Source: Thermosinus carboxydivorans Nor1
Lineage (GTDB): Bacteria; Bacillota; Negativicutes; Sporomusales; Thermosinaceae
DNA length: 64,000 nt
Direction: 5' to 3'
NCBI RefSeq assembly: GCF_000169155.1
Contig: NZ_AAWL01000001.1
Coordinates: forward strand, 202,001-266,000
In this document: piece by piece, positions 1-64,000 of the stretch
Layout of the letters: the number at the start of each line of letters is the position of its first letter
Position numbering within the stretch: position 1 is the stretch's first letter
Notes under the pieces: generated by a model
The model's database searches: none
Told to the model about the DNA's origin: nothing
The model's input: only the letters and a program-made list of their open reading frames with translations
Program-made: the position numbers and the translations under genes

Positions 1-9
1 ATGCCACCG

Positions 10-1311
10 CTACCACACGCATTTGAGTTGGTCGTTTAAATCAAGCCACCCGGACAGACCGTTTTTGACTTTTTGCACCTCGTCGCATTCAGAGATAAAT
101 GGCCAAATTGCGTCTTTTACATATTTATAATCGGTTTGCGTGAGCGGGTTGATGCCGTGGGCCAAAAAGCTGTAGTTGCGTTTTTGGAGGGCTTCAAGAA
201 CTTTTCCCTTGTGTTTTAGCCATGTTTGGCCTACTGGGTCGCCTAGTTTTGCCAGTAATTCATAGTCTTCGACAAGGCCAATCTGGATTTCTCCTTTGGC
301 ATTGCGGCGAGCTTCGTAATCCGGGCGGATAGGCTCCGGCAACTTGGCTGTGTCGAGGTTTGAGCTATTGAGGCCTTTGGCCAGCAGGCAAAATTGGGCA
401 TACATCTCGAGTGCGCGGTAGATGCGGGCAATGGCATCGTCATAGCTGCCCCGGGCTGCACGGCGTTCGGCATTGGCAAGGACGTCGTACACAAGGACGT
501 AACCGGGGAATTTGCCTGAGGTTGGCGAGCTATACCATTGCAATCCGCGCCATGCGGTGCTGAGTTTGATAATTAACGGCTGAATTTTTCCATCATTACC
601 AAACGGCTTCAAATATTCGTACGCCTTATCATAGATAAACGTATCCCAATATCCAAAGCCGCGGCAAAGATTGCGCAGGCGGTTAAAATCGGGCACTTCA
701 TCGTCCAGGCCGTCATGACAAAGTTCGTCCAAAAGGTTGATCGCGGCCGGATAGTTCCATTCACGGGCCATAGCCAAAGCTTGCCTGGATTGGCGGAAGG
801 CAACGGCTTTGTTGTTGACGCGCCTGCAAACCTGTTCACCATCGCGGATTTTGATGAGGTCTTTGCGGGGGCCTGCTACCAGGCTGATGACGATGTCTTT
901 ATATTCGACCGCGGCAAGCAGCAGGCCGGCACTCATCGATTTAGTGCCGCCGGTATAATCGGCGATGACGCGCCAGCCGTTATGCTGGAACTTTTCGATC
1001 AGATCACAGGCTTTCTTATAGGTGTCAAAAGGCTTATCGGCCTCAACGACCAATGTTTCAAATCGGTCGTTGCTTAAGCCGAGCGCACTGGCCAGGGCTT
1101 TGTTGGTAGTAGTTTCGGTATGACCACATTTTGGACATTTGCGCGGCGGCTGGGTAGTGTCTTTGTAAATACTGTCATAGCTGCCTTCGTCGCCGTCTTT
1201 TCGTGCGGTGCAGAGAAAAACGATATAATCCGGCTGATGCTTGGTCACGGAGTCGATGATCGGTTGCGGTGAGCCGCCGACGGTGATAAGCAAAACTTTT
1301 TTCATCTGCAT
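10..1311 (-). CDS. CARF-HEPN CRISPR ancillary RNase (TIGR02710/Csm6-like)
   Basis: Predicted accessory RNase of the type III CRISPR response, switched on when its CARF domain binds cyclic oligoadenylate made by Cas10. The N-terminal Rossmann strand (KKVLLITVGGSPQP) and the CARF signature DYTGGTKSMS are visible. Near the C terminus RNYSFLAH (about residues 378-385) fits the RX4-6H active site of HEPN RNases, so this is a CARF-HEPN protein of about 433 residues. A zinc-like CPKCGH sits in the CARF half. I chose the ATG at 1311 because AAGGAG lies 7 nt upstream; a second ATG follows two codons later. It is the last gene of the minus-strand csm operon, 14 bp after the Card1-like gene. The family assignment is good; the oligoadenylate ring size is not readable from sequence. 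Confidence 0.85.
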   Translation of the reverse strand: MQMKKVLLITVGGSPQPIIDSVTKHQPDYIVFLCTARKDGDEGSYDSIYKDTTQPPRKCPKCGHTETTTNKALASALGLSNDRFETLVVEADKPFDTYKKACDLIEKFQHNGWRVIADYTGGTKSMSAGLLLAAVEYKDIVISLVAGPRKDLIKIRDGEQVCRRVNNKAVAFRQSRQALAMAREWNYPAAINLLDELCHDGLDDEVPDFNRLRNLCRGFGYWDTFIYDKAYEYLKPFGNDGKIQPLIIKLSTAWRGLQWYSSPTSGKFPGYVLVYDVLANAERRAARGSYDDAIARIYRALEMYAQFCLLAKGLNSSNLDTAKLPEPIRPDYEARRNAKGEIQIGLVEDYELLAKLGDPVGQTWLKHKGKVLEALQKRNYSFLAHGINPLTQTDYKYVKDAIWPFISECDEVQKVKNGLSGWLDLNDQLKCVW

Positions 1312-1325
1312 TTCCACGCTCCTTG

Positions 1326-2516
1326 TTAAAGCATGCAGGCCACACGCCAAGCCAGGTCCTTCAAATCCTCGCGGCAGATAAGTTCAATCCGCGCATTTTG
1401 CAGGCGCTGGCGAAAAATCGGCGGGATTTCGTCCTGGCGCCGATGGGTGACGATGGCGATGCGGGCGAAATAGCCGGCGGTTTTATGGGCGACCGATTCC
1501 AATTTGGGAATTTGCTCGGCGGTGTTGCTAAACAGGCTTTTGGAATAGCCGGCCTTGCATTCCAGAAACAGCATTTTGCCGTATTCATTAATGAGCACAT
1601 CGACTTCGTTGGCCTTGACGTGGCCGATATCCCCGCCTTGGGCCGCGATTTCGGCGTAGACGTCATAATCGTACAAAGCGACGTTTTTGCGAACCTCCTG
1701 AAACCGGCCGCTTATCTTGGGGTAAATGTATTCTTCCAGCCAACTGCCATGCTGCAAAAATTTCAATAGGGCGTCCGATTGCATGCGGATGGATACCGTT
1801 TGGCCGACGCGACGGTAATCAAGCCAGCCGAGGGCTTTGAGATAGGACAATACCGTGCTTATCGCGGGCCAAAGATTGCCATGGCTGTTGTGCGGCGTCG
1901 CCAAATCTTTTTGGAAGTGAATTTCGCCCGTGGGGGCAGCAGTATATTTGTGTTTAAATTCGCTTGTATTGAACCAAGTGAAAAAATCGCACCAGGCTTG
2001 AAAATAGTTATCAATGTAGTCGATCAGCAGCGGCAGCCCCTCGGGCAGCCAACGCCGGTCGTCGCAGGCTGCTTTGCCATAAGCGCGAAAAACGACGTTA
2101 CTGGGAATATGCGGCAGGCGCTCGCTGACGATGTGGCCAGAGGCATCGGTTACGTCGCGGATGACCCCGGTCTCGCTGTCGATGTAGATCGCTTTGGCCG
2201 ACGTTTGCTGCACTGCTTGGTAGAGGGCAAGCGACATTAGTTTGGTGCCGCCGGTCAGGTCGACCAAAGTTTCCCCGTTGCCGGCGATTAGCTTGCGCGC
2301 CATGGCCGACAGGGAGCGCATGTCATAGTGGTTTTTCAAAATGTGGGTGCTGACTTTTAGGCCGGGGCTAAGCATGGCCAAGGCCGCGGTTAAATGCTGG
2401 GCCCGGCCTTGCTTGGCCGTTGTCGTGAGAATATGGAGAGTGCCGCTACTAGGTAGGAGACTGGCAAACATCAAAATCGGGGCGACTTGGTCGCCTAAGA
2501 GGGTAATTGCTTGCAT
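1326..2516 (-). CDS. CARF-PD-(D/E)XK nuclease, Card1/Can2-like (DUF1887)
   Basis: Predicted cyclic-oligoadenylate-activated nuclease. The CARF domain occupies roughly residues 1-140, with the signature DLTGGTKLMSLALY near residue 90. A winged-helix-like middle follows, and a C-terminal PD-(D/E)XK nuclease carries D306, E319 and K321 (EVDVLINEYGK then LECKAG). At 396 residues it matches the Card1/Can2 family, whose members cut single-stranded nucleic acid or nick DNA when cA4 binds. It starts 6 bp after cas6 and is followed by a CARF-HEPN gene, so this operon carries two different CARF effectors. All three catalytic positions look intact. Confidence 0.87.
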   Translation of the reverse strand: MQAITLLGDQVAPILMFASLLPSSGTLHILTTTAKQGRAQHLTAALAMLSPGLKVSTHILKNHYDMRSLSAMARKLIAGNGETLVDLTGGTKLMSLALYQAVQQTSAKAIYIDSETGVIRDVTDASGHIVSERLPHIPSNVVFRAYGKAACDDRRWLPEGLPLLIDYIDNYFQAWCDFFTWFNTSEFKHKYTAAPTGEIHFQKDLATPHNSHGNLWPAISTVLSYLKALGWLDYRRVGQTVSIRMQSDALLKFLQHGSWLEEYIYPKISGRFQEVRKNVALYDYDVYAEIAAQGGDIGHVKANEVDVLINEYGKMLFLECKAGYSKSLFSNTAEQIPKLESVAHKTAGYFARIAIVTHRRQDEIPPIFRQRLQNARIELICREDLKDLAWRVACML

Positions 2517-2522
2517 TATAAA

Positions 2523-3386
2523 TCACCTATTTTCACTTGCAGGGCTGCCAATGGCGCTCTGATGATCGCCGCTGTCAAAATGGTCAGGGGAGGATAAGGT
2601 TTGGGGAAGCAAGCTGGCAAGGCCGACAGCACCTTTGGGCTTGGCCCACACGGTGACGCCGCCCATGCCGAGCGCGGTTTTGACGCCGATGCCACTGATT
2701 TCGCCATAGGCCAAGAGCATCGCCGCCAGCCGCACCAGTTGCTCCGGCCCGGCGATTGACAATGTGATTTCGCCGGAAAAGGCCGGAATACGTATGCTTT
2801 CGACGCTAAAGGTGTTTAGCCGCAGTCGGTAGTCGATAATGCGTGTATAGGCGGTCAGGTCGTCAATAAGGCGCGGCCGGTCGAGGACAAAGCCGCTGGC
2901 ACAGGCGTTCCAGCGGTTGACCAGGCTTTGGTAGATGTGAAAGACGCTGGGGAATATTTGATATGCGTTATCGATTTTAAAAGAAGCCGGCGTAGCGAAC
3001 TTCATGACGAAGCGCCGCGCCGGCGCGGGGGAAAGAAAGAAATGGTTGACAAACTCGCGGTAGGTGCAAGCGACGAGTTGGCGTTTAACCGTTATGGCAA
3101 TGTGGGCATGTTTGTCGCGGAGGTAAAAGGCGGCGTTAGGTGCAGCCAGTAGCGGAGCGACCAGTTGTTGCGCCGCTGGCGGCGTCAATGTGCCAATGCG
3201 CCAAACAGCGGCTTCTTTGGTGACGCGCAGGTGCTGGCTATAGGGGCGCAGGCCGGGCTCATGCAGCGTAGTGGCGGCCGCGCTATCAAGGCGCTCAATG
3301 AGAGCGCCGTGCAGCACTGAACCGGCGTTGGCGTCAAGGCGCAGCCCCGGCGGTGTCGCCAGTTGGAATTCGGTCAGAGTGATCAT
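2523..3386 (-). CDS. cas6: CRISPR repeat endoribonuclease Cas6
   Basis: Cas6 cleaves the CRISPR transcript inside each repeat, leaving the 8-nt 5' tag of crRNA. The 287-residue protein has the double ferredoxin-like layout of the family. The glycine-rich loop GIGVKTALGMGG (near residue 240) is the family hallmark, and SVLHGALIERL near residue 30 is a good candidate for the catalytic His region. The start overlaps the csm5 stop by 4 bp (ATGA), implying translational coupling. Its substrate would be the 35-nt repeat at 9443-12298, which read on the minus strand forms a short hairpin followed by ACGGAAAC. Confidence 0.9.
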   Translation of the reverse strand: MITLTEFQLATPPGLRLDANAGSVLHGALIERLDSAAATTLHEPGLRPYSQHLRVTKEAAVWRIGTLTPPAAQQLVAPLLAAPNAAFYLRDKHAHIAITVKRQLVACTYREFVNHFFLSPAPARRFVMKFATPASFKIDNAYQIFPSVFHIYQSLVNRWNACASGFVLDRPRLIDDLTAYTRIIDYRLRLNTFSVESIRIPAFSGEITLSIAGPEQLVRLAAMLLAYGEISGIGVKTALGMGGVTVWAKPKGAVGLASLLPQTLSSPDHFDSGDHQSAIGSPASENR

Positions 3387-4567
3387 GGCAATTGCTCCAG
3401 TTTACATACGCCCATCAGGTAGCGTTCGTTATTGTATATGCCCAGCTTGAGCGTGCGGGGGGCTAGGCGGCTATCGCGCTGGACGTGACGGTGTTTGGCG
3501 AAGCGCAGGTCAAGCAGCGCGGCGGTAAGAGCCCGGGCTTCGTTTACGGTTGCCAGGCTGTAGAGCAAGGTCTTGTCCAAAAAGCCGCTGCCGCCGCCCA
3601 AAATGAGGTTGGCGCTTGCCATGCGGCTAAATAAGCTGCCGAGCCGTTGGCCAAAAGCGGCTTTTTCGATATTTAGCATATGAGCGGCGTGGCTGCGGGC
3701 GGCAGCCAGTACGTCCGCTGGCGAAGCGATGCCGATCGCGCGAGTTAAAGCCGGTTCGACCGTCAGGGTAAAGGTGAGGGTTGTCCCCGGGGTAAAGCAC
3801 TCGCGCACCAACGCAATGTAGTTTTCTGGGTCGCGCCCACCGGGAGCATCTTGCCAGTCGACTTTGCGCAGCAGGCAGGTCGGTGGGGCTTTGGGCGCAG
3901 TGCAGAAAGCATCGCTGACGCGGATGCCTTTCATGACGCTGGTTACCGCGTCTTTGGCCGGTACTTTTTTGTTATTTTCGTCGAAAAGTTCAAGCCGATG
4001 AAGCAAGTCGCTTTCAATCTGTGCGGTCAGCTTCTCGATTTTTTTGAGTTTATCTTTATCGGACATATGCCGCGTTCGGACAAGATCGCCTAGTTGTTGC
4101 CAGTAGGCATGTTTGTTTATTGCGGAAAGAGTATTGCTCGTCAACAGGTGGTGAAGGATGGCGGTGCGCAGAGCGCCTTTGATGCTGCTGCCGGGGATAT
4201 AGGGCCGACCATCCGCGCCGCGCATGAGCGGCGTGATGCTGTTAAGCAAGCGACTGTCCCGCTCGATGGCCGGAGCTACCGTCGCCCAACCACTGGCGAC
4301 CCGTTCGATCTCGGCCGGGGTGATCCAGTTGTCAGTGCACCAGCGATACAAATCGCTGATCGAGCCGGCGGCGATGCGATCGCTGAACGAAGAGAGCAGA
4401 CGTTTTTGGCTGAGCAGTCCAATCCAGGCCGTTTCGTTCAGAAAATAGGCACGGCGTTGCTTGGTATCGTATATATATTGCAGTTTGGTCAGCTTGTCCC
4501 CGGAGCCGACATGGACGGGCCCAAGGCAGGTCAGTTTTATGGTGACGGTTTCTAGATGTTTGTTCAT
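3383..4567 (-). CDS. csm5: Type III-A effector subunit Csm5
   Basis: RAMP-fold subunit that caps the 3' end of the crRNA in the Csm complex. It begins with the RAMP strand TIKLTCLGPVHVGSGDKL and carries the Csm5/Csm3-type loop PYIPGSSIKGALRTAIL near residue 120. The C-terminal half has the second glycine-rich motif LGGGSGFLDK. Length 394 aa is normal for Csm5. It overlaps csm4 upstream by 4 bp and cas6 downstream by 4 bp. Identity rests on motifs and on its place between csm4 and cas6. Confidence 0.92.
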   Translation of the reverse strand: MNKHLETVTIKLTCLGPVHVGSGDKLTKLQYIYDTKQRRAYFLNETAWIGLLSQKRLLSSFSDRIAAGSISDLYRWCTDNWITPAEIERVASGWATVAPAIERDSRLLNSITPLMRGADGRPYIPGSSIKGALRTAILHHLLTSNTLSAINKHAYWQQLGDLVRTRHMSDKDKLKKIEKLTAQIESDLLHRLELFDENNKKVPAKDAVTSVMKGIRVSDAFCTAPKAPPTCLLRKVDWQDAPGGRDPENYIALVRECFTPGTTLTFTLTVEPALTRAIGIASPADVLAAARSHAAHMLNIEKAAFGQRLGSLFSRMASANLILGGGSGFLDKTLLYSLATVNEARALTAALLDLRFAKHRHVQRDSRLAPRTLKLGIYNNERYLMGVCKLEQLP

Positions 4568-5589
4568 AATTTCAACCCCGCATAGAGAGGTTTGCCGTAG
4601 CGGTAGACGGGATGCTTGCCGCCGGCTGCTAGGTCGCCGACTTGGCCGGCCGCTTTGGCTTTGAGGCAGGAGCCGGCGGCAAGCATGTGCACGCTGTGGT
4701 GTTTGACCGCGCTCGGAGCATACGCCGGGCTGGCGACAAACCCGCCGCGTGCCGTCAGGCTATAAAAACCGTCGGCCAGCAGTGCCACTTCGTTCGGCAG
4801 CGGCCACAGGCACGACAGCGCCATGTACCAGTCGGCATCGGTGGCGGTAAGGAGGGAGTACAGCGCGGCATCATCGGCATAGACGCCTGTTTCATCCATA
4901 TCAATCGGGTCTTCGGCCAGCTCGAACTTGCCCAGGCCGGCGCTGCGTTTGCCGCCGATGCCGCTGTAGCTAAGCGAGGCAATCAGTCGGTCGATCCAAT
5001 CAAGTAGATCCTGGTCGGCCGCGGCGGCGACGAAGTACAGGCCGCAGCCAGCGCCGAATTGGTATTGGGTTACGACATAGGGCAGGGTTTGGCGCTCGCC
5101 GTCAACGCGGGCGTTGACCCTGACGGCGCTGAATTTGGCAATGTCGCTGAGCGCGATGGCGTTAGCGTTGTCCAGGTCGAACTGAGAACTATCGCCGGTG
5201 CGCAGCCAGTAAAGATAGGCCGGCAGCAGCCGCACCGGCAGGTAGGGCAGCTTATTCAGCTTCTTTTTGATGTGGGCCGCCGTAGCGCTCGCGGTGCGGC
5301 CGGCCGCCGGTTGTTGCCAGGCGGTATCCGGCGGCAGTAGCGGCCGGGGCAGATACAGCGTTTCGCCCCGATAGGGGAACAAGTCGGTCACTAATAGGTT
5401 GCCGTCCGCTGCCGCTGCGGCCAGCCGCTGGGGAGCGGCGGCGGACAGCATGGCCGCCTCGCTGCATAAAGCGCTAAACAGCGTGTCGGCCCGGCCGGCG
5501 AGGCGTGCCTGGTCGAGTCCGGCGGCCGCGCCATCGTCGCCGAAGCGCACGGGCGTCAGAAAGCGCAGCTTATACAGCCGAAATAACAT
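4564..5589 (-). CDS. csm4: Type III-A effector subunit Csm4
   Basis: RAMP subunit that holds the 5' tag of the crRNA and contacts Cas10. The N terminus MLFRLYKLRFLTPVRFGDD and GRADTLFSALCSEAAML are typical of Csm4, and SYSGIGGKRSAGLGKFEL (near residue 210) is the glycine-rich RAMP loop. I set the start at the ATG at 5589: AAGGAG lies 9 nt upstream, whereas the longer frame would need a TTG at 5607 inside that ribosome site. The chosen start overlaps the end of csm3 by 20 bp. Confidence 0.92.
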   Translation of the reverse strand: MLFRLYKLRFLTPVRFGDDGAAAGLDQARLAGRADTLFSALCSEAAMLSAAAPQRLAAAAADGNLLVTDLFPYRGETLYLPRPLLPPDTAWQQPAAGRTASATAAHIKKKLNKLPYLPVRLLPAYLYWLRTGDSSQFDLDNANAIALSDIAKFSAVRVNARVDGERQTLPYVVTQYQFGAGCGLYFVAAAADQDLLDWIDRLIASLSYSGIGGKRSAGLGKFELAEDPIDMDETGVYADDAALYSLLTATDADWYMALSCLWPLPNEVALLADGFYSLTARGGFVASPAYAPSAVKHHSVHMLAAGSCLKAKAAGQVGDLAAGGKHPVYRYGKPLYAGLKL

Positions 5590-6286
5590 TAAAACCGGCT
5601 CCTTCAAGAATTTTTTTCACGCTGTCGGGGCTGACCGCCTGCTTGCGGTCGACGGTTATGACATTAATGTGAAAATCGGCAAACTTGACCCGCCCGTAGC
5701 CGCGCGAGCCGTGTCCGCCCAGGTAGTCCAGCTCCAACAGCTTCAGGCCGTCGGCCAGCGCCTTGAGGTCGGCGGCGGCTTCGTCCAGCGCTTCAATATT
5801 ATAAACCAGCCGAAAAGCAAACTCCGCGCCGGCCGGTACCCGTTCTACTTGACGGGGGTTGGCAACGGCCGTTAACCGGTCAATGGCGTTTTCAAATTTG
5901 ACTTCGGTCAGATAGAGGTCGGTGTCCATCCGGCTAATCTTATTGGCACTGTCGTCAGTCATAAATACGTCATAAAACTGCAGCCGCGCGTGTTTGACTG
6001 GTTTGCTGCTGCCAAACAGGCGGGTGACCTCGATCGGGTCGCTGTCCGGTTCGCCGAGGACGGGATTTTCGCTCAGCGCTTTGGCCAAAAGCGTGCGAAT
6101 TTTGCCTTTGAGGGAGCTGCCAGGGATCATGGGGCGCCTGGTAAGCGGGTCGCGAATGACAATACAGTCCACGTCGCCAATAGAAGCGTTGTCTTTGCTG
6201 GCGCCGATGTGCAGGCCGGTCACCAGGCTCAGTTTGGCTTGCAGATTGATTTTGCCGAAAATGGTCGCAATTTTACCGTTGCTCAT
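5570..6286 (-). CDS. csm3: Type III-A backbone RNase Csm3
   Basis: Backbone subunit of the Csm complex that cuts target RNA at 6-nt intervals. The 238-residue protein shows LVTGLHIGASKDNASIGDVD and then RPMIPGSSLKGKIRTLLAK, both diagnostic for Csm3. D40 in IGDVD lines up with the catalytic Asp (D33 in Streptococcus thermophilus Csm3), so target RNA cleavage should be intact. The glycine-rich LGGHGSRGYGRVKF near residue 200 closes the RAMP fold. It lies 2 bp after csm2. Confidence 0.95.
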   Translation of the reverse strand: MSNGKIATIFGKINLQAKLSLVTGLHIGASKDNASIGDVDCIVIRDPLTRRPMIPGSSLKGKIRTLLAKALSENPVLGEPDSDPIEVTRLFGSSKPVKHARLQFYDVFMTDDSANKISRMDTDLYLTEVKFENAIDRLTAVANPRQVERVPAGAEFAFRLVYNIEALDEAAADLKALADGLKLLELDYLGGHGSRGYGRVKFADFHINVITVDRKQAVSPDSVKKILEGAGFNVISAV

Positions 6287-6288
6287 TG

Positions 6289-6693
6289 CTAGCGGCGGCC
6301 TCCTTCGCTACTCATCGCGCTTTCATATTTGTGGAAAGCGACAATGGCTTCGATTAATTTGGCGAAATCGCGGTATTTGTCCGCGCTGGTGCCAATGGCG
6401 CGGATACGGTCGATCAGCTTAGCTTTAGTGACAAAGTCTTTAACATCCTTTTCCCGGCCGCTTTCATAGGCAAGTTTGACTTCCAGATAGCGGATCTCGT
6501 CGGCCAGCGGTTTGGGCAGTTCTTTCAGCTCATTGCCGGCGCCGGTCTGGCTTTGGTACGCTTCCAGTTTGTTGTTGATGGCGTTGACGGCCGTAAGGAA
6601 TTTACGAAGTTTAGTGGTATTAAGCCTAATTTTGCCGTCGCGGTCTTTAAGGTCGGCGACAATTTTTTGCGCTTGTTTGATAATCTCGTCCAT
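6289..6693 (-). CDS. csm2: Type III-A small subunit Csm2
   Basis: Small all-helical subunit forming the inner filament of the Csm complex along the target RNA. The 134-residue sequence is rich in charged helices, with TTKLRKFLTAVNAI and a C-terminal stretch RDFAKLIEAIVAFHKY resembling other Csm2 proteins. The start codon overlaps the cas10 stop by one base, and csm3 begins 2 bp later. Csm2 proteins diverge quickly, so the call leans on position as well as sequence. Confidence 0.9.
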   Translation of the reverse strand: MDEIIKQAQKIVADLKDRDGKIRLNTTKLRKFLTAVNAINNKLEAYQSQTGAGNELKELPKPLADEIRYLEVKLAYESGREKDVKDFVTKAKLIDRIRAIGTSADKYRDFAKLIEAIVAFHKYESAMSSEGGRR

Positions 6694-9209
6694 TAATTGA
6701 ACCCTCCTTCTATGGCAGAATGCGCCTGCGGCGCGCGCAGGCCGTACAATAAAAGCTGCAGAGCAGTAGCCACCTGGCGGCGGCTAGATGGTTCGCTGTA
6801 CCAGCGGAATACCCGGCCGGCAAATTCGCGGTATACGGGTTTAAGGTTGTTCTGCATCGGCTCAAGCCGGGCCAGCAGGTACGCCAGGCGGGCGAGGTCG
6901 ATGCGGCCCTGCTCGTCCGGCACGGCGTCAAACATGGTATACAGTTTGTACAGCGCGCCGCGGGAAATGGGCAGGGTGCCGCTCGCGCCGACGCGCGCGC
7001 CATCTTTGCCCAATGCCAGGGTAGCGCGGAAAAAGGTTAATTTATCGTCCAGTACGCCGCTTATAAAATCGTCCCAGCGATAACAATGACGGCACGTAAA
7101 GGGGCTGGTTTCCTTAGTTGTGTCTTTGGCGAGGCCGAACAGGGCGACGCTGTCTTTAGCGGGGTTGTGTTTGGCCTCATCCTCCAGCTCGCCGGCGATT
7201 TCCGCCATGCGGGCGACAGGGTAATGCGGCGGGAAAAAAGCAATGCCGGCAGACAGCGTCAGCTTGTCGGCGGTGAAGCGGCGGAAGGCCTGACGGATAT
7301 CGACCGCGAGCGCGATGATATCGTCCCAGGCGCCGACGATTACATAATCGTCGCCGCCGGCGTAGACGATCGACACTTTGCGGGCGGCGGGCGGCCGGTC
7401 CCATAGGCTAAGCGGTGCCATTTCGTCCGCCTCGCCGCGCAAATTGCCGCGGCAGATATCGTTAATGTGATATTTGAAAAAAAGCGACAGCTGGCGCGAC
7501 AGCGTCGCGTACCGGGAAATAGTGGCGTGCTTTTGGGCAAAGCCGGCGATAAAGGCGCTGCCCAGGTTGTCGACATCGGCCCGCAGCACGGCTAAACGCT
7601 CGATACCGGTGCTGGCCGCGGCCAGGTCTTCAAACGTCATGACGGCGCCACTGGCGTGGCGGCTGACATAGTCGCCGGTCCACAGGCAGGTTGCCAGCAG
7701 ATCGCCGGCGGCCATTTCGTTTTTGGCGTAAAGCCGAAGCAGTTCGCCTGTTTTTTGTAAATGGGGCACCTCGTCTTTTTTTACGACGTGCAGGGTATTG
7801 CTGCCGGCAAGCGCGGGCAAGGCAATGCCGCCGCCGCTATAGCCGGCGGTGACAGCAAACACGCTATCCGGCTGCAGCAGGCGTTCGCCAAAGGTATAGA
7901 GATCGTGACAGCGGGGGCAGACATACATATCAGGTTTATCTTTAAACGGCACCAATTTTTGGTTGGACGTATTGCATACGCCGCACTCGCGGGTGGCATC
8001 GGCAACGGCATTAAGCGGACTGTGCGGGTCAAACAGCTTGGCCAACTGCTTGTTATTATAGCGGCGCAGTTTGGCCGTCGCCATTTTGGCGGCCAGCGCC
8101 TGGAAAACGGCGCCGGTGCCGCTTTTGCCGTTGGCGTCAGATCCCATCAGATCATTGGCCGCGGTTTCCTGCCACACTATTTCCAGATACAGCGCCGTGC
8201 CGAACTGCTCCAGCAGCCAGTCGCTCACACGCTCCTTGATATTGCTTAGCAAGGTTATTATCGCCGGCGTATTAGGCAGCAGCAGCCGGAAGTGGCCGCC
8301 GCCGGTATATAGCAGATTGGCTCGGCTGAGCCCAGCCGCGCTTAAAATTTCGTCGGCGATGGTTTCCAGCAGCATTTCCAGGTAAAACGACCGCCCGCGC
8401 AGCGACTTGAGCGCACCGGCGGATGGAATGGTGTAAATGAAGTTTTGGATGCCGCTGATGTCGCCCGCGGCCAACAAGAAAGCGTTTTGCCGGCGAAAGT
8501 CGGCGTTGCCGCTGCCGTAGCACCAGTGCTGCCAGTCGGTGATGCCCTGCGCGTGGAAAAAGTCGTACATGGCGGCCGCGATCGCTGCCGTCAGGCGGCT
8601 GTGGTCATACAGAGAAATATCGTTGGCCTCGTCGGTGGCCGTGCTGGCCGGTATGTATGACGTTACCGCCTCGATTACTTTTAGCACTTCATTGACATGG
8701 CAGGCGGCGAAGTTGATTTTTTTCAGATTAGCCTTAAGCGTATCTAGCAGCAAGTGATATTTGTCGGCAGAAGCAATAATCGTACCGCTGGCGGCCGGGT
8801 AGTTGATCAGGCCGGTTTCCGTCAGACCGCGCAAGTAGTGGACTTTTTTCGCGCCGGCTCCGTTTAAGCGGGTAAAAATGCTCTCCAGCGGAGCAGTGAG
8901 ATCAAACCCGGGCGTAGCCGTTTCGTCTTTGCGGCGGTCGACGCCGGCGGCGATATTGTCGGCTTCATAAACAAGCCAGGCGAGATGCTTGGTGTCAGTA
9001 AGGCCGCGTACGTCAGCAGCATGATGGTTGGCGACGCACTCGAGCAGCAGCCGCCCGTCGTCGCTAGCGGCGAATTCGCCCAAGCAGTCGGCTAAAAAAG
9101 TACGACCGCGTTGGCTGTGGCTTCCTTCGCCCCACCCGGCGCGGTAGCAAATTTTGCCGACATCGTGCAGCAGCCCTGCCAGCGATATTATGCGGATCCA
9201 TCGCTCCAT
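6693..9209 (-). CDS. cas10: Cas10/Csm1, HD nuclease and cyclic oligoadenylate synthase
   Basis: Large subunit of the type III-A complex. The N-terminal HD domain keeps H15-D16 in LAGLLHDVGK and a later NHHAADV, so single-stranded DNase activity is predicted. A zinc ribbon (CGVC ... CPRC) lies in the middle. The second Palm domain keeps YAGGDDYVIVG with GGDD at residues 618-621, the site that makes cyclic oligoadenylates from ATP. At 838 residues it is full length. AGGAGG sits 8 nt before the ATG. As first gene of the csm operon it is transcribed away from the CRISPR array and separated from it by a 22-bp hairpin. Intact GGDD agrees with the two CARF effectors downstream. Confidence 0.96.
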   Translation of the reverse strand: MERWIRIISLAGLLHDVGKICYRAGWGEGSHSQRGRTFLADCLGEFAASDDGRLLLECVANHHAADVRGLTDTKHLAWLVYEADNIAAGVDRRKDETATPGFDLTAPLESIFTRLNGAGAKKVHYLRGLTETGLINYPAASGTIIASADKYHLLLDTLKANLKKINFAACHVNEVLKVIEAVTSYIPASTATDEANDISLYDHSRLTAAIAAAMYDFFHAQGITDWQHWCYGSGNADFRRQNAFLLAAGDISGIQNFIYTIPSAGALKSLRGRSFYLEMLLETIADEILSAAGLSRANLLYTGGGHFRLLLPNTPAIITLLSNIKERVSDWLLEQFGTALYLEIVWQETAANDLMGSDANGKSGTGAVFQALAAKMATAKLRRYNNKQLAKLFDPHSPLNAVADATRECGVCNTSNQKLVPFKDKPDMYVCPRCHDLYTFGERLLQPDSVFAVTAGYSGGGIALPALAGSNTLHVVKKDEVPHLQKTGELLRLYAKNEMAAGDLLATCLWTGDYVSRHASGAVMTFEDLAAASTGIERLAVLRADVDNLGSAFIAGFAQKHATISRYATLSRQLSLFFKYHINDICRGNLRGEADEMAPLSLWDRPPAARKVSIVYAGGDDYVIVGAWDDIIALAVDIRQAFRRFTADKLTLSAGIAFFPPHYPVARMAEIAGELEDEAKHNPAKDSVALFGLAKDTTKETSPFTCRHCYRWDDFISGVLDDKLTFFRATLALGKDGARVGASGTLPISRGALYKLYTMFDAVPDEQGRIDLARLAYLLARLEPMQNNLKPVYREFAGRVFRWYSEPSSRRQVATALQLLLYGLRAPQAHSAIEGGFN

Positions 9210-9390
9210 CGGCTAGTCCTCCTGTAAGCCTGCAGCTGGTGGCCGCAGTAGAATTTTGTTTTTATTTTAACAAAAACAGGGCATGAGAGTTGTCGAAACT
9301 TGTCAATGCGGTGGTTAAATTTGCAAAAATTTTCAGGTTAGCGCTATTTAAACTTTGCTGGGAAAACTGCTGGCAATGACGCGGGTTCGA
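9210..9390 (-). promoter_or_regulatory. Upstream region of the csm operon
   Basis: Gene-free stretch between cas10 and the array terminator. Read on the minus strand it is AT-rich near cas10, with a TTGACA at about 9295 and a TTAAAAT further down, but the pair is not at ideal spacing, so no promoter box is assigned. The cas10 ribosome site AGGAGG lies at the proximal end. A promoter somewhere here is inferred because the hairpin at 9391-9437 should stop transcripts from the array. Confidence 0.4.
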
Positions 9391-9437
9391 CGAAAAAGGA
9401 AGAAGCAGGCACGTGGTGCCTGCTTCTTCCTTTTTCG
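9391..9437. terminator. Strong bidirectional terminator between array and cas10
   Basis: Perfect 22-bp inverted repeat (9391-9412 and 9416-9437) with a 3-nt loop GTG. Each arm holds a five-base A or T run (CGAAAAAGG / CCTTTTTCG), so the hairpin ends in U-rich sequence in both directions. It lies only 5 bp from the last CRISPR repeat and should end the precrRNA read on the minus strand. Confidence 0.8.
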
Positions 9438-9442
9438 CTGAG

Positions 9443-12298
9443 GTTTCCGTCCCCTTACGGGGGTTTTGTTTTTAAACACGCCAAACGAACACTGCGAATC
9501 ACAAAACTGTCTGAACCTGCCCGGTTTCCGTCCCCTTACGGGGATTTTGTTTTTAAACGATACATGAAAAGTCGTTTAAAGCCTTGGTTGAACTGCCAGG
9601 TTTCCGTCCCCTTACGGGGATTTTGTTTTTAAACGCTGGAAGAGGCGCGCAAATATTACGAAGGGCTTAAAGGTTTCCGTCCCCTTACGGGGATTTTGTT
9701 TTTAAACCCCCATGGCTTGCGCCATGGAATAATGCCATTTTCCAGTTTTTGGTTTCCGTCCCCTTACGGGGATTTTGTTTTTAAACCGCGGCAGGCATGG
9801 GATGACAACTGGAAGGTAGTCAATTCCGTTTCCGTCCCCTTACGGGGATTTTGTTTTTAAACATGGCATAGTCGTCTAAACAAAAGCGACGGTGCACCAT
9901 ACAATAGTTTCCGTCCCCTTACGGGGATTTTGTTTTTAAACCTAATATAGTACCTTACGGTACTATCGTAAATCGCTTCAATTCAATGTTTCCGTCCCCT
10001 TACGGGGATTTTGTTTTTAAACCTTTGCACATCTTCGAGTGCGAAGATGTGCGGCCAGAATAAAGTTTCCGTCCCCTTACGGGGATTTTGTTTTTAAACT
10101 TGAACCGACCAGGACGCAAGACTGGAAGGAGGTCGTTAGCCGCGAGTTTCCGTCCCCTTACGGGGATTTTGTTTTTAAACTATTGTATTACTGTATTACC
10201 TTCCGGCCGAAGAAAGTGAGGAATGTTTCCGTCCCCTTACGGGGATTTTGTTTTTAAACCGTGACAGGGGGATAGTCGCCAATATGCCATTCGTCATAAC
10301 TAGCAGTTTCCGTCCCCTTACGGGGATTTTGTTTTTAAACCAAAATTCCTGGCCTTCACTAAAAACTTTGCCCTAGATTTTTCGTTTCCGTCCCCTTACG
10401 GGGATTTTGTTTTTAAACAGTACATATCAGTGACGGTAACAAAAAAATAGGTAGGATTAAGAATGGTTTCCGTCCCCTTACGGGGATTTTGTTTTTAAAC
10501 GGAGACATACCAGACAGTATCATCAATTACATTGACTACGTTGTGTTTCCGTCCCCTTACGGGGATTTTGTTTTTAAACGTACGACTCGTCTCTAAAATT
10601 CTCGTTTTCCGTCTTCGACAGCGGTTTCCGTCCCCTTACGGGGATTTTGTTTTTAAACTTAATCGAACATGGCCCAGCCAATTACAATTTTGACCCAAAT
10701 GGTTTCCGTCCCCTTACGGGGATTTTGTTTTTAAACTTCTTGAAGCCGCAAAAGAGCGCATAGCCTATATTTTTGAGTTTCCGTCCCCTTACGGGGATTT
10801 TGTTTTTAAACTCCTCGCTAATTTCGGGTAATAACCGGCCAAGTTGCTCAAGTAAGTTTCCGTCCCCTTACGGGGATTTTGTTTTTAAACTTTTCTTCGC
10901 TGAAATAGCAAAGACTCTAAATAGGGCCAGAAAGTTTCCGTCCCCTTACGGGGATTTTGTTTTTAAACTGAAAATGCCGATGACTATATTGGCTATACAA
11001 TCATTACATGTTTCCGTCCCCTTACGGGGATTTTGTTTTTAAACTTCTCTATTTCGTGTTGGTATATAGGAGACTGGGAAAAGTGTAGTTTCCGTCCCCT
11101 TACGGGGATTTTGTTTTTAAACAATAGTAAAACGGGAGGAGAATAAACATGAAATTAAGTGAATTTAAGTTTCCGTCCCCTTACGGGGATTTTGTTTTTA
11201 AACTACATGTCCATGGCTGGGTAATGTTAAAACACCTGGATGAAGGCGGTTTCCGTCCCCTTACGGGGATTTTGTTTTTAAACGGGTAAGAGGTAAAAAA
11301 TGGATTGGCTAATTGGCACCAGTTTGTTTCCGTCCCCTTACGGGGATTTTGTTTTTAAACCACTATGATTTGGCTGAACGAATGTGGCAGATGGGTAAGG
11401 TTTCCGTCCCCTTACGGGGATTTTGTTTTTAAACCTGGTTTAACGGGGACATTGTTCTCCTATATTACCTTCCTGCCGAAAGTTTCCGTCCCCTTACGGG
11501 GATTTTGTTTTTAAACGTCTGTGCCCGAAGTGATACCAGTTAACCGCCCAAAACAATGTTTCCGTCCCCTTACGGGGATTTTGTTTTTAAACTTTGTCAG
11601 GGGCTTATACCATAAGGTTCTGCCTGAGAACCAGGTTTCCGTCCCCTTACGGGGATTTTGTTTTTAAACTAAAACGCAAATCCCTGCTCCTTGTACTGTG
11701 TGGATTACCACGGTTTCCGTCCCCTTACGGGGATTTTGTTTTTAAACCGCTTATCACCAACGCTTACACTGATATACTTGACGTAGACTTAGGTTTCCGT
11801 CCCCTTACGGGGATTTTGTTTTTAAACGCTGCGACTCGCAAAACCAAAAAAGCAGCTCGTATTATTTACGAGTTTCCGTCCCCTTACGGGGATTTTGTTT
11901 TTAAACGCTTGCCGGCGAACCTGGTCATAGTTGCTAGTGAATGGGGCGACGTTTCCGTCCCCTTACGGGGATTTTGTTTTTAAACTCATAGTTGCTAGTG
12001 AATGGGGCGACTGGAAGGCGCCAGAATAGTTTCCGTCCCCTTACGGGGATTTTGTTTTTAAACTTCTTTGCGAAGAAATTAGCAAAGATGCAGAATTATC
12101 TCCTACTGTTTCCGTCCCCTTACGGGGATTTTGTTTTTAAACACGCGTGCAATTTCTGCGAAGTAATCATTCACATTCTCTTGCGTTTCCGTCCCCTTAC
12201 GGGGATTTTGTTTTTAAACTATAAAAACGAAGAAAGGGCAAGACAATGGATTCGGCGCGAATTGTTTCCGTCCCCTTACGGGGATTTTGTTTTTAAAC
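9443..12298 (-). CRISPR. CRISPR array, 37 repeats of 35 bp, 36 spacers
   Basis: Repeats start at 9443, 9524, 9600, 9673, 9752, 9828, 9907, 9988, 10065, 10146, 10225, 10306, 10384, 10466, 10545, 10624, 10702, 10777, 10856, 10934, 11010, 11088, 11169, 11249, 11326, 11400, 11482, 11558, 11635, 11713, 11793, 11872, 11951, 12029, 12108, 12185 and 12264. Spacers are 38-47 bp. The plus strand reads GTTTCCGTCCCC...TTTTTAAAC; the minus strand ends in ACGGAAAC, the usual form of a type III 5' crRNA tag, so transcription is leftward. Two facts agree: the only variant repeat (A to G at base 21) is the leftmost, and cas1-cas2 plus a leader lie at the right. The repeat forms CCCC-GUAA-GGGG, a stem with a GNRA-type loop, for Cas6. 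Confidence 0.98.
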
Positions 12299-12471
12299 CC
12301 TGTGCCCGCTAGGTCGCACGGTTATTGGGCTGAATCGGCGGTTTGCGGGGCTGACGCTAGTTTTGGCGCACAAGCGGCGCCAAAAATTGCCAAAATGCCG
12401 AGGAAGCCTTGATTTTCCTATAGCGGGGGCAATTCCAACTTCCTTCCTTATTATATTTTTCATCATTATTA
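12299..12471 (-). promoter_or_regulatory. CRISPR leader
   Basis: Sequence between the cas2 stop and the first (newest) repeat. It is AT-rich next to cas2, with ATAATAATATGATAATAATG on the minus strand, and contains an inverted repeat TTTTGGCGC / GCGCCAAAA (12361-12369 and 12377-12385). The part from 12322 to 12430 has a colinear homologue upstream of cas1 at 13931-14039. It should hold the array promoter and the spacer-integration signal; the exact promoter boxes were not resolved. Confidence 0.75.
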
Positions 12472-12813
12472 TCATATTATTATTGTGCCGTTGTCGTCAA
12501 CAAATTCTTCGCGTCCCCATGACAGTACCGACATTTTGCCGCTTAAAAGATAAATACGCAGAGAGTCTTCGGTTTTGTCGATTAGTCTTGGCGCGATTTT
12601 TACCAGCCGATCATACCGGCGCCGTTCAAGTTGGCATTCAAAAGCCGATTTTTGCACGCGAAAACCAAAGGCTTCCAGCAGTTTTACCATGCGCCGGCGG
12701 CGCTTATTGCAGACAATATCATAGATGACTAGCACAAAATATTTCTGTGGTAAGGCCATAGCGGCCGGCAAGCTTTCGTCGTCCAATTCCAGCCAGTTTT
12801 TCTCCATTGCCAT
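12472..12813 (-). CDS. cas2: CRISPR adaptation protein Cas2
   Basis: Structural partner of Cas1 in spacer acquisition. The ferredoxin-like core starts at YFVLVIYDIV, with the conserved Asp on the first strand, followed by KRRRRMVKLLEAFGFRVQKSAFEC and later LRIYLLSG. About 20 residues precede the usual Cas2 start, so either the protein has an N-terminal extension or translation begins at an internal ATG at 12759. No clear ribosome site decides between the GTG at 12816, the ATG at 12813 and later ATGs. It lies 17-20 bp after cas1. Confidence 0.9.
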   Translation of the reverse strand: MAMEKNWLELDDESLPAAMALPQKYFVLVIYDIVCNKRRRRMVKLLEAFGFRVQKSAFECQLERRRYDRLVKIAPRLIDKTEDSLRIYLLSGKMSVLSWGREEFVDDNGTIII

Positions 12814-12833
12814 CACCGTTTCGTAATTTTAGC

Positions 12834-13832
12834 TTAGCGTATATATACAGGCTCATATATATCCGGATCTTCATCCAAGACTGCTTTGGCAAGCAGACTT
12901 GTTTGGCGGGCAAGCAGTTGGCGGAAGGTGAGCTCTTTGCCGCCGTATTTGTTTAACTTTGTCAGTCGTTTTTCGTAGGCGGCGATGAAAGAGGCCGCTG
13001 CCTCGCGGCACAAATATACGCCGCCTTTTTCGTCCGGCGGCAAAAAATCGCACGGCTGTATTTCCCGCCGCTGAATGACCGACATAACCAGAGCGTCGAT
13101 GATAGTCGGCCGCCACTCTTCCATTAAATCAGATACCAACGTGGGATGGCCCTGGCGGTCTTTATGGATAAGACCGGCATAGGGATGAAGGCCGGCATTT
13201 TGCACGATTGTATACAGGTCATACATCAGCAAGGTGTAGCCAAAACTAAGAAGCGAGTTAAAGGGGTCTTTGGGGGGCTGCCGGTTACGGCCGGAAAAAT
13301 GGAAATCGTCGGGAACTAAGTGTGATAAGGCTTGAAAATAGTTACGGGCGGCAATGCCTTCCAGACCCAAAACTTTTTCAATGGTTTCCGCCGAATCGAT
13401 ACGGTCTAAATATACCTTTATAACTTCGATATAGTGTGCTACTTCTTCTTTTTGGGCCGTGCGCTGGTAACGCCGGAGGATGGTTAGACAGTTGGCGATT
13501 TTGGCCCCAATGATTGATTTGGCCAATTTGAGGCAAAAGTCAAACCGCTCGCCCATTTTAAATTGTTGGCGTTGCTTATGAATGTCGACATGACGGGTTG
13601 ATTCAAGACGGCCATAAAATTCACCCGCGCTAGACAGCCAAGTCAACGTTATGCCCCGCTTTAAAAATTCGGTTATTGTTTTGGCCGTAACTTGAACGCT
13701 GCCGAACAGCACGACGTTGTCCAGTTGTTCGGCAGGTATTGCGTGGAGGATTTGTTCGCCTTTGCAGACGAGAAACCTCCCGCCGCTTTTTTGTAGGTGG
13801 CTTCCCGCGTCTGTCACATAAAGTGAACGCAT
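12834..13832 (-). CDS. cas1: CRISPR integrase Cas1
   Basis: Metal-dependent integrase that inserts new spacers at the leader end. The 332-residue protein has the N-terminal beta domain (MRSLYVTDAGSHLQKSGG) and the helical catalytic domain with GLEGIAARNYF, NAGLHPYAGLIH and SDLMEEWRP carrying the conserved Glu, His and acidic cluster. AAGGAGG lies 15 nt before the ATG, rather far; an ATT codon three codons upstream would be better spaced, so the true start may be slightly longer. The 5' region is unusual: a palindrome at 13868-13920 and then a CRISPR-leader-like sequence. Confidence 0.95.
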   Translation of the reverse strand: MRSLYVTDAGSHLQKSGGRFLVCKGEQILHAIPAEQLDNVVLFGSVQVTAKTITEFLKRGITLTWLSSAGEFYGRLESTRHVDIHKQRQQFKMGERFDFCLKLAKSIIGAKIANCLTILRRYQRTAQKEEVAHYIEVIKVYLDRIDSAETIEKVLGLEGIAARNYFQALSHLVPDDFHFSGRNRQPPKDPFNSLLSFGYTLLMYDLYTIVQNAGLHPYAGLIHKDRQGHPTLVSDLMEEWRPTIIDALVMSVIQRREIQPCDFLPPDEKGGVYLCREAAASFIAAYEKRLTKLNKYGGKELTFRQLLARQTSLLAKAVLDEDPDIYEPVYIR

Positions 13833-13867
13833 TGGCTGAATATTTCGCCTCCTTCTTTATTGTCAAA

Positions 13868-13920
13868 GGGACGGTTCTTTTGACAATGTTAATTTTTTCC
13901 ATTGTCAAAAGAACCGTCCC
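13868..13920. repeat. GGGACGGTTC-type palindromic repeat (family C, copy 1)
   Basis: Perfect 21-bp inverted repeat (13868-13888 and 13900-13920) with an 11-nt T-rich loop. The arms contain GGGACGGTTC and TGACAATG and recur at 50411 and 52207 in this window. It sits in the untranslated region of cas1, 35 bp before the ATG. Confidence 0.85.
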
Positions 13921-13930
13921 CATGGCAACA

Positions 13931-14039
13931 TTACTGGGCTGATTCGGCGGTTTGCGGGGATCGCGCCAATTTTTATGTGAAATTTGTAGCAATCACCACC
14001 AAAATGCCGATGAAGCCTTGCGTCGCCTATAGCGGGAGG
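13931..14039 (-). promoter_or_regulatory. CRISPR-leader-like sequence upstream of cas1
   Basis: Matches the true leader 12322-12430 with a constant offset of 1609 bp and no indels between conserved blocks. Shared blocks include GGGCTGA-TCGGCGGTTTGCGGGG, AAAATGCCGA and CCTATAGCGGG, while the middle differs. It has no repeats next to it: the homology stops at 13931 and the family C palindrome follows. Either it is a promoter copied to drive cas1-cas2, or the leader of a lost array. Confidence 0.7.
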
Positions 14040-14106
14040 TTTTGACAGTTTTTGCTAATTTTTTACGCCTATATCATATAATTGGCCGGGGGTGGTTGTC
14101 AATAGT

Positions 14107-14155
14107 TTGTGAATATTAGGTATGTGGTATGAAGTATGAAGTATGAGGTAAGAGG
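14107..14155. repeat. Heptad repeat GTATGAA/GTATGAG (copy 1)
   Basis: Short tandem heptamers such as GTATGAA, GTATGAG and GTAAGAG in the intergenic space between cas1 and the riboswitch. The same heptamers recur at 25436-25495. No gene is present in 14040-14400 apart from this and the start of the riboswitch region. Confidence 0.7.
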
Positions 14156-14400
14156 TAAGAGACGGCCGGAAGGTAAAAGGGCAAGAACTTTCAGGTGCAT
14201 AAACGGCAAAGTTGATTTTTTCATAAACCAATTTAGGTGACATTTTCATGTACTCTTGACAAATTTGCCAAAAAGCTTGACAACAACAGCTGCCGTTTGT
14301 ATAATTTTAACAAGATGTGCCGAAAATTTAATACATTTGTCCATATGAAGTTTACGGAAAAGTACTGGGGTAAGACTATTGTGCTTGACCGTAAACGGAT

Positions 14401-14491
14401 GGACCTCTGGAGAGTCCCTTTCAATAGGGCGCCGAAGGTGCAAGTCGGGATGCAAGTGACCGATGAAACTCTCAGGCAAAAGGACAGAGGG
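14401..14491 (+). promoter_or_regulatory. Glycine riboswitch (single aptamer)
   Basis: Shows the glycine aptamer core in order: CTCTGGAGAG, then GCGCCGAAGGTGCAAG, a variable stem, GATGAAACTCTCAGGCAAAA and GGACAGAGG. Only one aptamer is visible. It is followed by a TACCGCA/TGCGGTA hairpin and a terminator at 14545, then the solute-binding protein gene at 14678. The layout fits glycine-controlled termination or readthrough. Confidence 0.93.
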
Positions 14492-14544
14492 CAGGCTTAC
14501 CGCAGCTTTTTTATTGTGCGGTAGCTAGCTTTTGTCATGTTTGA

Positions 14545-14578
14545 GAGTCAAATCTATTGATTTGGCTCTTTTGTTTTT
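14545..14578 (+). terminator. Riboswitch-linked intrinsic terminator
   Basis: GAGTCAAATC (14545-14554) pairs with GATTTGGCTC (14559-14568) around a 4-nt loop, then TTTTGTTTTT. It lies between the aptamer and the coding start and is the likely expression platform, with the TACCGCA stem at about 14496-14522 as a possible alternative structure. Confidence 0.8.
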
Positions 14579-14677
14579 GCCGGTGTGCTAGGCGCTTTGG
14601 CCAGTTTTTCGGCCCGGGGGTATGCTTTTTGGTATTAAGGCACATTAAAAATTTAAATAGGGGAAGGAGAAGTGTCT

Positions 14678-15847
14678 ATGAATAAAACAGTGTGTAAATT
14701 AAAAACGGTATTGCTGGCGGTGGTTTGGCTGACAGTTACTCTGGCAGGCTGCGGTGGCAATTCAGCGTCTAAAGACATTAAGATTGGCCTACTTAATGAG
14801 ATGACTGGCGGCAACGCAACTTTTGGAACTTCGGCGGCCAATGGGGCCAAACTGGCCATTAAGGAAGCCAATGCCAAGGGTGGGGTGCTGGGAAAGCAAA
14901 TTCAGGCGATTGTTGCCGACAATAAAAGTGAACCGTCAGAATCGGCTAATGCAATGACAAAACTGATTACCCAGGATAAAGTTGTGGCTGTAACCGGCGT
15001 GTTCGCAAGTTCTAACGCGATTGCCGCGTCAAATGTAGCGGAAGCAAATAAGGTGCCATTTTTAGCGGTAGCAGCTACCAACCCTAAAGTAACCGTTGAT
15101 GAAAAAACTGGCAAAGTGAAAGATTACACTTTCCGCGTATGCTTTATTGACCCGTTCCAGGGTACAGTCGGTGCAAATTTTGTACTTAACAACTTAAAAC
15201 TTAAAACGGCGGCAATATTGATTGACAATAGCAGCGACTACAGCAAAGGGCTATCAGCTTTCTTCAAAGATGCTTTTATTAAAGGTGGCGGCCGCGTTGT
15301 GGCGGAAGAAGCGTATTTGCAAAAGGACCAGGATTTTAAGACAATTTTGACCAAGGTCAAAGCACTCAATCCTGAAATTCTTTATGTGCCCGGCTATTAT
15401 GAAGAAGTAGGGAAAATTGTCAAGCAGGCGCGTGACCTCGGCATCATGGTACCGATCGTCGGCGGTGACGGCTGGGATTCGCCAAAACTTGTTGAAATTG
15501 CTGGTGCGGCGGCGCTTAACAACACTTATTTTACCAATCATTACTCGGTTGAAGATAACAGCCCTGCTTCAAAAGCCTTTGTCGAAGCTTACCAAAAGGA
15601 ATATGGTCAAAAGCCAGACGCTGTCGCCGTACTGGCGTATGATGCGGCCAATTTGTTGATTGACGCCATTAAACGGGCCAATAGCGCCGAGCCGGACAAA
15701 ATCCGCCAGGCCTTGGCGGCGACGCAAAACTTCCCTGCGGTAACGGGAGCAACCACGCTTAATGCCACCCATGACGCGGTAAAGAGCGCCGTAATAATTG
15801 AAATGAAGGACGGTAAACAAGTTTTTAAGGCCAAAGTTAATCCATAA
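14678..15847 (+). CDS. Liv-type ABC amino-acid substrate-binding lipoprotein
   Basis: Extracytoplasmic solute-binding protein of the branched-chain amino-acid (LivJ/LivK) class. A lipoprotein signal ends in VTLAGC with the lipobox Cys near residue 26. The mature part begins IKIGLLNEMTGGNATFG, and the fold's GKQIQAIVADNKSEP, VTGVFASS and VIEMKDGKQVFKAK follow. GGAG lies 8 nt before the ATG at 14678; the GTG at 14672 would be too close. No permease or ATPase gene is adjacent and a terminator-like hairpin follows at once, so it acts with a transporter encoded elsewhere. The glycine riboswitch suggests its ligand is glycine or a related small amino acid; that is inference. Confidence 0.9.
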   Translation: MNKTVCKLKTVLLAVVWLTVTLAGCGGNSASKDIKIGLLNEMTGGNATFGTSAANGAKLAIKEANAKGGVLGKQIQAIVADNKSEPSESANAMTKLITQDKVVAVTGVFASSNAIAASNVAEANKVPFLAVAATNPKVTVDEKTGKVKDYTFRVCFIDPFQGTVGANFVLNNLKLKTAAILIDNSSDYSKGLSAFFKDAFIKGGGRVVAEEAYLQKDQDFKTILTKVKALNPEILYVPGYYEEVGKIVKQARDLGIMVPIVGGDGWDSPKLVEIAGAAALNNTYFTNHYSVEDNSPASKAFVEAYQKEYGQKPDAVAVLAYDAANLLIDAIKRANSAEPDKIRQALAATQNFPAVTGATTLNATHDAVKSAVIIEMKDGKQVFKAKVNP

Positions 15848-15858
15848 CAATTCAGTAA

Positions 15859-15888
15859 AACAGGGCGTGCATTATTGCACGCCCTGTT
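15859..15888 (+). terminator. Hairpin after the binding-protein gene
   Basis: Perfect 13-bp inverted repeat AACAGGGCGTGCA / TGCACGCCCTGTT with loop TTAT, 11 bp after the stop codon. The following T-run is weak (ACCTTCTAAAT), so it may be a terminator or an RNA 3' end stabiliser. Confidence 0.65.
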
Positions 15889-15892
15889 ACCT

Positions 15893-15953
15893 TCTAAATA
15901 TACCTTTCTTTATAGACCGTGCGCTGGTAACACCGGTGAATGATTAGACAGTT
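15893..15953 (-). pseudogene. cas1 remnant
   Basis: The segment containing CCGTGCGCTGGTAAC and TTAGACAGTT nearly matches the functional cas1 at about 13455-13493, with some five mismatches over 37 bp. A preceding CTAAATATACCTTT resembles cas1 at about 13407, which implies a small internal deletion. It is in the same orientation as cas1 and has no flanking cas1 sequence, so it is a scrap of a second cas1. Confidence 0.7.
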
Positions 15954-15965
15954 CATAAAAACCAT

Positions 15966-16172
15966 TTAAGTTTTTGGAAATAGTGAAAAGTTTAACCTTT
16001 CGTCCAGTTCTTTGCCCGAAAGGTTAAGCGCCCGGCCAATTCGCAGGCACAAATCCTGCAGCCGCTCGGCGTGTTTACTCGTTTCGGCACTTTTGGCCGA
16101 CAGCGTGGTGCGCATGGTGTTGACGATGGCGTTGCGATAGCTCTTGCCGTTCATCAGCTTGCGGCGGTACAT
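15966..16172 (-). pseudogene. GGDEF/HD-GYP protein fragment
   Basis: 68 codons with MYRRKLMNGKSYRNAIV, SAETSKHAERLQDLCLRIG and LNLSGKELDERLNFS. This matches the linker and first helices of GGDEF-linked HD-GYP signalling proteins, where the expected continuation is a LLHDIGK motif. The frame ends exactly before that motif, and no GGDEF domain lies upstream. It is a broken gene, not a complete small protein. Confidence 0.65.
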
Positions 16173-16320
16173 CCGTTCCTCTTTCTCCCCACCTTTTCCC
16201 TAAACACCTGTTTTTAAATGTATTTTAGTAAATTATACCATCTAAAGAATATGTGTGGCAGCTTTTATTGACATTATTTTGCATTTTTTTACATTGCTAA
16301 TGGCGACTAAATCAGGGGTA

Positions 16321-16416
16321 TTAAGAAGTAAAAATGCCGGCGAGTTTTTGATACTCTCCGGCATTTAAGATGCTAAGAAACTCGTCCACTATCTTCGGGT
16401 CGAACTGCATGGAGGA
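16321..16416 (-). pseudogene. HD-GYP C-terminal fragment
   Basis: About 31 codons reading SMQFDPKIVDEFLSILNAG and then YQKLAGIFTS before a TAA. The QFDPKIVDEFL stretch is the usual C-terminal helix of HD-GYP phosphodiesterases. It lies upstream, on the same strand, of the mid-domain fragment at 15966-16172, the reverse of protein order, so the two scraps come from a rearrangement or from two genes. Confidence 0.6.
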
Positions 16417-16472
16417 TAATATTGGTTGTTAGACGAAATATTAATTAAATTTTAGCAAAAGAGGTGAGGGCG

Positions 16473-16610
16473 ATGGCTAATTGCAACAATATAAATTGTT
16501 CCTGTCCAAATCGGAACTGTGAATACCATGGTAAATGTTGTTTATGTATTAAACACCATCTTGAAAAAGGTAGTTTAGTATATTGCATGAAACAGATAGC
16601 AAATAAATAG
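16473..16610 (+). CDS. Small cysteine-rich protein (45 aa)
   Basis: A 45-codon gene with GAGGTGAGG seven or so bases before the ATG. The product MANCNNINCSCPNRNCEYHG then KCCLCIKHHLEKG has eight or more Cys and three His residues, suggesting a metal-binding miniprotein. Similar Cys-rich small proteins with a CEYHGKCC-like core occur in anaerobic Firmicutes; the function is unknown. It precedes rubrerythrin by about 70 bp with no terminator between, so co-expression is possible. Confidence 0.7.
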   Translation: MANCNNINCSCPNRNCEYHGKCCLCIKHHLEKGSLVYCMKQIANK

Positions 16611-16682
16611 AAATATCAAGCAATTATTGGTTGGCAATAAATGTTATATGGTATAATAAAATAAAAAACGAGGAGGGTTCTT

Positions 16683-17276
16683 ATGAAGAGCCTGAAAGGA
16701 ACCAAAACCGCCGAAAATCTTTTGAAGGCGTTTGCCGGGGAGTCGCAGGCCCGCAACCGTTATACTTACTATGCCTCGGTGGCCGATAAGGAAGGTTATA
16801 AGCAGATTAAAAATATATTTATTGAAACAGCCGACAATGAAAAAGAGCATGCCAAAAGGTTTTATAAGTTTTTGCTCGAAGGTTTTGCGGGTGAACTGCC
16901 AGCGATGATAGAAATTAATGCCGCTTACCCAGTTGCCCAGGCAGCCACCCTTGATAATTTGAAGGCAGCAGCCAGCGGTGAAAATGAGGAGTGGGCAGAC
17001 CTTTATCCAGCATTTGCCAAGACCGCCGAGGAGGAAGGTTATCCGGAAATTGCTGCCGCCTTTAGAATGATTGCTTCAGCTGAAAAAAGGCATGAAACGA
17101 GATTTAACAAACTAGCCGCCAATATCGAAAATGGCAAGGTTTTCAAAAGAGATGAAAAGGTCTTGTGGAAATGCGGTAATTGCGGCTATGTCCACGAAGG
17201 GACAGAGGCGCCCGAATTGTGCCCGGCCTGTGTTCATCCCCAAGCCTATTTTGAACTGTTTGTCGAACCCTACTAA
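16683..17276 (+). CDS. rbr: Rubrerythrin
   Basis: Non-haem di-iron peroxidase that reduces hydrogen peroxide in the cytoplasm of anaerobes. The N-terminal four-helix domain has the iron-binding motifs [15 protein letters not shown] and [10 protein letters not shown], repeated as [20 protein letters not shown] and AEKRHETRF. The C-terminal rubredoxin-like domain carries CGNCGY and CPAC. 197 residues is normal. The ribosome site GGAGGG precedes the ATG. Confidence 0.97.
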
Positions 17277-17320
17277 GTTCTCGCGTTTTGCCGGGATAGA
17301 GGAATTTAATCCGGACGCAA

Positions 17321-17356
17321 ATAAACCCAGCGCTCTTGATATGACGCTGGGTTTAT
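17321..17356 (+). terminator. Terminator after rubrerythrin
   Basis: Perfect 12-bp inverted repeat ATAAACCCAGCG / CGCTGGGTTTAT with a 12-nt loop, 45 bp after the rubrerythrin stop codon. The T-run is part of the stem. Confidence 0.75.
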
Positions 17357-17424
17357 TGCGGTAATAAGGCGAGAAGGGCTGGGGCGAGTAACCAATGCCC
17401 TGACGATAATAGGGGGGTTAAGCG

Positions 17425-17823
17425 GTGAACATTGAGCGATTAAGTGAACGGGCGAAGGAATACCAAAAAGCGGTGCGGCGGCTCCAAGAGGCATTGGCCG
17501 AAGATTTATCCAATATCTTAGTTTATGACGGGGTTATTCAGCGTTTTGAATTTACCTATGAACTGGCTTGGAAGCTTATAAAGGCATATCTAGAGTATGA
17601 AGGAATCGCTGATGTCAAGTCGCCGCGCGCGGCTTTTAAGGAGGCTTTTACGGCAGGGCTGATTGATAACGGCGAGATTTGGCTGGAGATGATCGACGAC
17701 CGCAATTTGACGGCCCACACTTATAATGAAGAGAATGCAAAACAGATTTATGCCAAAGTCAAGGAAAAGTATTTTCCCCAGTTCGCTACCTTGGCAAATA
17801 AGATAGCGGAGGCGGTCAAATGA
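17425..17823 (+). CDS. HEPN-type toxin of an MNT/HEPN pair (HI0074-like)
   Basis: Nucleotidyltransferase substrate-binding family protein, a HEPN-fold partner of MNT proteins. Key motifs are VIQRFEFTYELAWKLIKAYL and DDRNLTAHTYN; the latter is the R-N-x3-H candidate active site. The gene overlaps the downstream MNT gene by 4 bp (ATGA), as in two-gene toxin-antitoxin operons where the MNT protein may modify the HEPN protein. 132 residues is normal. Related pairs occur at 49004-49701 and 55821-56550. Confidence 0.85.
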   Translation: MNIERLSERAKEYQKAVRRLQEALAEDLSNILVYDGVIQRFEFTYELAWKLIKAYLEYEGIADVKSPRAAFKEAFTAGLIDNGEIWLEMIDDRNLTAHTYNEENAKQIYAKVKEKYFPQFATLANKIAEAVK

Positions 17824-18119
17824 AGTTTGGCTTGCCGGAACGTGTTGTGCAAGCAATGGTCAAAGAACTTCAGCGGCGGGAAACGGTAAGCCGGGCGGTC
17901 ATTTTTGGCTCGCGCGCCCGGGGCGATTATAAATACAATTCCGATATAGATATCGCCGTGTATTGCGAAGGAAGTTTCCCGCCAGGGCTGCGGTCGGATT
18001 TGGATGAAGCGGCAGGGATTTATAAGATCGATGTTGTTGATATGAATGGCCCGGTGGCGGAAAAACTGCGGCAAAAGATTGAGGAGCAGGGAATAGAGAT
18101 TTATCGGCGGAATGAGTAA
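17820..18119 (+). CDS. MNT-type nucleotidyltransferase antitoxin (HI0073-like)
   Basis: Minimal nucleotidyltransferase of 99 residues with the classic GSRARGDYKYNSDIDIAV motif (GSx10DxD) and a third acidic residue in KIDVVDM. Known MntA-type antitoxins transfer AMP to their HEPN partner. It follows the HEPN gene with a 4-bp overlap and is followed by a clear terminator. Confidence 0.87.
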   Translation: MKFGLPERVVQAMVKELQRRETVSRAVIFGSRARGDYKYNSDIDIAVYCEGSFPPGLRSDLDEAAGIYKIDVVDMNGPVAEKLRQKIEEQGIEIYRRNE

Positions 18120-18190
18120 GCGGGATGCTGGCTGTCGCAACATGAGTTGGCGCAGACTGCCAAAAATCACAAATAATCACAAAAGTTAAG

Positions 18191-18221
18191 CCCGGCGAGC
18201 GGCAATGCTCGCCGGGTTTTT
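18191..18221. terminator. Terminator of the HEPN/MNT pair
   Basis: CCCGGCGAGC (18191-18200) pairs with GCTCGCCGGG (18207-18216) around a 6-nt loop and is followed by TTTTT. It stands between convergent genes and may also help end the minus-strand gene at 18254. Confidence 0.85.
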
Positions 18222-18253
18222 AGCGCACGGCAAGAATATGGTAAAATTTACGA

Positions 18254-19333
18254 TTAGCCCCCGCAGCGCCGGCGCCTGAGCCGCAAAAGGTCGACAAAGG
18301 CTTCCAGCCGCGTCACTAGGCCGGCTTCGCCCGACTGTTCGTCAAAGGCAAGCGACAGGACCGGGATGGCGGCATCGCTAGCGGCCTTGGGGAGGATGTT
18401 TTTGGCCACCACTTCGGGCATACAGGTAAAGGGAAAGACGTGGACAAGCCCGTCATAGCCGCTTTGTCCCATATGGAGGGCGTAGGCGACGCTTTTGAGG
18501 CCGTGGCCGCCAACATAGTGTCCAAGATAGGGCTGGGCAAGGGAGGCCAGCCGGTGAAAAAGATCGAGATATTCCCGGCGGCGGAAGAGGTGGCCGTTAA
18601 CATAATCGCTCAGGTACATGGTCTGGTGGACTTCTACGCCCATACTTCCCAGCCGCCGCACCAGGTCAAGGTTGACAAACGGCTCCAGCATAACATAAAT
18701 CTCGCCGACAATGCCGATGCGCAGCGGCGCCGGCTCGGCCCGGACGGGCAGAGCCGCCAGGCGGGCAGCCGCGTCCTGCCATATTCGCCTTAGCGTGGTA
18801 AGGTCCGCGGCGTCATCAATCGCCTGCCTGGCATCCTGCCAAATGTCGTTGGCGCCGCCGGCAGCCGCTTCCCGGGCGCGGAGAAAGGAGACCTGCCGCT
18901 CAAGATTGTCAAGGGCGTTCATCTTCGCCAGGCCAAGGCGAAAGGACTGGTAGACCTGCCACAGACCCAGACGGGGGGCGAGCCGGCGGATGCTATGCAA
19001 GACATCGGGCAGATTGGGTTCAAATACCACCATCGTGAAATCATAGCCGAGGCTGCGCAGGATGCCCTGCTGCACTTCGGCATAGTAACCCAGCCGGCAG
19101 GGACCGACGCCGCCGCAGGTGATGAGCGTATCCGCCCCCAGTTCGAGGGCTTCGATGAAATTGCCGAGCGTAACTTTGAACGGTAAACACACCATTTCCG
19201 GCGCGTATTTGACGCCCAGCGCAAGCGTCCGCTTGGAAATGGGCGGTGGGGGGAGAACGGTGCAGCCCAGGCCGGTAAAAATGGCCTTAAGGGCTATGCT
19301 TAAATGGCCCATATGGGGAAAAGTGACGATCAT
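18254..19333 (-). CDS. 2-hydroxyacyl-CoA dehydratase-related protein (DUF2229-type)
   Basis: A 359-residue protein of the HgdB / acyl-CoA dehydratase activase-associated superfamily. YAPEMVCLPFKVTLGNFIEAL and LITCGGVGPCRLGYY contain conserved Cys residues that in relatives bind an iron-sulfur cluster; VHVFPFTCMPEVVAKNI and LSLAFDEQSGEAGLVTRLEAF are typical of the C-terminal half. It overlaps the paralogous gene upstream by 4 bp, so the two are probably subunits of one complex. No activase (HgdC-like ATPase) gene is adjacent. The substrate cannot be told from sequence. Confidence 0.75.
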   Translation of the reverse strand: MIVTFPHMGHLSIALKAIFTGLGCTVLPPPPISKRTLALGVKYAPEMVCLPFKVTLGNFIEALELGADTLITCGGVGPCRLGYYAEVQQGILRSLGYDFTMVVFEPNLPDVLHSIRRLAPRLGLWQVYQSFRLGLAKMNALDNLERQVSFLRAREAAAGGANDIWQDARQAIDDAADLTTLRRIWQDAAARLAALPVRAEPAPLRIGIVGEIYVMLEPFVNLDLVRRLGSMGVEVHQTMYLSDYVNGHLFRRREYLDLFHRLASLAQPYLGHYVGGHGLKSVAYALHMGQSGYDGLVHVFPFTCMPEVVAKNILPKAASDAAIPVLSLAFDEQSGEAGLVTRLEAFVDLLRLRRRRCGG

Positions 19334-20241
19334 GACAGTTTCCTCCGTAGCAGCATATCGGTAAACGCCTCCAACCGGGTGACAAAGCCCGCTTCGGCCG
19401 TGTGTTCATCCAGGGTGAGCAGCATGCAGGGGATGTTCCGGTTGTGGGCACGCTGGCTGATTAGTTCGCCGACCAGGGCGTCGGGGCCGCAGGCAAAGGA
19501 GCTCATAAAAATGATGCCGTCCACCGGTGGTGCCTCGTGCATCAGGCTGAGGGCGGCGCCGGCCATGTGGGCGCTGTTTGACCAAAAAATTTTCTTGCCA
19601 AGTGTTTTAGCGGCCGCGGCCGCCCGGCGGGCAGCAACCGCATCCGGGGTGACAACGGCCACGCCCAGCTGCTGGAGTCGCTGCAACACGCGCATACTGA
19701 TTTGCCGGTCATGGATGAGATAGGGGTGGGCGATGAGGCCGACGCGCCGCCTTTGCGGCGGCATGCTGGCTGCAGGAACGATACTGTGAATATACCGCCA
19801 GGCACGGTACCAGGCGGCGATGGTTGGCAGCGAACCTTTACCCAGCAGGCGGCCTACGCCAACAATGGCCTGGTACAAGCTGCGGGCGCCGCGCCGCAGG
19901 TTGACGGAGCAGTCGATAAGCGGCGGGAGGTTGGGCAGATTGCTGCGGAGCATGTCTGGCATACCGATGATTTTAGGGCAGGTGTATTGGCCGGCGGCCA
20001 CGCTCACCAGCCTGGGGGTAAACAGGGCATCTACGCCCTGGCGGCACAGGTCGCAGACATGGCCGAAATACACTTTGACCGGCAGGCATACCTCATCAAG
20101 GGCGCTGCCATAATCAAGGGTGGCTTTGGTAGTCTCGCCGGTAACGATTACCTCGGCCCCCAGTTCGCTTAAAAAGCGCTCCCACAGGCTGCCGTACTGG
20201 TAATATAAAAGCCCGCGCGGGATGCCAATGCGCATGGTCAT
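19330..20241 (-). CDS. 2-hydroxyacyl-CoA dehydratase-related protein (DUF2229)
   Basis: A 303-residue paralogue of the next gene. It starts MRIGIPRGLLYYQYGSLWERF, the usual DUF2229 opening, and has LDEVCLPVKVYFGHVCDLC and AAGQYTCPKIIG, four Cys in positions suited to an iron-sulfur cluster. MLLTLDEHTAEAGFVTRLEAF closes it. The 4-bp overlap with the downstream gene implies coupled translation. In larger family members this domain is fused to an activase; here it stands alone. Confidence 0.77.
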   Translation of the reverse strand: MTMRIGIPRGLLYYQYGSLWERFLSELGAEVIVTGETTKATLDYGSALDEVCLPVKVYFGHVCDLCRQGVDALFTPRLVSVAAGQYTCPKIIGMPDMLRSNLPNLPPLIDCSVNLRRGARSLYQAIVGVGRLLGKGSLPTIAAWYRAWRYIHSIVPAASMPPQRRRVGLIAHPYLIHDRQISMRVLQRLQQLGVAVVTPDAVAARRAAAAAKTLGKKIFWSNSAHMAGAALSLMHEAPPVDGIIFMSSFACGPDALVGELISQRAHNRNIPCMLLTLDEHTAEAGFVTRLEAFTDMLLRRKLS

Positions 20242-20278
20242 GGTAATCAGTCCTTTTCAGTTGTTTTGATTATTTAAC

Positions 20279-20406
20279 CGCAAAGATACTCATGCCAAAA
20301 ATTGGCACTTAAAAGGCATGAAAACTTTTTTCAACCACGGAGGACACAGAGGCGCGATATTCATCGCGCTAAGGTAAAAAATATCCCCTCCGCGTCCTCT
20401 GTGGTT
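20279..20406. repeat. Dispersed repeat unit B+A (copy B1-A1)
   Basis: Part B holds CATGCCAAAAATTGGCA (20291-20308). Part A runs from AACCACGGAGGACACAGAGG (20333) to CCGCGTCCTCTGTGGTT (20406), with terminal inverted repeats and an inner palindrome CGCGATATTCATCGCG. Copies of A lie at 28220, 28779, 41388, 41615, 43080, 43191 and 44943; copies of B at 22221, 43276 and 44880. Confidence 0.85.
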
Positions 20407-20429
20407 CCATTATTCACCGTGTGATTATA

Positions 20430-20606
20430 CCCGTTTTCAGGGTAGACCCCCCATGTCGTTAGCACGACACCAACAAAGAATGAAAACAGGTGTAGAGTTT
20501 TCGGAGTAGTACGCAAAGAGCGCGAAGTTGCGCCAATTTTTCTGGCGCGACAGGCGTCGCGCCCGGTATACCCTTTGCGTCCTTAGCGTCCTACCCTGAA
20601 AACGGG
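20430..20606. mobile_element. MITE-like element with 16-bp terminal inverted repeats
   Basis: CCCGTTTTCAGGGTAG (20430-20445) is the exact reverse complement of CTACCCTGAAAACGGG (20591-20606). The 177-bp element has no gene. The inner sequence contains AAGAGCGCGAAG and TTGCGTCCTTAGCGTCCT stretches. Only one copy was seen in the window, so mobility is inferred from the terminal repeats alone. Confidence 0.5.
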
Positions 20607-20716
20607 GTGCGCCAACCCCCTTGGTCATACTCCATTTTTAGGCAATAGCAAACTAAGCCTGTGCAAATCTATTTTTTGACAGGCCTGGTGTACAAAAGAA
20701 AGCTGATTTTCTAGTG

Positions 20717-22018
20717 TCAACCTGTCATTGAGAACTCTTTTACTTCTTCGCCAATTATTATCCGAATACTTTGGTCGCTAATAATGAACTGAACATCGTC
20801 GTCCAGTTTCTTTATGTTTTTAACAAGGTTAACTAAACTTTTAATTTTGCTGCGACGCATTTGTTCCGACAAATAGTTTTCCCCAAGCTCCTTATACGGT
20901 TCTTTGCGAATAAGCATGTGGTAAACGATTACAATAATCGCATGTGCTACTGCGACTGCTGCTCGTTTTTTACCTCTTCTGGCTGCTATTCGGTGATATA
21001 ACGACGATAAATAACAGTTTTTCATCCGCGCTATCGTGTGGGCCGCCTGAACTAGCTGCGACCTAAGCTGTGGATTGCCCGGCTTTGCTTTCCCAGATCT
21101 TCGCTTTCCGGCACTTTCGTTGTTCCCTGGAGCTAGACCAGACCATGCGGACACATGTTTGGCGCTTGGGAACCGGCTCATGTCAAGTCCTATTTCTGCC
21201 AATATTACTTGGGCAATCCGTTTCCCTATTCCCGGGATTGTATCTATTAGCTCCAGGGCTTGCTTAAAATTTTCGTCTTCTCGCTCTATCCTTTCCATCA
21301 TCAAGTCTAGTGATGCTATTTGTTTGTCTAAGGCTTCAATAGCTTCAAGTTGGATCTGGATTAGAGCGCGAATGTCAGGGCTTACTATTCCGTCTAGGGC
21401 AGTTTCAAGTTCTTCCTGGGAAGCACTTAGCCGACCACGAGATATTTCAGCCAGTTTTTTGGGGTCATTTACGCCGGCAGCAATTGCTTTGATGATTTCT
21501 TTCGCCGTTACGCCGTTTATATCGCTTACCACTGATGACAATTTTATGTTGCAGCCTTCCAAGAATTTTTGCAGCCGTTGGATTTCACGGGCGCGTTCTT
21601 GAATTTTAGAGGTGCGTAATCTTGTGATTTCCCGCATTTCCCGTTGCCTGCGCTCGGGAATGAAGCTTGGTTTTAGTAGTCCATGGCGAAGAAGCGAAGC
21701 TATCCACTCGGCATCTTTAACATCGGTTTTTCGTCCAGGTACGTTTTTAATGTGCTGAGCATTGACTATTATCGCTTTTATTCCTTCGGCTTCCAGAACG
21801 TTGATAACCGGCTTCCAGTAAACACCGGTGCTTTCCATTGCTACGATTTCAACCTCATGTTTTTTTAACCAATCGGCAAGTTTGTGCAACTGTTCTGACG
21901 TAGTGCCGAAACTGTTGCGCCGCATTTTTTCGCCTACCAGGGCACAGGCTTCAATTTTGCGTTTGTGAATGTCTAACCCGCAACACCGCTCATAAACTAC
22001 CTGGACATTGTTACTCAT
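20717..22018 (-). CDS. IS110-family transposase
   Basis: A 433-residue DEDD-type recombinase. The N-terminal RuvC-like part has [29 protein letters not shown] and [19 protein letters not shown]; the C-terminal transposase_20 part has [21 protein letters not shown] and [27 protein letters not shown] lies 7-8 nt before the ATG. IS110 elements use a structured bridge RNA from their non-coding end, here possibly 22019-22130 or 20607-20716. The element's ends lack obvious terminal inverted repeats, as usual in this family, so its limits are not set. Confidence 0.93.
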
Positions 22019-22220
22019 TCTAATTCTCCTTCTGCGGCCTTATTTTGCGACTGGTGCAATCATCTCTAGGGATGTATTCTACCCTGCGTACTCTCCAATA
22101 GGAGGTGACAGTTAGTGATGCACCGAATGATTGAGGACAATCTTTGCGTCAGGCTCGAAGCGCTAGTACGCGACGTCCTTTGGTCGCCCAGCCGCAAGCT
22201 AAATATTCGCCGCAGACTAT
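22019..22220. other. Non-coding flank of the IS110 element
   Basis: About 200 bp without a convincing gene between the transposase start and repeat B2. It may contain one end of the element and a bridge-RNA region. A stem-like GGGATGTATTCTACCC is visible at 22074-22083 and nearby. No further assignment is possible. Confidence 0.3.
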
Positions 22221-22270
22221 CCGTTTTCATGCTTTGTGGTGCCAATTATTGGCATGAATATCTTTGCGGT
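22221..22270. repeat. Dispersed repeat B (copy B2)
   Basis: Contains the palindrome TGCCAATTATTGGCA in CATGCTTTGTGGTGCCAATT and ends in ATCTTTGCGG. It matches 43276-43322 almost exactly. Here part B stands without part A. Confidence 0.8.
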
Positions 22271-22374
22271 TCACATAAAAACCTTGTCAGCCCCGGAAAA
22301 ATTTGCTACCATATTTTCAGAACATACGTTCGGTTCCACTTCCCACTTTCCATCTAACCCAAAGGAGGCTTTGT

Positions 22375-22953
22375 ATGCACCGTTACCCCCCACCCGATGC
22401 AATCGCGGCCATCCTGCCGGAATACACCACGAGCGGCGACCGCACCGTCATCTTGACTACCGACGGCGCAGCGCATCCGACCAACGCCCGGGTCCGCACC
22501 GTCCTCGTGCGCCTGGCGCGGAGCCTGGCGGCCGACCTTACGGCCCTGCGCCAGGCGAGCGCCCGCGCCACCGGCCGCGATATCCTGCAACCCCTGCCGC
22601 TCGCGCCTGGGCTTGTCCTCTTTCCGGTCAAAGTGCGCACCCCGCGGGTGGCGAAAGACACCTGCACCGGCTACTTGAATTTGCGGGCGGTGACCGCGGT
22701 GCGGGAAAACAAAGCCGGGCCTTTCCCCGCCACGGTGGCACTCCTGGGCGGCGCGTCAATTCCCGTCCTTTGGACGGCGAAAGCCGTGCACAAACAGCTC
22801 GGGTACGCCCGCCTGGCCGCTGCCTATTCGCCCCGCGCCGCAGGCCTGGCAGCGCAGGAAGCGGCGGCAACTTATGCCCCGGAGCTCCTACCCATTGCCA
22901 AAAAACTGGTGGAAGTTATCTGTGACATCATGCGGCTGCGGCAGCAGCACTAG
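22375..22953 (+). CDS. Hypothetical protein, faint ComK-like pattern
   Basis: 192 residues from an ATG with AAAGGAGG 8 nt upstream; GC-rich and clearly coding. I do not recognise it securely. The run LVLFPVKVRTPRVAKDTCTG followed by a 'strand, gap, LLGGASIPVLWTAKAV' faintly recalls ComK-type competence regulators, which share this length, but that is a weak impression. No signal peptide or membrane segment. It converges with the next gene, overlapping by 4 bp at the stops. Confidence 0.6.
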   Translation: MHRYPPPDAIAAILPEYTTSGDRTVILTTDGAAHPTNARVRTVLVRLARSLAADLTALRQASARATGRDILQPLPLAPGLVLFPVKVRTPRVAKDTCTGYLNLRAVTAVRENKAGPFPATVALLGGASIPVLWTAKAVHKQLGYARLAAAYSPRAAGLAAQEAAATYAPELLPIAKKLVEVICDIMRLRQQH

Positions 22954-23435
22954 CCGCCAGCGCGCCAGTTCCGAGCGGCTGACGTCCGGCCGGCGCTGCG
23001 CAGCAGGGCGCAGACGGCCACGAGGAAATCCTCGCCGCGCAGCCGGCTAACCAGGTCGAGGACATGGACAACCTGTCCCCGGCAAAGCGGCAGCGCTTCG
23101 GCGACCGGCTTGGCGCTCGCCGGTAAGGGCAAAACCGTCACCGTCTCGGCTTCGGCCGTCAGCCGCTCAATAATGGCCAGGGTGAGGTCGGTTGAACCGC
23201 AGTCGACGACCACGGCGTCAGCATCTATGTCAGCCGTTTCCAGTTCACGAATCAGGTAGCGCAGCAAGTATTCGATCTCCTGCTCGGCATTTTTTACCAG
23301 GATGAGGAAAGTCACGCCGGGCGGGCGAAAGATATGCGGCGCCAAATACCAGTCCCACAGGTCTTTCAGGAAGCACCACAGCCCGTACAGCGCCAGGGAC
23401 ACTAAGACCACGCTCGCCGTATAGGAAAAAAACAA
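22950..23435 (-). CDS. Membrane-anchored GT2-fold-like protein
   Basis: 161 residues with one N-terminal membrane segment (YTASVVLVSLALYGLWCFL) and a cytoplasmic part that begins like a family 2 glycosyltransferase: TFLILVKNAEQEIEYLLRYL and VVVDCGSTDLTLAIIERL. The later GT2 parts (DxD region, acceptor site) are absent, so it is probably not an active transferase. Function unknown. It lies 67 bp downstream of the response regulator on the same strand. Confidence 0.65.
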   Translation of the reverse strand: MFFSYTASVVLVSLALYGLWCFLKDLWDWYLAPHIFRPPGVTFLILVKNAEQEIEYLLRYLIRELETADIDADAVVVDCGSTDLTLAIIERLTAEAETVTVLPLPASAKPVAEALPLCRGQVVHVLDLVSRLRGEDFLVAVCALLRSAGRTSAARNWRAGG

Positions 23436-23502
23436 ACTATCCTACCCCCCTTCGTCGCGGGATAGGATAGTATATTCAGCGGCAAGCCTAAAAGTGCCCG
23501 CC

Positions 23503-24180
23503 CTATTCTTCCAAAACGACGATCTTATGCCTGATCGCGTAAATAAGCGCCTGCGTCCGGTCGGTAACATTGATCTTCCGGAAGATATTGGTCAAGTGGT
23601 TTTTCACCGTCTTTTCGCTTAAGTAAAGCTTCTGGGCGATTTCACTGTTGCTCAGGCCCTGAGCGACGAGTTGCAGCACTTCCAGTTCGCGGTAGGTCAG
23701 GCGCTCTTCGCCGCGCCGCGCCGGCTGCACGGCAGACTCCTGTTTTTTCTTTTCGCCACGGCGAATAGTCTCATCAAGCAATCTCTTGGCCAGCGTAGGA
23801 TAGATGAAGGACTCGCCTTCATAGACGGCGCGGATGGCCGCCACCAGCATGCTGGGTTCGACGTCCTTGAGCAGATAACCGGCCGCGCCGGCTTTAATAA
23901 CCTCCACGACATAGTTGTCGTCGTCATGGATGGTGAGAATGAGCACCTTAATCTGGGGGTGGCTGTCGCGGAGGCGTTTGGTCACCTCCAGCCCGTTCAG
24001 CCGCGGCATGTTGATGTCCAGCAGGATAACGTCAGGCGCCAGTTCGGCCGCTTTGCGCAGCGTCTCTTCCCCGTCGCCGGCTTCGCCGATAACGGCAAAA
24101 TCGTTTTCCAGCGCCAGCACGTTTTTGATGCCTTGCCTCAGCAGCGCATGGTCGTCGGCAACTAAGATATTAATCGGCAT
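23503..24180 (-). CDS. NarL/DegU-type response regulator
   Basis: Transcription regulator of 225 residues. The receiver domain has the acidic pair in ILVADDHALLRQG, phospho-acceptor Asp in DVILLDINMPRLNG, the Thr of LILTIHDDD and the Lys of GYLLKDVEP. The C-terminal LuxR-type HTH reads LTYRELEVLQLVAQGLSNSEIAQ. It closely resembles DegU-like proteins. No histidine kinase gene is adjacent, so its partner is elsewhere. It follows the secretin gene by 28 bp and could belong to the same transcript. Confidence 0.92.
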   Translation of the reverse strand: MPINILVADDHALLRQGIKNVLALENDFAVIGEAGDGEETLRKAAELAPDVILLDINMPRLNGLEVTKRLRDSHPQIKVLILTIHDDDNYVVEVIKAGAAGYLLKDVEPSMLVAAIRAVYEGESFIYPTLAKRLLDETIRRGEKKKQESAVQPARRGEERLTYRELEVLQLVAQGLSNSEIAQKLYLSEKTVKNHLTNIFRKINVTDRTQALIYAIRHKIVVLEE

Positions 24181-24208
24181 GTAGGCACCTCCCCCTTGCC
24201 AAATTAAT

Positions 24209-25453
24209 CTACTTCACAATCCTCGCCGTCAGGAAAATAACCACTTCCGTCTCGTTTTTCGTCTTATGCACGCTCTCGAACAATTTGCCCAGCACCGGCA
24301 GGTCGCTGAGCAGCGGCACGCGGTTTTTCCCGCCCGACTCCTCGTTGCTGATGAGACCGCCGATGACCATCGTGTCGCCGTCTTTCATGCGCACATTGGT
24401 CGTGGCCTCGCGGGTGGTGACGCGGTAAGCCTTCATCTCCGGCACCAGCGTGGGCGTGCTGACTTCGGTGTGGACGGCGGCGGTAATGTAGCCGTCGGCA
24501 TTAATACGCGGCGTATAGGTCAGTTTGATGCCGGCGTCGATATATTCAATGGTCGTGGTCGTTTTGCCGTTCTCTGTCCGCTCGACCAGGACCGGGATAC
24601 GGTCGCCGATGAGGATTTTGGCTTCCTTGCCGTTAATGGTCGTGATCTTCGGCTTGGCCAGAAGTTTGGCCTCGCCGCTTGTTATGAGGGCGCTCAGCTT
24701 GGCCTGGAAGGTGAATTCGTAGGGAGTGCCATCATACGCCTTGCCGAACTTGATAACGCCGGGATACTCCCGCGTCGTTTTGGTCGTCCCGCTAGTACTG
24801 TCAAATTCCGTATTGGCCGGCAGACCTGACCACTGCCAGTCGAACCCCAGGTCTTTGGCCGCATTTCTGTTGATGGCGACCACCTGGGCCTCCAGCGATA
24901 CCTGCTCGTACGGGACATCCAGCTCGGCCAAGGCTTGGCGCAAGGCTTCGCTTTCCGCCGGCGAACCGCTAAATACCAGGGAATTGGTGGCCTCGTCCAC
25001 TTTCAGGCGCTCGTCGGGGATAACAAGCGCCAAGGACTTTTTTACCTCGTCAGCCCGCGCGTACTTGAGCTTGATAATCTGGACCGACCCAAACCCTTTG
25101 CTCAGCTTGTCGGCGGAAGCGACAACGATGACATTGCCGGTTTTATAGTAGGTCAGCCCCTTCGTTTTGGTCACCAGGTCCAGGGCCGTCTCGAAGGGAA
25201 TATTGCGCAGTTGTATCGTAATTTTGCCGGTCACCGAGTCGTCGGCGACAATGCTTACCCGCCCCACACTGGCCAACGCTGTCAGCACGTCCCGCACTTC
25301 GGCGTCGGTGACGTTCATGTTGACCATCGGCCCGGCCGCCAGTGCAGGCGGCATAACCAGCAGCAGGCAAAGCATCAGCAGGCACAACCCACTGGCCACC
25401 CGCCCCCACACCTTCCTTACCACTTTCCACTTCCCCCTTACCTCATACTTCAT
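24209..25453 (-). CDS. Secretin (PilQ/GspD-like)
   Basis: Outer-membrane secretin component of 414 residues. A signal sequence (LCLLMLCLLLVMPPALAA) is followed by an STN/N0-like domain (VNMNVTDAEVRDVLTALASV), an N1-like domain (SVQIIKLKYARADEVKKSL) and the secretin barrel ending in VPLLSDLPVLGKLFESVHKT. Its presence implies a diderm cell. The start is uncertain because the first codons lie in a heptad repeat in which ATGAGGT offers several ATG and ribosome-site combinations; GTG codons nearer the signal peptide are possible. A PilP-like gene lies just upstream on the same strand. Confidence 0.88.
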   Translation of the reverse strand: MKYEVRGKWKVVRKVWGRVASGLCLLMLCLLLVMPPALAAGPMVNMNVTDAEVRDVLTALASVGRVSIVADDSVTGKITIQLRNIPFETALDLVTKTKGLTYYKTGNVIVVASADKLSKGFGSVQIIKLKYARADEVKKSLALVIPDERLKVDEATNSLVFSGSPAESEALRQALAELDVPYEQVSLEAQVVAINRNAAKDLGFDWQWSGLPANTEFDSTSGTTKTTREYPGVIKFGKAYDGTPYEFTFQAKLSALITSGEAKLLAKPKITTINGKEAKILIGDRIPVLVERTENGKTTTTIEYIDAGIKLTYTPRINADGYITAAVHTEVSTPTLVPEMKAYRVTTREATTNVRMKDGDTMVIGGLISNEESGGKNRVPLLSDLPVLGKLFESVHKTKNETEVVIFLTARIVK

Positions 25454-25495
25454 ACCTCATACCTCATACTTCATACCTCATACTTCATACCTCAT
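25436..25495. repeat. Heptad repeat spanning the secretin start (copy 2)
   Basis: Eight or so tandem heptamers alternating GTATGAA and GTATGAG on the minus strand. They fill the space between the PilP-like stop and the secretin start and include the proposed secretin ATG. Similar to 14107-14155. Confidence 0.8.
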
Positions 25496-25998
25496 TCCTT
25501 CCCAACAGTCAGCACCAGTTTGCCGTCCGGCCCCCACAGCGTGACAGAATCCTCGTATACCGCCAGCAGTTGATAGGGCCCGATAAACTCGTTCACCTGA
25601 TACGACCGGCTCTCGCCGCCATAGCGGATAATCGCCGCTTTGGCGCTGCCGCCGGCCACCACTCCGGTCAGCACCGGCCGGGCCGCCTGGGCCTTGTTGC
25701 CCGGCTGCGGCGACGACGCCGGCGCAATAGCTCCGGTTGGCTGAGCGGCGCTTACCGGCTGCTGGGTCTCGGGCAGGGCAAAGGGATCGCGCAGGACGCC
25801 GTGCGGCTGATAGCCCTTGGGCATAACCGGCTTTACCGTGACGCTCCCCGGCGCCGTGGTTCCCGAGGTCGGCGGCGCCACTGCCGTTTGCGGCAATGTG
25901 ACATAATAAGCGGCGCCCGCGATAATGGCGCCAATGGCCACAAGCGCCGCCAGCCGCTGTTTAGTTGTGAATTGGGCAAGAAAGGCCCGAAAATCCAT
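25492..25998 (-). CDS. PilP/GspC-like periplasmic pilus or secretion protein
   Basis: 168 residues with one N-terminal membrane anchor (LAALVAIGAIIAGAAYYV), a Pro- and Gln-rich linker and a C-terminal beta domain with VLRDPFALPE, LTGVVAGGSAKAAIIRYGG and VNEFIGPYQLLAVYEDSVTL. This is the layout of PilP and of the GspC homology region, which bind the secretin's N0 domain. The gene sits directly upstream of the secretin. PilM, PilN, PilO and ATPases are not in the window. Confidence 0.7.
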   Translation of the reverse strand: MDFRAFLAQFTTKQRLAALVAIGAIIAGAAYYVTLPQTAVAPPTSGTTAPGSVTVKPVMPKGYQPHGVLRDPFALPETQQPVSAAQPTGAIAPASSPQPGNKAQAARPVLTGVVAGGSAKAAIIRYGGESRSYQVNEFIGPYQLLAVYEDSVTLWGPDGKLVLTVGKE

Positions 25999-26071
25999 GT
26001 CTTGCCTCCAGACACCAATTTTCGAAAAAAGGGGGATTATGTTAGCTTATGATTTCTACACGGCATAAATA

Positions 26072-26096
26072 AATCCTGTCGAAATACGACAGGATT
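26072..26096. terminator. Terminator at the end of the 26095 gene
   Basis: AATCCTGTCG (26072-26081) and CGACAGGATT (26087-26096) form a perfect 10-bp stem with loop AAATA. It overlaps the stop of the minus-strand gene at 26095 and lies upstream of the PilP-like gene. The T-run on the minus strand is short. Confidence 0.6.
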
Positions 26097-26340
26097 ACAA
26101 GAAATCTTTGCTATTGACGCCGTCGACAGTGCACCAGTCCGCTAGCTGCCGCTTTAAACTGCTAAGGAAATAGTCGAGGGCAATGAGCTGCTGGTAACAG
26201 TCGATAAATTCTCCCCACTCCTGGTCGCTGAAATCCTCGCGCCTGAGCTTGCTGGCCGACAAAAATGCCATTTTTACTGCTACCTTTTGGGCCTGTTGCA
26301 TGTAGCGCAAAAACCCCAAAATTGCCTCAAGTTTTCGCAC
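26095..26340 (-). CDS. Small hypothetical helical protein
   Basis: 81 codons from a GTG at 26340 with GGGGAGGGG just upstream; the longer reading frame has no ribosome site. The product (VRKLEAILGFLRYMQQAQKV ... DYFLSSLKRQLADW) is helical, without signal or membrane segments. I do not recognise it. It is divergent from the XRE regulator at 26516, with a perfect palindrome between them. Confidence 0.6.
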   Translation of the reverse strand: MRKLEAILGFLRYMQQAQKVAVKMAFLSASKLRREDFSDQEWGEFIDCYQQLIALDYFLSSLKRQLADWCTVDGVNSKDFL

Positions 26341-26418
26341 GCCATCCCCTCCCCATGCATTTTTTGTCAATATTTCAATATTTTTACAACCCACTTTTAT
26401 TATACATGCCTCCCTATG

Positions 26419-26449
26419 CCGGGTCAATAACTGTCAGTTATTGACCCGG
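26419..26449. promoter_or_regulatory. Perfect palindrome between divergent genes
   Basis: CCGGGTCAATAACT (26419-26432) and AGTTATTGACCCGG (26436-26449) with a 3-nt centre, followed on the plus strand by GTTTTATTTTA. It could be an operator for the XRE regulator at 26516 or a terminator-like leader structure. Its place in a divergent intergenic region favours a regulatory site. Confidence 0.55.
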
Positions 26450-26515
26450 GTTTTATTTTACTTATAGTTAACAGGATTTTATGGAATAATGAGTAAAATA
26501 TTGGTGGGTGATAAC

Positions 26516-26911
26516 ATGACATTTGGCGAACAAATCAAGCTCGCCCGCGAAAAGTTGCAGCTCAGCCAGGAAGATGCGTCCACGGCTATTGAGAAAAAAT
26601 ACGGCGTAAGGCTGTCGGCATCGTACCTGAGCATGATCGAAAGCGGCGCCCGCACCAATATTACCGTCAATCTCCTCAACGCCCTGCTGGACTTTTTTAA
26701 CCTCCCCGTCGAAGCTGCCGCAAGCCTGTTCTGTAAACCCATTGCCGACAAGCATCCCCATGAAACCAAAGTTATGGAGACGTGGGAGCGCTACCACGCC
26801 CGGCCGCCGCTACGTCGACCGGAAGACCTGGCCCGCCTGCCCGACCACGCCCAATGGTGCCTGGCCGAATTTCAAGAATACTTAATAACGAAATATACCC
26901 AAAAAAATTAA
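26516..26911 (+). CDS. XRE-family transcriptional regulator
   Basis: 131 residues with an N-terminal helix-turn-helix (FGEQIKLAREKLQLSQEDAS then SASYLSMIESGARTNITVNL), resembling Cro/CI-type domains. The remainder is short and has no sensor domain that I recognise. I favour the ATG at 26516 (GGTGGGTGA upstream) over the ATG at 26489, which has a poor ribosome site. It may bind the palindrome 70 bp upstream. Confidence 0.85.
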   Translation: MTFGEQIKLAREKLQLSQEDASTAIEKKYGVRLSASYLSMIESGARTNITVNLLNALLDFFNLPVEAAASLFCKPIADKHPHETKVMETWERYHARPPLRRPEDLARLPDHAQWCLAEFQEYLITKYTQKN

Positions 26912-26952
26912 GCGCCTCACCCTCAAAAAAGGGCGAGACGCTTTAATTTTTT
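26910..26952. terminator. Bidirectional terminator between convergent genes
   Basis: AAGCGCCTCACCCT pairs with AAGGGCGAGACGCTT, followed by TTTTTTT on the plus strand and preceded by a run of A bases that serves the minus strand. It separates the XRE regulator from ahcY. Confidence 0.85.
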
Positions 26953-28193
26953 TACGCCTGATGCAGGTACCGTATCTGCGCTTCGCTCAGCTCGTCAATG
27001 GCAATACCCATCGCCTTAAGCTTCAGGGTCGCCACCCGCCGGTCAAGCTCGTACGGCATATTGTACACCTTATTCGCCAAATTGCCATGATTTTCGGCGA
27101 TATACAGCACCGCCAGGGCCTGCATGGCGAAGGACAAGTCCATGACCTCGGTTGGGTGCCCGTCACCGGCCGCCAGGTTTACCAGCCGGCCTTCGGCCAA
27201 GAGGTACAGCTTGCGCCCGTCGGCCAAGGCAAACTCTTCGATATTTTTGCGCACCACCCGGCGGGATACGGCCAGCGCCGCCAGGTCGTTCTTATTGATT
27301 TCGACGTCGAAGTGGCCGGCATTGGCCAAAATGGCGCCATTTTTCATCACGGCGAAATGCTCGCGGCGGATGACGTCGATGCAGCCGGTCAGGGTGACGA
27401 AGATGTCGCCGTAGCGGGCGGCTTCTGCCATCGGCATCACCCGGAAGCCGTCGAAGGCGGCCTCGATGGCCTTGATGGGGTCGACCTCGGTGACAATGAC
27501 ATTGGCCCCCAGGCCCTTGGCCCGCATCGCCACCCCTTTGCCGCACCAGCCATAGCCGGCGATGACCACCGTCTTGCCTACGACGGTCAGATTGGTCGTC
27601 CGCATGATGCCGTCCCACGTCGACTGGCCCGTCCCGTAGCGGTTATCGAACAGGTATTTGCAGTAGGCGTCATTGACGGCCACCATGGGGAACTTGAGCT
27701 TGCCCGCCGCCTCGAGCGCCCGCAGGCGCAGCACGCCGGTGGTCGTTTCCTCGCAGCCGCCGAGGATATTGGCCGCCAAGTCGCTGCGCTCGCCGTGAAG
27801 CAGCGCCACCAGGTCGCCGCCGTCGTCGATGATGATGTCCGGCCTGGTATCAAGCGCCTTGTGCAGGAAATGGTCATACTCTTCCTGGGTGCTGTTGTAC
27901 CAGGCAAACACCTTGACGCCACGCTCGACCAGCGCCGCCGCCACATCGTCCTGGGTGGACAGCGGGTTGCTGCCGGTCATGGCCACCTCGGCGCCGGCGT
28001 TTTTCAGCACCAAACCAAGATAAGCGGTCTTGGCCTCCAGGTGCATGGTGACGACCACCTTTTTCCCCGCCAGCGGCTTGGTCCGAGACAATTCTTCATT
28101 GAGCACATTGAGCACCGGCATGTGCTCCTTCACCCAGTCAATCTTGTCATGCCCTCCCGGGGCAAGCTTAATATCGCGAATGATTGATTCCAT
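26952..28193 (-). CDS. ahcY: Adenosylhomocysteinase
   Basis: S-adenosylhomocysteine hydrolase, which splits the by-product of SAM-dependent methylation into adenosine and homocysteine. 413 residues with [22 protein letters not shown], the substrate-binding [20 protein letters not shown], the NAD motif [19 protein letters not shown] and NAGHFDVEI. The ATG at 28193 has AAAGGTGG 9-10 nt upstream and gives the usual N terminus. The short form without the 40-residue insertion is typical of many bacteria and archaea. Confidence 0.96.
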
Positions 28194-28219
28194 TATACTT
28201 ACCACCTTTGGTTATATTT

Positions 28220-28323
28220 AACCACGGAGAACACAGAGTATTGGAACCGCAGAGAACGCGGAGAAAAATTTATTATTCAATTCTTCGCGCGATGCATATC
28301 GCGCCTCTGTGTCCTCTGTGGTT
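28220..28323. repeat. Dispersed repeat A (copy A2)
   Basis: Runs from AACCACGGAGAACACAGAG to CTCTGTGTCCTCTGTGGTT with the inner palindrome GCGCGATGCATATCGCGC. It also holds TATTGGAACCGCAGAG, repeated in copy A3. It lies 25 bp past the 3' end of the GxxExxY gene, with the opposite orientation to A1. Confidence 0.88.
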
Positions 28324-28348
28324 AATAAGTTAATAATTAGATTAAATA

Positions 28349-28741
28349 TCATATTATTTTCGGAGTTAAAATTATGCGCTTTATTCCTTCACTACTCAAT
28401 TTGACGACATTAAAATTTACTAATAACCCAAGGTTTAATCCTGTAGCTTTAAGGTAAGACAGCACTTGCGCCATGTGGATAGGAGCAAAGGTATCTACTG
28501 CTTTTAACTCAACAATGATACTACCATTAACAAGAAAATCAAGCCTACCCTCGCCAACTGGAGTGCCTTTGTAGTTTAAGGCAATTTTCTTTTGCCGTTC
28601 AAATGGAATATTGCGTAATACAAACTCATGAGCAAGTGCTTCTTCATACACACTCTCAAGATATCCTGGGCCAAGAATGCGGTGAACTTCAATTGCTGAA
28701 CCAATAATTCTGCCCATTAAATCATTTTTGCGCCAAACCAA
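28349..28741 (-). CDS. GxxExxY protein, PD-(D/E)XK nuclease-like
   Basis: 130 residues of the GxxExxY family: IGSAIEVHRILGPGYLESVY contains the name motif GPGYLESVY, and GRLDFLVNGSIIVELKAVD supplies the D...ExK signature of PD-(D/E)XK nucleases, here intact. The role of the family is not established. It is bracketed by repeat copies A2 (28220-28323) and A3 (28779-28867), each containing TATTGGAACCGCAGAG. No good ribosome site decides the start; the ATG after GTG-TGG near 28717 is an alternative. Confidence 0.85.
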   Translation of the reverse strand: MVWRKNDLMGRIIGSAIEVHRILGPGYLESVYEEALAHEFVLRNIPFERQKKIALNYKGTPVGEGRLDFLVNGSIIVELKAVDTFAPIHMAQVLSYLKATGLNLGLLVNFNVVKLSSEGIKRIILTPKII

Positions 28742-28778
28742 ATTATCCCCTACTTTAACATCTCTTTAGGGATATTGG

Positions 28779-28867
28779 AACCGCAGAGGTCGCGAAGATA
28801 AAATTTGATTAAAATTAATTTAATCCCGAAGTGCGATGTAATCGCACGCTCCGTGTCCTCTGTGGTT
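28779..28867. repeat. Dispersed repeat A (copy A3)
   Basis: Starts AACCGCAGAGGTCGCGAAG and ends CTCCGTGTCCTCTGTGGTT, with inner palindrome GTGCGATGTAATCGCAC. More diverged than A2. It lies between the GxxExxY gene and pgi. Confidence 0.82.
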
Positions 28868-28881
28868 CAAATTCACATGGT

Positions 28882-30366
28882 TCAAATTTGTTTCTTCAAA
28901 GCCACAAGCTTCGTCCCCATAATCCGCTTATACGCCTCGACCCCCGGCTGATCAAACGCATCCACATTGGCCAGCTCGCCTTCATAAGCCACCGATAAGG
29001 CCAACAGATACAGCAGCTCCCCGAGGTGAAAGGCATTCAGCCGCGGCAGGACAAAGGTCGCGTTAAACCGCCCGTCGCTTGCGAGCGCCTCGGCATTGGC
29101 CGAGCGCGCCGCCTCCAGTGCCTGGCCCATGGTGATGCCGGCAATGGCGGACAACTTGTCTTCGCCCGGGAAAGCGTCGGGAATTATCGGATCGCCCTCC
29201 CAGTCGGCGATTTTTACAAACTGGACGACTTTGTCTTTTTTGCCGTCCTGATGCTGCTGGGTCTGGGCGTGCATGTCGGTCGTGCCTACAGCCACAATGG
29301 GCGTGCGGCCGTAGAACACCTCTCGCCCATCGCGGTCATAGCGCTTGCCGAGCGATTCGGCCAGCAGCTGGACGTACCACTCGGCCACCGACTTGAGGTA
29401 ATCGCCGTAGGGCATGAACACTTCAATATCCCGCCCATACTTTTCGGCGGCGATAAACTTGAGTACTGCATTGAGCATGGCCGGATTCCGCCAGATGTCG
29501 CCGCTTTGGCACGCCTCGTCCATCGCCCGTGCCCCGGCCAAAAAGGCGTCGATATCAAAGCCGATGCAGGCGGCGGTAACGAGCCCCACTTCGGAAAAGA
29601 CGCTGAACCGCCCGCCCACGCCGTCGGGCACGCTGAACATCGGCCAGCCGTGCTGGCGCGCCAGGCGGTGAAGCAGCGTTTCGCCTGCCCCTTCGGCCGG
29701 GTCGGTGACGGCGACGACATCGACGGCGATGAGCGGCGCCTGCCGCTGTAGCGCCTCATACACTACCATAAACGTGGCCATGGTGTCAATCGTTGAACCG
29801 GACTTGGAGATGACGATAAGGGTTACTTTATATTTGTCATTGCTCCCGCCTTGCGCCGTCTTGGCCTTGGCCTCGGCCACGAGATGTTCAATTAGTTCCT
29901 GCGTCCGCCGCGGGTCGATGTTATTGCCGCTAAAGTGCAGCTTAGGATAGCCGCTTCTTGCCTCGACCGGCTTATAGTTCCAGAACTCGCCGCAGTGGAC
30001 GTCAAACAGCACCTTGTTGCCAAGATACGAGCCGCCGATGCCGAACGACACCACGGCGTCGACCTTGTAGCGCAGCGACTGGCCGAATGCTTTCAGCCGG
30101 GCAATGCTCGCCGGCGAATTTAAATTGCCTTCTTCAATATATGGCAGCTGGGGAAACAATACCTTCTCCGGCAATCCATCCTTGGACAAATGCCCCCGCA
30201 CCTGGCCCGTGCGGCGCAGATGCTCCACCGCCGCATGGGCCGCCGCGATGCGCGCGGCCAAAGCGGTAACATCGCCCGCCGTAACCTTGCCCTCACCGTA
30301 GAGGTTGGCGTAATCGAAGCAAAAACCGGAGGGTAGTTTGAGGCACGCTTGTTGATCTTTGGTCAT
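28882..30366 (-). CDS. pgi: Glucose-6-phosphate isomerase
   Basis: Interconverts glucose 6-phosphate and fructose 6-phosphate. 494 residues with DAVVSFGIGGSYLGNKVLFD, the signature VISKSGSTIDTMATF, GGRFSVFSEVGLV and the catalytic region TTDMHAQTQQHQDGKKDK. It supplies glucose 6-phosphate for the sugar-nucleotide genes at 39-45 kb but is separated from them by the pga genes. Repeat A3 abuts its 3' end. Confidence 0.96.
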   Translation of the reverse strand: MTKDQQACLKLPSGFCFDYANLYGEGKVTAGDVTALAARIAAAHAAVEHLRRTGQVRGHLSKDGLPEKVLFPQLPYIEEGNLNSPASIARLKAFGQSLRYKVDAVVSFGIGGSYLGNKVLFDVHCGEFWNYKPVEARSGYPKLHFSGNNIDPRRTQELIEHLVAEAKAKTAQGGSNDKYKVTLIVISKSGSTIDTMATFMVVYEALQRQAPLIAVDVVAVTDPAEGAGETLLHRLARQHGWPMFSVPDGVGGRFSVFSEVGLVTAACIGFDIDAFLAGARAMDEACQSGDIWRNPAMLNAVLKFIAAEKYGRDIEVFMPYGDYLKSVAEWYVQLLAESLGKRYDRDGREVFYGRTPIVAVGTTDMHAQTQQHQDGKKDKVVQFVKIADWEGDPIIPDAFPGEDKLSAIAGITMGQALEAARSANAEALASDGRFNATFVLPRLNAFHLGELLYLLALSVAYEGELANVDAFDQPGVEAYKRIMGTKLVALKKQI

Positions 30367-30521
30367 GGTTTCACCTTCACTTGATTTGTTTGCGGGCTAG
30401 TGACTATAACCACCTAGCTAGTGCCAGAGCCCCAAAAATAAAGACAATCTATAATCTTATCTATTTTGAATCTTATCTATTTTGCCGGGAAAATCCTCTT
30501 CGCATACCGGGTGATCTTTTC

Positions 30522-33239
30522 TTACCGCCGTGAAGTTAAATAGTGTTTGATCAACATTAATACTAGTAAAATCCCGGCTGCCCAAAAAACCGCTTGCTCA
30601 TATTTTTGCCCCAGCCGCGCTATTCGTTCCCAGAATGTCCGCAAGAAACCTGTCCATGCGGCATCACTCTCATCAGCCGGCTGAGCGTCAGCAATTTTGA
30701 ACGGCAAAAGTTGACTCGCGCCGCCAACCAAAAAAATATTGCTGGCTAAATTTTGCTGTTCATTGAGTTTGCGAATAGCACCGGCAAGCGCTGATGCGTC
30801 GCTGCTGGCAGTAATGCTTAGCAGCGGGCAGCCCTGCCAATTGCCGATCTGGCCAACAATCGTATTGACGACCGGATGATAGCGGTAAGTAACCGCTTGC
30901 CCCTCGTTATTAAGCAAAGTATAGCCTTTTCCCCTTTGGAGCGGGAATGCCTGCCAAAGCTCTTCGGGGATAGCTTCCGCCAGTCCTAATACCGCGAGAT
31001 AATCTTGTTTTAGCCATTGCTGCCAATCTTTTAAAAAGGCGACCAATGGATAAGCATATTCGCCTGGCGGCAATTGCCGGTTCAAATACAGCACGAGTTC
31101 TCCCACCGCTCGAATAGCGTCAGGGGACGGATTATCGCTTATTAAAATAGCTCCTTTTTTATTAAACAGCATGCCGATATTGTCCCAGGTAAGTTTATCA
31201 ACCGGCAAACGCGCGTTGCCGGCAAAATAACTTGATTGAAAAATTTGCGCCGAGCGTATGGTCCCCTTAACCTGGCAGTAGCCCGCTTCTTCTGGATAGA
31301 CAAATTGGATACTTAAAGCATTTTTGCTTTTCAGCGGCACAGATGGCGGCAAACTGATTTCTTTGTTTATTTTGCCTGACCCGTCGAGCGCTTCGCTGTG
31401 GATTAGCGCCCGGTTAAAGTAAACATCAAGGCGCACCTGCTTGCCGGATATGTTAGCAGGGCTGTAACGCCCTTCCAAATGGATGGTAATGCTCCGCGGC
31501 GCTTCTGCGAGCAAAGCGGGATAGAGGGTAAAGTCAACCGGAATACTTAAAATTCCTTCCTGGGGCCCATTGTTGCCGAAAAAAACTTTATCTCTTTCCT
31601 TAGCCGCCGCAGCCGCCGGCAAACTTACACTAATATTAGCGCTGTTGGCGGCCTGTAGCCAGTCGGTCCGCCCTAACTGGCGCGATAAATTGTACAAGTT
31701 GCCCTCATCTTGGGCGGTTATAAGCACCAGATCGGCAAACGGCAAATGAATCCCCTGGGTATACCCAGTCAAATTAGCGGGAAGGTTATTATGGAGCGCG
31801 ACCCACACCCGCGGCACTTCCGGGTAATTGCCCCGCTCACCGGCCAAAATCAGTTTCACCGGCAGATAAGGATACTGTTTCTGCAACTGGGCATAGGCCC
31901 AGGAACCGGCCGTAATTTCCGCCAGCGTGGGTTGGTCAGGGATGACCACTAATAAGCCGCTCGTTAAGCCGGCGAAAAACTCGGGCACGGTCTTGGGGAT
32001 AACCGGATTATAGTTATAGATTACCCCGGACTGGTTGCGGATGATATAGAATAAATGCCCGCGCTCGTAATCGGCGCAAAGGTCATTGGTGGCAAAAAGA
32101 TTAGCAGCAATCGCAACCCGTAAGCTGCCGCTTTGCAGCATATCTTGCGTCAAAGGCAGCTGAATGGCAGGCTTTTTTCGCAGCTGGCCGGCCGAATAGA
32201 ACGCTGCCGCCCGGTCATTGATATAAATGGTAAAATTGCTCTGATCATTCAGGAACGGTCCCGGTTCCACCGTTAAACTGGCCATGCTGCCAGGCAAAAG
32301 ATTTAGGCGCGGCGCCGGGAAAGAGAAAGTCACCGCAGTTTTAGCGCCGGTAACGGTTATATCCTGCTCATAACCGATTTGTTGCAGCGTAATTGCCGCT
32401 GTTTTCGCCAGCGCCTGGTCGGGCAGCGCCAGCATGAGAGCGAGGACGGCAATGGCTCCCGCACGCCGGCCAACCTTGAGCGCGATTTGGCTGAAACGCG
32501 GCTGGCCGTCTTCAACCTCGACAATCGCTGCTTTGACCGTTTGCGCCTGATGTACGGCGGCCAGCGAAGTTTGATAATGAACCGCCAGGTCAACCGGGGT
32601 GACGGCCGGCCGGTGCTTGCGCCGCTCAAGGCGGCCATAACGCCAGTAGTTCCACTGGGCCCAACCAAACAAAATTAAGAAGACAATGCCGGCCCACCAA
32701 ACGGAAAGCTTCATCATTTCAACCGTGCTTTCAACCGCCGCCAAGTCAAACAGCTCCGCGTCGATCAGTTTAAAACCGATTAGCCACATTAGCACTGTCG
32801 CCAGCGGCTGAATAAGACTGATAAACGTTACCCATATCGATAGTGAGAACAAAAATTCTACCAGGCGTAAAAACGGTTTTCTTAGCCTTGGGGTATCAAT
32901 GACGTTGGTCGCAAAATCTCCCACGGCCGCCGTTTGTTCACCAGCTAATAGCACACGGTAAAATGCAATAGTTATTTGTTTAAGCCGAGTGTAAAGGGGC
33001 GCTATCAGCCAGCTGGCCAGCCGGTACAGGAAAAAAGCGATGATTAATAAAGCCGCACCGTGAAAAGCGCTCGCCATAAATTGCCGGGCGGCTTGGGGCG
33101 CCACCGGCCCAAATTGCATTATTAAATTGGCGAATATGAAGCTGACTATATAGCGGCGCGGCAATAACCTAACCGCTAGGCGGGATTGGTAGCGGCTGCG
33201 CCTGGTTGCCGAAATTGGTACATAATGCAATTGCACCAC
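30522..33239 (-). CDS. PgaD-like/BcsB fusion, exopolysaccharide synthase subunit
   Basis: 905-residue membrane protein. Roughly residues 1-250 hold four hydrophobic segments and the cytoplasmic stretch WAQWNYWRYGRLERRKHRP, which resembles the PgaD subunit of poly-GlcNAc synthase. After a further hydrophobic segment (AIAVLALMLALPDQALAK) the rest, from about residue 280, matches BcsB, the periplasmic carbohydrate-binding partner of cellulose synthase, ending in a C-terminal anchor (AVFWAAGILLVLMLIKHYL) and SRR. It follows pgaC by 17 bp. The start is a GTG at 33239, or a TTG at 33230 with GAGGTG 6 nt upstream. PgaC plus this fusion should form the inner-membrane synthase. The BcsB half is secure; the PgaD reading rests on a short motif and on context. 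Confidence 0.8.
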   Translation of the reverse strand: MVQLHYVPISATRRSRYQSRLAVRLLPRRYIVSFIFANLIMQFGPVAPQAARQFMASAFHGAALLIIAFFLYRLASWLIAPLYTRLKQITIAFYRVLLAGEQTAAVGDFATNVIDTPRLRKPFLRLVEFLFSLSIWVTFISLIQPLATVLMWLIGFKLIDAELFDLAAVESTVEMMKLSVWWAGIVFLILFGWAQWNYWRYGRLERRKHRPAVTPVDLAVHYQTSLAAVHQAQTVKAAIVEVEDGQPRFSQIALKVGRRAGAIAVLALMLALPDQALAKTAAITLQQIGYEQDITVTGAKTAVTFSFPAPRLNLLPGSMASLTVEPGPFLNDQSNFTIYINDRAAAFYSAGQLRKKPAIQLPLTQDMLQSGSLRVAIAANLFATNDLCADYERGHLFYIIRNQSGVIYNYNPVIPKTVPEFFAGLTSGLLVVIPDQPTLAEITAGSWAYAQLQKQYPYLPVKLILAGERGNYPEVPRVWVALHNNLPANLTGYTQGIHLPFADLVLITAQDEGNLYNLSRQLGRTDWLQAANSANISVSLPAAAAAKERDKVFFGNNGPQEGILSIPVDFTLYPALLAEAPRSITIHLEGRYSPANISGKQVRLDVYFNRALIHSEALDGSGKINKEISLPPSVPLKSKNALSIQFVYPEEAGYCQVKGTIRSAQIFQSSYFAGNARLPVDKLTWDNIGMLFNKKGAILISDNPSPDAIRAVGELVLYLNRQLPPGEYAYPLVAFLKDWQQWLKQDYLAVLGLAEAIPEELWQAFPLQRGKGYTLLNNEGQAVTYRYHPVVNTIVGQIGNWQGCPLLSITASSDASALAGAIRKLNEQQNLASNIFLVGGASQLLPFKIADAQPADESDAAWTGFLRTFWERIARLGQKYEQAVFWAAGILLVLMLIKHYLTSRR

Positions 33240-33256
33240 CTCGCCATGATGTTTTC

Positions 33257-34510
33257 TTACAACTTTTCAAATAAGCCGCGGTCGGGGCTTTGCCAAACCG
33301 CCAGTTTCCCCTTGCTATGGCCAAATAGCGCCCGCGGCGCCGCCCAGACGGTCGCCAAAGCAGAAATAACCCAATATACAAATGGATACCAAATAACCCA
33401 AAAATAATACCATAAGATATTTTTTTCGTAGCGACGGTCAATCCATAAAGCAATCGCTGACTGGACAAGGCATAACGATACCAAAACCGCTCCCTTCCAT
33501 TCCGGGAAAATCTTTGCCACCGGCAAATCATGGGGAAAAATGAAGTTCAGCAACCACAGCCCGCCAAAACTGACGAAAGCATAAGACCAACAAACGGAAA
33601 TTACATATTCAATATATACCGGCCACAGCCGCCGCTGCCGCCAATCGGTCCAAATACCGGCATGGCGGCGGATTACCTCTACCCCGCCTTGGGCCCACCG
33701 CACCCTTTGCCGCCAAAGCCCTTTAAGTGTTTCCGGGACCAAAATCCAGCATAAGGCGTTGGGTTCATAGCGTACATCCCAAAAATGTTTTTCCAACTTC
33801 CAGGTAACATTAATATCATCGGTAATCATATCGATGTCCCACAAGCCGACATCTAACAGCGCCCGTTTGCGAAAAGCGGCAATTACCCCCGAAACGGTCA
33901 AAACTTTCCCTAGTATCCGCTGGGTCCGTTTAATCATGCCGATTATTGATGAATATTCACCGACTTGGATCTTGGCGATTAAACTTGTCCGGTTACGCAC
34001 CCGGGGATTCCCCGTAACCGCCCCGACGCGCGGCCCGGCAACAAAATGAGCAACCAGCCAGCGCATGGCATTGGCATCCAAAAAGGCATCGGCATCCATC
34101 GCCAGAATAATTTCCCCGCGGCAAGCCATTAGCCCGTAGCGCAGCGCTGACGGCTTACCCATATTTTGCTTCATTATTAACACTCTGACCGCTGGGCATT
34201 CGGCCGCCAGTTCCAGCAAAATGCGCGGCGTGGCATCCGTACTGCCGTCATCGACAACAACAATTTCAAAGTTAGGATAATTGGACTTAAGCACACTGGC
34301 GATAGTAGCCCGGATACTCTGTTCTTCGTTGTGCGCCGGAATCAGCACCGATACCAAAGGATACTCGGCGAGCACCGGCGGCCGCCTTCGCCTCCCTGCT
34401 TCCCGCCGCAAATAAAAGTAAAAAGCGCCGACAATCCAGACAATACTCATTACTAGCGGATAATAAAAAACAAATTCGCTGAGAAACCAAATCAAATCCT
34501 TGGCAGCCAT
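33257..34510 (-). CDS. pgaC: Poly-beta-1,6-GlcNAc synthase (GT2), PgaC
   Basis: Processive family 2 glycosyltransferase of 417 residues. An N-terminal membrane segment leads to the catalytic domain with SVLIPAHNEEQSIRATI, VVVDDGSTDATPRIL, ILAMDADAFLD, ITDDINVTWKLEKHFWD and the QRVRWAQGG signature, followed by C-terminal membrane segments. These are the D, DxD, TED-like and QxxRW motifs of PgaC/IcaA enzymes, which polymerise UDP-GlcNAc. It sits between pgaB (12 bp upstream) and the PgaD-like/BcsB fusion. Confidence 0.93.
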   Translation of the reverse strand: MAAKDLIWFLSEFVFYYPLVMSIVWIVGAFYFYLRREAGRRRRPPVLAEYPLVSVLIPAHNEEQSIRATIASVLKSNYPNFEIVVVDDGSTDATPRILLELAAECPAVRVLIMKQNMGKPSALRYGLMACRGEIILAMDADAFLDANAMRWLVAHFVAGPRVGAVTGNPRVRNRTSLIAKIQVGEYSSIIGMIKRTQRILGKVLTVSGVIAAFRKRALLDVGLWDIDMITDDINVTWKLEKHFWDVRYEPNALCWILVPETLKGLWRQRVRWAQGGVEVIRRHAGIWTDWRQRRLWPVYIEYVISVCWSYAFVSFGGLWLLNFIFPHDLPVAKIFPEWKGAVLVSLCLVQSAIALWIDRRYEKNILWYYFWVIWYPFVYWVISALATVWAAPRALFGHSKGKLAVWQSPDRGLFEKL

Positions 34511-34522
34511 GAATAAACCCCG

Positions 34523-36388
34523 CTAAAAAGGCAGCTGCGCCATTTTTGATGAGTAAATGTTTAAAGGATAGTAGCCGATATTAACCGCGCCGTTTTCCTT
34601 CAATATGGCGACTTGTTTTTTCAAAACCGCCGGCGCGATCCACCGTTTTTTCTCCCAGTCATAGGCTTGCAGTTTAAATACCGTCCGCTCCGCCGCGCCA
34701 GGATAAGCCAGGGCCGCTTTGGCTAGATCGGCCAGCCACCGCTCTGGCTTTGGCACTTTTTCCAGGGCAGGATAACACATAATCACCGTGTAGTCATAGA
34801 GCTGGAGAAACTCGGCGTAATCCTGCGCTAGCCAGGCTTTGGCCTCAGGGCTTAGCACCGCGCTCGGATAAATATTGCGGGCAAACTTAGCCTGCGGGCG
34901 GTAGCGGCGCACCTCGTCCATCAACTCGGCCGTTAACTTATTCATAGCTTGCACTTTCAAATTAATCCATTCCTGCCGGACTTGCGGGTCATTTAGCGCC
35001 GCCGGCGTCAATTCACGGTTGAATTTTTCCCGGAAGGCTGCTTTGGCGGCCGGCGAAAAGTCTTCGTAATCGTTCAGATATAAATCATCCTGGAATAAAA
35101 TGCCGTCAATCGGATTATAGGCGGCTAAATCGCGAAAAACTTTTTTGAGTTCGGCCGCCACGCGCGGACTAAACGGGGTAGCGCGACGGTACCAGCCCTT
35201 GTTTTTATTATCCCAAGCCGCAACCTCATCTTCCGGGTGCCCGGTAAGCAGCCATTGGCCAGCCAATGTCGGCATCCAGGCGTAGACTTGGAATTTTTCT
35301 CGATGCAAGCGCTGGATAATATGATTTAAAACGTCTTTTTTCACCGGAGCGGCGGAAGTATAAAAATATAGTTCTTGGATATTGCCCGTTCCCTGCTCAT
35401 CGGCAAAGGATTGCAAAATAACGGTGTTTATTTTGGCTTTGCGCAAATAAGCGATGGCCGTTTCCAGATTTTCCGCCATTTGCTGTGGCGAAGCGTCGTA
35501 GATTAAATCGATATCCAGTTGACCTACTCTAAGGGGCGCCTGGATTTTCCCCGTTTGCACATATGGGGCGATCTTTTCAGCGGCCGGATTATTATACACT
35601 ATCATCCGCCTAACCCCTAATTCGCCATGTAAGGCGGTAGCCCCATTATTTTCTAAGGTGAACAGCAGCTGAAACCCTTTTTTATAGGCTTCATCAATCG
35701 CGATTTGGGTGTATTCACCATAAGGCCAAACGAGAACCCGGCTGGGATGCCCTAAATGGCCGCTTATTACCCGTTGGGTAATCTCAAGATCGGCAGCAAT
35801 GCGCTGACGGTAACTGGCTTCGCTTTCATAACTACCATCCTTATAAATAAATGTCGAAACGGCCTGCCCTAAATCACCGTCGGGATTTGCGGGCACGTAC
35901 CGGTGCAAGTCATGCGTGTGCGACGCGATCGTCACCAGCCCGGATTGTTCCATCTCCCGCATTTGTTCCCATGTTACCAGCGGCCCGATACCAGCCGGCG
36001 GCTCTGTCTGAAGCCAAGAGGTAACTACCGCCAATACCGCCGGATATTTATATTCTTTAAGCAGCGGATAAACGTCGGTATAAAAAGAAAGGTAGCCATC
36101 ATCAAAAGTGAGCATTACCGCTTTGTCCGGCAAGATTGCCAGCCCCTGTTTGGCTTTTAAATATTCTTCCACGCTTATTGGCTGAAAGCCGTTCGTTTTC
36201 AGCCATTCAAAATGTTCGCGCAGCCGCTCCTTAGTAACGGTATAAGGATTTCCCCGGGGATTGCCGATATCGTGATAACAAAGGACCGGCACCTCTGGCG
36301 CCGCTTGTACGCCGGCAGCGGCCCCGGAAATTGCCACAATATTTAACAGAAATACCAAACCTACTAATAAACAGCACTTTCGCAGCAT
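34523..36388 (-). CDS. pgaB: Poly-beta-1,6-GlcNAc N-deacetylase, PgaB
   Basis: Periplasmic two-domain enzyme of 621 residues that partly deacetylates poly-GlcNAc before export. After a signal peptide (LLVGLVFLLNIVAISGAAAG) the NodB deacetylase domain has MLTFDDGYLSFY (D96, D97) and the metal His pair in SHTHDLHR (157-162). The C-terminal half has the PgaB glycoside-hydrolase-like domain with DGILFQDDLYLND. Both domains look complete, as in the Gram-negative PgaB. It follows pgaA by 10 bp. Confidence 0.93.
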   Translation of the reverse strand: MLRKCCLLVGLVFLLNIVAISGAAAGVQAAPEVPVLCYHDIGNPRGNPYTVTKERLREHFEWLKTNGFQPISVEEYLKAKQGLAILPDKAVMLTFDDGYLSFYTDVYPLLKEYKYPAVLAVVTSWLQTEPPAGIGPLVTWEQMREMEQSGLVTIASHTHDLHRYVPANPDGDLGQAVSTFIYKDGSYESEASYRQRIAADLEITQRVISGHLGHPSRVLVWPYGEYTQIAIDEAYKKGFQLLFTLENNGATALHGELGVRRMIVYNNPAAEKIAPYVQTGKIQAPLRVGQLDIDLIYDASPQQMAENLETAIAYLRKAKINTVILQSFADEQGTGNIQELYFYTSAAPVKKDVLNHIIQRLHREKFQVYAWMPTLAGQWLLTGHPEDEVAAWDNKNKGWYRRATPFSPRVAAELKKVFRDLAAYNPIDGILFQDDLYLNDYEDFSPAAKAAFREKFNRELTPAALNDPQVRQEWINLKVQAMNKLTAELMDEVRRYRPQAKFARNIYPSAVLSPEAKAWLAQDYAEFLQLYDYTVIMCYPALEKVPKPERWLADLAKAALAYPGAAERTVFKLQAYDWEKKRWIAPAVLKKQVAILKENGAVNIGYYPLNIYSSKMAQLPF

Positions 36389-36398
36389 GTTGGCCTCC

Positions 36399-39272
36399 TT
36401 ACCATATCATGCGATACAAAAGGTCGAACTGGCGATAGCCGAACCGGCTACTGCCCCGGCCAAGAGCATCACCGGTTCTCGCCCCATATTCAGTTCCAAG
36501 CAGCAATAGCCGGTCAGGGCCAAAATTAAACGCTCTTTCAAGACGCAGGTAGGGGTTTAGCGCTAAAGGATCGGGATAGTCCCTGTCCCAATTTAAGGCC
36601 AGCCGCCCGTACCAATAACCATTGGGGCGGTTAATGATTAAGTCCCAGCCCAGGGCAGCCGCTTCGCGCAGCGAAGGGCTTTCGTAAACCAAGTCTTGCT
36701 TGCTATACCATGACCTGCTCCACGTTAAAAACCGCGCGAGCGACATGTTCCCACGGCTGAACAAGTTTTTGGTTTGCGCCAGGGAAAACCCGAAGGCTTG
36801 GTTTTCATCGGTGTAAAGCTCGCGGTTAAGCGTCAAGGTATAGGTATCCTTGGCATTTGCCTGATAGGTTGCGCTCAGGCTATAGCCGTCGACCATGACC
36901 GGCCCGCCGTTTAGCGGGCTTAAGGCCTGGACATCCAGCACCGGCGACCGGTAAGCGGCCAAGCTCAGCTTCAGCCGGTCGTGTACGGTATGGGCTATCC
37001 GCGCGCTCCAGGTCGCAAAAGTTGTTTGAGCATTTGTTTGTCCGTACCATAAAGTATATTCATTTTTCCCGCCGATATAGCCAATCCCAATATTATTACT
37101 ATCTAAAATTTGCCGTTCGTTTGCGCCCCAGTCATTTAGCCAATAGCGGCGGCTGTCAGCCATCAGCCAATAATTGTCGCCTCCATTTTGTTCGCCATAA
37201 ATTTGCCATTGCCGCGAGCTGAGCTGTTTATAACTCGTGTTATAAATATAGCGCACGTCAAGCTGCCCAAGCCGCCGCTGGTCGTACTGAGTCATAATGG
37301 CCGCTACGGCTTTGCTCTTGCCATACCGCCCGGCCAGCGCCTCATAAGCCTGCCGCGCCTTTTGATAATCATTGACGGCCAGCGCCGTTTTCAGCATTCC
37401 GGTCAGGCCAGCCGCTTCGCCGTCAGGTGTTTGCGCCAGCGCGTAATACTGCTGGTAAGCCGCCAGGTGTAGTCCGCTGCCGGCTAACGCCTCGGCGTAC
37501 TGCTGCCGGTAAACGGCCTTGCCGGGATACTTTTTAACAATCAGCTCAAATAACGCTCTTCCAGGTACCAAGTGTCCGGTAGCGATAAGGGAACTAGCCT
37601 GGTTAATGGCAACGGTGGCTTTATCCGGATATATTGCCAAAAGCTCATCATATACGGCTAATCCCTCCCAAATTTTCCCTGATAGTAAAAGGTAAAAGGC
37701 CGCTAAAAACTGATAGTTTCCGTCGTCAGGGCTGCGTACGGCCAAGTGCCGATAGATGGCAATCGCTTGTTCATAGTCTTTTAGCTCAATATAGCAATCG
37801 GCTAAGGCTTGCAAACCAAAAATAGGGGCGTCAGCCAGCTTGGGCCACAATAATCCGGCCGTATAGACAGCCAGGCGGGCCTGGCGGCTGTTACGCAATG
37901 CCAAAATATAATTGCCTTCCATGTTTTTCGTAGCCGTCCGGTTGGCAATATATGGCTTCAAAGCTACTATCGCCTGCGCCGGCTGATCAAGATTGATAAA
38001 CGCGGCTGCCAGCTCGCCAGCAATGCGGCGCCGCAAGGCGCTATTCGCCTCATCGTCAGGGATTAGGCGCAGCGCCATCTTATAATCAGCCGCCGCCTGA
38101 GAGTATTCCTGGCGACGCATTGAGCTGTCCGCCCGGCTTAAGTAAGCTTGAATATCTTGCTTGTTTTCCTTTAAAAGCTCATCATAAAGCTCATAGCTTT
38201 TAGCCTTGTCGCCTTTTTCCAGCCACAGCTCGGCTAGCCGCACTTTCGCCTTACGGTCACCTTGGTCCGCCACTGGCTGAATAGCAGCCATGGCCTGCTC
38301 AAGATTGCCTGTCCGGCGGTACGCGTCGCTGATATAAATGCGAACATAGTCGGGAATGTCTTGGGTCCACAGCGCTTCATAGTTTTTGATCGCCGCTTCG
38401 TTATGACCGGCCCAGGCTAAAATAGTTATATAATCAAAAGCAATGCTTAAGTCATTGGGTTCTTGTTTTTTCAGCCAGTCTAACAGCGTGATGGCCTCAT
38501 CATAGTTTCCCTGCCTGGCAAGCGCCACTGCTTGCTCATGCACCTTTCGCAGCTGGGTTTGGCCACCTTCGGCCCGCAGCTTTTGCCAGTTTGCCGTTGC
38601 CGGCTTTTCCCATTTAAACATTGCCAGCGCTTGAACATAGCGCGTTTGGTAATCAGACCGGCTGGGATAATAGTTGATTATTTTTTCAAATAATGCCCGC
38701 CCCCCAATGACGTTGCCCTGGGCCAATAGCGCGACAGCATCTTCGAGTGCAATATCAGCGTATTTTTCCTGTTTAAGACTTAGCACCTTATCATATAGCT
38801 GCAATCCTTCCCATACCTGCCCGCCGTAAACAAGCGTATACGCCAAGCCAACCTGGGCCTCTAAATCGTCAGGCTGCTTGCCAACAATTGCTTGATACTC
38901 AGCCTGGGCTTGCGCGTTTTTCCCCAGCCTGGCATAACTTTCCGCCAGCAGCTTGGCGGCCTGCGCCGGCCGCGTAGCTGGTTCAGGCCAAAGCTTGGCA
39001 ACCTCTTCGACGGTGCGCTCATATTGCCCGTCTTGGAAAAGCCGGTTTAAATAGTCCAGCTGCCGTCTTGTTTGCTCAGTGGTTTCCGCTTTTTTGACTT
39101 TAACCGCCTTGACAACATTGTCAGGGCTGGCCGTCTTTTCCACTACAATTGCTTCGGCTTTACTTAAGGGAGGCTGAACAGTACCGGGCTCTGCCGGCGC
39201 CGCTTCACCGGCTTTGTGTTCGGCAGCAATAATTAATGAAGTTAACGCAAACAATAGCTTTTTAATTTTCAT
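36399..39272 (-). CDS. pgaA: Poly-GlcNAc outer-membrane export protein, PgaA-like
   Basis: 957 residues from an ATG at 39272 with GAGGTG 4-5 nt upstream. A short signal region (KIKKLLFALTSLIIAAEHKAG) is followed by a long array of TPR-like helices (for example AYTLVYGGQVWEGLQLYDKVL and a near repeat AAFYLLLSGKIWEGLAVYDELL), then about 290 residues of alternating beta strands from LDVRYIYNTSYKQLSS to the C-terminal aromatic end RMIW. TPR plus C-terminal beta barrel is the PgaA layout. It heads the pga operon, and its outer-membrane barrel is further evidence of a diderm cell. Confidence 0.88.
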   Translation of the reverse strand: MKIKKLLFALTSLIIAAEHKAGEAAPAEPGTVQPPLSKAEAIVVEKTASPDNVVKAVKVKKAETTEQTRRQLDYLNRLFQDGQYERTVEEVAKLWPEPATRPAQAAKLLAESYARLGKNAQAQAEYQAIVGKQPDDLEAQVGLAYTLVYGGQVWEGLQLYDKVLSLKQEKYADIALEDAVALLAQGNVIGGRALFEKIINYYPSRSDYQTRYVQALAMFKWEKPATANWQKLRAEGGQTQLRKVHEQAVALARQGNYDEAITLLDWLKKQEPNDLSIAFDYITILAWAGHNEAAIKNYEALWTQDIPDYVRIYISDAYRRTGNLEQAMAAIQPVADQGDRKAKVRLAELWLEKGDKAKSYELYDELLKENKQDIQAYLSRADSSMRRQEYSQAAADYKMALRLIPDDEANSALRRRIAGELAAAFINLDQPAQAIVALKPYIANRTATKNMEGNYILALRNSRQARLAVYTAGLLWPKLADAPIFGLQALADCYIELKDYEQAIAIYRHLAVRSPDDGNYQFLAAFYLLLSGKIWEGLAVYDELLAIYPDKATVAINQASSLIATGHLVPGRALFELIVKKYPGKAVYRQQYAEALAGSGLHLAAYQQYYALAQTPDGEAAGLTGMLKTALAVNDYQKARQAYEALAGRYGKSKAVAAIMTQYDQRRLGQLDVRYIYNTSYKQLSSRQWQIYGEQNGGDNYWLMADSRRYWLNDWGANERQILDSNNIGIGYIGGKNEYTLWYGQTNAQTTFATWSARIAHTVHDRLKLSLAAYRSPVLDVQALSPLNGGPVMVDGYSLSATYQANAKDTYTLTLNRELYTDENQAFGFSLAQTKNLFSRGNMSLARFLTWSRSWYSKQDLVYESPSLREAAALGWDLIINRPNGYWYGRLALNWDRDYPDPLALNPYLRLERAFNFGPDRLLLLGTEYGARTGDALGRGSSRFGYRQFDLLYRMIW

Positions 39273-39414
39273 TTGCCACCTCAAAGCTAAGCTTTGGTAT
39301 TCGCCTCGCAAAACGGGTATTAGATGAAATTTTGACTTTTTTTAAAAGTTTTCCTATCCCAATGCGAATTTTTGCTAATATTTTTTTGTAAGCAAACGGA
39401 GCGGCTAAAATTAG

Positions 39415-39437
39415 AGCACCTCCTGCACGGAGGTGCT
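39415..39437 (-). terminator. Hairpin between galE and pgaA
   Basis: AGCACCTCC and GGAGGTGCT form a perfect 9-bp stem with loop TGCAC just after the galE stop. On the minus strand it is followed by CTAATTTTAG. It probably ends the galU-galE transcript and separates it from the pga operon. Confidence 0.7.
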
Positions 39438-39439
39438 TA

Positions 39440-40435
39440 CTATTTTTCATCAGCATATCCTTGCGGGTGACTCTTATGCCACTGCCAGGCGCTGGCGATG
39501 ATGGTGTCCAGGTCGCTAAGGACAGGCTGCCAGCCCAGTTCGCGGCGAATGCGCGCCGAGGACGCCACCAGCACGGCTGGGTCGCCGGCGCGGCGCGGCG
39601 CCTGGCGCACCGGAAAGTCCACGCCGGTGATGGCCTTGGCCCGCTCGATCACTTCGCGCACGCTAAAACCCGTCTCTGATCCCAGGTTGTAGATTTTTGA
39701 CTCTCCGCCGGCCGCCAGATGCTCGCTGGCCAGGACGTGGGCCACCGCCAGGTCGGTGACGTGGATATAGTCGCGGATGCAGGTGCCGTCCGGCGTAGGG
39801 TAATCAGTACCGTAAATCTCAACGGCCGGCCGCTGCCCCAGCGCCGTTTTTAGTATGAGGGGCACGAGATGGGTTTCCGGCGTGTGGTCCTCGCCGATCG
39901 CGCCGCCCTCCAGCGCCCCGGCGGCGTTAAAGTAGCGGAGCGATACGAACCGCAGGCCATACGCCATGGCAAAATCGGCCAGCATGCCTTCGATGACCAG
40001 CTTGGTCCGGCCGTATACGTTGGTCGGCCGGGTCGGCATATCTTCCGTGATCGGCCACTCGGCCGGCTCGCCGTACACGGCGGCGGTCGAGGAGAAAACG
40101 ATTTTGCCCACGCCGCCCTCCCGCATGGCGTCTAGGAGCGCCAACGTGGCCACGACATTGTTATGATAATATTTCGCCGGCTGCTGCATGGACTCGCCCA
40201 CTAAGCTATCCGCGGCAAAATGGACGACGCCTTCGATTTGGTGCTCGCGCAGCGTTTTGGTAAGCAGGTCCTGGTCGCGCAGGTCGCCGACGATCAGCGG
40301 CACCCCGGCCGGCACGGCAGCACGATGGCCTTTCGAAAGGTTATCAAACACCGTCACCGTATGGCCGGCCCGGACAAGTTCATGCACCGTATGGCTCCCA
40401 ATATACCCGGCGCCGCCGGTTACTAACAGCTTCAT
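39440..40435 (-). CDS. galE: UDP-glucose 4-epimerase
   Basis: NAD-dependent short-chain epimerase of 331 residues. MKLLVTGGAGYIGSHTVHEL is the cofactor-binding motif; FSSTAAVYGEP and YGRTKLVIE hold the Ser and the YxxxK active site, and RYFNAAGA is typical of GalE. It starts at the base where galU ends, so the two are translationally coupled. It supplies UDP-galactose, or UDP-GalNAc if it accepts acetylated sugars. Confidence 0.95.
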   Translation of the reverse strand: MKLLVTGGAGYIGSHTVHELVRAGHTVTVFDNLSKGHRAAVPAGVPLIVGDLRDQDLLTKTLREHQIEGVVHFAADSLVGESMQQPAKYYHNNVVATLALLDAMREGGVGKIVFSSTAAVYGEPAEWPITEDMPTRPTNVYGRTKLVIEGMLADFAMAYGLRFVSLRYFNAAGALEGGAIGEDHTPETHLVPLILKTALGQRPAVEIYGTDYPTPDGTCIRDYIHVTDLAVAHVLASEHLAAGGESKIYNLGSETGFSVREVIERAKAITGVDFPVRQAPRRAGDPAVLVASSARIRRELGWQPVLSDLDTIIASAWQWHKSHPQGYADEK

Positions 40436-41370
40436 TAGCTTTCTCCTTCTCCTTTGCCCGGCGCTTCGCTCGCCGCCGCTTCTTCGCTCGCGATGATCGG
40501 ACCAACCGTCTTGATGAGGTAGCGCAAAAACTTGTCTCTGAGGTCGGGCCGCTTGAGGGCAAACTCGACGGTCGCCTCCAGATAACCCTGCTTGTCGCCG
40601 ATGTCGTAGCGGCGGCCGGCGAAGTTGAAGGCGTAGACCGGCCTCATTGCCGCCAAGCGGCGCAGGGCGTCGGTCAGCTGGATCTCACCGCCGCGCCCCG
40701 GTTCGGTCTTTTCCAGGATGGCGAAAATCTCGGGTTCAATGATATAGCGGCCCAGCACGGCCAGCCGGGAGGGAGCTTCTTCCACTTTCGGCTTCTCGAC
40801 CAGGTCGACGGCCCGCCACAAGTTTTCCTTCACCGGGATTGGCTTGACGATGCCGTAGCTCGAGACGCGGTTGGCCGGCACTTCCTGCACGCCGACGACC
40901 GTGCCGGGGCAATCTTCGTAGACATCAATTAGCTGCTTCAGGCAGGGCACCGGCGCGTCGATAATATCGTCGCCGAGGAGCACGGCAAACGGCTCTTGGC
41001 CCACGAACTGCTTGGCGCACAGTACGGCGTGCCCCAGCCCCCTGGCTTCTTTTTGCCGCACGTAATGGATGGTGACATTGGCCAGTTCTTCAACCAGGCC
41101 GAGGAGGTCGTATTTCCCCTGGGCTTTGAGCGTCATTTCCAGCTCGATCGCCCGGTCGAAATGGTCCTCGATGGCCCGTTTGTTGCGGCCGGTGATGATG
41201 AGGATTTCCTCGATGCCGGAGGCAATCGCCTCTTCGATGATATATTGGATCGCCGGCTTGTCGACGATGGGCAGCATCTCTTTGGGCTGCGCCTTGGTGG
41301 CCGGTAAAAACCGCGTCCCCAGCCCCGCGGCCGGAATGACGGCTTTTTTGATCCTTTGTTTTGTTTGCAT
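40435..41370 (-). CDS. galU: UTP-glucose-1-phosphate uridylyltransferase
   Basis: Makes UDP-glucose from UTP and glucose 1-phosphate. 311 residues with KKAVIPAAGLGTRFLPATK, EMLPIVDKPAIQYIIEEA, GLGHAVLCAK, LLGDDIIDA and VEKPKVEEAPS, all diagnostic for GalU. The upstream 214 bp (41361-41574) is duplicated next to it. It forms one transcript with galE. Confidence 0.96.
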   Translation of the reverse strand: MQTKQRIKKAVIPAAGLGTRFLPATKAQPKEMLPIVDKPAIQYIIEEAIASGIEEILIITGRNKRAIEDHFDRAIELEMTLKAQGKYDLLGLVEELANVTIHYVRQKEARGLGHAVLCAKQFVGQEPFAVLLGDDIIDAPVPCLKQLIDVYEDCPGTVVGVQEVPANRVSSYGIVKPIPVKENLWRAVDLVEKPKVEEAPSRLAVLGRYIIEPEIFAILEKTEPGRGGEIQLTDALRRLAAMRPVYAFNFAGRRYDIGDKQGYLEATVEFALKRPDLRDKFLRYLIKTVGPIIASEEAAASEAPGKGEGES

Positions 41371-41801
41371 AAATATCTCCTTTAATGAACCACGGAGGAC
41401 GCGGAGAAAAATATTTATTTTTTAGCGCGATGTATATCGCGCCTCTGTGTCCTCTGTGGTTTAAAATTTAATCCCATCAATAAACGCCAAGAGTTCCTCC
41501 GTCTTTTCCGCGAGCAGTTCACGGTCGCCGCGGGTCTCGACGTTCAGCCGGAGCAGCGGTTCGGTGTTGGACATTTGATTTTTGGCTTTGTTTGCATAAA
41601 TATCTCCTTTAATGAACCACGGAGGACGCGGAGAAAAATATTTATTTTTTAGCGCGATGTATATCGCGCCTCTGTGTCCTCTGTGGTTTAAAATTTAATC
41701 CCATCAATAAACGCCAAGAGTTCCTCCGTCTTTTCCGCGAGCAGTTCACGGTCGCAGCGGGTTTCGACGTTGAGCCGAAGGAGCGGTTCGGTGTTGGACA
41801 T
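41361..41801. repeat. Tandem duplication of 214 bp (offset 227 bp)
   Basis: Copy 1 is 41361-41574 and copy 2 is 41588-41801. Each holds the galU-proximal sequence TTGTTTGCATAAATATCTCC, a complete repeat A (41388-41462 and 41615-41689) and the last 114 bp of the phosphomannomutase gene. The intergenic parts are identical; a handful of mismatches lie only in the coding part. The duplication lengthens the galU upstream region and leaves a truncated gene end at 41461-41574. Confidence 0.93.
41461..41574 (-). pseudogene. Duplicated 3' end of the phosphomannomutase gene
   Basis: 38 codons reading [20 protein letters not shown] and on to FIDGIKF and a stop. This is the C terminus of the gene at 41688-43052 with one residue change (Gly for Cys). 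It has no upstream gene and no ribosome site and is a by-product of the tandem duplication. Confidence 0.9.
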
Positions 41802-43052
41802 ACGCACGTTGAACCGCCAATTCGCGTACTCGACGCTCAGGCCGTCGGTATGGTCGACGACGAGCGCGCCTGGCGCGTATTTGGCTTCCAGTGCCCGCAC
41901 CACCGCGGCCCCGTCAGCCACTTCCCGGTTGATCTCGCCGCTTACCGGGTAGCAGGCCATACGCTCAGCCATCAGCTCTGATAGCGGCCGCCCATCCCGG
42001 CACATGATCTCCAGCACCAGCAGCCAAGGAATCATGCCGCTGTCGCAGTAGGCAAAGTCCTTGAAGTAGTGGTGGGCCGACATCTCGCCGCCGTAGACGG
42101 CGTCTTCAGCCCGCAGCCGCTCTTTCATGAAGGCGTGACCGGTCTTGGTCATCACCGGGATGCCGCCGGCGGCGCGGACAAGCTCGATCGTGTTCCAGGT
42201 AAGGCGCGGGTCGTGGATAATTTTGGCCCCGGGATAGCGCTTAAGCATGGCCTGGGCCAAAAAGCCGACAAGATAATAGCCCTCGATGAACTCGCCTTTC
42301 TCGTCGAACAAGAAGCAGCGATCAAAGTCGCCGTCCCAGGCAATGCCTACGTCGGCGCCCGTCCGCCGGACGACGTCGGCGGTGGCCGCCCGGTTTTCCA
42401 CCAGCAGCGGATTAGGAATGCCGTTGGGGAAAGTACCGTCCGGCTCGTGGTTGACCTTGATAAACTCAAACGGCAAGTGCTTTTCCAGTGCGTCGATGAT
42501 GGGGCCGGCACAGCCGTTGCCAGCGTTGACCACTACTTTGAGCGGCTTTAAGGCGCTACGGTCGATATATGTGAGCAGGTGCTCGACGTACGCGGGCAGA
42601 ATGTCATGGGCCGTGACCGTGCCGCGCACGTCGGCCGGCGGCGCGAATTGGCCCGCGCCGACGCGGGCGGCCAGTTCTTTGAGCCCGCTGTCACCGCTGA
42701 TGGGGCGGGCGCCTTCGCGCACCAGCTTCATGCCGTTGTAGTCCTGGGGATTGTGGCTGGCGGTGATCATGATGCCACCGTCCACCTTGAGGTGGGCGGT
42801 GGCGAAGTAGACCATCTCGGTGCCGCACACGCCAATGTCGACGACGCTACAGCCGCCGTCGGTAAGGCCGCGCACCAGCGCATCACGAAGCATCGGTCCG
42901 GACAGCCGCACGTCGCGGCCGACGACCACTTGGCGGGCACCGAATTGTTCGACAAACGCCCGGCCGATGCGGTAAGCCAGCTCCTCGTTGAGCTCGGCCG
43001 GTACCCGCCCCCGGATATCATATGCTTTAAATGCTGCTGTCGTGATTTCCAT
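41688..43052 (-). CDS. manB: Phosphomannomutase/phosphoglucomutase
   Basis: Alpha-D-phosphohexomutase of 454 residues. The phosphoserine loop [18 protein letters not shown], the metal loop [16 protein letters not shown], the sugar loop [13 protein letters not shown] and the phosphate loop [12 protein letters not shown] are all present. The ATG at 43052 has AAGGAGG 8 nt upstream; earlier codons lack a ribosome site. With manC it makes GDP-mannose, and it may also supply glucose 1-phosphate for GalU. Confidence 0.94.
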
Positions 43053-43079
43053 AACCACTACCTCCTTATTAATATTTTT

Positions 43080-43160
43080 AACCACAGAGCGCGCGGAGAA
43101 TTTTATTTAAGGATACTTGCTTTAACGCAATTAACATTGCGCCTCCGTGTCCTCCACGAA
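43080..43160. repeat. Dispersed repeat A (copy A6)
   Basis: From AACCACAGAGCGCGCGGAGA to GCGCCTCCGTGTCCTCCACG, a diverged copy with a weaker inner palindrome (ACGCAATTAACATTGCG). It lies just upstream of the phosphomannomutase gene. Confidence 0.75.
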
Positions 43161-43190
43161 AAACCTTAAACTTCAAAACATGGAATAAAG

Positions 43191-43322
43191 AACCGCGGAG
43201 GACACGGAGAAAATTTTTATTCAATTCTTCGCGCGATGAATATCGCGCCTCTGTGCCCTCCGTGGTTGAATAACGGTTTTCATGCTTTGTGGTGCCAATT
43301 ATTGGCATGAATATCTTTGCGG
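43191..43322. repeat. Dispersed repeat unit A+B (copy A7-B3)
   Basis: Part A runs 43191-43267 (AACCGCGGAGGACACGGAG to CTCCGTGGTT with palindrome GCGCGATGAATATCGCGC); part B follows at 43276-43322 with TGCCAATTATTGGCA. The order is the reverse complement of B1-A1 at 20279, which shows that A and B form one unit inserted in either direction. Confidence 0.87.
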
Positions 43323-43328
43323 TCAATT

Positions 43329-44711
43329 TTACATTCTCCCGTAAATGTCCTCGAACCGGACAATATCGTCCTCTTCCAGGTATTTCCCGTTCTGCACCTC
43401 GATCAGCTCGAGTGGGATGCGGCCCGGGTTTTCCAGGCGGTGCTTGGTCGACTGAGGCACAAACACGCTCTCGTTCTCATGCACCATCTGCTCAGTGTCG
43501 CCGATAGTCACTTTGGCCGTGCCGCCGATCACGATCCAGTGCTCGCTGCGGTGGTAGTGCATCTGCAGGCTGAGGCGGTGGCCGGGGTTGACGACAATTT
43601 TCTTCAGTTTGTAGCCGGGCCCCTCGCCCAGCACGGTGTAGCTGCCCCACGGCCGGTAGACGGTGGTATGTTCCTGGGCCTCGCGCCGCCCCCGGGCCTT
43701 GAGCTCGGCCACCAGGTCCTTGACTTTCTGCGACTCGCCTTTTTTGGCGACAAGGATAACGTCATCGGTTTCGACCACCAGCACGTCCTCCAGGCCGATG
43801 CCGGCAATCAGCCGGCTGTGCCCCATGAGCAGCGAACTTGCGCAGTCCAGCGCCAGACAGTCGCCCTTCACGGCGTTGCCGTCGGCGTCCTTGTCCAGGA
43901 CCTCGTAAATGGCGTCCCAGGAGCCGATGTCGTTCCAGTAGCCGGTAAAAGGGATGACCGCCACTTTCTTGGACTTTTCCGCCACCGCATAGTCGATGGA
44001 AATATCGGGCATGTCGGCAAAGTGCGCCAACACCTCGCCAAACGGGCGCGCCGCCAGCTCGTATACATCCGGCTGACAGGCCTTCAGCTCGTCCATTAGA
44101 CAGCCGACGGTAAAGGCGAACATGCCGGAGTTCCAGTAGTAGTTGCCTGCGGCCAGATACTTTTCCGCCGTGGCTTTATCCGGTTTTTCCTTGAACGAGT
44201 CTACTACAAACCCTGCGCCGAGCTTGGCTCCGGCCTGGATGTAGCCATAGCCTGTTTCCGGCTTGTCCGGCTTTACGCCGAACGTCACGATGCGCCCGGC
44301 CGCCGCCAGCTCGGCCGCCTGCCGGACGCTCCGGCCAAAGATTTCGACCGGCCGGACAATGTGGTCGGACGGCGTGACAAACAGCACCTCGTCCGGCTGC
44401 GCCCCCAGCTCGTCCGCACAATACCGCGCCGCCAGGGCGATCGCCGGCGCCGTGTTGCGTGCCGCCGGTTCCAGGACGACATGGGCGTCTGATGCACCAG
44501 CGGCCGCCAGCTCAGACCTAACATGATGGACATAGTCTTTATTAGTCACGACTACGATGTCGGCCGGCCTGGCCACCGCCAAAAACCGTTTGACCGTCAG
44601 CGCCAGCAGCGACATGCCGCCGTCCAGTTTCAAAAACTGCTTGGGGAAACCGGCACGAGACAAAGGAAACAGACGCGTTCCCCCGCCGCCTGCCAAGATG
44701 ATGACCTTCAT
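43329..44711 (-). CDS. manC: Mannose-1-phosphate guanylyltransferase / mannose-6-phosphate isomerase
   Basis: Bifunctional type II enzyme of 460 residues. The N-terminal nucleotidyltransferase has IILAGGGGTRLFPLSRAGFP, EPAARNTAPAIALAA, TPSDHIV and EKPDKATAEKYL; the C-terminal cupin isomerase has YRPWGSYTVL, PGHRLSLQMHYHRSEHWIVI and FVPQSTKHRLENPG. It makes GDP-mannose for the polysaccharide genes. Upstream of the phosphomannomutase gene on the same strand, separated by repeats. Confidence 0.95.
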   Translation of the reverse strand: MKVIILAGGGGTRLFPLSRAGFPKQFLKLDGGMSLLALTVKRFLAVARPADIVVVTNKDYVHHVRSELAAAGASDAHVVLEPAARNTAPAIALAARYCADELGAQPDEVLFVTPSDHIVRPVEIFGRSVRQAAELAAAGRIVTFGVKPDKPETGYGYIQAGAKLGAGFVVDSFKEKPDKATAEKYLAAGNYYWNSGMFAFTVGCLMDELKACQPDVYELAARPFGEVLAHFADMPDISIDYAVAEKSKKVAVIPFTGYWNDIGSWDAIYEVLDKDADGNAVKGDCLALDCASSLLMGHSRLIAGIGLEDVLVVETDDVILVAKKGESQKVKDLVAELKARGRREAQEHTTVYRPWGSYTVLGEGPGYKLKKIVVNPGHRLSLQMHYHRSEHWIVIGGTAKVTIGDTEQMVHENESVFVPQSTKHRLENPGRIPLELIEVQNGKYLEEDDIVRFEDIYGRM

Positions 44712-44830
44712 GCCTGCATTCCTCCTCCTTATCAGCTACATTTATTGCCAAAATTAGTATTTATAAACAAAAATTCGGGAAAAAACGTCCTTTTCCTTCC
44801 ACCCCAAAATTTTCTATAGCCCCGCACACC

Positions 44831-44858
44831 AAAAAAGACGGCATAAACACTGCCGTCT
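44831..44858 (-). terminator. Terminator of the alternative chaperone operon
   Basis: AGACGGCA (44836-44843) and TGCCGTCT (44851-44858) form an 8-bp stem; on the minus strand TTTTTT follows. It lies about 250 bp downstream of the J-like gene. Confidence 0.75.
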
Positions 44859-44879
44859 ACTCCTGAAAAGTGTAAAACC

Positions 44880-45013
44880 ACGAAGGACGCAAAGATAATC
44901 ATGCCAATAATTGGCACCACAAAAACATGAAAATAGTTATTCAACCGCGGAGAGCGCAGAGAGCGCGATTTCATCGCGCTAAAGTAAAAATACGCTCCGC
45001 GTCCTCTGTGGTT
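44880..45013. repeat. Dispersed repeat unit B+A (copy B4-A8)
   Basis: Part B contains CATGCCAATAATTGGCA and part A runs from AACCGCGGAGAGCGCAGAG (44943) to CCGCGTCCTCTGTGGTT (45013) with inner palindrome GCGCGATTTCATCGCGC. Same order and orientation as B1-A1. The rest of the 400-bp gap 44712-45112 holds a terminator and no gene. Confidence 0.87.
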
Positions 45014-45112
45014 CTATAATATAAATTCAAGCGCGACAGTTGTCGCGCGAGATTAGTTAAAATAATACAAGTTAGGGAAATACCGGTCTGGTTATTAGTA
45101 AATTGAAACAAA

Positions 45113-46444
45113 TTAGAAATAGAAGCTGCGGCGTTCATCACGGTTGAGGTTGGCGGTTTTTTCTTTTATAAGGTCTTGCCAGCGCTGCTCAAAATGCTTG
45201 TATAAGGCAGGATATTTTTTCTTGAGATATTTGACCCCGGCAGCATAATAACCGCCAATCCCGCCAAAATCCATCAGTGTTTCTTCCGCCTCATCAAGCA
45301 TGTTGTCTATTACATCGTCAATCTCTTCGTCAAAAAAGTCAAATTCTTCATTTAACCACCGCATCGCCAAACCAATAAGCGGCGGGAAAATTTTTCGATC
45401 ATGCTGAGCTAACTCGATTTCGCGCAGGAGGCTACTTATTGTTACCAAGCGCTGCGACAACTCTTTGCTCTCAGTATCGCTTTTGTCAGCAACCAGTGCC
45501 AGATCGATCAATATCTTCGCGGTGTCAAAATCGTTGTCGTTATAACATTTTTCGCTTTCTTTCCGCAAAATTGCGGCGATGCGGCTCAAATCTTCACGCG
45601 CGGAGAATGACTTAATAAACTTGCGCGCTTCTTTGGTAGCGCGTATCACTCGATCGCGCCAATCGACCGCGTCCGCCACCTGGATCCAGGCAACGTACAG
45701 TATTATGTCGTCCGGCGTCGGCGGTTTTTGTTCGCTAATTATCTTTTCAATCGTTACTATTAGATCGTCACCTTCACCAAGCGTTTCATATGCATCATAA
45801 AGCACATCCCACGCCGCGCACGCCTCTCGCGGATACGTTGCCAAAAACCGTTTGGCCTCAGCCAGCGCTTCGTCTTCCCACCTGGTCTGCACCAGCATTT
45901 TTATCAGGTCGCGCCATAAAGCGGGCAGCTCCTCGGGCTGGGCACGGCGGCGCATATAGTAAAACTGCCCGCACCCTTCTGCCAGCCGGCCGGTAGCAAA
46001 ATACGCATACGCCAAGGCGAGGCGGGCCCCCCGGTGATCAGGATCGATAGTCACCGCCCGCTTGAGCAAAGTTATGGCATTACGGGTAATTGTCGGCTTG
46101 CTGGTCGCCTCGCGCAGCAAGTCCTCGATCGTTTCCCCGTACCGGAGGAGGATGTCATGTTCCTTGCGCTTGGCCGGATCGCGCAGCGTTTCGTAGGCCG
46201 CACGGATTTTCTGAAACTCTTCCGGATGGGTTTCCGGCGGAAATTCTTTGGTTTTGGCAATGTAGGCGCGTTTGAGCGCTGCCGGATTGGCAGCGGCGTC
46301 AACGCCAAGCAGCGCGTAATAGTCCTCTACCTCGCGTTTGGCTTTTTTGCGGCGCCTAAGCTGGGGCTTGGTTTTTGATGCCGCCTTTCGTTCAATTTCT
46401 TCACCGTAACTTTCGTCCCAAAACAGGCTTTCTTGCCTCGCCAT
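45113..46444 (-). CDS. J-like co-chaperone lacking HPD
   Basis: 443 residues. Residues about 40-105 follow a J-domain (DYYALLGVDAAANPAALKRA, KIRAAYETLRDPAKRKEHD), but the loop that should read HPD is KEFPPETHPEEF, so the residues that stimulate Hsp70 ATPase are replaced. The rest is helical with TPR-like repeats (AITLLKRAVTIDPDHRGARL, ALAYAYFATGRLAEG). It begins 2 bp after the DnaK-like gene, so it is probably a dedicated partner of that Hsp70. It lacks the Gly/Phe and zinc regions of DnaJ. Confidence 0.82.
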   Translation of the reverse strand: MARQESLFWDESYGEEIERKAASKTKPQLRRRKKAKREVEDYYALLGVDAAANPAALKRAYIAKTKEFPPETHPEEFQKIRAAYETLRDPAKRKEHDILLRYGETIEDLLREATSKPTITRNAITLLKRAVTIDPDHRGARLALAYAYFATGRLAEGCGQFYYMRRRAQPEELPALWRDLIKMLVQTRWEDEALAEAKRFLATYPREACAAWDVLYDAYETLGEGDDLIVTIEKIISEQKPPTPDDIILYVAWIQVADAVDWRDRVIRATKEARKFIKSFSAREDLSRIAAILRKESEKCYNDNDFDTAKILIDLALVADKSDTESKELSQRLVTISSLLREIELAQHDRKIFPPLIGLAMRWLNEEFDFFDEEIDDVIDNMLDEAEETLMDFGGIGGYYAAGVKYLKKKYPALYKHFEQRWQDLIKEKTANLNRDERRSFYF

Positions 46445-46446
46445 TC

Positions 46447-48291
46447 TTATTCCTCCCGCAGCTCAAATTCAATGAGCGCATCGGTCACTTCGTCAATCAC
46501 CTGCTGCATTGCCTCAAGATCACCACTAGCATCGGTCTGCACCAGTTTCTCTTCCAGTTTCTTAAGTTTACGCTTGGTCAGCTCATCACAATCCCGGCTA
46601 AATACCTGCACCCGCAGAAGGAGCCGCTTAATTTGATGATGCAATTTATCATATGTGTATTCTGCCGGATCGTCGTAAAGCTCTTGTACCAAATCGTCAA
46701 AATCCTCGTCGTCCTCGTTATCGTCAGCGCCTGTCTCATTCTCAGCGGCCGTGGCCTGGTCATACAACGCCTGCAGCTTGTCCAAACTCTGGCGGAATGC
46801 TTCTTCCGAGTCGCGCTGCAGCGCATCGTGCACGGTCAGGCTGGCCTCTTTGCTATTTGCCACGCATTTGGCGGTAACCTCCAGGATACCATTGAGGTTA
46901 TAGCGATAGGTGACGTCTATTGGCTGGCTTTCTTCCCAGTTGGGGGGAATGCCCTTCAGGCGGAACTTGCCCAAAAAGTGGTTATGTTTAACTAACTTGT
47001 GTTCGCCTTGATAAATCTCAATCTCCGCTTCGGTCTGGCCCGGTGCGGCGGTGTAAAAGCGATGGGTCCGCGTCACCGGCACGGTGGTGTTGCGGGGAAT
47101 GATCGCGTGAAATACGCCACTGCGCTCTTCACCATTGTAATTGCCAACGACGGCAATGCCTAGCGAAAATGGTGCGACATCGGTAACAACCATGCCGCTG
47201 TCGGCTAGTATCCCTGCCTTAAGCCCGGCCTGCACCGCCGCCCCCAGCGCCACGGCTTCATCCGGATGAATATCGCAGCGCGGCTCCTTTTTGAAAAATT
47301 CAGTAATCAGCTCCCGCACCCGGGGAATACGAGTCGAACCGCCGACCAGCAGCACGTCGTGAATGTCGCCGGGAGTAAGGCCGGCATCGGCCAATACCTG
47401 CCGCACGCAGTCAATCGTTTCCGCCAGCAGGTCGTCGATGAGGGCGACAAACTCGCGGCGGGTTATGGTGGTCGACAGGCCGACCGGCTGATCATCTTTC
47501 ATGGTGACTAGCGGCAGGTGGATTTCGACTTTGTCGACGGTCGATAATTCTTTTTTAATGCGCTCGGCCTGTTCTTTGAGCAGGCTTTTGGCCCGCAAAT
47601 CCTTCATAGGGTTGACGCCATGAGCTTTACGAATTTTGTCGGCCAACCACTCGGCCAGCCGCCAGTCAAAATCCTCCCCGCCCAAATGGTTGTTGCCGGC
47701 CGAAGCCTTTACTTCCAAAATACCGCTCATCATTTCCACAATCGACACGTCAAACGTGCCGCCGCCCAGGTCATACACCAGGATGTGCTTATCTTCCTCC
47801 AGCCGCTCCAGGCCAAATGCCATGGCCGCCGCCGTCGGCTCGTTGATAATCCGCTCGACGATAAAGCCGGCCAGTTCACCGGCCTGTTTGGTCGCCCGGC
47901 GCTGTTCATCGGTAAAATAGGCCGGGACGGTGATGACCGCCTCTTTTTCGCCGGGTCCAAATTTAGCATCGACATAACTTTTGAGTTCACGCAAGATCAT
48001 TGCCGAGATTTCTTGGGGTAAAAACTGCTGCCCAGCCATGGTGACCGGCTCGGTCGAACCCATTTTGCGCTTAACGGCAGCGACGACCCGGTCAGGCATA
48101 GCAATCTGCGCCGCCCGGGCCGTTTCGCCGACATGCACTTTGCCGTCCAGGCCGATCATGACCACCGAGGGGATGATGCGCTGTCCCTGCGGCGATGGGA
48201 TAATCTCCGGTTTGCCATTATTAATGTAAGCAACCGCCGAGTTGGTTGTCCCCAGGTCAATGCCTACAATCGGTCGCGCATAACTAGTCAT
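46447..48291 (-). CDS. Hsp70/DnaK-like chaperone (second copy type)
   Basis: 614-residue Hsp70 with [51 protein letters not shown] and [16 protein letters not shown], so the ATPase domain is complete. The substrate domain is present, but the C-terminal lid is replaced by an acidic linker ([17 protein letters not shown]) and a charged helical end. The surrounding genes (GrpE-like, J-like) and the absence of hrcA suggest a specialised chaperone set rather than the housekeeping dnaK operon. It overlaps the GrpE-like gene by 8 bp. Confidence 0.92.
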
Positions 48292-48931
48292 GTGCCCTTT
48301 CTCCCTCCTGATAGGTAATTACTTCCGCCTTGCGCACCACCTGGCCGGCGCCGTCGCAAAACCCACGCCTGACGACCTCGGCCACTTCATATGGCACGGC
48401 ATTTTGCGTTGGCTGTTGGCGGCGGATGCTGCCGACCGCAATGGCTACCTCCGGATCAAATGTCTGGCCGGTGACGTTTAGCTCATAAAGGCCGACCGCC
48501 GCCAGCGCGGCCACCAGCCGCTCGGCCCAGGCCGCCAATAGGTCACGCCAGGCAGCAGCCGCTTCGCCGTTTAGTCCGGCGCAGGCCCGATCCAATTCGT
48601 CAAGTTGCTGCAATAATATATCAACTAAGTATTGCCGCTGCCAAACAAGTGACTGTACTGTTTCCTCCCGCACCACGGTTTCGGCCTGGGCGGCCGCCAG
48701 TGCTGCCAGGCGCTGGTCCACATCGGCCAGCCTGCCGGTTATTTCCTGGCTTGATTTATATTGCAACCGGGCCAGTTTGGCAAGTTGATCGCTTATATCC
48801 TGCCGCTTGTCGGCATCGGCTGACAACTGCTCGCTTAAATTGGTCAAAGCGTATTGGATCGCCGCTAATTGCCCCGCCAGTTGTTCGTACTGCACATCGT
48901 CTTTATTCTTACGCCAAAAAAATAAACCCAT
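48284..48931 (-). CDS. GrpE-like nucleotide exchange factor
   Basis: 215 residues from an ATG at 48931 with GGAAGG 6 nt upstream. The N-terminal two-thirds is a long coiled coil ([40 protein letters not shown]); the C-terminal part has [15 protein letters not shown] and [20 protein letters not shown], matching the beta domain of GrpE. It heads the operon with the DnaK-like and J-like genes. It is more divergent than housekeeping GrpE. Confidence 0.78.
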
Positions 48932-48967
48932 TGGCACCTTCCCTTCATTTCTTTCCTTAATTATAGC

Positions 48968-48997
48968 AAAAAACGGCACAATTCGCGCCGTTTTTTT
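48968..48997 (-). terminator. Terminator after the HEPN/MNT pair at 49 kb
   Basis: AAACGGCAC pairs with GCGCCGTTT (one mismatch) across AATTC, with runs of A and T on both sides. It lies 7 bp past the stop of the HEPN gene at 49004 and just upstream of the GrpE-like gene. The minus-strand transcript of the HEPN/MNT pair should end here. Confidence 0.7.
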
Positions 48998-49003
48998 GCT
49001 TTT

Positions 49004-49405
49004 TTACAATTTAAGAACCCGCTCCTGCATGCGCGCCAGCCAGTTTGCCAAAATCGCGCGGTAGGCCGGCAGACGGCTATGAATAGCCACTGCCAACGGC
49101 TCGTTGTAAGTATGAACCGTTAAATTGCGGTCATCGGCCATGAGCAGTGCGGTTTGGGCTTCTTCATCAGTCAAAATGCCTACTTCCCGGCAATGCCGGA
49201 TCACGCCTTTAGGTGACGCTACATCAACTCCTTCCAACGTAAACAGGTAGTCTTTAGCCGCCTTCCACACCGCTTCAAACGTAAATTCAAATCGTTGGAT
49301 GGCGGCATCGCGCTCAACAAGTGTCGGCTGCTCGATGGCCAGCGTTTCTTCAAGCCGCGTCAAGGTTCTGGCGGCTAATTCAAGCCGCTGGTGTATTCTC
49401 GCCAC
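49004..49405 (-). CDS. HEPN-type toxin of an MNT/HEPN pair (HI0074-like)
   Basis: 133 residues with AIQRFEFTFEAVWKAAKDYL and MADDRNLTVHTYN, where RNLTVH is the R-N-x3-H candidate site. Homologous to 17425-17823 and 56137-56550. Here the MNT gene comes first and overlaps by about 30 bp, the reverse order of the 17-kb pair. Confidence 0.85.
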   Translation of the reverse strand: MARIHQRLELAARTLTRLEETLAIEQPTLVERDAAIQRFEFTFEAVWKAAKDYLFTLEGVDVASPKGVIRHCREVGILTDEEAQTALLMADDRNLTVHTYNEPLAVAIHSRLPAYRAILANWLARMQERVLKL

Positions 49406-49701
49406 AGTATCCCTTCCTCTCTCACTTTAGCCGCCAGCTCAGGCGCCGACGCGGCTAGATCAACCAAATCCACACGGTACGGCACGGGCGCCTCGTCGAG
49501 CCTTTCGCGAGCACTAGCAAAAACACTGCGGGCCACGCGGCCATCGTGTTCAACCGCGATATCGATGTCCGACGACCGTCGCTCTTCGCCACGGGCCCAC
49601 GAACCGAACAGATAAATCCGCACCGGCTGGCCGGCAAAGCAATCGGTCACTATTTTTTTGACCATAGCCAATATTTGTTCCCTGGCATCGGTCTTGTCCA
49701 T
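49375..49701 (-). CDS. MNT-type nucleotidyltransferase antitoxin
   Basis: 108 residues from an ATG at 49701 with GGTTAGGA upstream. The nucleotidyltransferase motif is LFGSWARGEERRSSDIDIAV, with a later YRVDLVDL. The gene has a decayed near-identical paralogue at 55596-55744. It starts 26 bp downstream of the Uma2-type gene. Confidence 0.86.
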   Translation of the reverse strand: MDKTDAREQILAMVKKIVTDCFAGQPVRIYLFGSWARGEERRSSDIDIAVEHDGRVARSVFASARERLDEAPVPYRVDLVDLAASAPELAAKVREEGILWREYTSGLN

Positions 49702-49716
49702 TCCTAACCAACCTCT

Positions 49717-49745
49717 TTTCAAATAAATCAAGCCTGCCCCCTGTC
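49717..49745. repeat. Dispersed repeat E (copy E1)
   Basis: AAATAAATCAAGCCTGCCCC on the plus strand. The family consensus ATAAGTCAAGCCTGACCCC recurs at 55797, 59231, 60019 and 61322. Its reverse strand provides the final codons GQA and the TGA stop of the Uma2-type gene. Confidence 0.75.
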
Positions 49746-50330
49746 CCCGCTTTTTACAAACACATCCGCCAGCTCAATGACAAGCTCTGGAAATATCGTT
49801 GCCGCTAGTTTGTCTTCCTTGCCGTACATCTTATGCCGCCCGTAACGGCCATCTTCGCCTGCACAAAAGACCATGACCGTCTCGTCACCTGGATGGACAA
49901 TCCAGTATTCTTTCACGCCCGCTTGTTCGTATAGCTCTAGTTTTTCAGCCATATCCTTTTTCGCGGTACCAGGCGACACCACTTCCACGACCAAATCCGG
50001 TGCCCCTAGACAGCCCCGATCATCCAGCTTCGCCTGGTCACACACTACGACGATGTCCGGCTGCACCACATTGCTCGCCTCGTCCGGGTCCTCACCCGCC
50101 GCCGGCAACCGCACGTCAAACGGCGCGACATACACCTCACACGTTTTGTCGCGGAAATACGCATGCAGCGCGGCAAAAATATTGCCAACCAACATTTGAT
50201 GCCGCCGTGACGGCGCCGGCGTCATACTATAGGCCTCCCCGCCGATAAGTTCCCACCGCTCATTGTCATGCCACTTAAGATAATCGCGATACGTATAGCG
50301 CCGCTCAGGTTTTGGTGCCGCCAATGCCAT
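49728..50330 (-). CDS. Uma2-family putative endonuclease (DUF820)
   Basis: 200 residues from an ATG at 50330 with GGGGAG 6 nt upstream. The core TYRDYLKWHDNERWELIGGE, NVVQPDIVVVCDQ, APDLVVEVVSPGTAKKDM and EYWIVHPGDETVMVF is typical of the Uma2/DUF820 branch of PD-(D/E)XK proteins, with D (QPDIVVV) and E-x-V replacing E-x-K. The family is common in mobile and stress contexts; its function is unproven. The C-terminal SGDRGQA is encoded by repeat E1. Confidence 0.85.
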   Translation of the reverse strand: MALAAPKPERRYTYRDYLKWHDNERWELIGGEAYSMTPAPSRRHQMLVGNIFAALHAYFRDKTCEVYVAPFDVRLPAAGEDPDEASNVVQPDIVVVCDQAKLDDRGCLGAPDLVVEVVSPGTAKKDMAEKLELYEQAGVKEYWIVHPGDETVMVFCAGEDGRYGRHKMYGKEDKLAATIFPELVIELADVFVKSGDRGQA

Positions 50331-50410
50331 CCCCATCTCCCCTTTCGCGCACAATTACCTTAATTTTTATTATATCCTTTTATTCTGGGAAGTAGCAAAT
50401 GGTAAGTTGT

Positions 50411-50506
50411 GTGTCAGAGGGACGGTTCTGTGTCAGAGGGACGGTTCCGGTGACAATGGTAAAATTTACCATTGTCACCAGAACAGCCATGACAATGCTT
50501 GACACA
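50411..50506. repeat. GGGACGGTTC-type palindromic repeat (family C, copy 2)
   Basis: Two tandem GTGTCAGAGGGACGGTTC half-units, then an inverted core TGACAATGGTAAA / TTTACCATTGTCA, and a degraded right arm ending in TTGACACA. A further AGGGACGGTTT lies at about 50581. The 430-bp gap 50331-50661 contains this and no gene. Confidence 0.82.
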
Positions 50507-50661
50507 GAGAACTGATGAAAACGACGTCAGCCGCACAAACCAAGTTTTATGCTATACTCAAAGTTGCAGGAATAAGACCGAGGGACGGTTTGGAGATTAC
50601 TCCGTTGTTTGAGAACATGGTCTGATTGTCTTTGAGTACAGAGAACTGCTGCTAGACAGCG

Positions 50662-51525
50662 TACAATAAACTTCGCATATTTATCAGACAAGAGCTTTAT
50701 CAAAGAGGTATTTTAAAAGAACAAGATATCGGCTTTAAGCTGGAATGGGGCAGTGAACAAGCCGTTTTGGGACTACTGGACTTGATCGCCAACAGAGAGG
50801 GGATTGGCGATTTATTGGCCGAAGGTACTATGCGTGCCGGGGAAAAGATAAGTGGAGCCAGTTATTATGCCATGCATGTTAAAGGGTTGGAAATACCCAT
50901 GGCTGATCCGAGGGGTCGCTGGTCAACCTGGACTTTTGGCAATCTTACCAATATTCGCGGCGGCGACCACTTACGCAATCGTAATCCGGTCGAAAACTTG
51001 CGATTTAATTCCGAACCAAACCAGTATAAATATGAGAAATTTGGTCTGGGGGAGGACGTATTTAACAAGCTTGACATACCGCGCAATTTGAAGAACGAGA
51101 TTTTTGAAGGCGACAATGTTAATATCCCTAAAATGTCGAAATGGGCAGAAGATTTAATTTCTGTTTTCAATTCCGTCGGGATTTGTATAAGGCCGCCGGT
51201 CTTGCAAACAATTGGCCCTAAATATATCGCGCAACTTTTTTCTGCTTTAACGGGAATTGACACATCCGAAACAGAAGTCATGTTAGCCGGGGAAAGAACT
51301 TGGAACATGCAAAAGTTATTCAATCTAAGATGCGGGGAAAAACCGCAGCAGAGTGTTTACCCGGCAAGGTTTTACCATGAGCCTCTGCCTGGCGGTCCTT
51401 CTGCGGGGAGAAAACTTGATTATGATAAGGTGCAGGAGGTTCTGCAGGAATATTACCAAGCCAGAGGATGGACAAAAGATGGTGTACCTGCGGCCGAAAA
51501 GCTGAAAGAATTAAATCTTGGCTGA
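50662..51525 (+). pseudogene. Aldehyde:ferredoxin oxidoreductase C-terminal remnant
   Basis: The open frame reads ELYQRGILKEQDIGFKLEWG and on through MHVKGLEIPMADPRG, VFNSVGICIRPP and LAGERTWNMQKLFNLR, which is the C-terminal two-fifths of a tungsten/molybdenum AOR-family enzyme. The first 300 or so residues, including the cofactor and Fe-S binding N terminus, are missing, and an in-frame stop lies just upstream at 50653. The frame is clean to its end, so the truncation may be recent or a short product may be made from the TTG at 50767. It is not an active AOR. Confidence 0.85.
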
Positions 51526-51585
51526 TGGCAGCTAGCTTAGTTCTATAGCGATGCCGGAAATGTCGGTATGCTAGGGGAAGCAAAA

Positions 51586-52197
51586 ATGTATTGTATAGAC
51601 AAGGAGAGGATAAGAGTGCAATGTGCGTTATGCAAAGAAAAGAAATGCTACACCGGTCAAAATTGTACAAAACTGTCAATTGCGGATGTCGAGGCAGTTT
51701 ATGATGAACAAGACATGCGGTTAACGATCGCTGCTGCCGCTATCGAGGGCCGCCATTATATGCAGCTTTCCCGGCTCGAAGAAAGCGTCAAGTTTGCCCA
51801 GGAACTAGGCTGCAAAACCATTGGGGTAGCTTTTTGCATTGGTTTGGCCAATGAGGCCAAATATATTGTCAAGTATTTCCAAAAGTTTTTCACGGTCCAT
51901 TCGGTATGCTGCAAAGTATGCGGTATCGATAAGCAGCGGTTTGGTTTGGAACAAATTCAAGCCGACCGGTTTGAAGCCATGTGCAATCCCGCTATCCAGG
52001 CCAAAATACTCAACGACGCCGGTACCGAACTAAACTTCACCGTCGGCTTGTGCGTTGGCCATGACATGATCTTCAACCGCCACTCGGCGGCACCGGTATC
52101 GGCATTAGTAGCTAAGGACCGGTTGTTGTCCCATAATCCGCTTGGCGCCATTTATGCCGGTTATTGGCGCAACAAGCGTTTGGGCTTGGCAGATTGA
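51586..52197 (+). CDS. DUF1847 cysteine-rich metal-binding protein
   Basis: 203 residues from an ATG with GGGGAA 6 nt upstream. The N-terminal VQCALCKEKKCYTGQNC and later FCIGLANEAKYI, VHSVCCKVCGI, MCNPAIQAKILNDAG and GLCVGHDMIFNRHS show the many Cys of DUF1847 proteins, which are probable metal or Fe-S binders in anaerobes. Function unknown. It follows the AOR remnant on the same strand. Confidence 0.85.
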   Translation: MYCIDKERIRVQCALCKEKKCYTGQNCTKLSIADVEAVYDEQDMRLTIAAAAIEGRHYMQLSRLEESVKFAQELGCKTIGVAFCIGLANEAKYIVKYFQKFFTVHSVCCKVCGIDKQRFGLEQIQADRFEAMCNPAIQAKILNDAGTELNFTVGLCVGHDMIFNRHSAAPVSALVAKDRLLSHNPLGAIYAGYWRNKRLGLAD

Positions 52198-52206
52198 TAG
52201 GGCCGT

Positions 52207-52275
52207 GTGTCAGAGGGACGGTTCTGGTGACAATGGTAAATTTTACCATTGTCACCAGAACCGTCCCTCTGACAC
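52207..52275. repeat. GGGACGGTTC-type palindrome (family C, copy 3, perfect)
   Basis: A perfect 69-bp palindrome, 34-bp arms around a single central base, from GTGTCAGAGGGACGG to CCGTCCCTCTGACAC. The core TGACAATGGTAAA is shared with copy 2. It starts 10 bp after the DUF1847 stop codon. Confidence 0.93.
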
Positions 52276-52420
52276 CCCAAAAAAGACGGCACTGTTCGGC
52301 CGTCTCGCATATTTCCTGACCCTCTAGTTTGACCATAAGATTATTAAAATAAATACTCTTGCAGAGTACTAAATGACCCGATATAATGTAATTACAATAT
52401 AATTACATCGGGAGGTTAAT

Positions 52421-52681
52421 ATGGAAATCGATATAATCAGAATAGGTAATTCCAAAGGTATCCGCCTACCTGCCAGTTTGTTAAAACAATGCGGAATAGA
52501 CAAGAAGGTTGTAATTAAGGTGGACGGTAATAAAATCATACTGACACCTGCCCGCGCTCCTCGTCAGGGCTGGGAAGAAGCCTTTAAGAAAGCGGTCTCA
52601 AGAGTACATGAAGATGACCATGTTATTTATGATGACACAATAGACCTCGACATGCTGGAGGAGAAGTCTACCAATGTATGA
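52421..52681 (+). CDS. mazE: MazE/AbrB-type antitoxin
   Basis: 86 residues with the AbrB-fold DNA-binding N terminus IDIIRIGNSKGIRLPASLLK and a C-terminal acidic tail that would bind the toxin. Upstream TATAATTACATCGGGAGG shows a ribosome site. It overlaps the MazF gene by 8 bp. Probably autoregulated, as is usual for MazEF. Confidence 0.92.
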   Translation: MEIDIIRIGNSKGIRLPASLLKQCGIDKKVVIKVDGNKIILTPARAPRQGWEEAFKKAVSRVHEDDHVIYDDTIDLDMLEEKSTNV

Positions 52682-52994
52682 ACAATATAGTGTATATTGG
52701 GTAGACCTAAACCCGACCAAAGGTGGCGAAATGAATAAAGTCCGTCCTTGTGTGATACTTTCACCGACTGAAGCAAATAAGCATTTTCTGACGGTCATTT
52801 CTGCCCCTATAACAAGCACCGACTTAGGGCTACCCACGCGCTGTAAAGTTAAAGTAAAGAATGTAACAGGGTTTGTCGCTTTAGACCAAATGAGGGCATT
52901 AGATAAAACTCGCTTCTGTAATAAGGTAGGTCGCTTGAGTAATGTAGAGATACAAACAATTAAATCAATCATTAAGGAATATCTTGTGGATTAA
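52674..52994 (+). CDS. mazF: MazF-type mRNA interferase toxin
   Basis: 106 residues with YSVYWVDLNPTKGGEMNKVR and PCVILSPTEANK, then TVISAPITS and GFVALDQMRALDKTRF, which are the conserved strands and the active-site Arg and Thr region of MazF/PemK endoribonucleases. Length and motifs are complete. Paired with the preceding antitoxin. Confidence 0.94.
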   Translation: MYEQYSVYWVDLNPTKGGEMNKVRPCVILSPTEANKHFLTVISAPITSTDLGLPTRCKVKVKNVTGFVALDQMRALDKTRFCNKVGRLSNVEIQTIKSIIKEYLVD

Positions 52995-53147
52995 AATTGG
53001 TATCTATTAGGCTTCTATTAGTATAGAAGTCTATTTATTTATTGAGGGCTATTGGTGTCGTTGGGTGTTCTCTGGGTAGTCTTAAAGAACACAGATTCTT
53101 TATTTGTCCTTGAGAGCGGCAAGGAATTTGGCTTGACCTAAAAGTTC

Positions 53148-53288
53148 TCATGGCTCAACTCTAGTAATATTAGCAATTCGATCGAAGTGCTTATCAAATG
53201 AATATATCTCAGCAATTCCTCGATTTATCATTTGGCTGGCTGTAAACGCATCCGACCAATCGATAACATTGGCATCAATGATATTCAT
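53148..53288 (-). pseudogene. PIN-domain toxin with its core deleted
   Basis: 46 codons. The N terminus MNIIDANVI holds the first PIN Asp, but it runs directly into DWSDAFTASQMINRGI and YSFDKHFDRIANITRVEP, which is the C-terminal part of the family. About 80 residues with the middle acidic residues are missing. It overlaps the upstream AbrB-type antitoxin by 14 bp, the normal VapBC arrangement. The frame is kept across the deletion. The 150 bp on its far side (52995-53147) shows nothing. Confidence 0.85.
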
Positions 53289-53517
53289 TATTACGGGCCT
53301 CCATCACCTGTTTACGAATGGCCTTAAAATCCTGTTCACCGTCCACCTTAACAACACCCTTCAAAGAAGCTATCCCTCCTTGACTAACCGGAACCAGTTT
53401 AACGCCGTCTTCAAGCTGGATAATACGAACATAGCTTGCTTTGTCAATTTTATATTTTCGCCTAATCTCGCTCGGCAATGTAAGCTGACCCTTTCCCGAT
53501 ATTTTAGCAAGAAACAT
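53275..53517 (-). CDS. AbrB-type antitoxin, orphaned
   Basis: 80 residues from an ATG with AGGAGG 8 nt upstream. The AbrB/SpoVT fold is clear in MFLAKISGKGQLTLPSEIRR. Its partner PIN gene is truncated, so the antitoxin no longer has an active toxin here. Confidence 0.88.
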   Translation of the reverse strand: MFLAKISGKGQLTLPSEIRRKYKIDKASYVRIIQLEDGVKLVPVSQGGIASLKGVVKVDGEQDFKAIRKQVMEARNNEYH

Positions 53518-53654
53518 AACAGCCACCTCCTATAAGCAGTCCTGGTTTTACAAAATCTCCGCCAGAATGCCCCTGATTTTAATCGGGGGATGAATGGCGA
53601 TTTGAAAATTCTCCTGGTTATGCTATAATTTAAGCAAACCGGAGGAGATATTAA

Positions 53655-54773
53655 ATGCAAACTATAACTCTTAAAATGAAACTCCTGTCTCCCAACAAAG
53701 GTAAGCTGGAGAAAATGATCCGGATGCTGGAGATCTACCACCAGGCGTGCTCCTGGTTCCTGGCCCAGGCCGAAGCACTCAATACTGCCAGCCGGGCAGT
53801 TTTAAACCGTGAAACTTATAAGCAGGCTTCGGGATTATTCGACCTAAATCGAGGTACGCTCCAGTGCGCCATGCTTAAAGCCTTGTCTGCCAGGCGCTCC
53901 TACCTTTCCCGCAAGCAAAGGGGTAAAAAGGCCAGCCTGCCTAAGTTTGAGACAATGGTTCCGGTAATGGTGCGGCAGGACTGCTACTCTCTCCACCAGC
54001 TCCCTTCCGGGACGTGGGTTATTAAATTTCCCGTCTCTTCCGGCAGAAGCCAGATAGCCGTACCTATTGCCGCTTCTTTATATCACGTCAGAAAGCTCGT
54101 AGATTTGGCAAGAGGTTCTTGCCGCCAGGGGTCTATGGAAATCTGGCGTGATAAAGGCGGCGAATGGTACGTTTCTATATCTCTTATATATGAACCAAGT
54201 TTTAAAGAGCCAAGCGGCGTAATAGGGGTCGACTTTGGGATAGTAAAATTGGCCGTACTGTCAAGCAATATCTTTTTTGACGGTCGCCCGATAAGGTGGC
54301 GCAAAGAACATTGGGCAGAGCGGCGCAAAGCGCTACAGCAGACAGGCCGGCTTTCCCGCATGAAGAAAGAAGCTGGTCATGAGCGCAGGTGGATGCGCTA
54401 TATCAACCACTGCATTTCTAAGCGCATTGTGCAGATAGCGAAGGATGAAGGTAAAGCCATCGCGCTGGAACAGCTAACCGGTATCCGCGAGCGGGTCAGA
54501 GGTTCAAAGAAGTTCAACCGGATGCTGTCCGGCTGGAATTTCAAAGAATTGGCATCTTTTATCGAGTACAAAGCCGCCCTTGCCGGAGTGCTGGTTTTCT
54601 ACGTTGACCCCAAAGAGACTTCCAAGACTTGTCCGAAGTGCGGGAATGTTTCCCGCTACAACCGCAAAACGCAGGGTTGGTTCAAATGTATCAAATGTGG
54701 CTACCAATCCGATGCGGACAGAGTTGGTGCCTTAAACATTGCCGCCAAAGCGCTCAATGCTCTTGGGGCATGA
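53655..54773 (+). CDS. tnpB: RNA-guided endonuclease TnpB
   Basis: 372-residue TnpB. The RuvC catalytic triad is visible: Asp in GVIGVDFGIVKLAV, Glu in AIALEQLTGIRERV and Asp in YQSDADRVGALNIAAKA. A zinc ribbon (CPKCGNVSRYNRKTQGWFKC then CGY) lies between the last two. The N terminus (MQTITLKMKLLSPNKGKLEK) is typical. GGAGG lies 10 nt before the ATG. All active residues look intact. Confidence 0.95.
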   Translation: MQTITLKMKLLSPNKGKLEKMIRMLEIYHQACSWFLAQAEALNTASRAVLNRETYKQASGLFDLNRGTLQCAMLKALSARRSYLSRKQRGKKASLPKFETMVPVMVRQDCYSLHQLPSGTWVIKFPVSSGRSQIAVPIAASLYHVRKLVDLARGSCRQGSMEIWRDKGGEWYVSISLIYEPSFKEPSGVIGVDFGIVKLAVLSSNIFFDGRPIRWRKEHWAERRKALQQTGRLSRMKKEAGHERRWMRYINHCISKRIVQIAKDEGKAIALEQLTGIRERVRGSKKFNRMLSGWNFKELASFIEYKAALAGVLVFYVDPKETSKTCPKCGNVSRYNRKTQGWFKCIKCGYQSDADRVGALNIAAKALNALGA

Positions 54774-54913
54774 CCCTAGGAGAAATGGGAGTGTGGCACC
54801 CCTTAAGGCCAAGGTGATGATCCGGGTCGACCGGGGAATGCTGGCTAACCTGCGATTGGTCAATCGCCATCCCACGTTGGGATGCCCCTCAATTTATTGA
54901 GGGGAGGATGTCA
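54774..54913 (+). ncRNA. Candidate omega RNA at the tnpB 3' end
   Basis: About 130 bp after the tnpB stop with no gene, GC-rich and ending in the CCCCTCAATTTATTGAGGGG hairpin followed by GAGGATGTCAC. In TnpB systems the guide RNA covers the 3' end of tnpB and the right end, with the guide just outside. Location and structure are inferred; no alignment was made. Confidence 0.5.
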
Positions 54914-54955
54914 CTTTTATATTATTCCAATGCCGTCTTTGCTCAAGCCTGCCCT

Positions 54956-55135
54956 TCATGAGTTTTCATCCATATAGGCAACAATAGCCTTGACAAATGC
55001 CTGGATATCGCTTATACCTTCCTTATAAAAGCGGCTGAGAAACTCCGCTTCCGGTAACTTCGCCAGCTCATTGAGCTGCCGGATGTTGTCTTCGATATAA
55101 CTTATCCGGTTGCAAATAATATCCCGGTCAACCAT
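54956..55135 (-). pseudogene. HepT (DUF86) remnant with its core deleted
   Basis: 59 codons. MVDRDIICNRISYIEDNIRQ and LNELAKLPEAEFLSRF are the start of a DUF86 HEPN toxin; the frame then goes straight to YKEGISDIQAFVKAIVAYMD, the C-terminal helix. The central 70-80 residues with the RxxxxH site are absent. The reading frame is preserved. It overlaps its MNT partner upstream by 8 bp. Confidence 0.75.
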
Positions 55136-55577
55136 TAGCCTTGTATGCCTCCTTTAGTGAACGACTGTATTCAGCCATAAACATCCGGTAGTCAATATTA
55201 TAATCGAGGAAATATTTATAAGTTGCCGCCAAAAAATCGCTGGTATAAACATAATCTTTTTCGTAAACAATCTCGCCTTCGGCGACAATCCGATAACGCA
55301 GCGGCAGCGGCGCCTTGTTCATAATCACCAGATCGACATCATCACGGCCAAGGGCGCTGGAAAACGCGCCAGCCAGCTCCATTTCGCCCCGCAGATTGGG
55401 AATACCGTCAGGAAAAAAGAGCACCCCGAGGTCGATATCACTAAACCGCGTCTGATAATCGGTCCCATACGAACCGAATAAAAATACGGCGGCAATTGCT
55501 GGCCGCGCTTGGCACAGCGGCAAAATTTTTCCCCTGACCTCGCAAGCCCCGACCCGCTCTACCGAATGTCCGGCCAT
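55128..55577 (-). CDS. MntA-type nucleotidyltransferase antitoxin
   Basis: 149 residues with the nucleotidyltransferase motif FLFGSYGTDYQTRFSDIDLGV and a third acidic site in DDVDLVIM. The longer C-terminal helical part (YTSDFLAATYKYFLDYNIDY) is typical of MntA partners of DUF86 proteins. GGGAGG precedes the ATG. Its HepT partner downstream is truncated, so this antitoxin lacks its target here. Confidence 0.87.
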   Translation of the reverse strand: MAGHSVERVGACEVRGKILPLCQARPAIAAVFLFGSYGTDYQTRFSDIDLGVLFFPDGIPNLRGEMELAGAFSSALGRDDVDLVIMNKAPLPLRYRIVAEGEIVYEKDYVYTSDFLAATYKYFLDYNIDYRMFMAEYSRSLKEAYKANG

Positions 55578-55595
55578 AGCGCTCCCTCCCCCTTT

Positions 55596-55744
55596 TCAAT
55601 ACTCTCGCCACAATATCCCTTCCTCTCTCGCCTTAGCCCTCAAGAGCCAAATAAATAAATGCGCGCCGGTTGGCCGGCAAAGCTGTCGATCACTATTTTT
55701 TTGACCATAGCCAATATCCGTTCCCAAGCAACGGCCTTGCCCAT
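55596..55744 (-). pseudogene. MNT nucleotidyltransferase remnant with its core deleted
   Basis: Close relative of 49375-49701. It reads MGKAVAWERILAMVKKIVID and GQPARIYLFGS, then a stop at the point where the catalytic motif should continue; beyond it the DNA resumes with the C-terminal sequence matching the REEGILWREY region of the paralogue. The part between, with the DxD residues, is deleted. Confidence 0.83.
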
Positions 55745-55796
55745 CCCTAACCAACCTCCCGCGACTGTTTGCGTGATGACCCTCCCCTGGGCAGGC

Positions 55797-55836
55797 AAAT
55801 AAGTCAATTTTTCAAATAAGTCAAGCCTGACCCCGC
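55797..55836. repeat. Dispersed repeat E (copy E2, doubled)
   Basis: CAAATAAGTCAATTTTTCAA followed by ATAAGTCAAGCCTGACCCC. On the minus strand it supplies the last residues RGQA and the TGA stop of the MNT gene at 55821. Confidence 0.78.
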
Positions 55837-56147
55837 TCAAAGATTACTTTCCCAACCCGCTCAATATGTTCTTTCAGTGGCTGATGTTTTAAATGGGTAT
55901 AATCCACAATATCAAAAAAATACGGCAAAGGACTTTCCTCTTCCAAACGATAATGCAGCCGCGCCAATGTTGTTAAGGATATGTCCTCGCCATAAACGGC
56001 AATATCCACATCTGAACCTGGTTTGTAGTTTCCCTTGGCCCGCGAGCCGAAAATGGCCGCTTTTTTTATCTCGGGAAAGTCATCGATTATCGACACGATA
56101 TAGGCTATATCCGCATCGGTCAAACCAAAGCATTTTTTAGTCTCCAT
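55821..56147 (-). CDS. MNT-type nucleotidyltransferase antitoxin
   Basis: 108 residues with IFGSRAKGNYKPGSDVDIAV (GSx10DxD) and FFDIVDYTHL. It follows and overlaps the HEPN gene by 11 bp. GCGAGG lies upstream of the ATG. The last residues FERGQA are encoded by repeat E2, so the natural C terminus may have been replaced. Confidence 0.88.
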   Translation of the reverse strand: METKKCFGLTDADIAYIVSIIDDFPEIKKAAIFGSRAKGNYKPGSDVDIAVYGEDISLTTLARLHYRLEEESPLPYFFDIVDYTHLKHQPLKEHIERVGKVIFERGQA

Positions 56148-56550
56148 ATAACCTCGCCATCGTTTGGTATAGCCCTTTTATGACTGGATAATATTTTTCA
56201 CAAATTAACCCCTGCATTTCTTGGGCTAAGTCTTCATTATACGTATGCGCCATGAGATTGCGTTTTTCGAGAGCGTCAATCCAAGTGTGACCATCGGCGA
56301 TAAGGCCGTACTGATAGGCCGTCTGGATTGCCTGCCTGGGACTTTTTACTACAAATCCCTGGGCCTCCAGATAATCTTTCGCCGTTTTCCAAGCAAGTTC
56401 AAAGGTATATTCAAAACACTGGATCAGGCCTTGTACTTCAAACTTATTTAGCTCGCCTTTTTCCACGAATTCGGTCAGTTGGGCTACCGCTTTGGCAAAA
56501 TTCTGGTATCGCTGCTTCCAACGAATATCGGTATCATCCGAATAATACAT
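56137..56550 (-). CDS. HEPN-type toxin of an MNT/HEPN pair (HI0074-like)
   Basis: 137 residues with LIQCFEYTFELAWKTAKDYL, SPRQAIQTAYQYGLI and LEKRNLMAHTYN, where RNLMAH is the candidate R-N-x3-H site. A complete pair with 55821-56147. About 100 bp of its 5' end and upstream region is duplicated at 58937-59075. Confidence 0.86.
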   Translation of the reverse strand: MYYSDDTDIRWKQRYQNFAKAVAQLTEFVEKGELNKFEVQGLIQCFEYTFELAWKTAKDYLEAQGFVVKSPRQAIQTAYQYGLIADGHTWIDALEKRNLMAHTYNEDLAQEMQGLICEKYYPVIKGLYQTMARLYGD

Positions 56551-56592
56551 ACAGCCACCTCGCTGGCATCACTCTTTTATCTTTATTATACC

Positions 56593-56623
56593 AAAAAAGA
56601 CGGCGCTGCTCGCGCCGTCTTTT
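56593..56623. terminator. GACGGCGC hairpin upstream of the HEPN gene
   Basis: AAAAGACGGCGC and GCGCCGTCTTTT around a TGCTC loop. The same hairpin recurs at 59043-59075, with the surrounding sequence, as part of a duplication. It may end plus-strand transcripts; on the minus strand it precedes the HEPN gene. Confidence 0.75.
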
Positions 56624-56630
56624 CATATGC

Positions 56631-58203
56631 GATAGTGTCAAGACATTGTAGGATTTTTTAGAAGACATACCATCGCGGATGAGTTAACATAATATTAAGC
56701 ATAGGCAAGCGAAAGCTCCCGCAAGGCCTTATATAAGAAGTTTTTCGGCCCCTTTAATACAGGAATATTGTCATGTGTTTCACAGGTTGCTTTTGTTTTC
56801 TTTTGCCGTTCAACTTCTACAGTTTCTGCCGGGCTTGTTGTCATTATCTCAATTTTGTAATTTACTTGTTGTTGTCTTAGATATTCCTCGGCTACTGACT
56901 GACCATTTGCCTGACATACGCGTATGTATGCCATATGCTTGGCGCCTTCTCGGCTCCACCCCATCGGCCGGCTGCTCATGCGCGCCGATAATACATGACT
57001 GATATGCCCTTCTGCACTGCATTTTATCTCTTTGTAACTGTATATTCTGGTTATCCCTTCCCAGTTGCTTCGAATGTAGCCCCAGGATTGTATAATTGCC
57101 TGTTTCCGACTTGCCGTTGTCGCCCTTTTTAATAGCTTTTCAATGACTTCTTGCGCTTTTTCAAAGTTGCCAAATCGCAATGCTCCTATTAGGGTCTTGT
57201 TAAGTTCTTTGTTTCCGCCTAACGCTCGCCGAATGTACTTCATTAAGTGGAACTTATCTAGAATAAATTCTGCCTTCGGAAAAACAAGCTGAGCACACTT
57301 AATCCATGCTGCACCATCACCTATTACATAGATCTTTTCGATACGATCAAGGTCATAGCGCTTGTTTACTTCGTCCCATACTTTTTCCCAAAATTCATCT
57401 GCTTCTTTATCCATACCGCTTAGATATACCGGATTTTTTAGTGACCGTCTTCCGTCTTTTTCTTCCCAGCCCTCATGTATATAAACCAGCCGGGATTCCA
57501 ACGCCCGCCCATGCTGGCAGGCTACATGGTCTTCATCTGCTTCTATGTAGAGTCTTGGCACTACTTTACGCTCTTGTACCGGCAGCTCGGGCTCTTTGAA
57601 TTCGCGAACTGCCCGCAAGACTGTCTGCCCGCTTAATGCTACCCCGCCACATGCCGCTCCTACTTTTTCGGCGCTTTTGCGGTAAGACATTTCGGCTGCA
57701 TGCTCGATCAGTTTTGCCTTGACCGTTGGGTCTAATCGCATATGCGGCGCGTAACCTGCTTGTTCATCAACTAAATATGCGTATTGCCCTGTTTCCTTAT
57801 GTCGGTAGTAGGTTCTGGCATAGCTTACAGGCCCAAAACAGGTTACTACTTCTTTAACGTCATCTTTTCGGCAAACTACCCAGCCAGGACGAAGCGTCTT
57901 ATCTTGTTTGATCAGTTGGTCCATTTTTTCTAAAACCGCCTTGATGATTGTGCGCCCTACGTCATGTAGTTTATTTTGTAACAGCCGCTCAAAATTCTGA
58001 AAATCCATCTCATACAATAAACGCTCAAATTCTTTCTCGTCTTCTTCCAACTTCGAAAGGATAATTTCTTTGATATATCGAATAAATACTGACATGAAGA
58101 CATCACCCCTGGGTAATCTTTTTGGATTACTCATCCCGTCGAAGGATGGTGATGTCTTCTTCTTTTTTCTTCCTCAAAAATCCTACAGTAATTTTACACT
58201 AAC
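56631..58203 (-). mobile_element. ISLre2-family insertion sequence with 10-bp target duplication
   Basis: The ends GATAGTGTCAAG...TGTAGGATTTTT (left) and GTTAGTGTAAAA...TGTAGGATTTTT (right, complement) form imperfect terminal inverted repeats. The flanks TTTCATATGC at 56621-56630 and 58204-58213 are identical and make a 10-bp target duplication. The element is 1573 bp and carries one transposase gene. The insertion is recent enough for a perfect duplication. Confidence 0.88.
56695..58095 (-). CDS. ISLre2/UPF0236 family transposase
   Basis: 466 residues from an ATG at 58095. PRLYIEADEDHVACQHGR, KNPVYLSGMDKEADEFWEKV, KIYVIGDGAAWIKC and AEFILDKFHLMKYIRRALGG are the conserved core, with the probable DDE-type residues in EADEDH and GDGAAW. 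Complete, and it sits in an element with intact ends. Confidence 0.93.
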   Translation of the reverse strand: MSVFIRYIKEIILSKLEEDEKEFERLLYEMDFQNFERLLQNKLHDVGRTIIKAVLEKMDQLIKQDKTLRPGWVVCRKDDVKEVVTCFGPVSYARTYYRHKETGQYAYLVDEQAGYAPHMRLDPTVKAKLIEHAAEMSYRKSAEKVGAACGGVALSGQTVLRAVREFKEPELPVQERKVVPRLYIEADEDHVACQHGRALESRLVYIHEGWEEKDGRRSLKNPVYLSGMDKEADEFWEKVWDEVNKRYDLDRIEKIYVIGDGAAWIKCAQLVFPKAEFILDKFHLMKYIRRALGGNKELNKTLIGALRFGNFEKAQEVIEKLLKRATTASRKQAIIQSWGYIRSNWEGITRIYSYKEIKCSAEGHISHVLSARMSSRPMGWSREGAKHMAYIRVCQANGQSVAEEYLRQQQVNYKIEIMTTSPAETVEVERQKKTKATCETHDNIPVLKGPKNFLYKALRELSLAYA

Positions 58204-58216
58204 TTTCATATGCTAA

Positions 58217-58303
58217 GATCTCTTTGCGTCCCGGAACAAGGCGTTGCGGGATACCGGCTTTACCGGCGGCCTCTAGCTGCTCCGGCCCGCCGTTCAATCT
58301 GGT
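58217..58303 (-). pseudogene. Fragment of a Tm-1-like (UPF0261) protein
   Basis: The minus strand reads NGGPEQLEAAGKAGIPQRLV and then PG. GGPEQLEAAGKAGIPQ is characteristic of the C-terminal domain of Tm-1-like ATP-binding proteins. No other part of such a gene is nearby. It lies directly against the ISLre2 element. Confidence 0.55.
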
Positions 58304-58426
58304 ACCGCACATATGTCTTGCGTCAAAACGCCTGCGATTTTCGATTTTGGGCTGCAGTATGATATAATAATATTAATCAAAATATAACGGTATCTCCAAA
58401 TTATTAAACGGTAGGAGTGACGGTAA

Positions 58427-58621
58427 ATGCTGCATAAAGAAATTTTACTTAAGGAATTAGAAAATGTATCTGAACCAATCCTAGCCGAAGTATTGGATTT
58501 TATCCGTTTCCTAAAGGCAAAAACTGCCCAAGAAAAGTTTTCTTCAGCCCTGTTAAGCGAAAGTGCTTTGGCAAAAGATTGGCTACGGCAAGAGGAAGAT
58601 GACGCATGGGCCGATTTGTAA
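58427..58621 (+). CDS. DUF2281-type antitoxin
   Basis: 64 residues: LHKEILLKELENVSEPILAE then VLDFIRFLKAK and a C-terminal AKDWLRQEEDDAWADL. This short helical form is typical of DUF2281 antitoxins paired with PemK-type toxins. It overlaps the downstream toxin by 16 bp. GGTAGGAG precedes the ATG. Confidence 0.82.
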   Translation: MLHKEILLKELENVSEPILAEVLDFIRFLKAKTAQEKFSSALLSESALAKDWLRQEEDDAWADL

Positions 58622-58914
58622 AAGGTGATGTAACTCAGGCAAAACGTCGGCCTGCATTGGTAGTCGCTTCGCTTAAAGGTGATGATTTAATCCTATGTCA
58701 AATTACCAGTCAGAATGTTAGCGATGATTATGCCATAGCTTTTGCCGATCAAGACATGCGCGATGGCAAACTTAACAGAAGCAGCAATATCCGGCCAAAC
58801 CGTTTATTTACCGCTGATCATAATATTATTTTATATCGTATTGGCTCATTAACGCGTTCTAAAATGCGGGAAGTAGTCGGGCGAATTATCAACATTATAA
58901 AGTCTGAAAAGTGA
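58606..58914 (+). CDS. PemK/MazF-like toxin
   Basis: 102 residues with KRRPALVVASLKGDDLILCQ and ITSQ, SSNIRPNRLFTADHNIILYR and IGSLTRSKMREVVGRI. This is the PemK-like fold found with DUF2281 antitoxins. The usual N-terminal GDVVLVxFPFTD strand is shortened to GRFVKGDVTQAK, so a few residues may be missing at the start. Confidence 0.82.
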   Translation: MGRFVKGDVTQAKRRPALVVASLKGDDLILCQITSQNVSDDYAIAFADQDMRDGKLNRSSNIRPNRLFTADHNIILYRIGSLTRSKMREVVGRIINIIKSEK

Positions 58915-58936
58915 AATGAGCAAGGTCAGCTTGGTG

Positions 58937-59035
58937 GCCGCTTTGGCAAAATTCTGATATCGCTGCTTCCAACGAATATCGGTATCATCCGAATAATACA
59001 TACAGCCACCTCGCTGGCTTACTCTTTTATTCTTA
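58937..59035 (-). pseudogene. Duplicated 5' end of the HEPN gene
   Basis: Nearly identical to 56488-56590, covering the first 17 or so codons of the HEPN gene at 56137 (CCGCTTTGGCAAAATTCTG to CATACAGCCACC) and its upstream region. No downstream coding part follows. The adjoining terminator hairpin is duplicated too. Confidence 0.85.
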
Positions 59036-59042
59036 TTATACC

Positions 59043-59075
59043 AAAAAAGACGGCGCTGCTCGCGCCGTCTTTTTT
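59043..59075. terminator. Duplicated GACGGCGC hairpin
   Basis: Same AAAAGACGGCGC / GCGCCGTCTTTT stem as 56593-56623, here with a run of six T. It may end the plus-strand DUF2281/PemK transcript. Confidence 0.78.
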
Positions 59076-59080
59076 AATGC

Positions 59081-59150
59081 ACTTTTGATCACCCGGATAC
59101 CCGGGATTACCCGCATTACTCCGTAGCCGGCCAATGCAGCAAAGTAAGTG
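59081..59150 (+). pseudogene. Duplicated 3' end of the PIN toxin gene
   Basis: GCACTTTTGATCACCCGGAT onward to GCCGGCCAATGCAGCAAAGT closely matches 59948-60020, the C-terminal codons (TFDHHFTRIPGITRVTP) and downstream flank of the PIN gene at 59583, with an 8-bp deletion that breaks the frame. Confidence 0.8.
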
Positions 59151-59230
59151 ATATTAGCAGATTAAACTAGTTTTTTCTTATCACTGGCTCAGTACCACGG
59201 TTTCGTGCTGGCAAGTATGTATTTTACGCA

Positions 59231-59273
59231 AAAACAAGTCATTTTTTCATATAAGTCAAGCCTGACCCCTTGC
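59231..59273. repeat. Dispersed repeat E (copy E3, doubled)
   Basis: ACAAGTCATTTTTTCATATA then AGTCAAGCCTGACCCC. Similar in form to E2 and E4. It lies upstream of the AbrB/PIN pair; the gap 59151-59338 has no gene. Confidence 0.75.
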
Positions 59274-59338
59274 CTTGACGGCATTTTTTTCATTACTTTA
59301 TAATAATATGTAAGGAATTATGGTTGGAGGTAAGCAAA

Positions 59339-59611
59339 ATGGTGCCGGTAGAATATGATGCATGGGCTACTGTTACCGAAAAAGGACAAGTCACTATCCC
59401 CAAGCCAGTCCGCGACTATTTAGGTGTGCCCAATGGCGGCAAAGTCCGCTTTCGGGTAAGATATGACGGTGTCGTTGTTGTTGAAAGGCCAACGACTGCC
59501 GCCCAAGTGATCGGACGGCTACAGAAATACGCAAATACAGAAAAGATCGTTAATGCTTATGAACTGAGGGAGAACATGGAAAGTGACCGGCGTAAAGAAC
59601 TTGGTTATTGA
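59339..59611 (+). CDS. AbrB-type antitoxin (VapB-like)
   Basis: 90 residues from an ATG with TGGAGG 8 nt upstream. The AbrB fold is seen in ATVTEKGQVTIPKPVRDYLG and VRFRVRYDGVVVVERP. It overlaps the PIN gene by 29 bp. Forms a complete VapBC-type pair. Confidence 0.9.
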   Translation: MVPVEYDAWATVTEKGQVTIPKPVRDYLGVPNGGKVRFRVRYDGVVVVERPTTAAQVIGRLQKYANTEKIVNAYELRENMESDRRKELGY

Positions 59612-60002
59612 TGCCAATATCATCCTGCGGGCGGTTTTAAATGATGTCCCGGACCAGGCTAGTAAGGTCTTTAACCTCCTGCAAAGAGCCGAAGCCGGTG
59701 AGATAGTCCTTTTGGTGCCTGAGCCTGTGATTTCCGATGTTATCTATGTATTATCCGGAATGAAAGTTCCTAAGGAAGAAATAGTTGCTACCGTCAGAGA
59801 CTGGTTTAACCTGCCCGGCGTACTCCCTCTCGGCATCGAAGCCAGCGTAGTCCACACTTCCTTAGACCTTTTTGGGGGGAGGAACATTAAATGGTCAGAT
59901 GCCCTGATCGCTGCCAGGATGTTGGAATGGGGCTACACAACCATATGCACTTTTGACCACCACTTCACCCGGATACCCGGGATTACCCGCGTTACTCCAT
60001 AA
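59583..60002 (+). CDS. PIN-domain toxin (VapC-like)
   Basis: 139 residues with the PIN acidic residues in LVIDANIILRAVLND, the Glu of VPEPVISDVIYVL, the Asp in IKWSDALIAARML and the last Asp in CTFDHHFTRIPGITR. All four acidic positions are present, so RNase activity is expected. The start is a GTG with GAGGGAG 13 nt upstream. It is the intact counterpart of the truncated toxin at 53148. Confidence 0.9.
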   Translation: MTGVKNLVIDANIILRAVLNDVPDQASKVFNLLQRAEAGEIVLLVPEPVISDVIYVLSGMKVPKEEIVATVRDWFNLPGVLPLGIEASVVHTSLDLFGGRNIKWSDALIAARMLEWGYTTICTFDHHFTRIPGITRVTP

Positions 60003-60018
60003 GCCGGCCAATGCAGCA

Positions 60019-60057
60019 AAATAAGTCAATTTAAAAAACAAGTCAAGCCTGAGCCCG
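60019..60057. repeat. Dispersed repeat E (copy E4, doubled)
   Basis: AAAATAAGTCAATTTAAAAA then ACAAGTCAAGCCTGAGCCC, 17 bp after the PIN stop codon and 27 bp before the end of the GT4 gene on the opposite strand. Confidence 0.77.
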
Positions 60058-60083
60058 CCTACGCTTAACGCTAGAGCAGAAAA

Positions 60084-61235
60084 TCACCGTCGTGCTAACG
60101 CCTCATACAGTGCCATGACGCGCCGGGCGACTACCGTAATATCAAAATCGCTGGCAGCCCGTTGCGCCGCCGCCTGCCCCAAAGCTTGCGCCCGCACCGG
60201 TTCAGCCAACAGGGCGCATACCGCGGCGGTCAGCGCAGCGGCGTCGTTTCTAGTGAATAATACGCCGCACCGCCCACTGTCTAATAGTTCCTGACAGCCT
60301 TCCAGGTCGGAGGCGGCACACGCACAGCCGCAGGCCATGGCTTCCAGTAAGGCGTTGGGAAGACCTTCGCCGCGCGAGGGAAAAACAAAGACATCGGCGC
60401 ACTGAAGATACGGCGCGGTGTCAGCAACTTCACCAATATAAGTAACCGCGCCGGGGGTGGCTTCATTAAGCCGCTGCAGCGCCCCGACCGCCGCCGCTGG
60501 ACCCCCGCCCACCACTACCAGGTGGGCATTGGCATGCCTGGATTTAATATCCGGCCACGCGGCCAACAGCAAATCAAACCCTTTGCGGGGAATAAGCCGG
60601 CTGGCAAACAGCACGATTTTCGCCTTTTCCGGCAAACCCAAATCGCGCCGCAATCTTATTCGTTTCTCATCCGTTACAGGATGAAAGCGGTTGGTGTCTA
60701 CCCCATTAGGCAGGCGCACAATCCGTTCCCGGTGATACCCGGCCCGGGGCAATTCCTCGGCAATCTGCTGGCTGATAGCGATATACGCCGTTGCCCGGCG
60801 GGCCAGCAGATTGGATAGGCGGCGAAATATACGCCAAGACCGGGGAAAAGGCTTGTCCCAGGCAGTACGCACAAACACCCGCCCGGCCATGGTAACTTTT
60901 AGTAGCGAAGGCAAGCCCAACAACTGTGCCAAGGTAATGGCCGCTACCCCCAGTCCATCCTGGCCATGCACATGGACAATATCAAACTTGCGCCGCTGCC
61001 GCCACAAAATGGCGGCCGCCATCAGGCGACGCAGCCCCGGCGGTCCCACCCGGTACACCTCTACCCCATCAATCATTTCCTGCCAGGGACTGCGCCAGGT
61101 GTGTTTCTTGGCGATCACCGTCACCTGGCAGCCGTTCTGGCGCAGGTGCCTGATAAGAGTGGCCGCCTGCAGCTCCGCCCCGGTATTGGTCGCCCCCGCT
61201 TCCTGATAGCCTGACATGATCATGCATACATGCAA
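60084..61235 (-). CDS. Family 4 glycosyltransferase
   Basis: 383 residues with a GT-B fold. The N-terminal domain begins MHVCMIMSGYQEAGATNTGA and has FDIVHVHGQDGLGVAAI; the C-terminal nucleotide-sugar domain has LFASRLIPRKGFDLLLAAW, YLQCADVFVFPSRGEGLPNA and LLEAMACGCACAASDLEG, including the E-x7-E motif. It should add a sugar to a lipid-linked glycan on the cytoplasmic side. Donor and acceptor are unknown. Confidence 0.92.
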   Translation of the reverse strand: MHVCMIMSGYQEAGATNTGAELQAATLIRHLRQNGCQVTVIAKKHTWRSPWQEMIDGVEVYRVGPPGLRRLMAAAILWRQRRKFDIVHVHGQDGLGVAAITLAQLLGLPSLLKVTMAGRVFVRTAWDKPFPRSWRIFRRLSNLLARRATAYIAISQQIAEELPRAGYHRERIVRLPNGVDTNRFHPVTDEKRIRLRRDLGLPEKAKIVLFASRLIPRKGFDLLLAAWPDIKSRHANAHLVVVGGGPAAAVGALQRLNEATPGAVTYIGEVADTAPYLQCADVFVFPSRGEGLPNALLEAMACGCACAASDLEGCQELLDSGRCGVLFTRNDAAALTAAVCALLAEPVRAQALGQAAAQRAASDFDITVVARRVMALYEALARR

Positions 61236-61290
61236 TTAGGTAAGCCATTAGCACAGTCCACTACTATTCCATATTATACTAAAAAAAGCA

Positions 61291-61319
61291 AAAGACGGCG
61301 TCACTAATGCCGTCTTTTA
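61291..61319 (-). terminator. Terminator between GT2 and GT4 genes
   Basis: AAAGACGGC (61291-61299) and GCCGTCTTT (61309-61317) form a 9-bp stem with a run of A bases on the left that reads as T on the minus strand. It lies just after the GT2 stop. Confidence 0.8.
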
Positions 61320-61321
61320 AT

Positions 61322-61347
61322 TTATAATAAGTCAAGCCTGAGCCCAG
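61322..61347. repeat. Dispersed repeat E (copy E5)
   Basis: TTATAATAAGTCAAGCCTGA then GCCC. On the minus strand it supplies the final WAQA codons and the TGA of the GT2 gene. Confidence 0.75.
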
Positions 61348-62249
61348 TATTGTTTGTTAGCACTCAGCCTTTTTTTCACCCAGCGAGGAAGAAGCTTTTC
61401 GTGCAGCCCCAGTTTATAGCCCACCAGCTTGGCGAGATTTTGCAAACAAGCTTTTGGTATGAAGCGTTTGCCGCTCACCCATAAATACCTCAGCTCGGAA
61501 CAAACATACCTAAAGCCCTCGCCCTCAGCCTGCCCAAAGGCTTCGCGAAGCCAAGACTCACGGCCATGAAAAACGCCTATATCAAAGTAGCGCTTAAACT
61601 CCTGCCAGACAGTATAGTCATGCGAATGATAAACCTGCGCGTCGGCGGAGTAGTAGACCTTCCACCCAGCCAGCAGCATTTTCGCGGCCACATAGGTATC
61701 CTCGCTAAGAATAACATTAGCGGGAAAGCCGCCAACTTCTTGCAGCGCCGCCCGCCGGTAGGCGGCAAAGGAATTTGAGATGAAAGCAGTTTTTATCCCT
61801 AATTCCGCGGCGTCGCCCATCGTTTTTATCCTGCTCTCCGGCGGATAATTAAACAGCCGGGCATGGGCGCCAATGGGCGAAGAATGGAGGTGGGGCAGCT
61901 GGCGTCCGTAAGCGGCGCCGACGGTCGGATCATTAAAGCAGTCAATAATATTTTTTAAGGAACTGGCAGACGCTAATATTGTGTCCTGTGTTAAAAAAAC
62001 AACTATATCAGCGCCTGATCGTTCCACGCCAAACTGCCTGGTAGCCCCATGGTTAAAGTCCTTGCGCCGTATCGAAATAACGCTACACCCATATTTCAGC
62101 GCAACTTGGGGAGTTGCATCATCAGATTCTGAGTCGATTACAATGACTTCATGAGGAACTATACTTTGTTTCTTTATTGACTGCAACAACAATTCAAAGT
62201 TGCTGCCGGCATTTAGAGTGGGAATGATAAGTGATAAGGCTTTAAACAT
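61332..62249 (-). CDS. Family 2 glycosyltransferase (rhamnosyltransferase-like)
   Basis: 305 residues from an ATG with AAAGGTG 8 nt upstream. LSLIIPTLNAGSNFELLLQS, EVIVIDSESDDATPQVALKY, FLTQDTILA (DxD-like) and NVILSEDTYVAAKMLLAGW are the GT2 motifs, and FNHGATRQFGVE is common in rhamnosyltransferase-like members. It lies 33 bp downstream of the epimerase gene on the same strand. The C terminus is set by repeat E5. Confidence 0.9.
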   Translation of the reverse strand: MFKALSLIIPTLNAGSNFELLLQSIKKQSIVPHEVIVIDSESDDATPQVALKYGCSVISIRRKDFNHGATRQFGVERSGADIVVFLTQDTILASASSLKNIIDCFNDPTVGAAYGRQLPHLHSSPIGAHARLFNYPPESRIKTMGDAAELGIKTAFISNSFAAYRRAALQEVGGFPANVILSEDTYVAAKMLLAGWKVYYSADAQVYHSHDYTVWQEFKRYFDIGVFHGRESWLREAFGQAEGEGFRYVCSELRYLWVSGKRFIPKACLQNLAKLVGYKLGLHEKLLPRWVKKRLSANKQYWAQA

Positions 62250-62282
62250 TGAAGCCACACCTTTATCCTAGCAATAATCCCT

Positions 62283-63206
62283 CTAACTCTGAATCTGTCC
62301 AATCCAGTCCCAAGTCCGTGCCAAACCTTCTCTAAGCGGAATCTGAGGTTGCCAACAAAGCTTTTCCCTAGCCAGTCGGTTATCCAGCGCCGATCGATAT
62401 ATATCACCGTGACGTGGCGTACAGTACTGTATGTCAACTGTCCGTCCAGCTACATCAGTCAATAACTGTATCAAATCGTTAACACTTGTCTCACTAGCCG
62501 TACCAACATTAAATACCCCGTTGACATCAGGCGTAATCAACGCCAGCCAATTGGCATTAGCCACATCGCCTGCATACACAAAGTCTCGCGTCTGGTAACC
62601 GTCGCCATACACTGTCAATGCTTCACCGCGAGCCATCCGGCTGGTAAAAATGCTAACAACACCACCTTCTCCACCGTCGCCCTGACGCTCACCATAGACA
62701 TTGGCATATCGCAGTACCACGCCTTCAAGACCGAACAACCGCGTGTACATGGACAAATATGTTTCTGCCGTCAACTTGCTCAAACCGTAAACAGACGCAG
62801 GAGCCATCTTAGCGTCTTCCCTTACCGGCACGGCTACTCCATCGCCATAAACCGCTGCCGACGAAGCCAGCACTACCCGACGCACCCCAAAACGACGACA
62901 GACTTCCAGTACATTCACTGTTCCCAGTACATTGACTCGACAATCAAAATCTGGCTTGTCCATCGATACCGGTACCGACGTCTGCGCCGCCAGGTGGACA
63001 ACCCCATCAAACTTAACATTTGCAAACAGTTCAAACAATACTGGACTGCACACATCCATTTCGATAAATGTAGCCTGAGCATTGACGTTTTCCCGTCGGC
63101 CGGTGCTAAGATCGTCCACAACCGTCACCTGACAACCCTCATGTATTAACTTATCAACCGTATGGGAACCAATGAATCCGGCCCCGCCAGTAACCAATAT
63201 CTTCAT
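62283..63206 (-). CDS. NAD-dependent UDP-sugar epimerase/dehydratase
   Basis: 307 residues from an ATG with AAAGGAG 8 nt upstream. The Rossmann motif MKILVTGGAGFIGSHTVDKL, LASSAAVYGDG, YGLSKLTAE (YxxxK) and LRYANVYGERQGDGGEGGVV place it in the GalE/WbpP-like extended SDR family. The DFVYAGDVANAN motif and length fit UDP-glucose or UDP-GlcNAc 4-epimerases. The precise sugar is not readable. It is distinct from galE at 39440. Confidence 0.92.
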   Translation of the reverse strand: MKILVTGGAGFIGSHTVDKLIHEGCQVTVVDDLSTGRRENVNAQATFIEMDVCSPVLFELFANVKFDGVVHLAAQTSVPVSMDKPDFDCRVNVLGTVNVLEVCRRFGVRRVVLASSAAVYGDGVAVPVREDAKMAPASVYGLSKLTAETYLSMYTRLFGLEGVVLRYANVYGERQGDGGEGGVVSIFTSRMARGEALTVYGDGYQTRDFVYAGDVANANWLALITPDVNGVFNVGTASETSVNDLIQLLTDVAGRTVDIQYCTPRHGDIYRSALDNRLAREKLCWQPQIPLREGLARTWDWIGQIQS

Positions 63207-63529
63207 TACATCAGCTCCTTTTTTGCAAGCCCAATACACTAAACCTAATCCGTGCTGCCGCTATTCCCCGCACTAGCAGAAAAAGATGTTCAAATGCCTT
63301 AACCCATCTATGGAGTAAATTATTTCAATTCACACTTTTTGACCTAAACCTGCTTAAGATACATTGACCTTTTTTACCTATTTAATTCACCGCTCTTTTA
63401 ACTTCACTACTTATACAGACAATTACGCACCCAATGTCATTGAAAGCATTGACGCGACACACGTAGCCGGCAAATTCTCGGTATTGTAAGTGACAATGAT
63501 GACTTCGCAGTCCAAATAGCCAGGCAATA
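63207..63529. other. Intergenic region without a gene
   Basis: AT-rich stretch upstream of the epimerase gene. The segment 63440-63529 might encode decayed sequence, but no frame is convincing. No repeat family seen elsewhere in the window occurs here. Confidence 0.4.
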
Positions 63530-64000
63530 TCATTGTCTCCAAAGCACATCTCCCCACAAATATCCGATTAACGCCGCTGCGGTGGCTGGATCGTCCCATA
63601 AGATGAGATCCACGTATGAGTTGTACTCGCGAACAAAATTGATCACGTCAATCGGCACCGAACCACGCAAATCAAACACGCATGCTTGCCCACGCGACTG
63701 ACACTCCTTGAGATCAGCCAGAGACGGCAAGCTCTCCCTTACTTTGAACACTCTAAAGGCCCCAGCTCTCCCGCTTTGGATAAGTTTTTGTAGTTCGGCG
63801 CGCTCAAGCGGCTGGTAGTCAGTCGGGACGAGCCAACGCCGAATGAATCGCCGGCGAACTATGTTTGTCTTACGGAACTGCTCGACCCGAGCCGACTTGG
63901 TCACCGACTTTAAGTGAATTCTATGCCGATAAAGCGGCTCTGGGATATACACAAATGTGCCGATTTCCGCAATTTTCAAAGCCAGTTCCCAGTCTTGAAC
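63530..64000 (-). CDS. Glycosyltransferase, partial (5' end outside window)
   Basis: The open frame continues past the window edge. The visible start QDWELALKIAEIGTFVYIPE and then PLYRHRIH is the usual C-terminal part of a family 2 glycosyltransferase (a DWEL-type motif followed by PEPLYRHR). The following 110 residues include RRRFIRRWLVPTDYQPLER and a beta-rich end VDLILWDDPATAAALIGYLW. The N-terminal catalytic half is not visible, so the call is based on these motifs. Confidence 0.65.
   Translation of the reverse strand, partial: VQDWELALKIAEIGTFVYIPEPLYRHRIHLKSVTKSARVEQFRKTNIVRRRFIRRWLVPTDYQPLERAELQKLIQSGRAGAFRVFKVRESLPSLADLKECQSRGQACVFDLRGSVPIDVINFVREYNSYVDLILWDDPATAAALIGYLWGDVLWRQ

Follow-up and report, generated by a model that had tools for sequence, protein, structure and literature searches.

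The window, by which we mean the whole 64-kb stretch of DNA analysed here, carries a glycine riboswitch followed by a gene for a substrate-binding lipoprotein (SBP) of the HAAT/Liv type. The RNA element was found as a match to Rfam family RF00504 at positions 14397-14497 of the plus strand, covering the full model (1-94) with a score of 70.9 bits (gathering score 32, E 8.9e-13), and it is the sole Rfam match above gathering score in the 64 kb. None of 200 dinucleotide shuffles of the region 14335-14580 folds as well as the region itself (z -5.05). A terminator hairpin with a T-run at 14543-14570, a lipobox cysteine (Cys25) and a match of the protein to Pfam family PF13458 (E 1.8e-66) agree with the preliminary description of this locus, which had placed a glycine riboswitch and a terminator before a gene for a lipoprotein of the Liv-type class. 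The features are as follows.

14277..14305, plus strand: predicted promoter, TTGACA - 17 nt - TATAAT, with 12 of 12 consensus positions (consensus scan only)
14339..14404, plus strand: putative 5' ghost aptamer of a type-2 singlet, from the unconstrained MFE fold; outer helix GTCCAT (14339-14344) with ATGGAC (14399-14404), inner P1-like helix GTTTACGG (14350-14357) with CCGTAAAC (14389-14396)
14397..14497, plus strand: glycine aptamer RF00504, P1 5' strand at about 14401-14408 and P1 3' strand within 14481-14491
14498..14523, plus strand: hairpin between aptamer and terminator, TACCGCA (14498-14504) with TGCGGTA (14517-14523), read from the sequence
14468..14548, plus strand: predicted antiterminator, ACTCTCAGGCA (14468-14478, aptamer core) with TGTTTGAGAGT (14538-14548)
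14543..14578, plus strand: intrinsic terminator, stem 14543-14570 plus U-rich tail (consensus scan)
14664..14670, plus strand: Shine-Dalgarno-like AAGGAGA, read from the sequence
14678..15847, plus strand: HAAT/Liv-type SBP gene, 389 aa, ATG at 14678; lipobox Cys25 at codon 14750-14752, Phe109 (Atu2422 Phe77 column) at codon 15002-15004
15861..15886, plus strand: strong hairpin CAGGGCGTGC...GCACGCCCTG 3' of the SBP gene, read from the sequence

The hairpin at 15861-15886 is the probable end of a one-gene transcript; it lacks a long T-run and is absent from the output of the terminator scan. According to profile matches, the neighbours of the SBP gene are cas1 upstream, on the opposite strand, and a rubrerythrin gene downstream. 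The cas1 gene (12834-13832, minus strand) belongs to a type III CRISPR region at 6693-13832, which also includes a gene for a Csm1/Cas10-type protein (6693-9209, minus strand), an array with 37 repeat copies starting at 9424, and cas2 (12472-12816, minus strand). A palindromic element with arms GGGACGGTTCT...TGACA occurs in two copies, at 13868-13920 and 52215-52267 (four arm matches in the window versus none expected from shuffles), and presumably resembles a REP-type hairpin. Further downstream lie a HepT-like/nucleotidyltransferase gene pair at 17425-18119, a candidate HEPN-MNT toxin-antitoxin module (Pfam PF08780/PF01934, PF18765), two adjoining genes for DUF2229-type proteins related to CoA enzyme activases on the minus strand at 18254-20241 and, beyond these, a gene for an IS110-family transposase at 20717-22018.

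The preliminary description spoke of a single aptamer, and this holds for the number of RF00504 matches: between 14280 and 14680 no second one was found up to an E-value of 10, apart from one overlapping lower-scoring clan match. The RNA starts earlier than had been supposed, however, since helices of 8 bp and 6 bp lie directly 5' of the one aptamer that exceeds the threshold, an arrangement that fits a type-2 singlet, in which a ghost aptamer (14339-14404) would replace the first aptamer of a tandem riboswitch. Among the 43 leaders of orthologous SBP genes described below, 17 keep a full first aptamer, above the Rfam score, at the ghost position, the other 26 being single. The 5' element could be located in 40 of the 43 leaders, and in 36 of these 40 the inner helix has at least six contiguous pairs; its sequence varies while the pairing is kept, as in GTCTACGG/CCGTAGAT and TTTGCGA/TCGCAAA. 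In the available passages of a survey of singlets (PMC6944388), transport proteins are given as the controlled genes of type-2 singlets in 90% of cases. The occurrence of tandem and singlet forms before orthologous SBP genes offers a natural test of the decay of tandem riboswitches to singlets.

The riboswitch-SBP arrangement was searched for in 100 genomes of relatives. RF00504 was found in 73 of them (at least 150 matches), and SBP matches with an E-value of 1e-100 or better in 81, the 150 SBP matches listed coming from 57 genomes. When the two match lists were joined and a pair was defined as an SBP gene preceded on its own strand by an RF00504 aptamer at a distance of 136-383 nt, 43 of the 150 SBP matches listed carried it, namely 39 of the 51 with at least 77% identity and 4 of the 99 below that value. 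The pair is thus not peculiar to the window genome, as could have been supposed; the search of related genomes that the preliminary description had proposed returned, among the matches listed, 43 orthologues in 42 genomes, which the taxonomy table assigns to at least 25 genera and 22 families. Given that the named loci of this kind come from Sporomusaceae, Selenomonadales or other Negativicutes, we infer that the pair belongs to Negativicutes.

Among the matches listed, the pair accounts for 43 of 123 riboswitch places. In the 78 other places, taken from 80 other riboswitch clusters (all but G089 C65 and the second G038 C23 entry), the aptamer precedes gcvT (41), gcvH (1), an AGCS symporter gene (18), a gene for a CycA-like permease (7) or other or undetermined genes (11). 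The CycA-like D-serine/D-alanine/glycine permeases downstream of glycine riboswitches are those of L179, L194, L199, L202, L207, L226 and L228; one was profiled and matched NF008272 with 586 bits versus a cut-off of 732, the query being incomplete. Riboswitch neighbours recognised by eye in L188, L229, L235 and L177 include a grdX-like gene with a thioredoxin-reductase gene, a serine dehydratase pair and an aminotransferase gene. The aminotransferase-like ORF follows the riboswitch of G005 C5 (L177), and for this reason L042 was dropped as a further pair: a riboswitch with similar coordinates (G118 C5) turned out to have those of G005 C5. Some genomes have two adjoining SBP copies (L049/L170, L051, L135, L167, L168), with a tandem aptamer between the copies, 5' of the second, in the Acidaminococcaceae-type loci L049/L170 and L051.

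Close orthologues with 79-83% identity occur in G061 and in eight genomes of one genus (G007, G017, G021-G025 and G027; Sporomusa, judging from the named loci L022 and L024), and none of them has an upstream riboswitch among the matches listed. For 32 relatives at greater distance (L068-L099), a motif search of the sequence 5' of the gene, at most 700 nt long and in some of them short, revealed no aptamer core.

Membership of the window protein in PF13458 (Peripla_BP_6/HAAT) is clear, with 225.6 bits against a cut-off of 31.7. Among NCBIfam models, PRK15404 of the LivJ/K type matches it best, at 178.9 bits versus a cut-off of 477, so that by its sequence it probably works as an SBP but falls outside the LivJ/K filing. 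The closest solved chains, 3td9 (E 7e-76) and 4gnr (E 1.3e-71), both carry names as branched-chain amino acid binding proteins, and we take them to be TM1135 and pneumococcal LivJ, respectively. The residues lining the pocket were assigned on the assumption that they correspond to those of LivJ/LivK and of Agrobacterium Atu2422. At the column of Atu2422 Phe77 a phenylalanine is found in all 43 riboswitch-linked SBPs (Phe109 in the window protein), whereas the four paralogues in the window genome have V, T, I and C, and 3td9 and 4gnr have Val and Ala. Column 132, also in the binding region, holds Gly in 42 of the 43, the exception being the window protein with Ala. In a tree of 112 rows obtained with a quick method, from which 12 named riboswitch loci (many from genomes already included), the fragments L056 and L066, and L058 (no ORF under the rule used) are absent, the 52 rows with Phe form exactly one clade (SH-aLRT 94). 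Forty-three of these rows have the riboswitch and nine do not; the label requires at least four changes on the tree, and these nine members indicate repeated loss or gain of the riboswitch link.

The bulky Phe suggests a small ligand. By itself it is no proof of glycine, because Atu2422 shares this Phe and accepts GABA, proline, alanine and valine, as stated in part of a review (PMC5924552). Atu2422 (PDB 3ip5) resembles the window SBP in belonging to the HAAT family and in having Ser at 79 and Thr at 102 besides the Phe77 column; it differs in having Tyr at 202 and Trp at 228, where the window SBP has Leu and Ile, and it is much less similar overall than 3td9 or 4gnr. PDB entry 3ipc has Ala at the Phe77 column. 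We know of no riboswitch for Atu2422. Glycine is the best guess for the ligand of the window SBP, not a result.

Concerning the expression platform, a terminator-like hairpin lies 3' of the aptamer in all 43 SBP leaders, in most of them with words near AGAGTCAAATC...GATTTGACTCTTTT. The terminator 5' arm has at least seven contiguous pairs with the aptamer in 40 of the 43 leaders (the exceptions being L137, L151 and L168) and its partner is the P1 5' strand ACTCTGGA(GAG) in 38, arm-pairing counts that stem from a terminator pattern written with the consensus already known; an earlier automatic pick had taken other hairpins in at least seven leaders, as judged by eye (L145, L154, L155, L158, L159, L160 and L165). 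The leader of L145 (G012) has its terminator stem words split by a longer insertion, and its riboswitch may be altered or broken. In the window and in a congener the P1 strand reads CCTCTGG and the arm pairs with the 3' core ACTCTCAGGCA over 11 bp, which in the window comprise 9 Watson-Crick pairs and are present in the unconstrained MFE fold; where the P1 strand changed, the arm thus switched partner.

Equilibrium folding of whole leaders was rejected as a general proof of switching, the mean terminator probability being 0.75 in free leaders versus 0.76 with P1 forced, and a rise of more than 0.2 being observed in just 2 of the 43, one of which is the window leader (from 0.13 to 0.71). As this failed as a general test, the transcript cut at the decision point, just after the terminator 5' arm, was folded instead. 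There the antiterminator reached a mean probability of 0.90 (0.97 in the window) and exceeded 0.5 in 42 of 43 leaders. The probability of P1 in the cut transcript was 0.00, yet just 0.14 with shuffled tails, meaning that the folding program under-predicts P1 regardless. In a shuffled-arm test the aptamer-arm helix attained p <0.05 in only 19 of the 43 leaders.

Comparison with the other glycine riboswitches of these genomes revealed a marked difference from gcvT leaders, which share the RF00504 aptamer and are ON switches: the aptamer 3' P1 word GACAGA lies within or just 5' of the terminator arm in 33 of 34 gcvT leaders versus none of the 43 SBP arms, a contrast that rests on the count of this word, given that the helix test of gcvT leaders partly used the first tandem aptamer. 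The difference between ON and OFF platforms is described in general terms in the passages available from Barrick and Breaker (PMC2258182). Leaders of AGCS genes partly resemble SBP leaders, with at least seven arm pairs to P1 in 8 of 16, and that of the window genome has almost identical terminator stem words (AGAGTCAAATC...GATTTGGCTCT), a near identity that suggests common descent of the AGCS and SBP platforms. The AGCS type-2 singlets are also like the window leader in having a ghost aptamer 5' of one aptamer and in controlling a transport gene; they differ in that this gene encodes a symporter rather than an ABC substrate-binding lipoprotein, and for the antiterminator of the window and its congener the partner in the aptamer is the 3' core, not the P1 5' strand. 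Taken as complementarity and predicted folding, the window leader has both elements of a transcriptional OFF riboswitch, a terminator and an alternative pairing that would block it and would be incompatible with the ligand-bound aptamer. The platform thus looks like an OFF switch, probably decided during transcription.

The preliminary description had also noted that no permease accompanies the SBP gene. This is correct for the locus and for its 350-kb contig, on which no PF02653 (LivH/LivM-type) match exists, but not for the window genome as a whole (2.89 Mb in 49 contigs), which has four such matches on two other contigs, that is, two LivHM sets. Of its five PF13458 proteins, two are encoded in livHMGF operons (on contigs C17 and C34) and three are orphans. 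Among these, a sister SBP on contig C11 (L016 5767-12001) has Thr at the Phe column and adjoins genes for a regulator with PrdR as best match and for sarcosine/glycine oxidase-like flavoproteins, all below the NCBIfam cut-offs; the ligand of this sister SBP may be proline or something related. Within up to 2.5 kb downstream of the SBP, LivH, LivM and LivF are absent from all 42 SBP loci inspected (two of them shorter because the contig ends), and weak LivG-like matches (30-31% identity) lie upstream of the SBP in L166 and L169. A LivH homologue is nevertheless present in each of 42 other genomes searched (the 41 with the pair besides that of the window, plus G061), with 77-100% identity in 41 of them and only 46% in G016; in 17 of the 42 it is a single match. 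These homologues, and the two LivHM sets of the window genome, are candidate partners of the SBP. A comparable case is BraC3 of Rhizobium, an orphan Liv-type SBP which, as a partly available source reports (PMC2978685), shares the Bra permease encoded elsewhere. Like the window SBP it is encoded apart from its permease; unlike it, BraC3 serves branched-chain amino acids and alanine, and a glycine riboswitch is unmentioned in the available part of that source.

Other systems for glycine are also present. The window genome has four RF00504 aptamers at three places, before the gcvT-H-PA-PB operon, before the AGCS gene (a tandem) and before the SBP gene, and its AGCS symporter matches TIGR00835 above cut-off. 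An AGCS or CycA gene under riboswitch control was found in 5 of the 42 genomes with the pair versus 20 of the 31 without it (Fisher p 3.8e-6), a test that ignores kinship and in which the count for the 31 genomes is at least 20 among the matches listed, that for the 42 being complete. The window genome itself has both the pair and the riboswitch-controlled AGCS gene, which counts against the main explanation.

That explanation, which we regard as probable, is that an OFF switch makes glycine repress an orphan SBP, which supplies a shared LivHMGF importer with glycine or another amino acid of similar size. Its closest competitor retains the OFF switch and takes alanine, serine, proline, GABA or sarcosine for the main ligand, glycine being a proxy for amino-acid sufficiency. 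The broad range of Atu2422, which shares the Phe (GABA, proline, alanine and valine in the available text of PMC5924552), speaks for it, as does the C11 sister SBP, whose Thr and PrdR-like and sarcosine oxidase-like neighbours suggest that relatives may serve related compounds; we consider it rather unlikely, given that the riboswitch link tracks the Phe column in one clade and that AGCS and CycA genes under the riboswitch are rarer beside the pair, as expected if the SBP serves glycine itself. It is improbable that the lipoprotein is an ordinary branched-chain amino-acid binding protein under incidental glycine control. PRK15404 as best NCBIfam match and the names of 3td9 and 4gnr agree with such a protein, but the score is far below the PRK15404 cut-off, a bulky Phe occupies a binding-region column where the paralogues have V, T, I or C, and two other SBPs of the genome already sit in livHMGF operons.

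The remaining possibilities concern the direction of control and the role of the protein. Were the riboswitch an ON switch, glycine would induce its own uptake as a growth substrate, which would be compatible with the gcv operon that the window genome has behind a glycine riboswitch of its own, with the glycine ON switches known from the passages available of PMC6944388 and PMC2258182, and with the lack of an OFF rearrangement in most leaders in whole-leader equilibrium folding. The SBP terminators avoid the aptamer 3' P1 strand, unlike those of gcvT, and SBP leaders have a distinct arm of their own that can pair with the aptamer, which makes this version highly improbable. Finally, the lipoprotein could be a subunit of a sensor or receptor and not of a transporter, in keeping with its apparently monocistronic gene, placed apart from permeases, and with the lack of LivH, LivM or LivF downstream at the 42 loci within the 2.5 kb (less in two) inspected. 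This seems exceedingly improbable, for the scan of neighbouring genes in the window showed no receptor kinase, all 42 genomes searched have LivH, and orphan SBPs sharing a permease are known, as BraC3 is in the portion available of PMC2978685.

Of the two readings in the preliminary description, a glycine-specific SBP of the Liv family and regulation of another amino acid by glycine, the first is hence favoured by the OFF-like platform, the invariant Phe and the lower number of riboswitch-controlled AGCS/CycA genes, although in a slightly widened form that extends to similarly small amino acids; the second is less likely. In the mechanism we propose for the probable explanation, scarcity of glycine would let the terminator 5' arm pair with the aptamer, blocking the terminator so that the SBP gene is read. 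Bound glycine would hold the aptamer together, braced by the 5' ghost aptamer, and free the arm; the terminator would then form and SBP synthesis would stop. The SBP, when made, would most likely capture glycine, or another neutral amino acid of similar size, and pass it to a LivHMGF importer encoded elsewhere, and making or withholding this subunit would change what the shared importer takes up. What the computations show are the parts of the locus, a pair conserved among relatives, the arm-aptamer complementarities, a Phe specific to one clade and a LivH homologue in each genome searched; that RNA and protein bind glycine, in which direction the gene is regulated and which permease is the partner are inferred.

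Glycine transporters are among the riboswitch targets in the available text of Sun et al. 2013 (PMC3766115), the accessible main text of which does not contain the terms 'livJ' and 'branched-chain amino acid'. The singlet survey (PMC6944388), which counts 125 type-2 and 305 unassigned singlets, in its available portion covers glycine cleavage and transport-protein contexts, and 'ABC transport' is absent from that main text, although its supplementary tables may include some such genes. A literature search over titles and passages, restricted to the best-ranked results and with few subscription journals among the sources, returned no paper recognisable as describing the pair. As an RNA the element is ordinary and belongs to a known class. 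What looks new is the variant of glycine-regulated transport formed by the gene under its control, the clade marked by Phe and the occurrence of the pair across the bacterial class.

In its most specific form, which we advance tentatively as possible but short of probable, Negativicutes hold a glycine-specific, Phe-marked branch of the Liv/HAAT family that is repressed by a riboswitch with an AGCS-like platform and retargets the shared LivHMGF importer to glycine. If true, a subunit of an ABC-type amino-acid importer would join the glycine regulon, and a branch of SBPs from at least 25 genera would acquire a ligand hypothesis. The riboswitch would then alter what a shared importer takes up and not the amount of that importer, its specificity being regulated by the dosing of one subunit.

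Follow-up and report, generated by a model that had tools for sequence, protein, structure and literature searches.

A PgaD-BcsB fusion in a predicted poly-N-acetylglucosamine operon of Thermosinus carboxydivorans

The last gene of a pgaA-B-C-fusion operon in Thermosinus carboxydivorans Nor1, a Firmicute with an outer membrane, found in the stretch of 64,000 nucleotides analyzed here (the window), encodes PgaD and BcsB in one reading frame. Taken as a whole, the observations are probably best explained by an operon for the biofilm sugar poly-beta-1,6-N-acetylglucosamine (PNAG) that has PgaD and a BcsB-type subunit made as a single translation product, the BcsB part being positioned on PgaC and passing the polymer onward, and cleavage at the junction being probable. 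The fusion as such is a late detail, and the main news is the presence of BcsB in a pga operon.

Operon layout and gene assignments

The four genes are closely packed on the minus strand, separated by gaps of 10, 12 and 17 bases, and are in order of transcription:

36399..39272, minus strand: putative pgaA-like outer-membrane exporter of 957 residues, with an N-terminal TPR solenoid and a C-terminal beta barrel ending in Trp
34523..36388, minus strand: pgaB, periplasmic PNAG N-deacetylase with a glycoside-hydrolase-like domain, 621 residues (TIGR03938, PF14883, PF01522)
33257..34510, minus strand: pgaC, PNAG synthase of family GT2, 417 residues (TIGR03937)
30522..33239, minus strand: pgaD-bcsB fused frame, 905 residues from a GTG start (PF13994 and PF03170)

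With open reading frames at these positions, all on the minus strand, and profile matches above the cut-offs for PgaC, PgaB, PgaD and BcsB, the canonical order of pgaA, pgaB and pgaC claimed by a first-pass annotation of this DNA is borne out. PgaC scores 541 bits against TIGR03937 (PgaC_IcaA; cut-off 422) and is 45% identical to its counterpart in Escherichia coli K-12, and its GT2 motifs are invariant across 13 relatives. PgaB likewise scores well above the cut-off of its profile (570 bits against TIGR03938, cut-off 322), carries the C-terminal glycoside-hydrolase-like domain and is 36% identical to E. coli K-12 PgaB over 616 columns. The predicted product of the operon is the machinery for synthesis and export of PNAG.

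The weakest assignment is that of pgaA, which is probable from its profile matches, its position, the TPR-plus-barrel layout, the C-terminal aromatic residue and syntenic relatives. Its start is placed at an ATG, the mechanical open reading frame being longer and beginning at a TTG at 39311. Against TIGR03939 the protein reaches E=1.3e-30, yet its 106 bits fall below the curated cut-off of 367; the profile search furthermore gave a match to PF21197 (E=5e-4) as well as many TPRs, and BLASTP of the window PgaA against E. coli PgaA gave no convincing alignment. Aligned to the PgaA proteins of relatives it is 26-39% identical, and the C-terminal Trp is found in it and in every Negativicutes PgaA examined.

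Relative to most relatives, the window PgaA (36399-39272) has an N-terminal TPR extension of about 200 residues, and the PgaA of genome G016, which also carries the fusion, is longer still. The lengths are 957 and 1191 residues, respectively, versus 747-838 in the non-fusion relatives examined. Long PgaA is found only in those two fusion operons in which pgaA is complete, which is only a hint that it may be linked to BcsB; a general tie between the two was not supported, since split-gene BcsB operons have PgaA of normal length.

Domains and fold of the fused reading frame

The fused frame can be divided as follows:

32901..33239, minus strand: N-terminal extension, residues 1-113, with two predicted membrane segments
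32514..32900, minus strand: PgaD domain, residues 114-242, with two membrane segments and the stretch WAQWNYWRYGRLERRK
32406..32474, minus strand: retained signal-peptide-like segment, residues 256-278, which aligns with the N-terminal signal peptides of separately encoded BcsB and contains a candidate signal peptidase I site
30603..32405, minus strand: BcsB periplasmic region, residues 279-879, with carbohydrate-binding-like and flavodoxin-like domains in series followed by an amphipathic helix
30531..30599, minus strand: BcsB C-terminal membrane anchor, residues 881-903, from hydrophobicity and a model helix over the same residues

PgaD is recognized both by TIGR03940 (60 bits over residues 113-244, cut-off 31) and by PF13994 (49.5 bits over residues 114-242, cut-off 27), and Trp193 and Asn197 of the fusion align with Trp71 and Asn75 of E. 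coli PgaD. BcsB matches PF03170 with 56.6 bits (cut-off 21) from residue 280, and by profile and fold a complete BcsB spans residues 279-903. In a Foldseek search the modeled BcsB half was matched to cryo-EM chains of E. coli BcsB, the best being 9fmt_E with E=8.7e-28 over 655 columns, and since this covers nearly the whole length, the protein contains a complete BcsB including amphipathic helix and tail anchor rather than a fragment. The AlphaFold2 model, built from 14 sequences, is of moderate quality (mean pLDDT 65.9, pTM 0.52) and is weakest in the PgaD half and at the junction; in the BcsB tail it has helices at 860-879 and 881-903. Hydrophobic segments are located near residues 30-48, 53-84, 122-161, 172-194, 252-272 and 879-903.

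The first-pass annotation had described the 905-residue frame as PgaD joined to a full BcsB, and had named a PgaD profile match for the N-terminal part as a test of that description; the matches above their cut-offs and the fold agreement uphold it. Its PgaD-like N terminus with four hydrophobic segments stands as regards PgaD itself and has to be redrawn as regards the segments, the first two of which belong to the N-terminal extension, a feature common to the stand-alone "long" PgaD of relatives.

The junction

An alignment of the fusion with the unfused genes shows that nothing but the pgaD end and the bcsB start codon has been replaced, and that the BcsB signal peptide stays. At the junction a candidate signal peptidase I site is found at A276-L277-A278|K279, and the A-x-A motif is kept in all three known fusions (LPDQALA|K, VPTPAWA|A and TPLSAEA|V), in each case after a hydrophobic core of 14-16 residues and a proline. 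The PgaD part is rich in Arg and Lys after its fourth segment and by predicted topology ends in the cytoplasm, so that the junction segment, modeled as a helix at residues 256-271, would point outwards as a signal peptide must. The call is based on the motif and on the alignment with true BcsB signal peptides. In a rough control with a loose count, [AV]xA followed 34 of 183 PgaC and PgaD membrane segments (about 19%), and a single instance of A-x-A therefore means little; the three fusion sites furthermore share ancestry and are not independent.

In the window gene there is no in-frame ATG, GTG or TTG at residues 228-268, and BcsB with its signal peptide can therefore not be made separately, which led us to reject translation from an internal start for this gene. 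In the G016 fusion ATG 246 is preceded by GGGAGG, and separate translation of BcsB is possible there. The fusion product may accordingly be a polyprotein that is cut into PgaD and BcsB, and a precedent for processing of this kind is provided by the cytochrome b/c1 precursors of bacteria (FbcH). The single hybrid protein of the first-pass annotation is correct as one reading frame, but with a signal peptide and A-x-A in three of three fusions it may mature into two proteins.

Distribution and origin of the fusion

Among 380 genomes of the class Negativicutes, Pfam searches identified 35 with a PgaD match and eight with a BcsB match; with G008, whose BcsB was found using the window protein as query, the class has nine BcsB genomes, and in six of these BcsB is linked to PgaC or PgaD. 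The PgaD-BcsB fusion is present in three genomes from three genera, namely the window genome, G008 and G016, the same in-frame join occurring in the two others at 44% and 42% identity and the operon order being identical in one of them. A survey of Negativicutes for this domain order, as proposed in the first-pass annotation, has thus yielded two further genomes, and the same result answers its question of whether the frame is an artefact. Its statement that a hybrid lies where pgaD should be is true of the window, while in the operons of relatives separate pgaD and bcsB are adjacent, following pgaC with a 25-base gap in G038 and a 4-base overlap in G132. Since the two are neighboring separate genes in these relatives, the fusion arose when the intervening stop and start were lost. 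The fusions cluster together in the BcsB tree (support 80/95), which is consistent with a single fusion event. In G048 bcsB is found 5' of pgaA in the pga operon. Most pga operons in the class are without bcsB, and PNAG export in general therefore does not require BcsB.

Of the named records, two metagenome assemblies are closest, Negativicutes bacterium SKW2 and Selenomonadales bacterium D180. Two copies of a dispersed repeat of some 137 bases (L057:5075-5211 and L021:11170-11306) share 92% identity, one located at the end of a contig and the other upstream of the fusion gene in G008. In this genome the fusion was not seen beside pgaC, and G008 was set aside as clean synteny support because the repeat that terminates its pgaC contig is also located upstream of the fusion. 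In the sister species G001 pgaC was not found, and its pgi is located where a contig ends. No further fusion was obtained when 398 genomes from across the phylum were searched with profiles, and a pattern scan of contigs based on seven diverse sequences gave no usable conserved pattern; a scan based on the three fusions, which is of low sensitivity, returned only the two already known, by way of two short patterns. A 1031-residue frame in G190 was rejected as a PgaD fusion, since its PF13994 match lies within a sensor-kinase-like protein.

Other arrangements were also encountered. At L027:2920-11149 the pga operon is rearranged and contains pgaB twice, the genes being transcribed in the order C-D-A-B-B. 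BcsB lies within Bacillus yda-type operons in G009 and G012, and G684 also has such an operon; in G124 the partner of BcsB is a GT2 that contains an MshEN domain. At L046:4146-7996 and L083:2465-6388 a BcsB-like protein adjoins a GT2 synthase with an N-terminal MshEN of the c-di-GMP-binding type (confirmed by Pfam in the former and assigned by eye in the latter), and such loci, found in two classes of the phylum, may represent a separate c-di-GMP-controlled polymer system. Finally, ydaJKLMN-like operons of Negativicutes at L070:3853-12777 and L071:5748-14718 are followed by a protein of about 665 residues, part of which resembles a coiled coil and whose C-terminus resembles a barrel, and these operons are possibly a form of the Yda polymer system that involves the outer membrane.

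The synthase served by BcsB

In none of the six genomes whose BcsB is pga-linked did a CelA/BcsA exceed the TIGR03030 cut-off. In the window genome the best match to a cellulose synthase catalytic subunit is PgaC itself, and in G038 a 38-bit match on another contig is under the cut-off. PgaC is therefore the only evident partner of BcsB, and this suggests that a BcsB has been recruited to PNAG synthesis, the main evidence being the absence of a cellulose synthase catalytic subunit above the cut-off. PgaC and PgaD are furthermore encoded as a single protein of 598 residues in G033 (L032:8101-9897), and on the reasoning that fused proteins interact, this fusion and the PgaD-BcsB fusions together argue for a single PgaC-PgaD-BcsB complex. 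No PNAG synthase structure was found in the PDB by sequence. The window genome has seven GGDEF matches, and c-di-GMP signaling is therefore available to it.

Proposed mechanism and alternatives

In the mechanism that we infer, PgaC would polymerize GlcNAc, and the PgaD part would be its activating membrane partner, probably responsive to c-di-GMP; PNAG in E. coli is made by PgaC and PgaD under c-di-GMP control (PMC8461298). The BcsB part would be located on the periplasmic face of PgaC, held by its C-terminal helix, and would hand the polymer, as it emerges, on to PgaB and to the PgaA TPR domain. Such a guiding role for BcsB, which was also suggested in the first-pass annotation, is plausible by analogy with cellulose synthesis, since the E. 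coli BcsB semicircle tethers BcsC via its first TPRs (PMC11379886), and the TPR domain of PgaA is bound by PgaB (PMC5933820). Signal peptidase I probably cuts after Ala278, which would give PgaD and BcsB at 1:1.

Without cleavage the junction segment would become a fifth transmembrane helix, leaving a permanent fusion with one BcsB per PgaD and a fixed stoichiometry on PgaC. This is a real contender that falls somewhat short of being probable: the frame is single and uninterrupted, the same order is kept in three diverged genomes, and BcsA-BcsB fusions are known to function as single chains (PMC8461298, PMC7112194), but the short cores followed by proline and A-x-A in every fusion have the layout of a signal peptide and not that of a stop-transfer helix. 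On the junction itself we slightly favor signal peptidase cleavage over the additional helix. The fullest form of the proposal, in which a polyprotein cut at the retained signal peptide would put equimolar PgaD and BcsB on PgaC and thereby form a three-subunit PNAG synthase with an exit built from BcsB, is advanced tentatively, as possible but rather doubtful. It is on the other hand unlikely that BcsB acts mainly through its tail helix as an activator or scaffold of the synthase rather than as a polymer guide. BcsB is indeed part of the catalytically active core of cellulose synthase, where its transmembrane helix touches BcsA (as cited in passages of PMC8461298 and PMC10374906), and both halves of the fusion would then be synthase partners; however, the entire periplasmic architecture has been kept, which is beyond what an anchor needs, and the role of activator is already filled by PgaD.

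That BcsB should serve a separate cellulose synthase and merely be located in the pga operon is very improbable, although its name and its history tie BcsB to cellulose synthase. We rejected such a role in the absence of any catalytic subunit above the cut-off in the six genomes, the best CelA match in the window genome being PgaC; in five of these six BcsB is moreover either fused to PgaD or part of the pga operon, the exception being G008 with respect to its arrangement relative to pgaC. The chance that assembly or sequencing has erroneously joined two genes is close to nil: two of the three fusion genomes are metagenome assemblies, but the in-frame join recurs in all three independently assembled genomes at 42-44% identity, with the linker taking the place of no more than the stop-start stretch found in the split genes, on which grounds an artefact was rejected.

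Relation to known systems

The operon resembles E. coli pgaABCD in its pgaA-B-C order, in the PgaC and PgaB identities given above and in the conserved Trp and Asn of PgaD. E. coli PgaD is however an unfused protein of 137 residues and its operon is without BcsB, whereas the window has a PgaD with an N-terminal extension, BcsB following in frame, and a longer PgaA. Bacterial cellulose synthase BcsA-BcsB shares the BcsB fold and the C-terminal anchor, and its BcsB is in some species fused to a membrane partner (PMC7112194, PMC8461298), but in the window the partner synthase is evidently PgaC, while BcsB is fused to an accessory subunit, PgaD, instead of a catalytic one. A GT2 and a BcsB-family protein also occur together in Bacillus ydaJKLMN, which differs in its synthase, deacetylase and sensor, and the BcsB of such operons in the relatives is placed on a distant branch of the tree.

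A further parallel is pssA-E of Listeria monocytogenes, in which a GT2 closest to PNAG synthases (PssC) is followed by a BcsB orthologue, PssD, and for which it was suggested that BcsB may accept other polymers (PMC4125290). Since PssC and PssD have been described there, BcsB beside a GT2 similar to PNAG synthases is not without precedent. Listeria nevertheless has one membrane, no other ica/hms genes in the pss operon and no fusion, the presumed c-di-GMP sensor is PssE with its degenerate GGDEF, and the product is, according to a statement in PMC5933820, a polymer rich in N-acetylmannosamine and galactose and not PNAG. BcsAB, BcsZC and PgaB fusions have been reported in an operon survey (PMC7112194). 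The literature searched, which covered few subscription papers and no preprints, contained neither a PgaD-BcsB fusion nor a combination of BcsB with PgaD, PgaB and PgaA, and the novelty of both is provisional.

Implications

BcsB has so far been studied as a subunit for cellulose, and a full pgaABCD with BcsB suggests that this periplasmic part can serve another polymer. A lineage with BcsB in the pga pathway furthermore constitutes a natural test of the role of BcsB, and the existence of PNAG operons with and without it inside one bacterial class leads to well-defined loss or swap experiments. If the polyprotein and the three-subunit synthase proposed here are true, BcsB would be a general exit subunit for polymer synthases of the c-di-GMP-controlled GT2 type and not one specific to cellulose.
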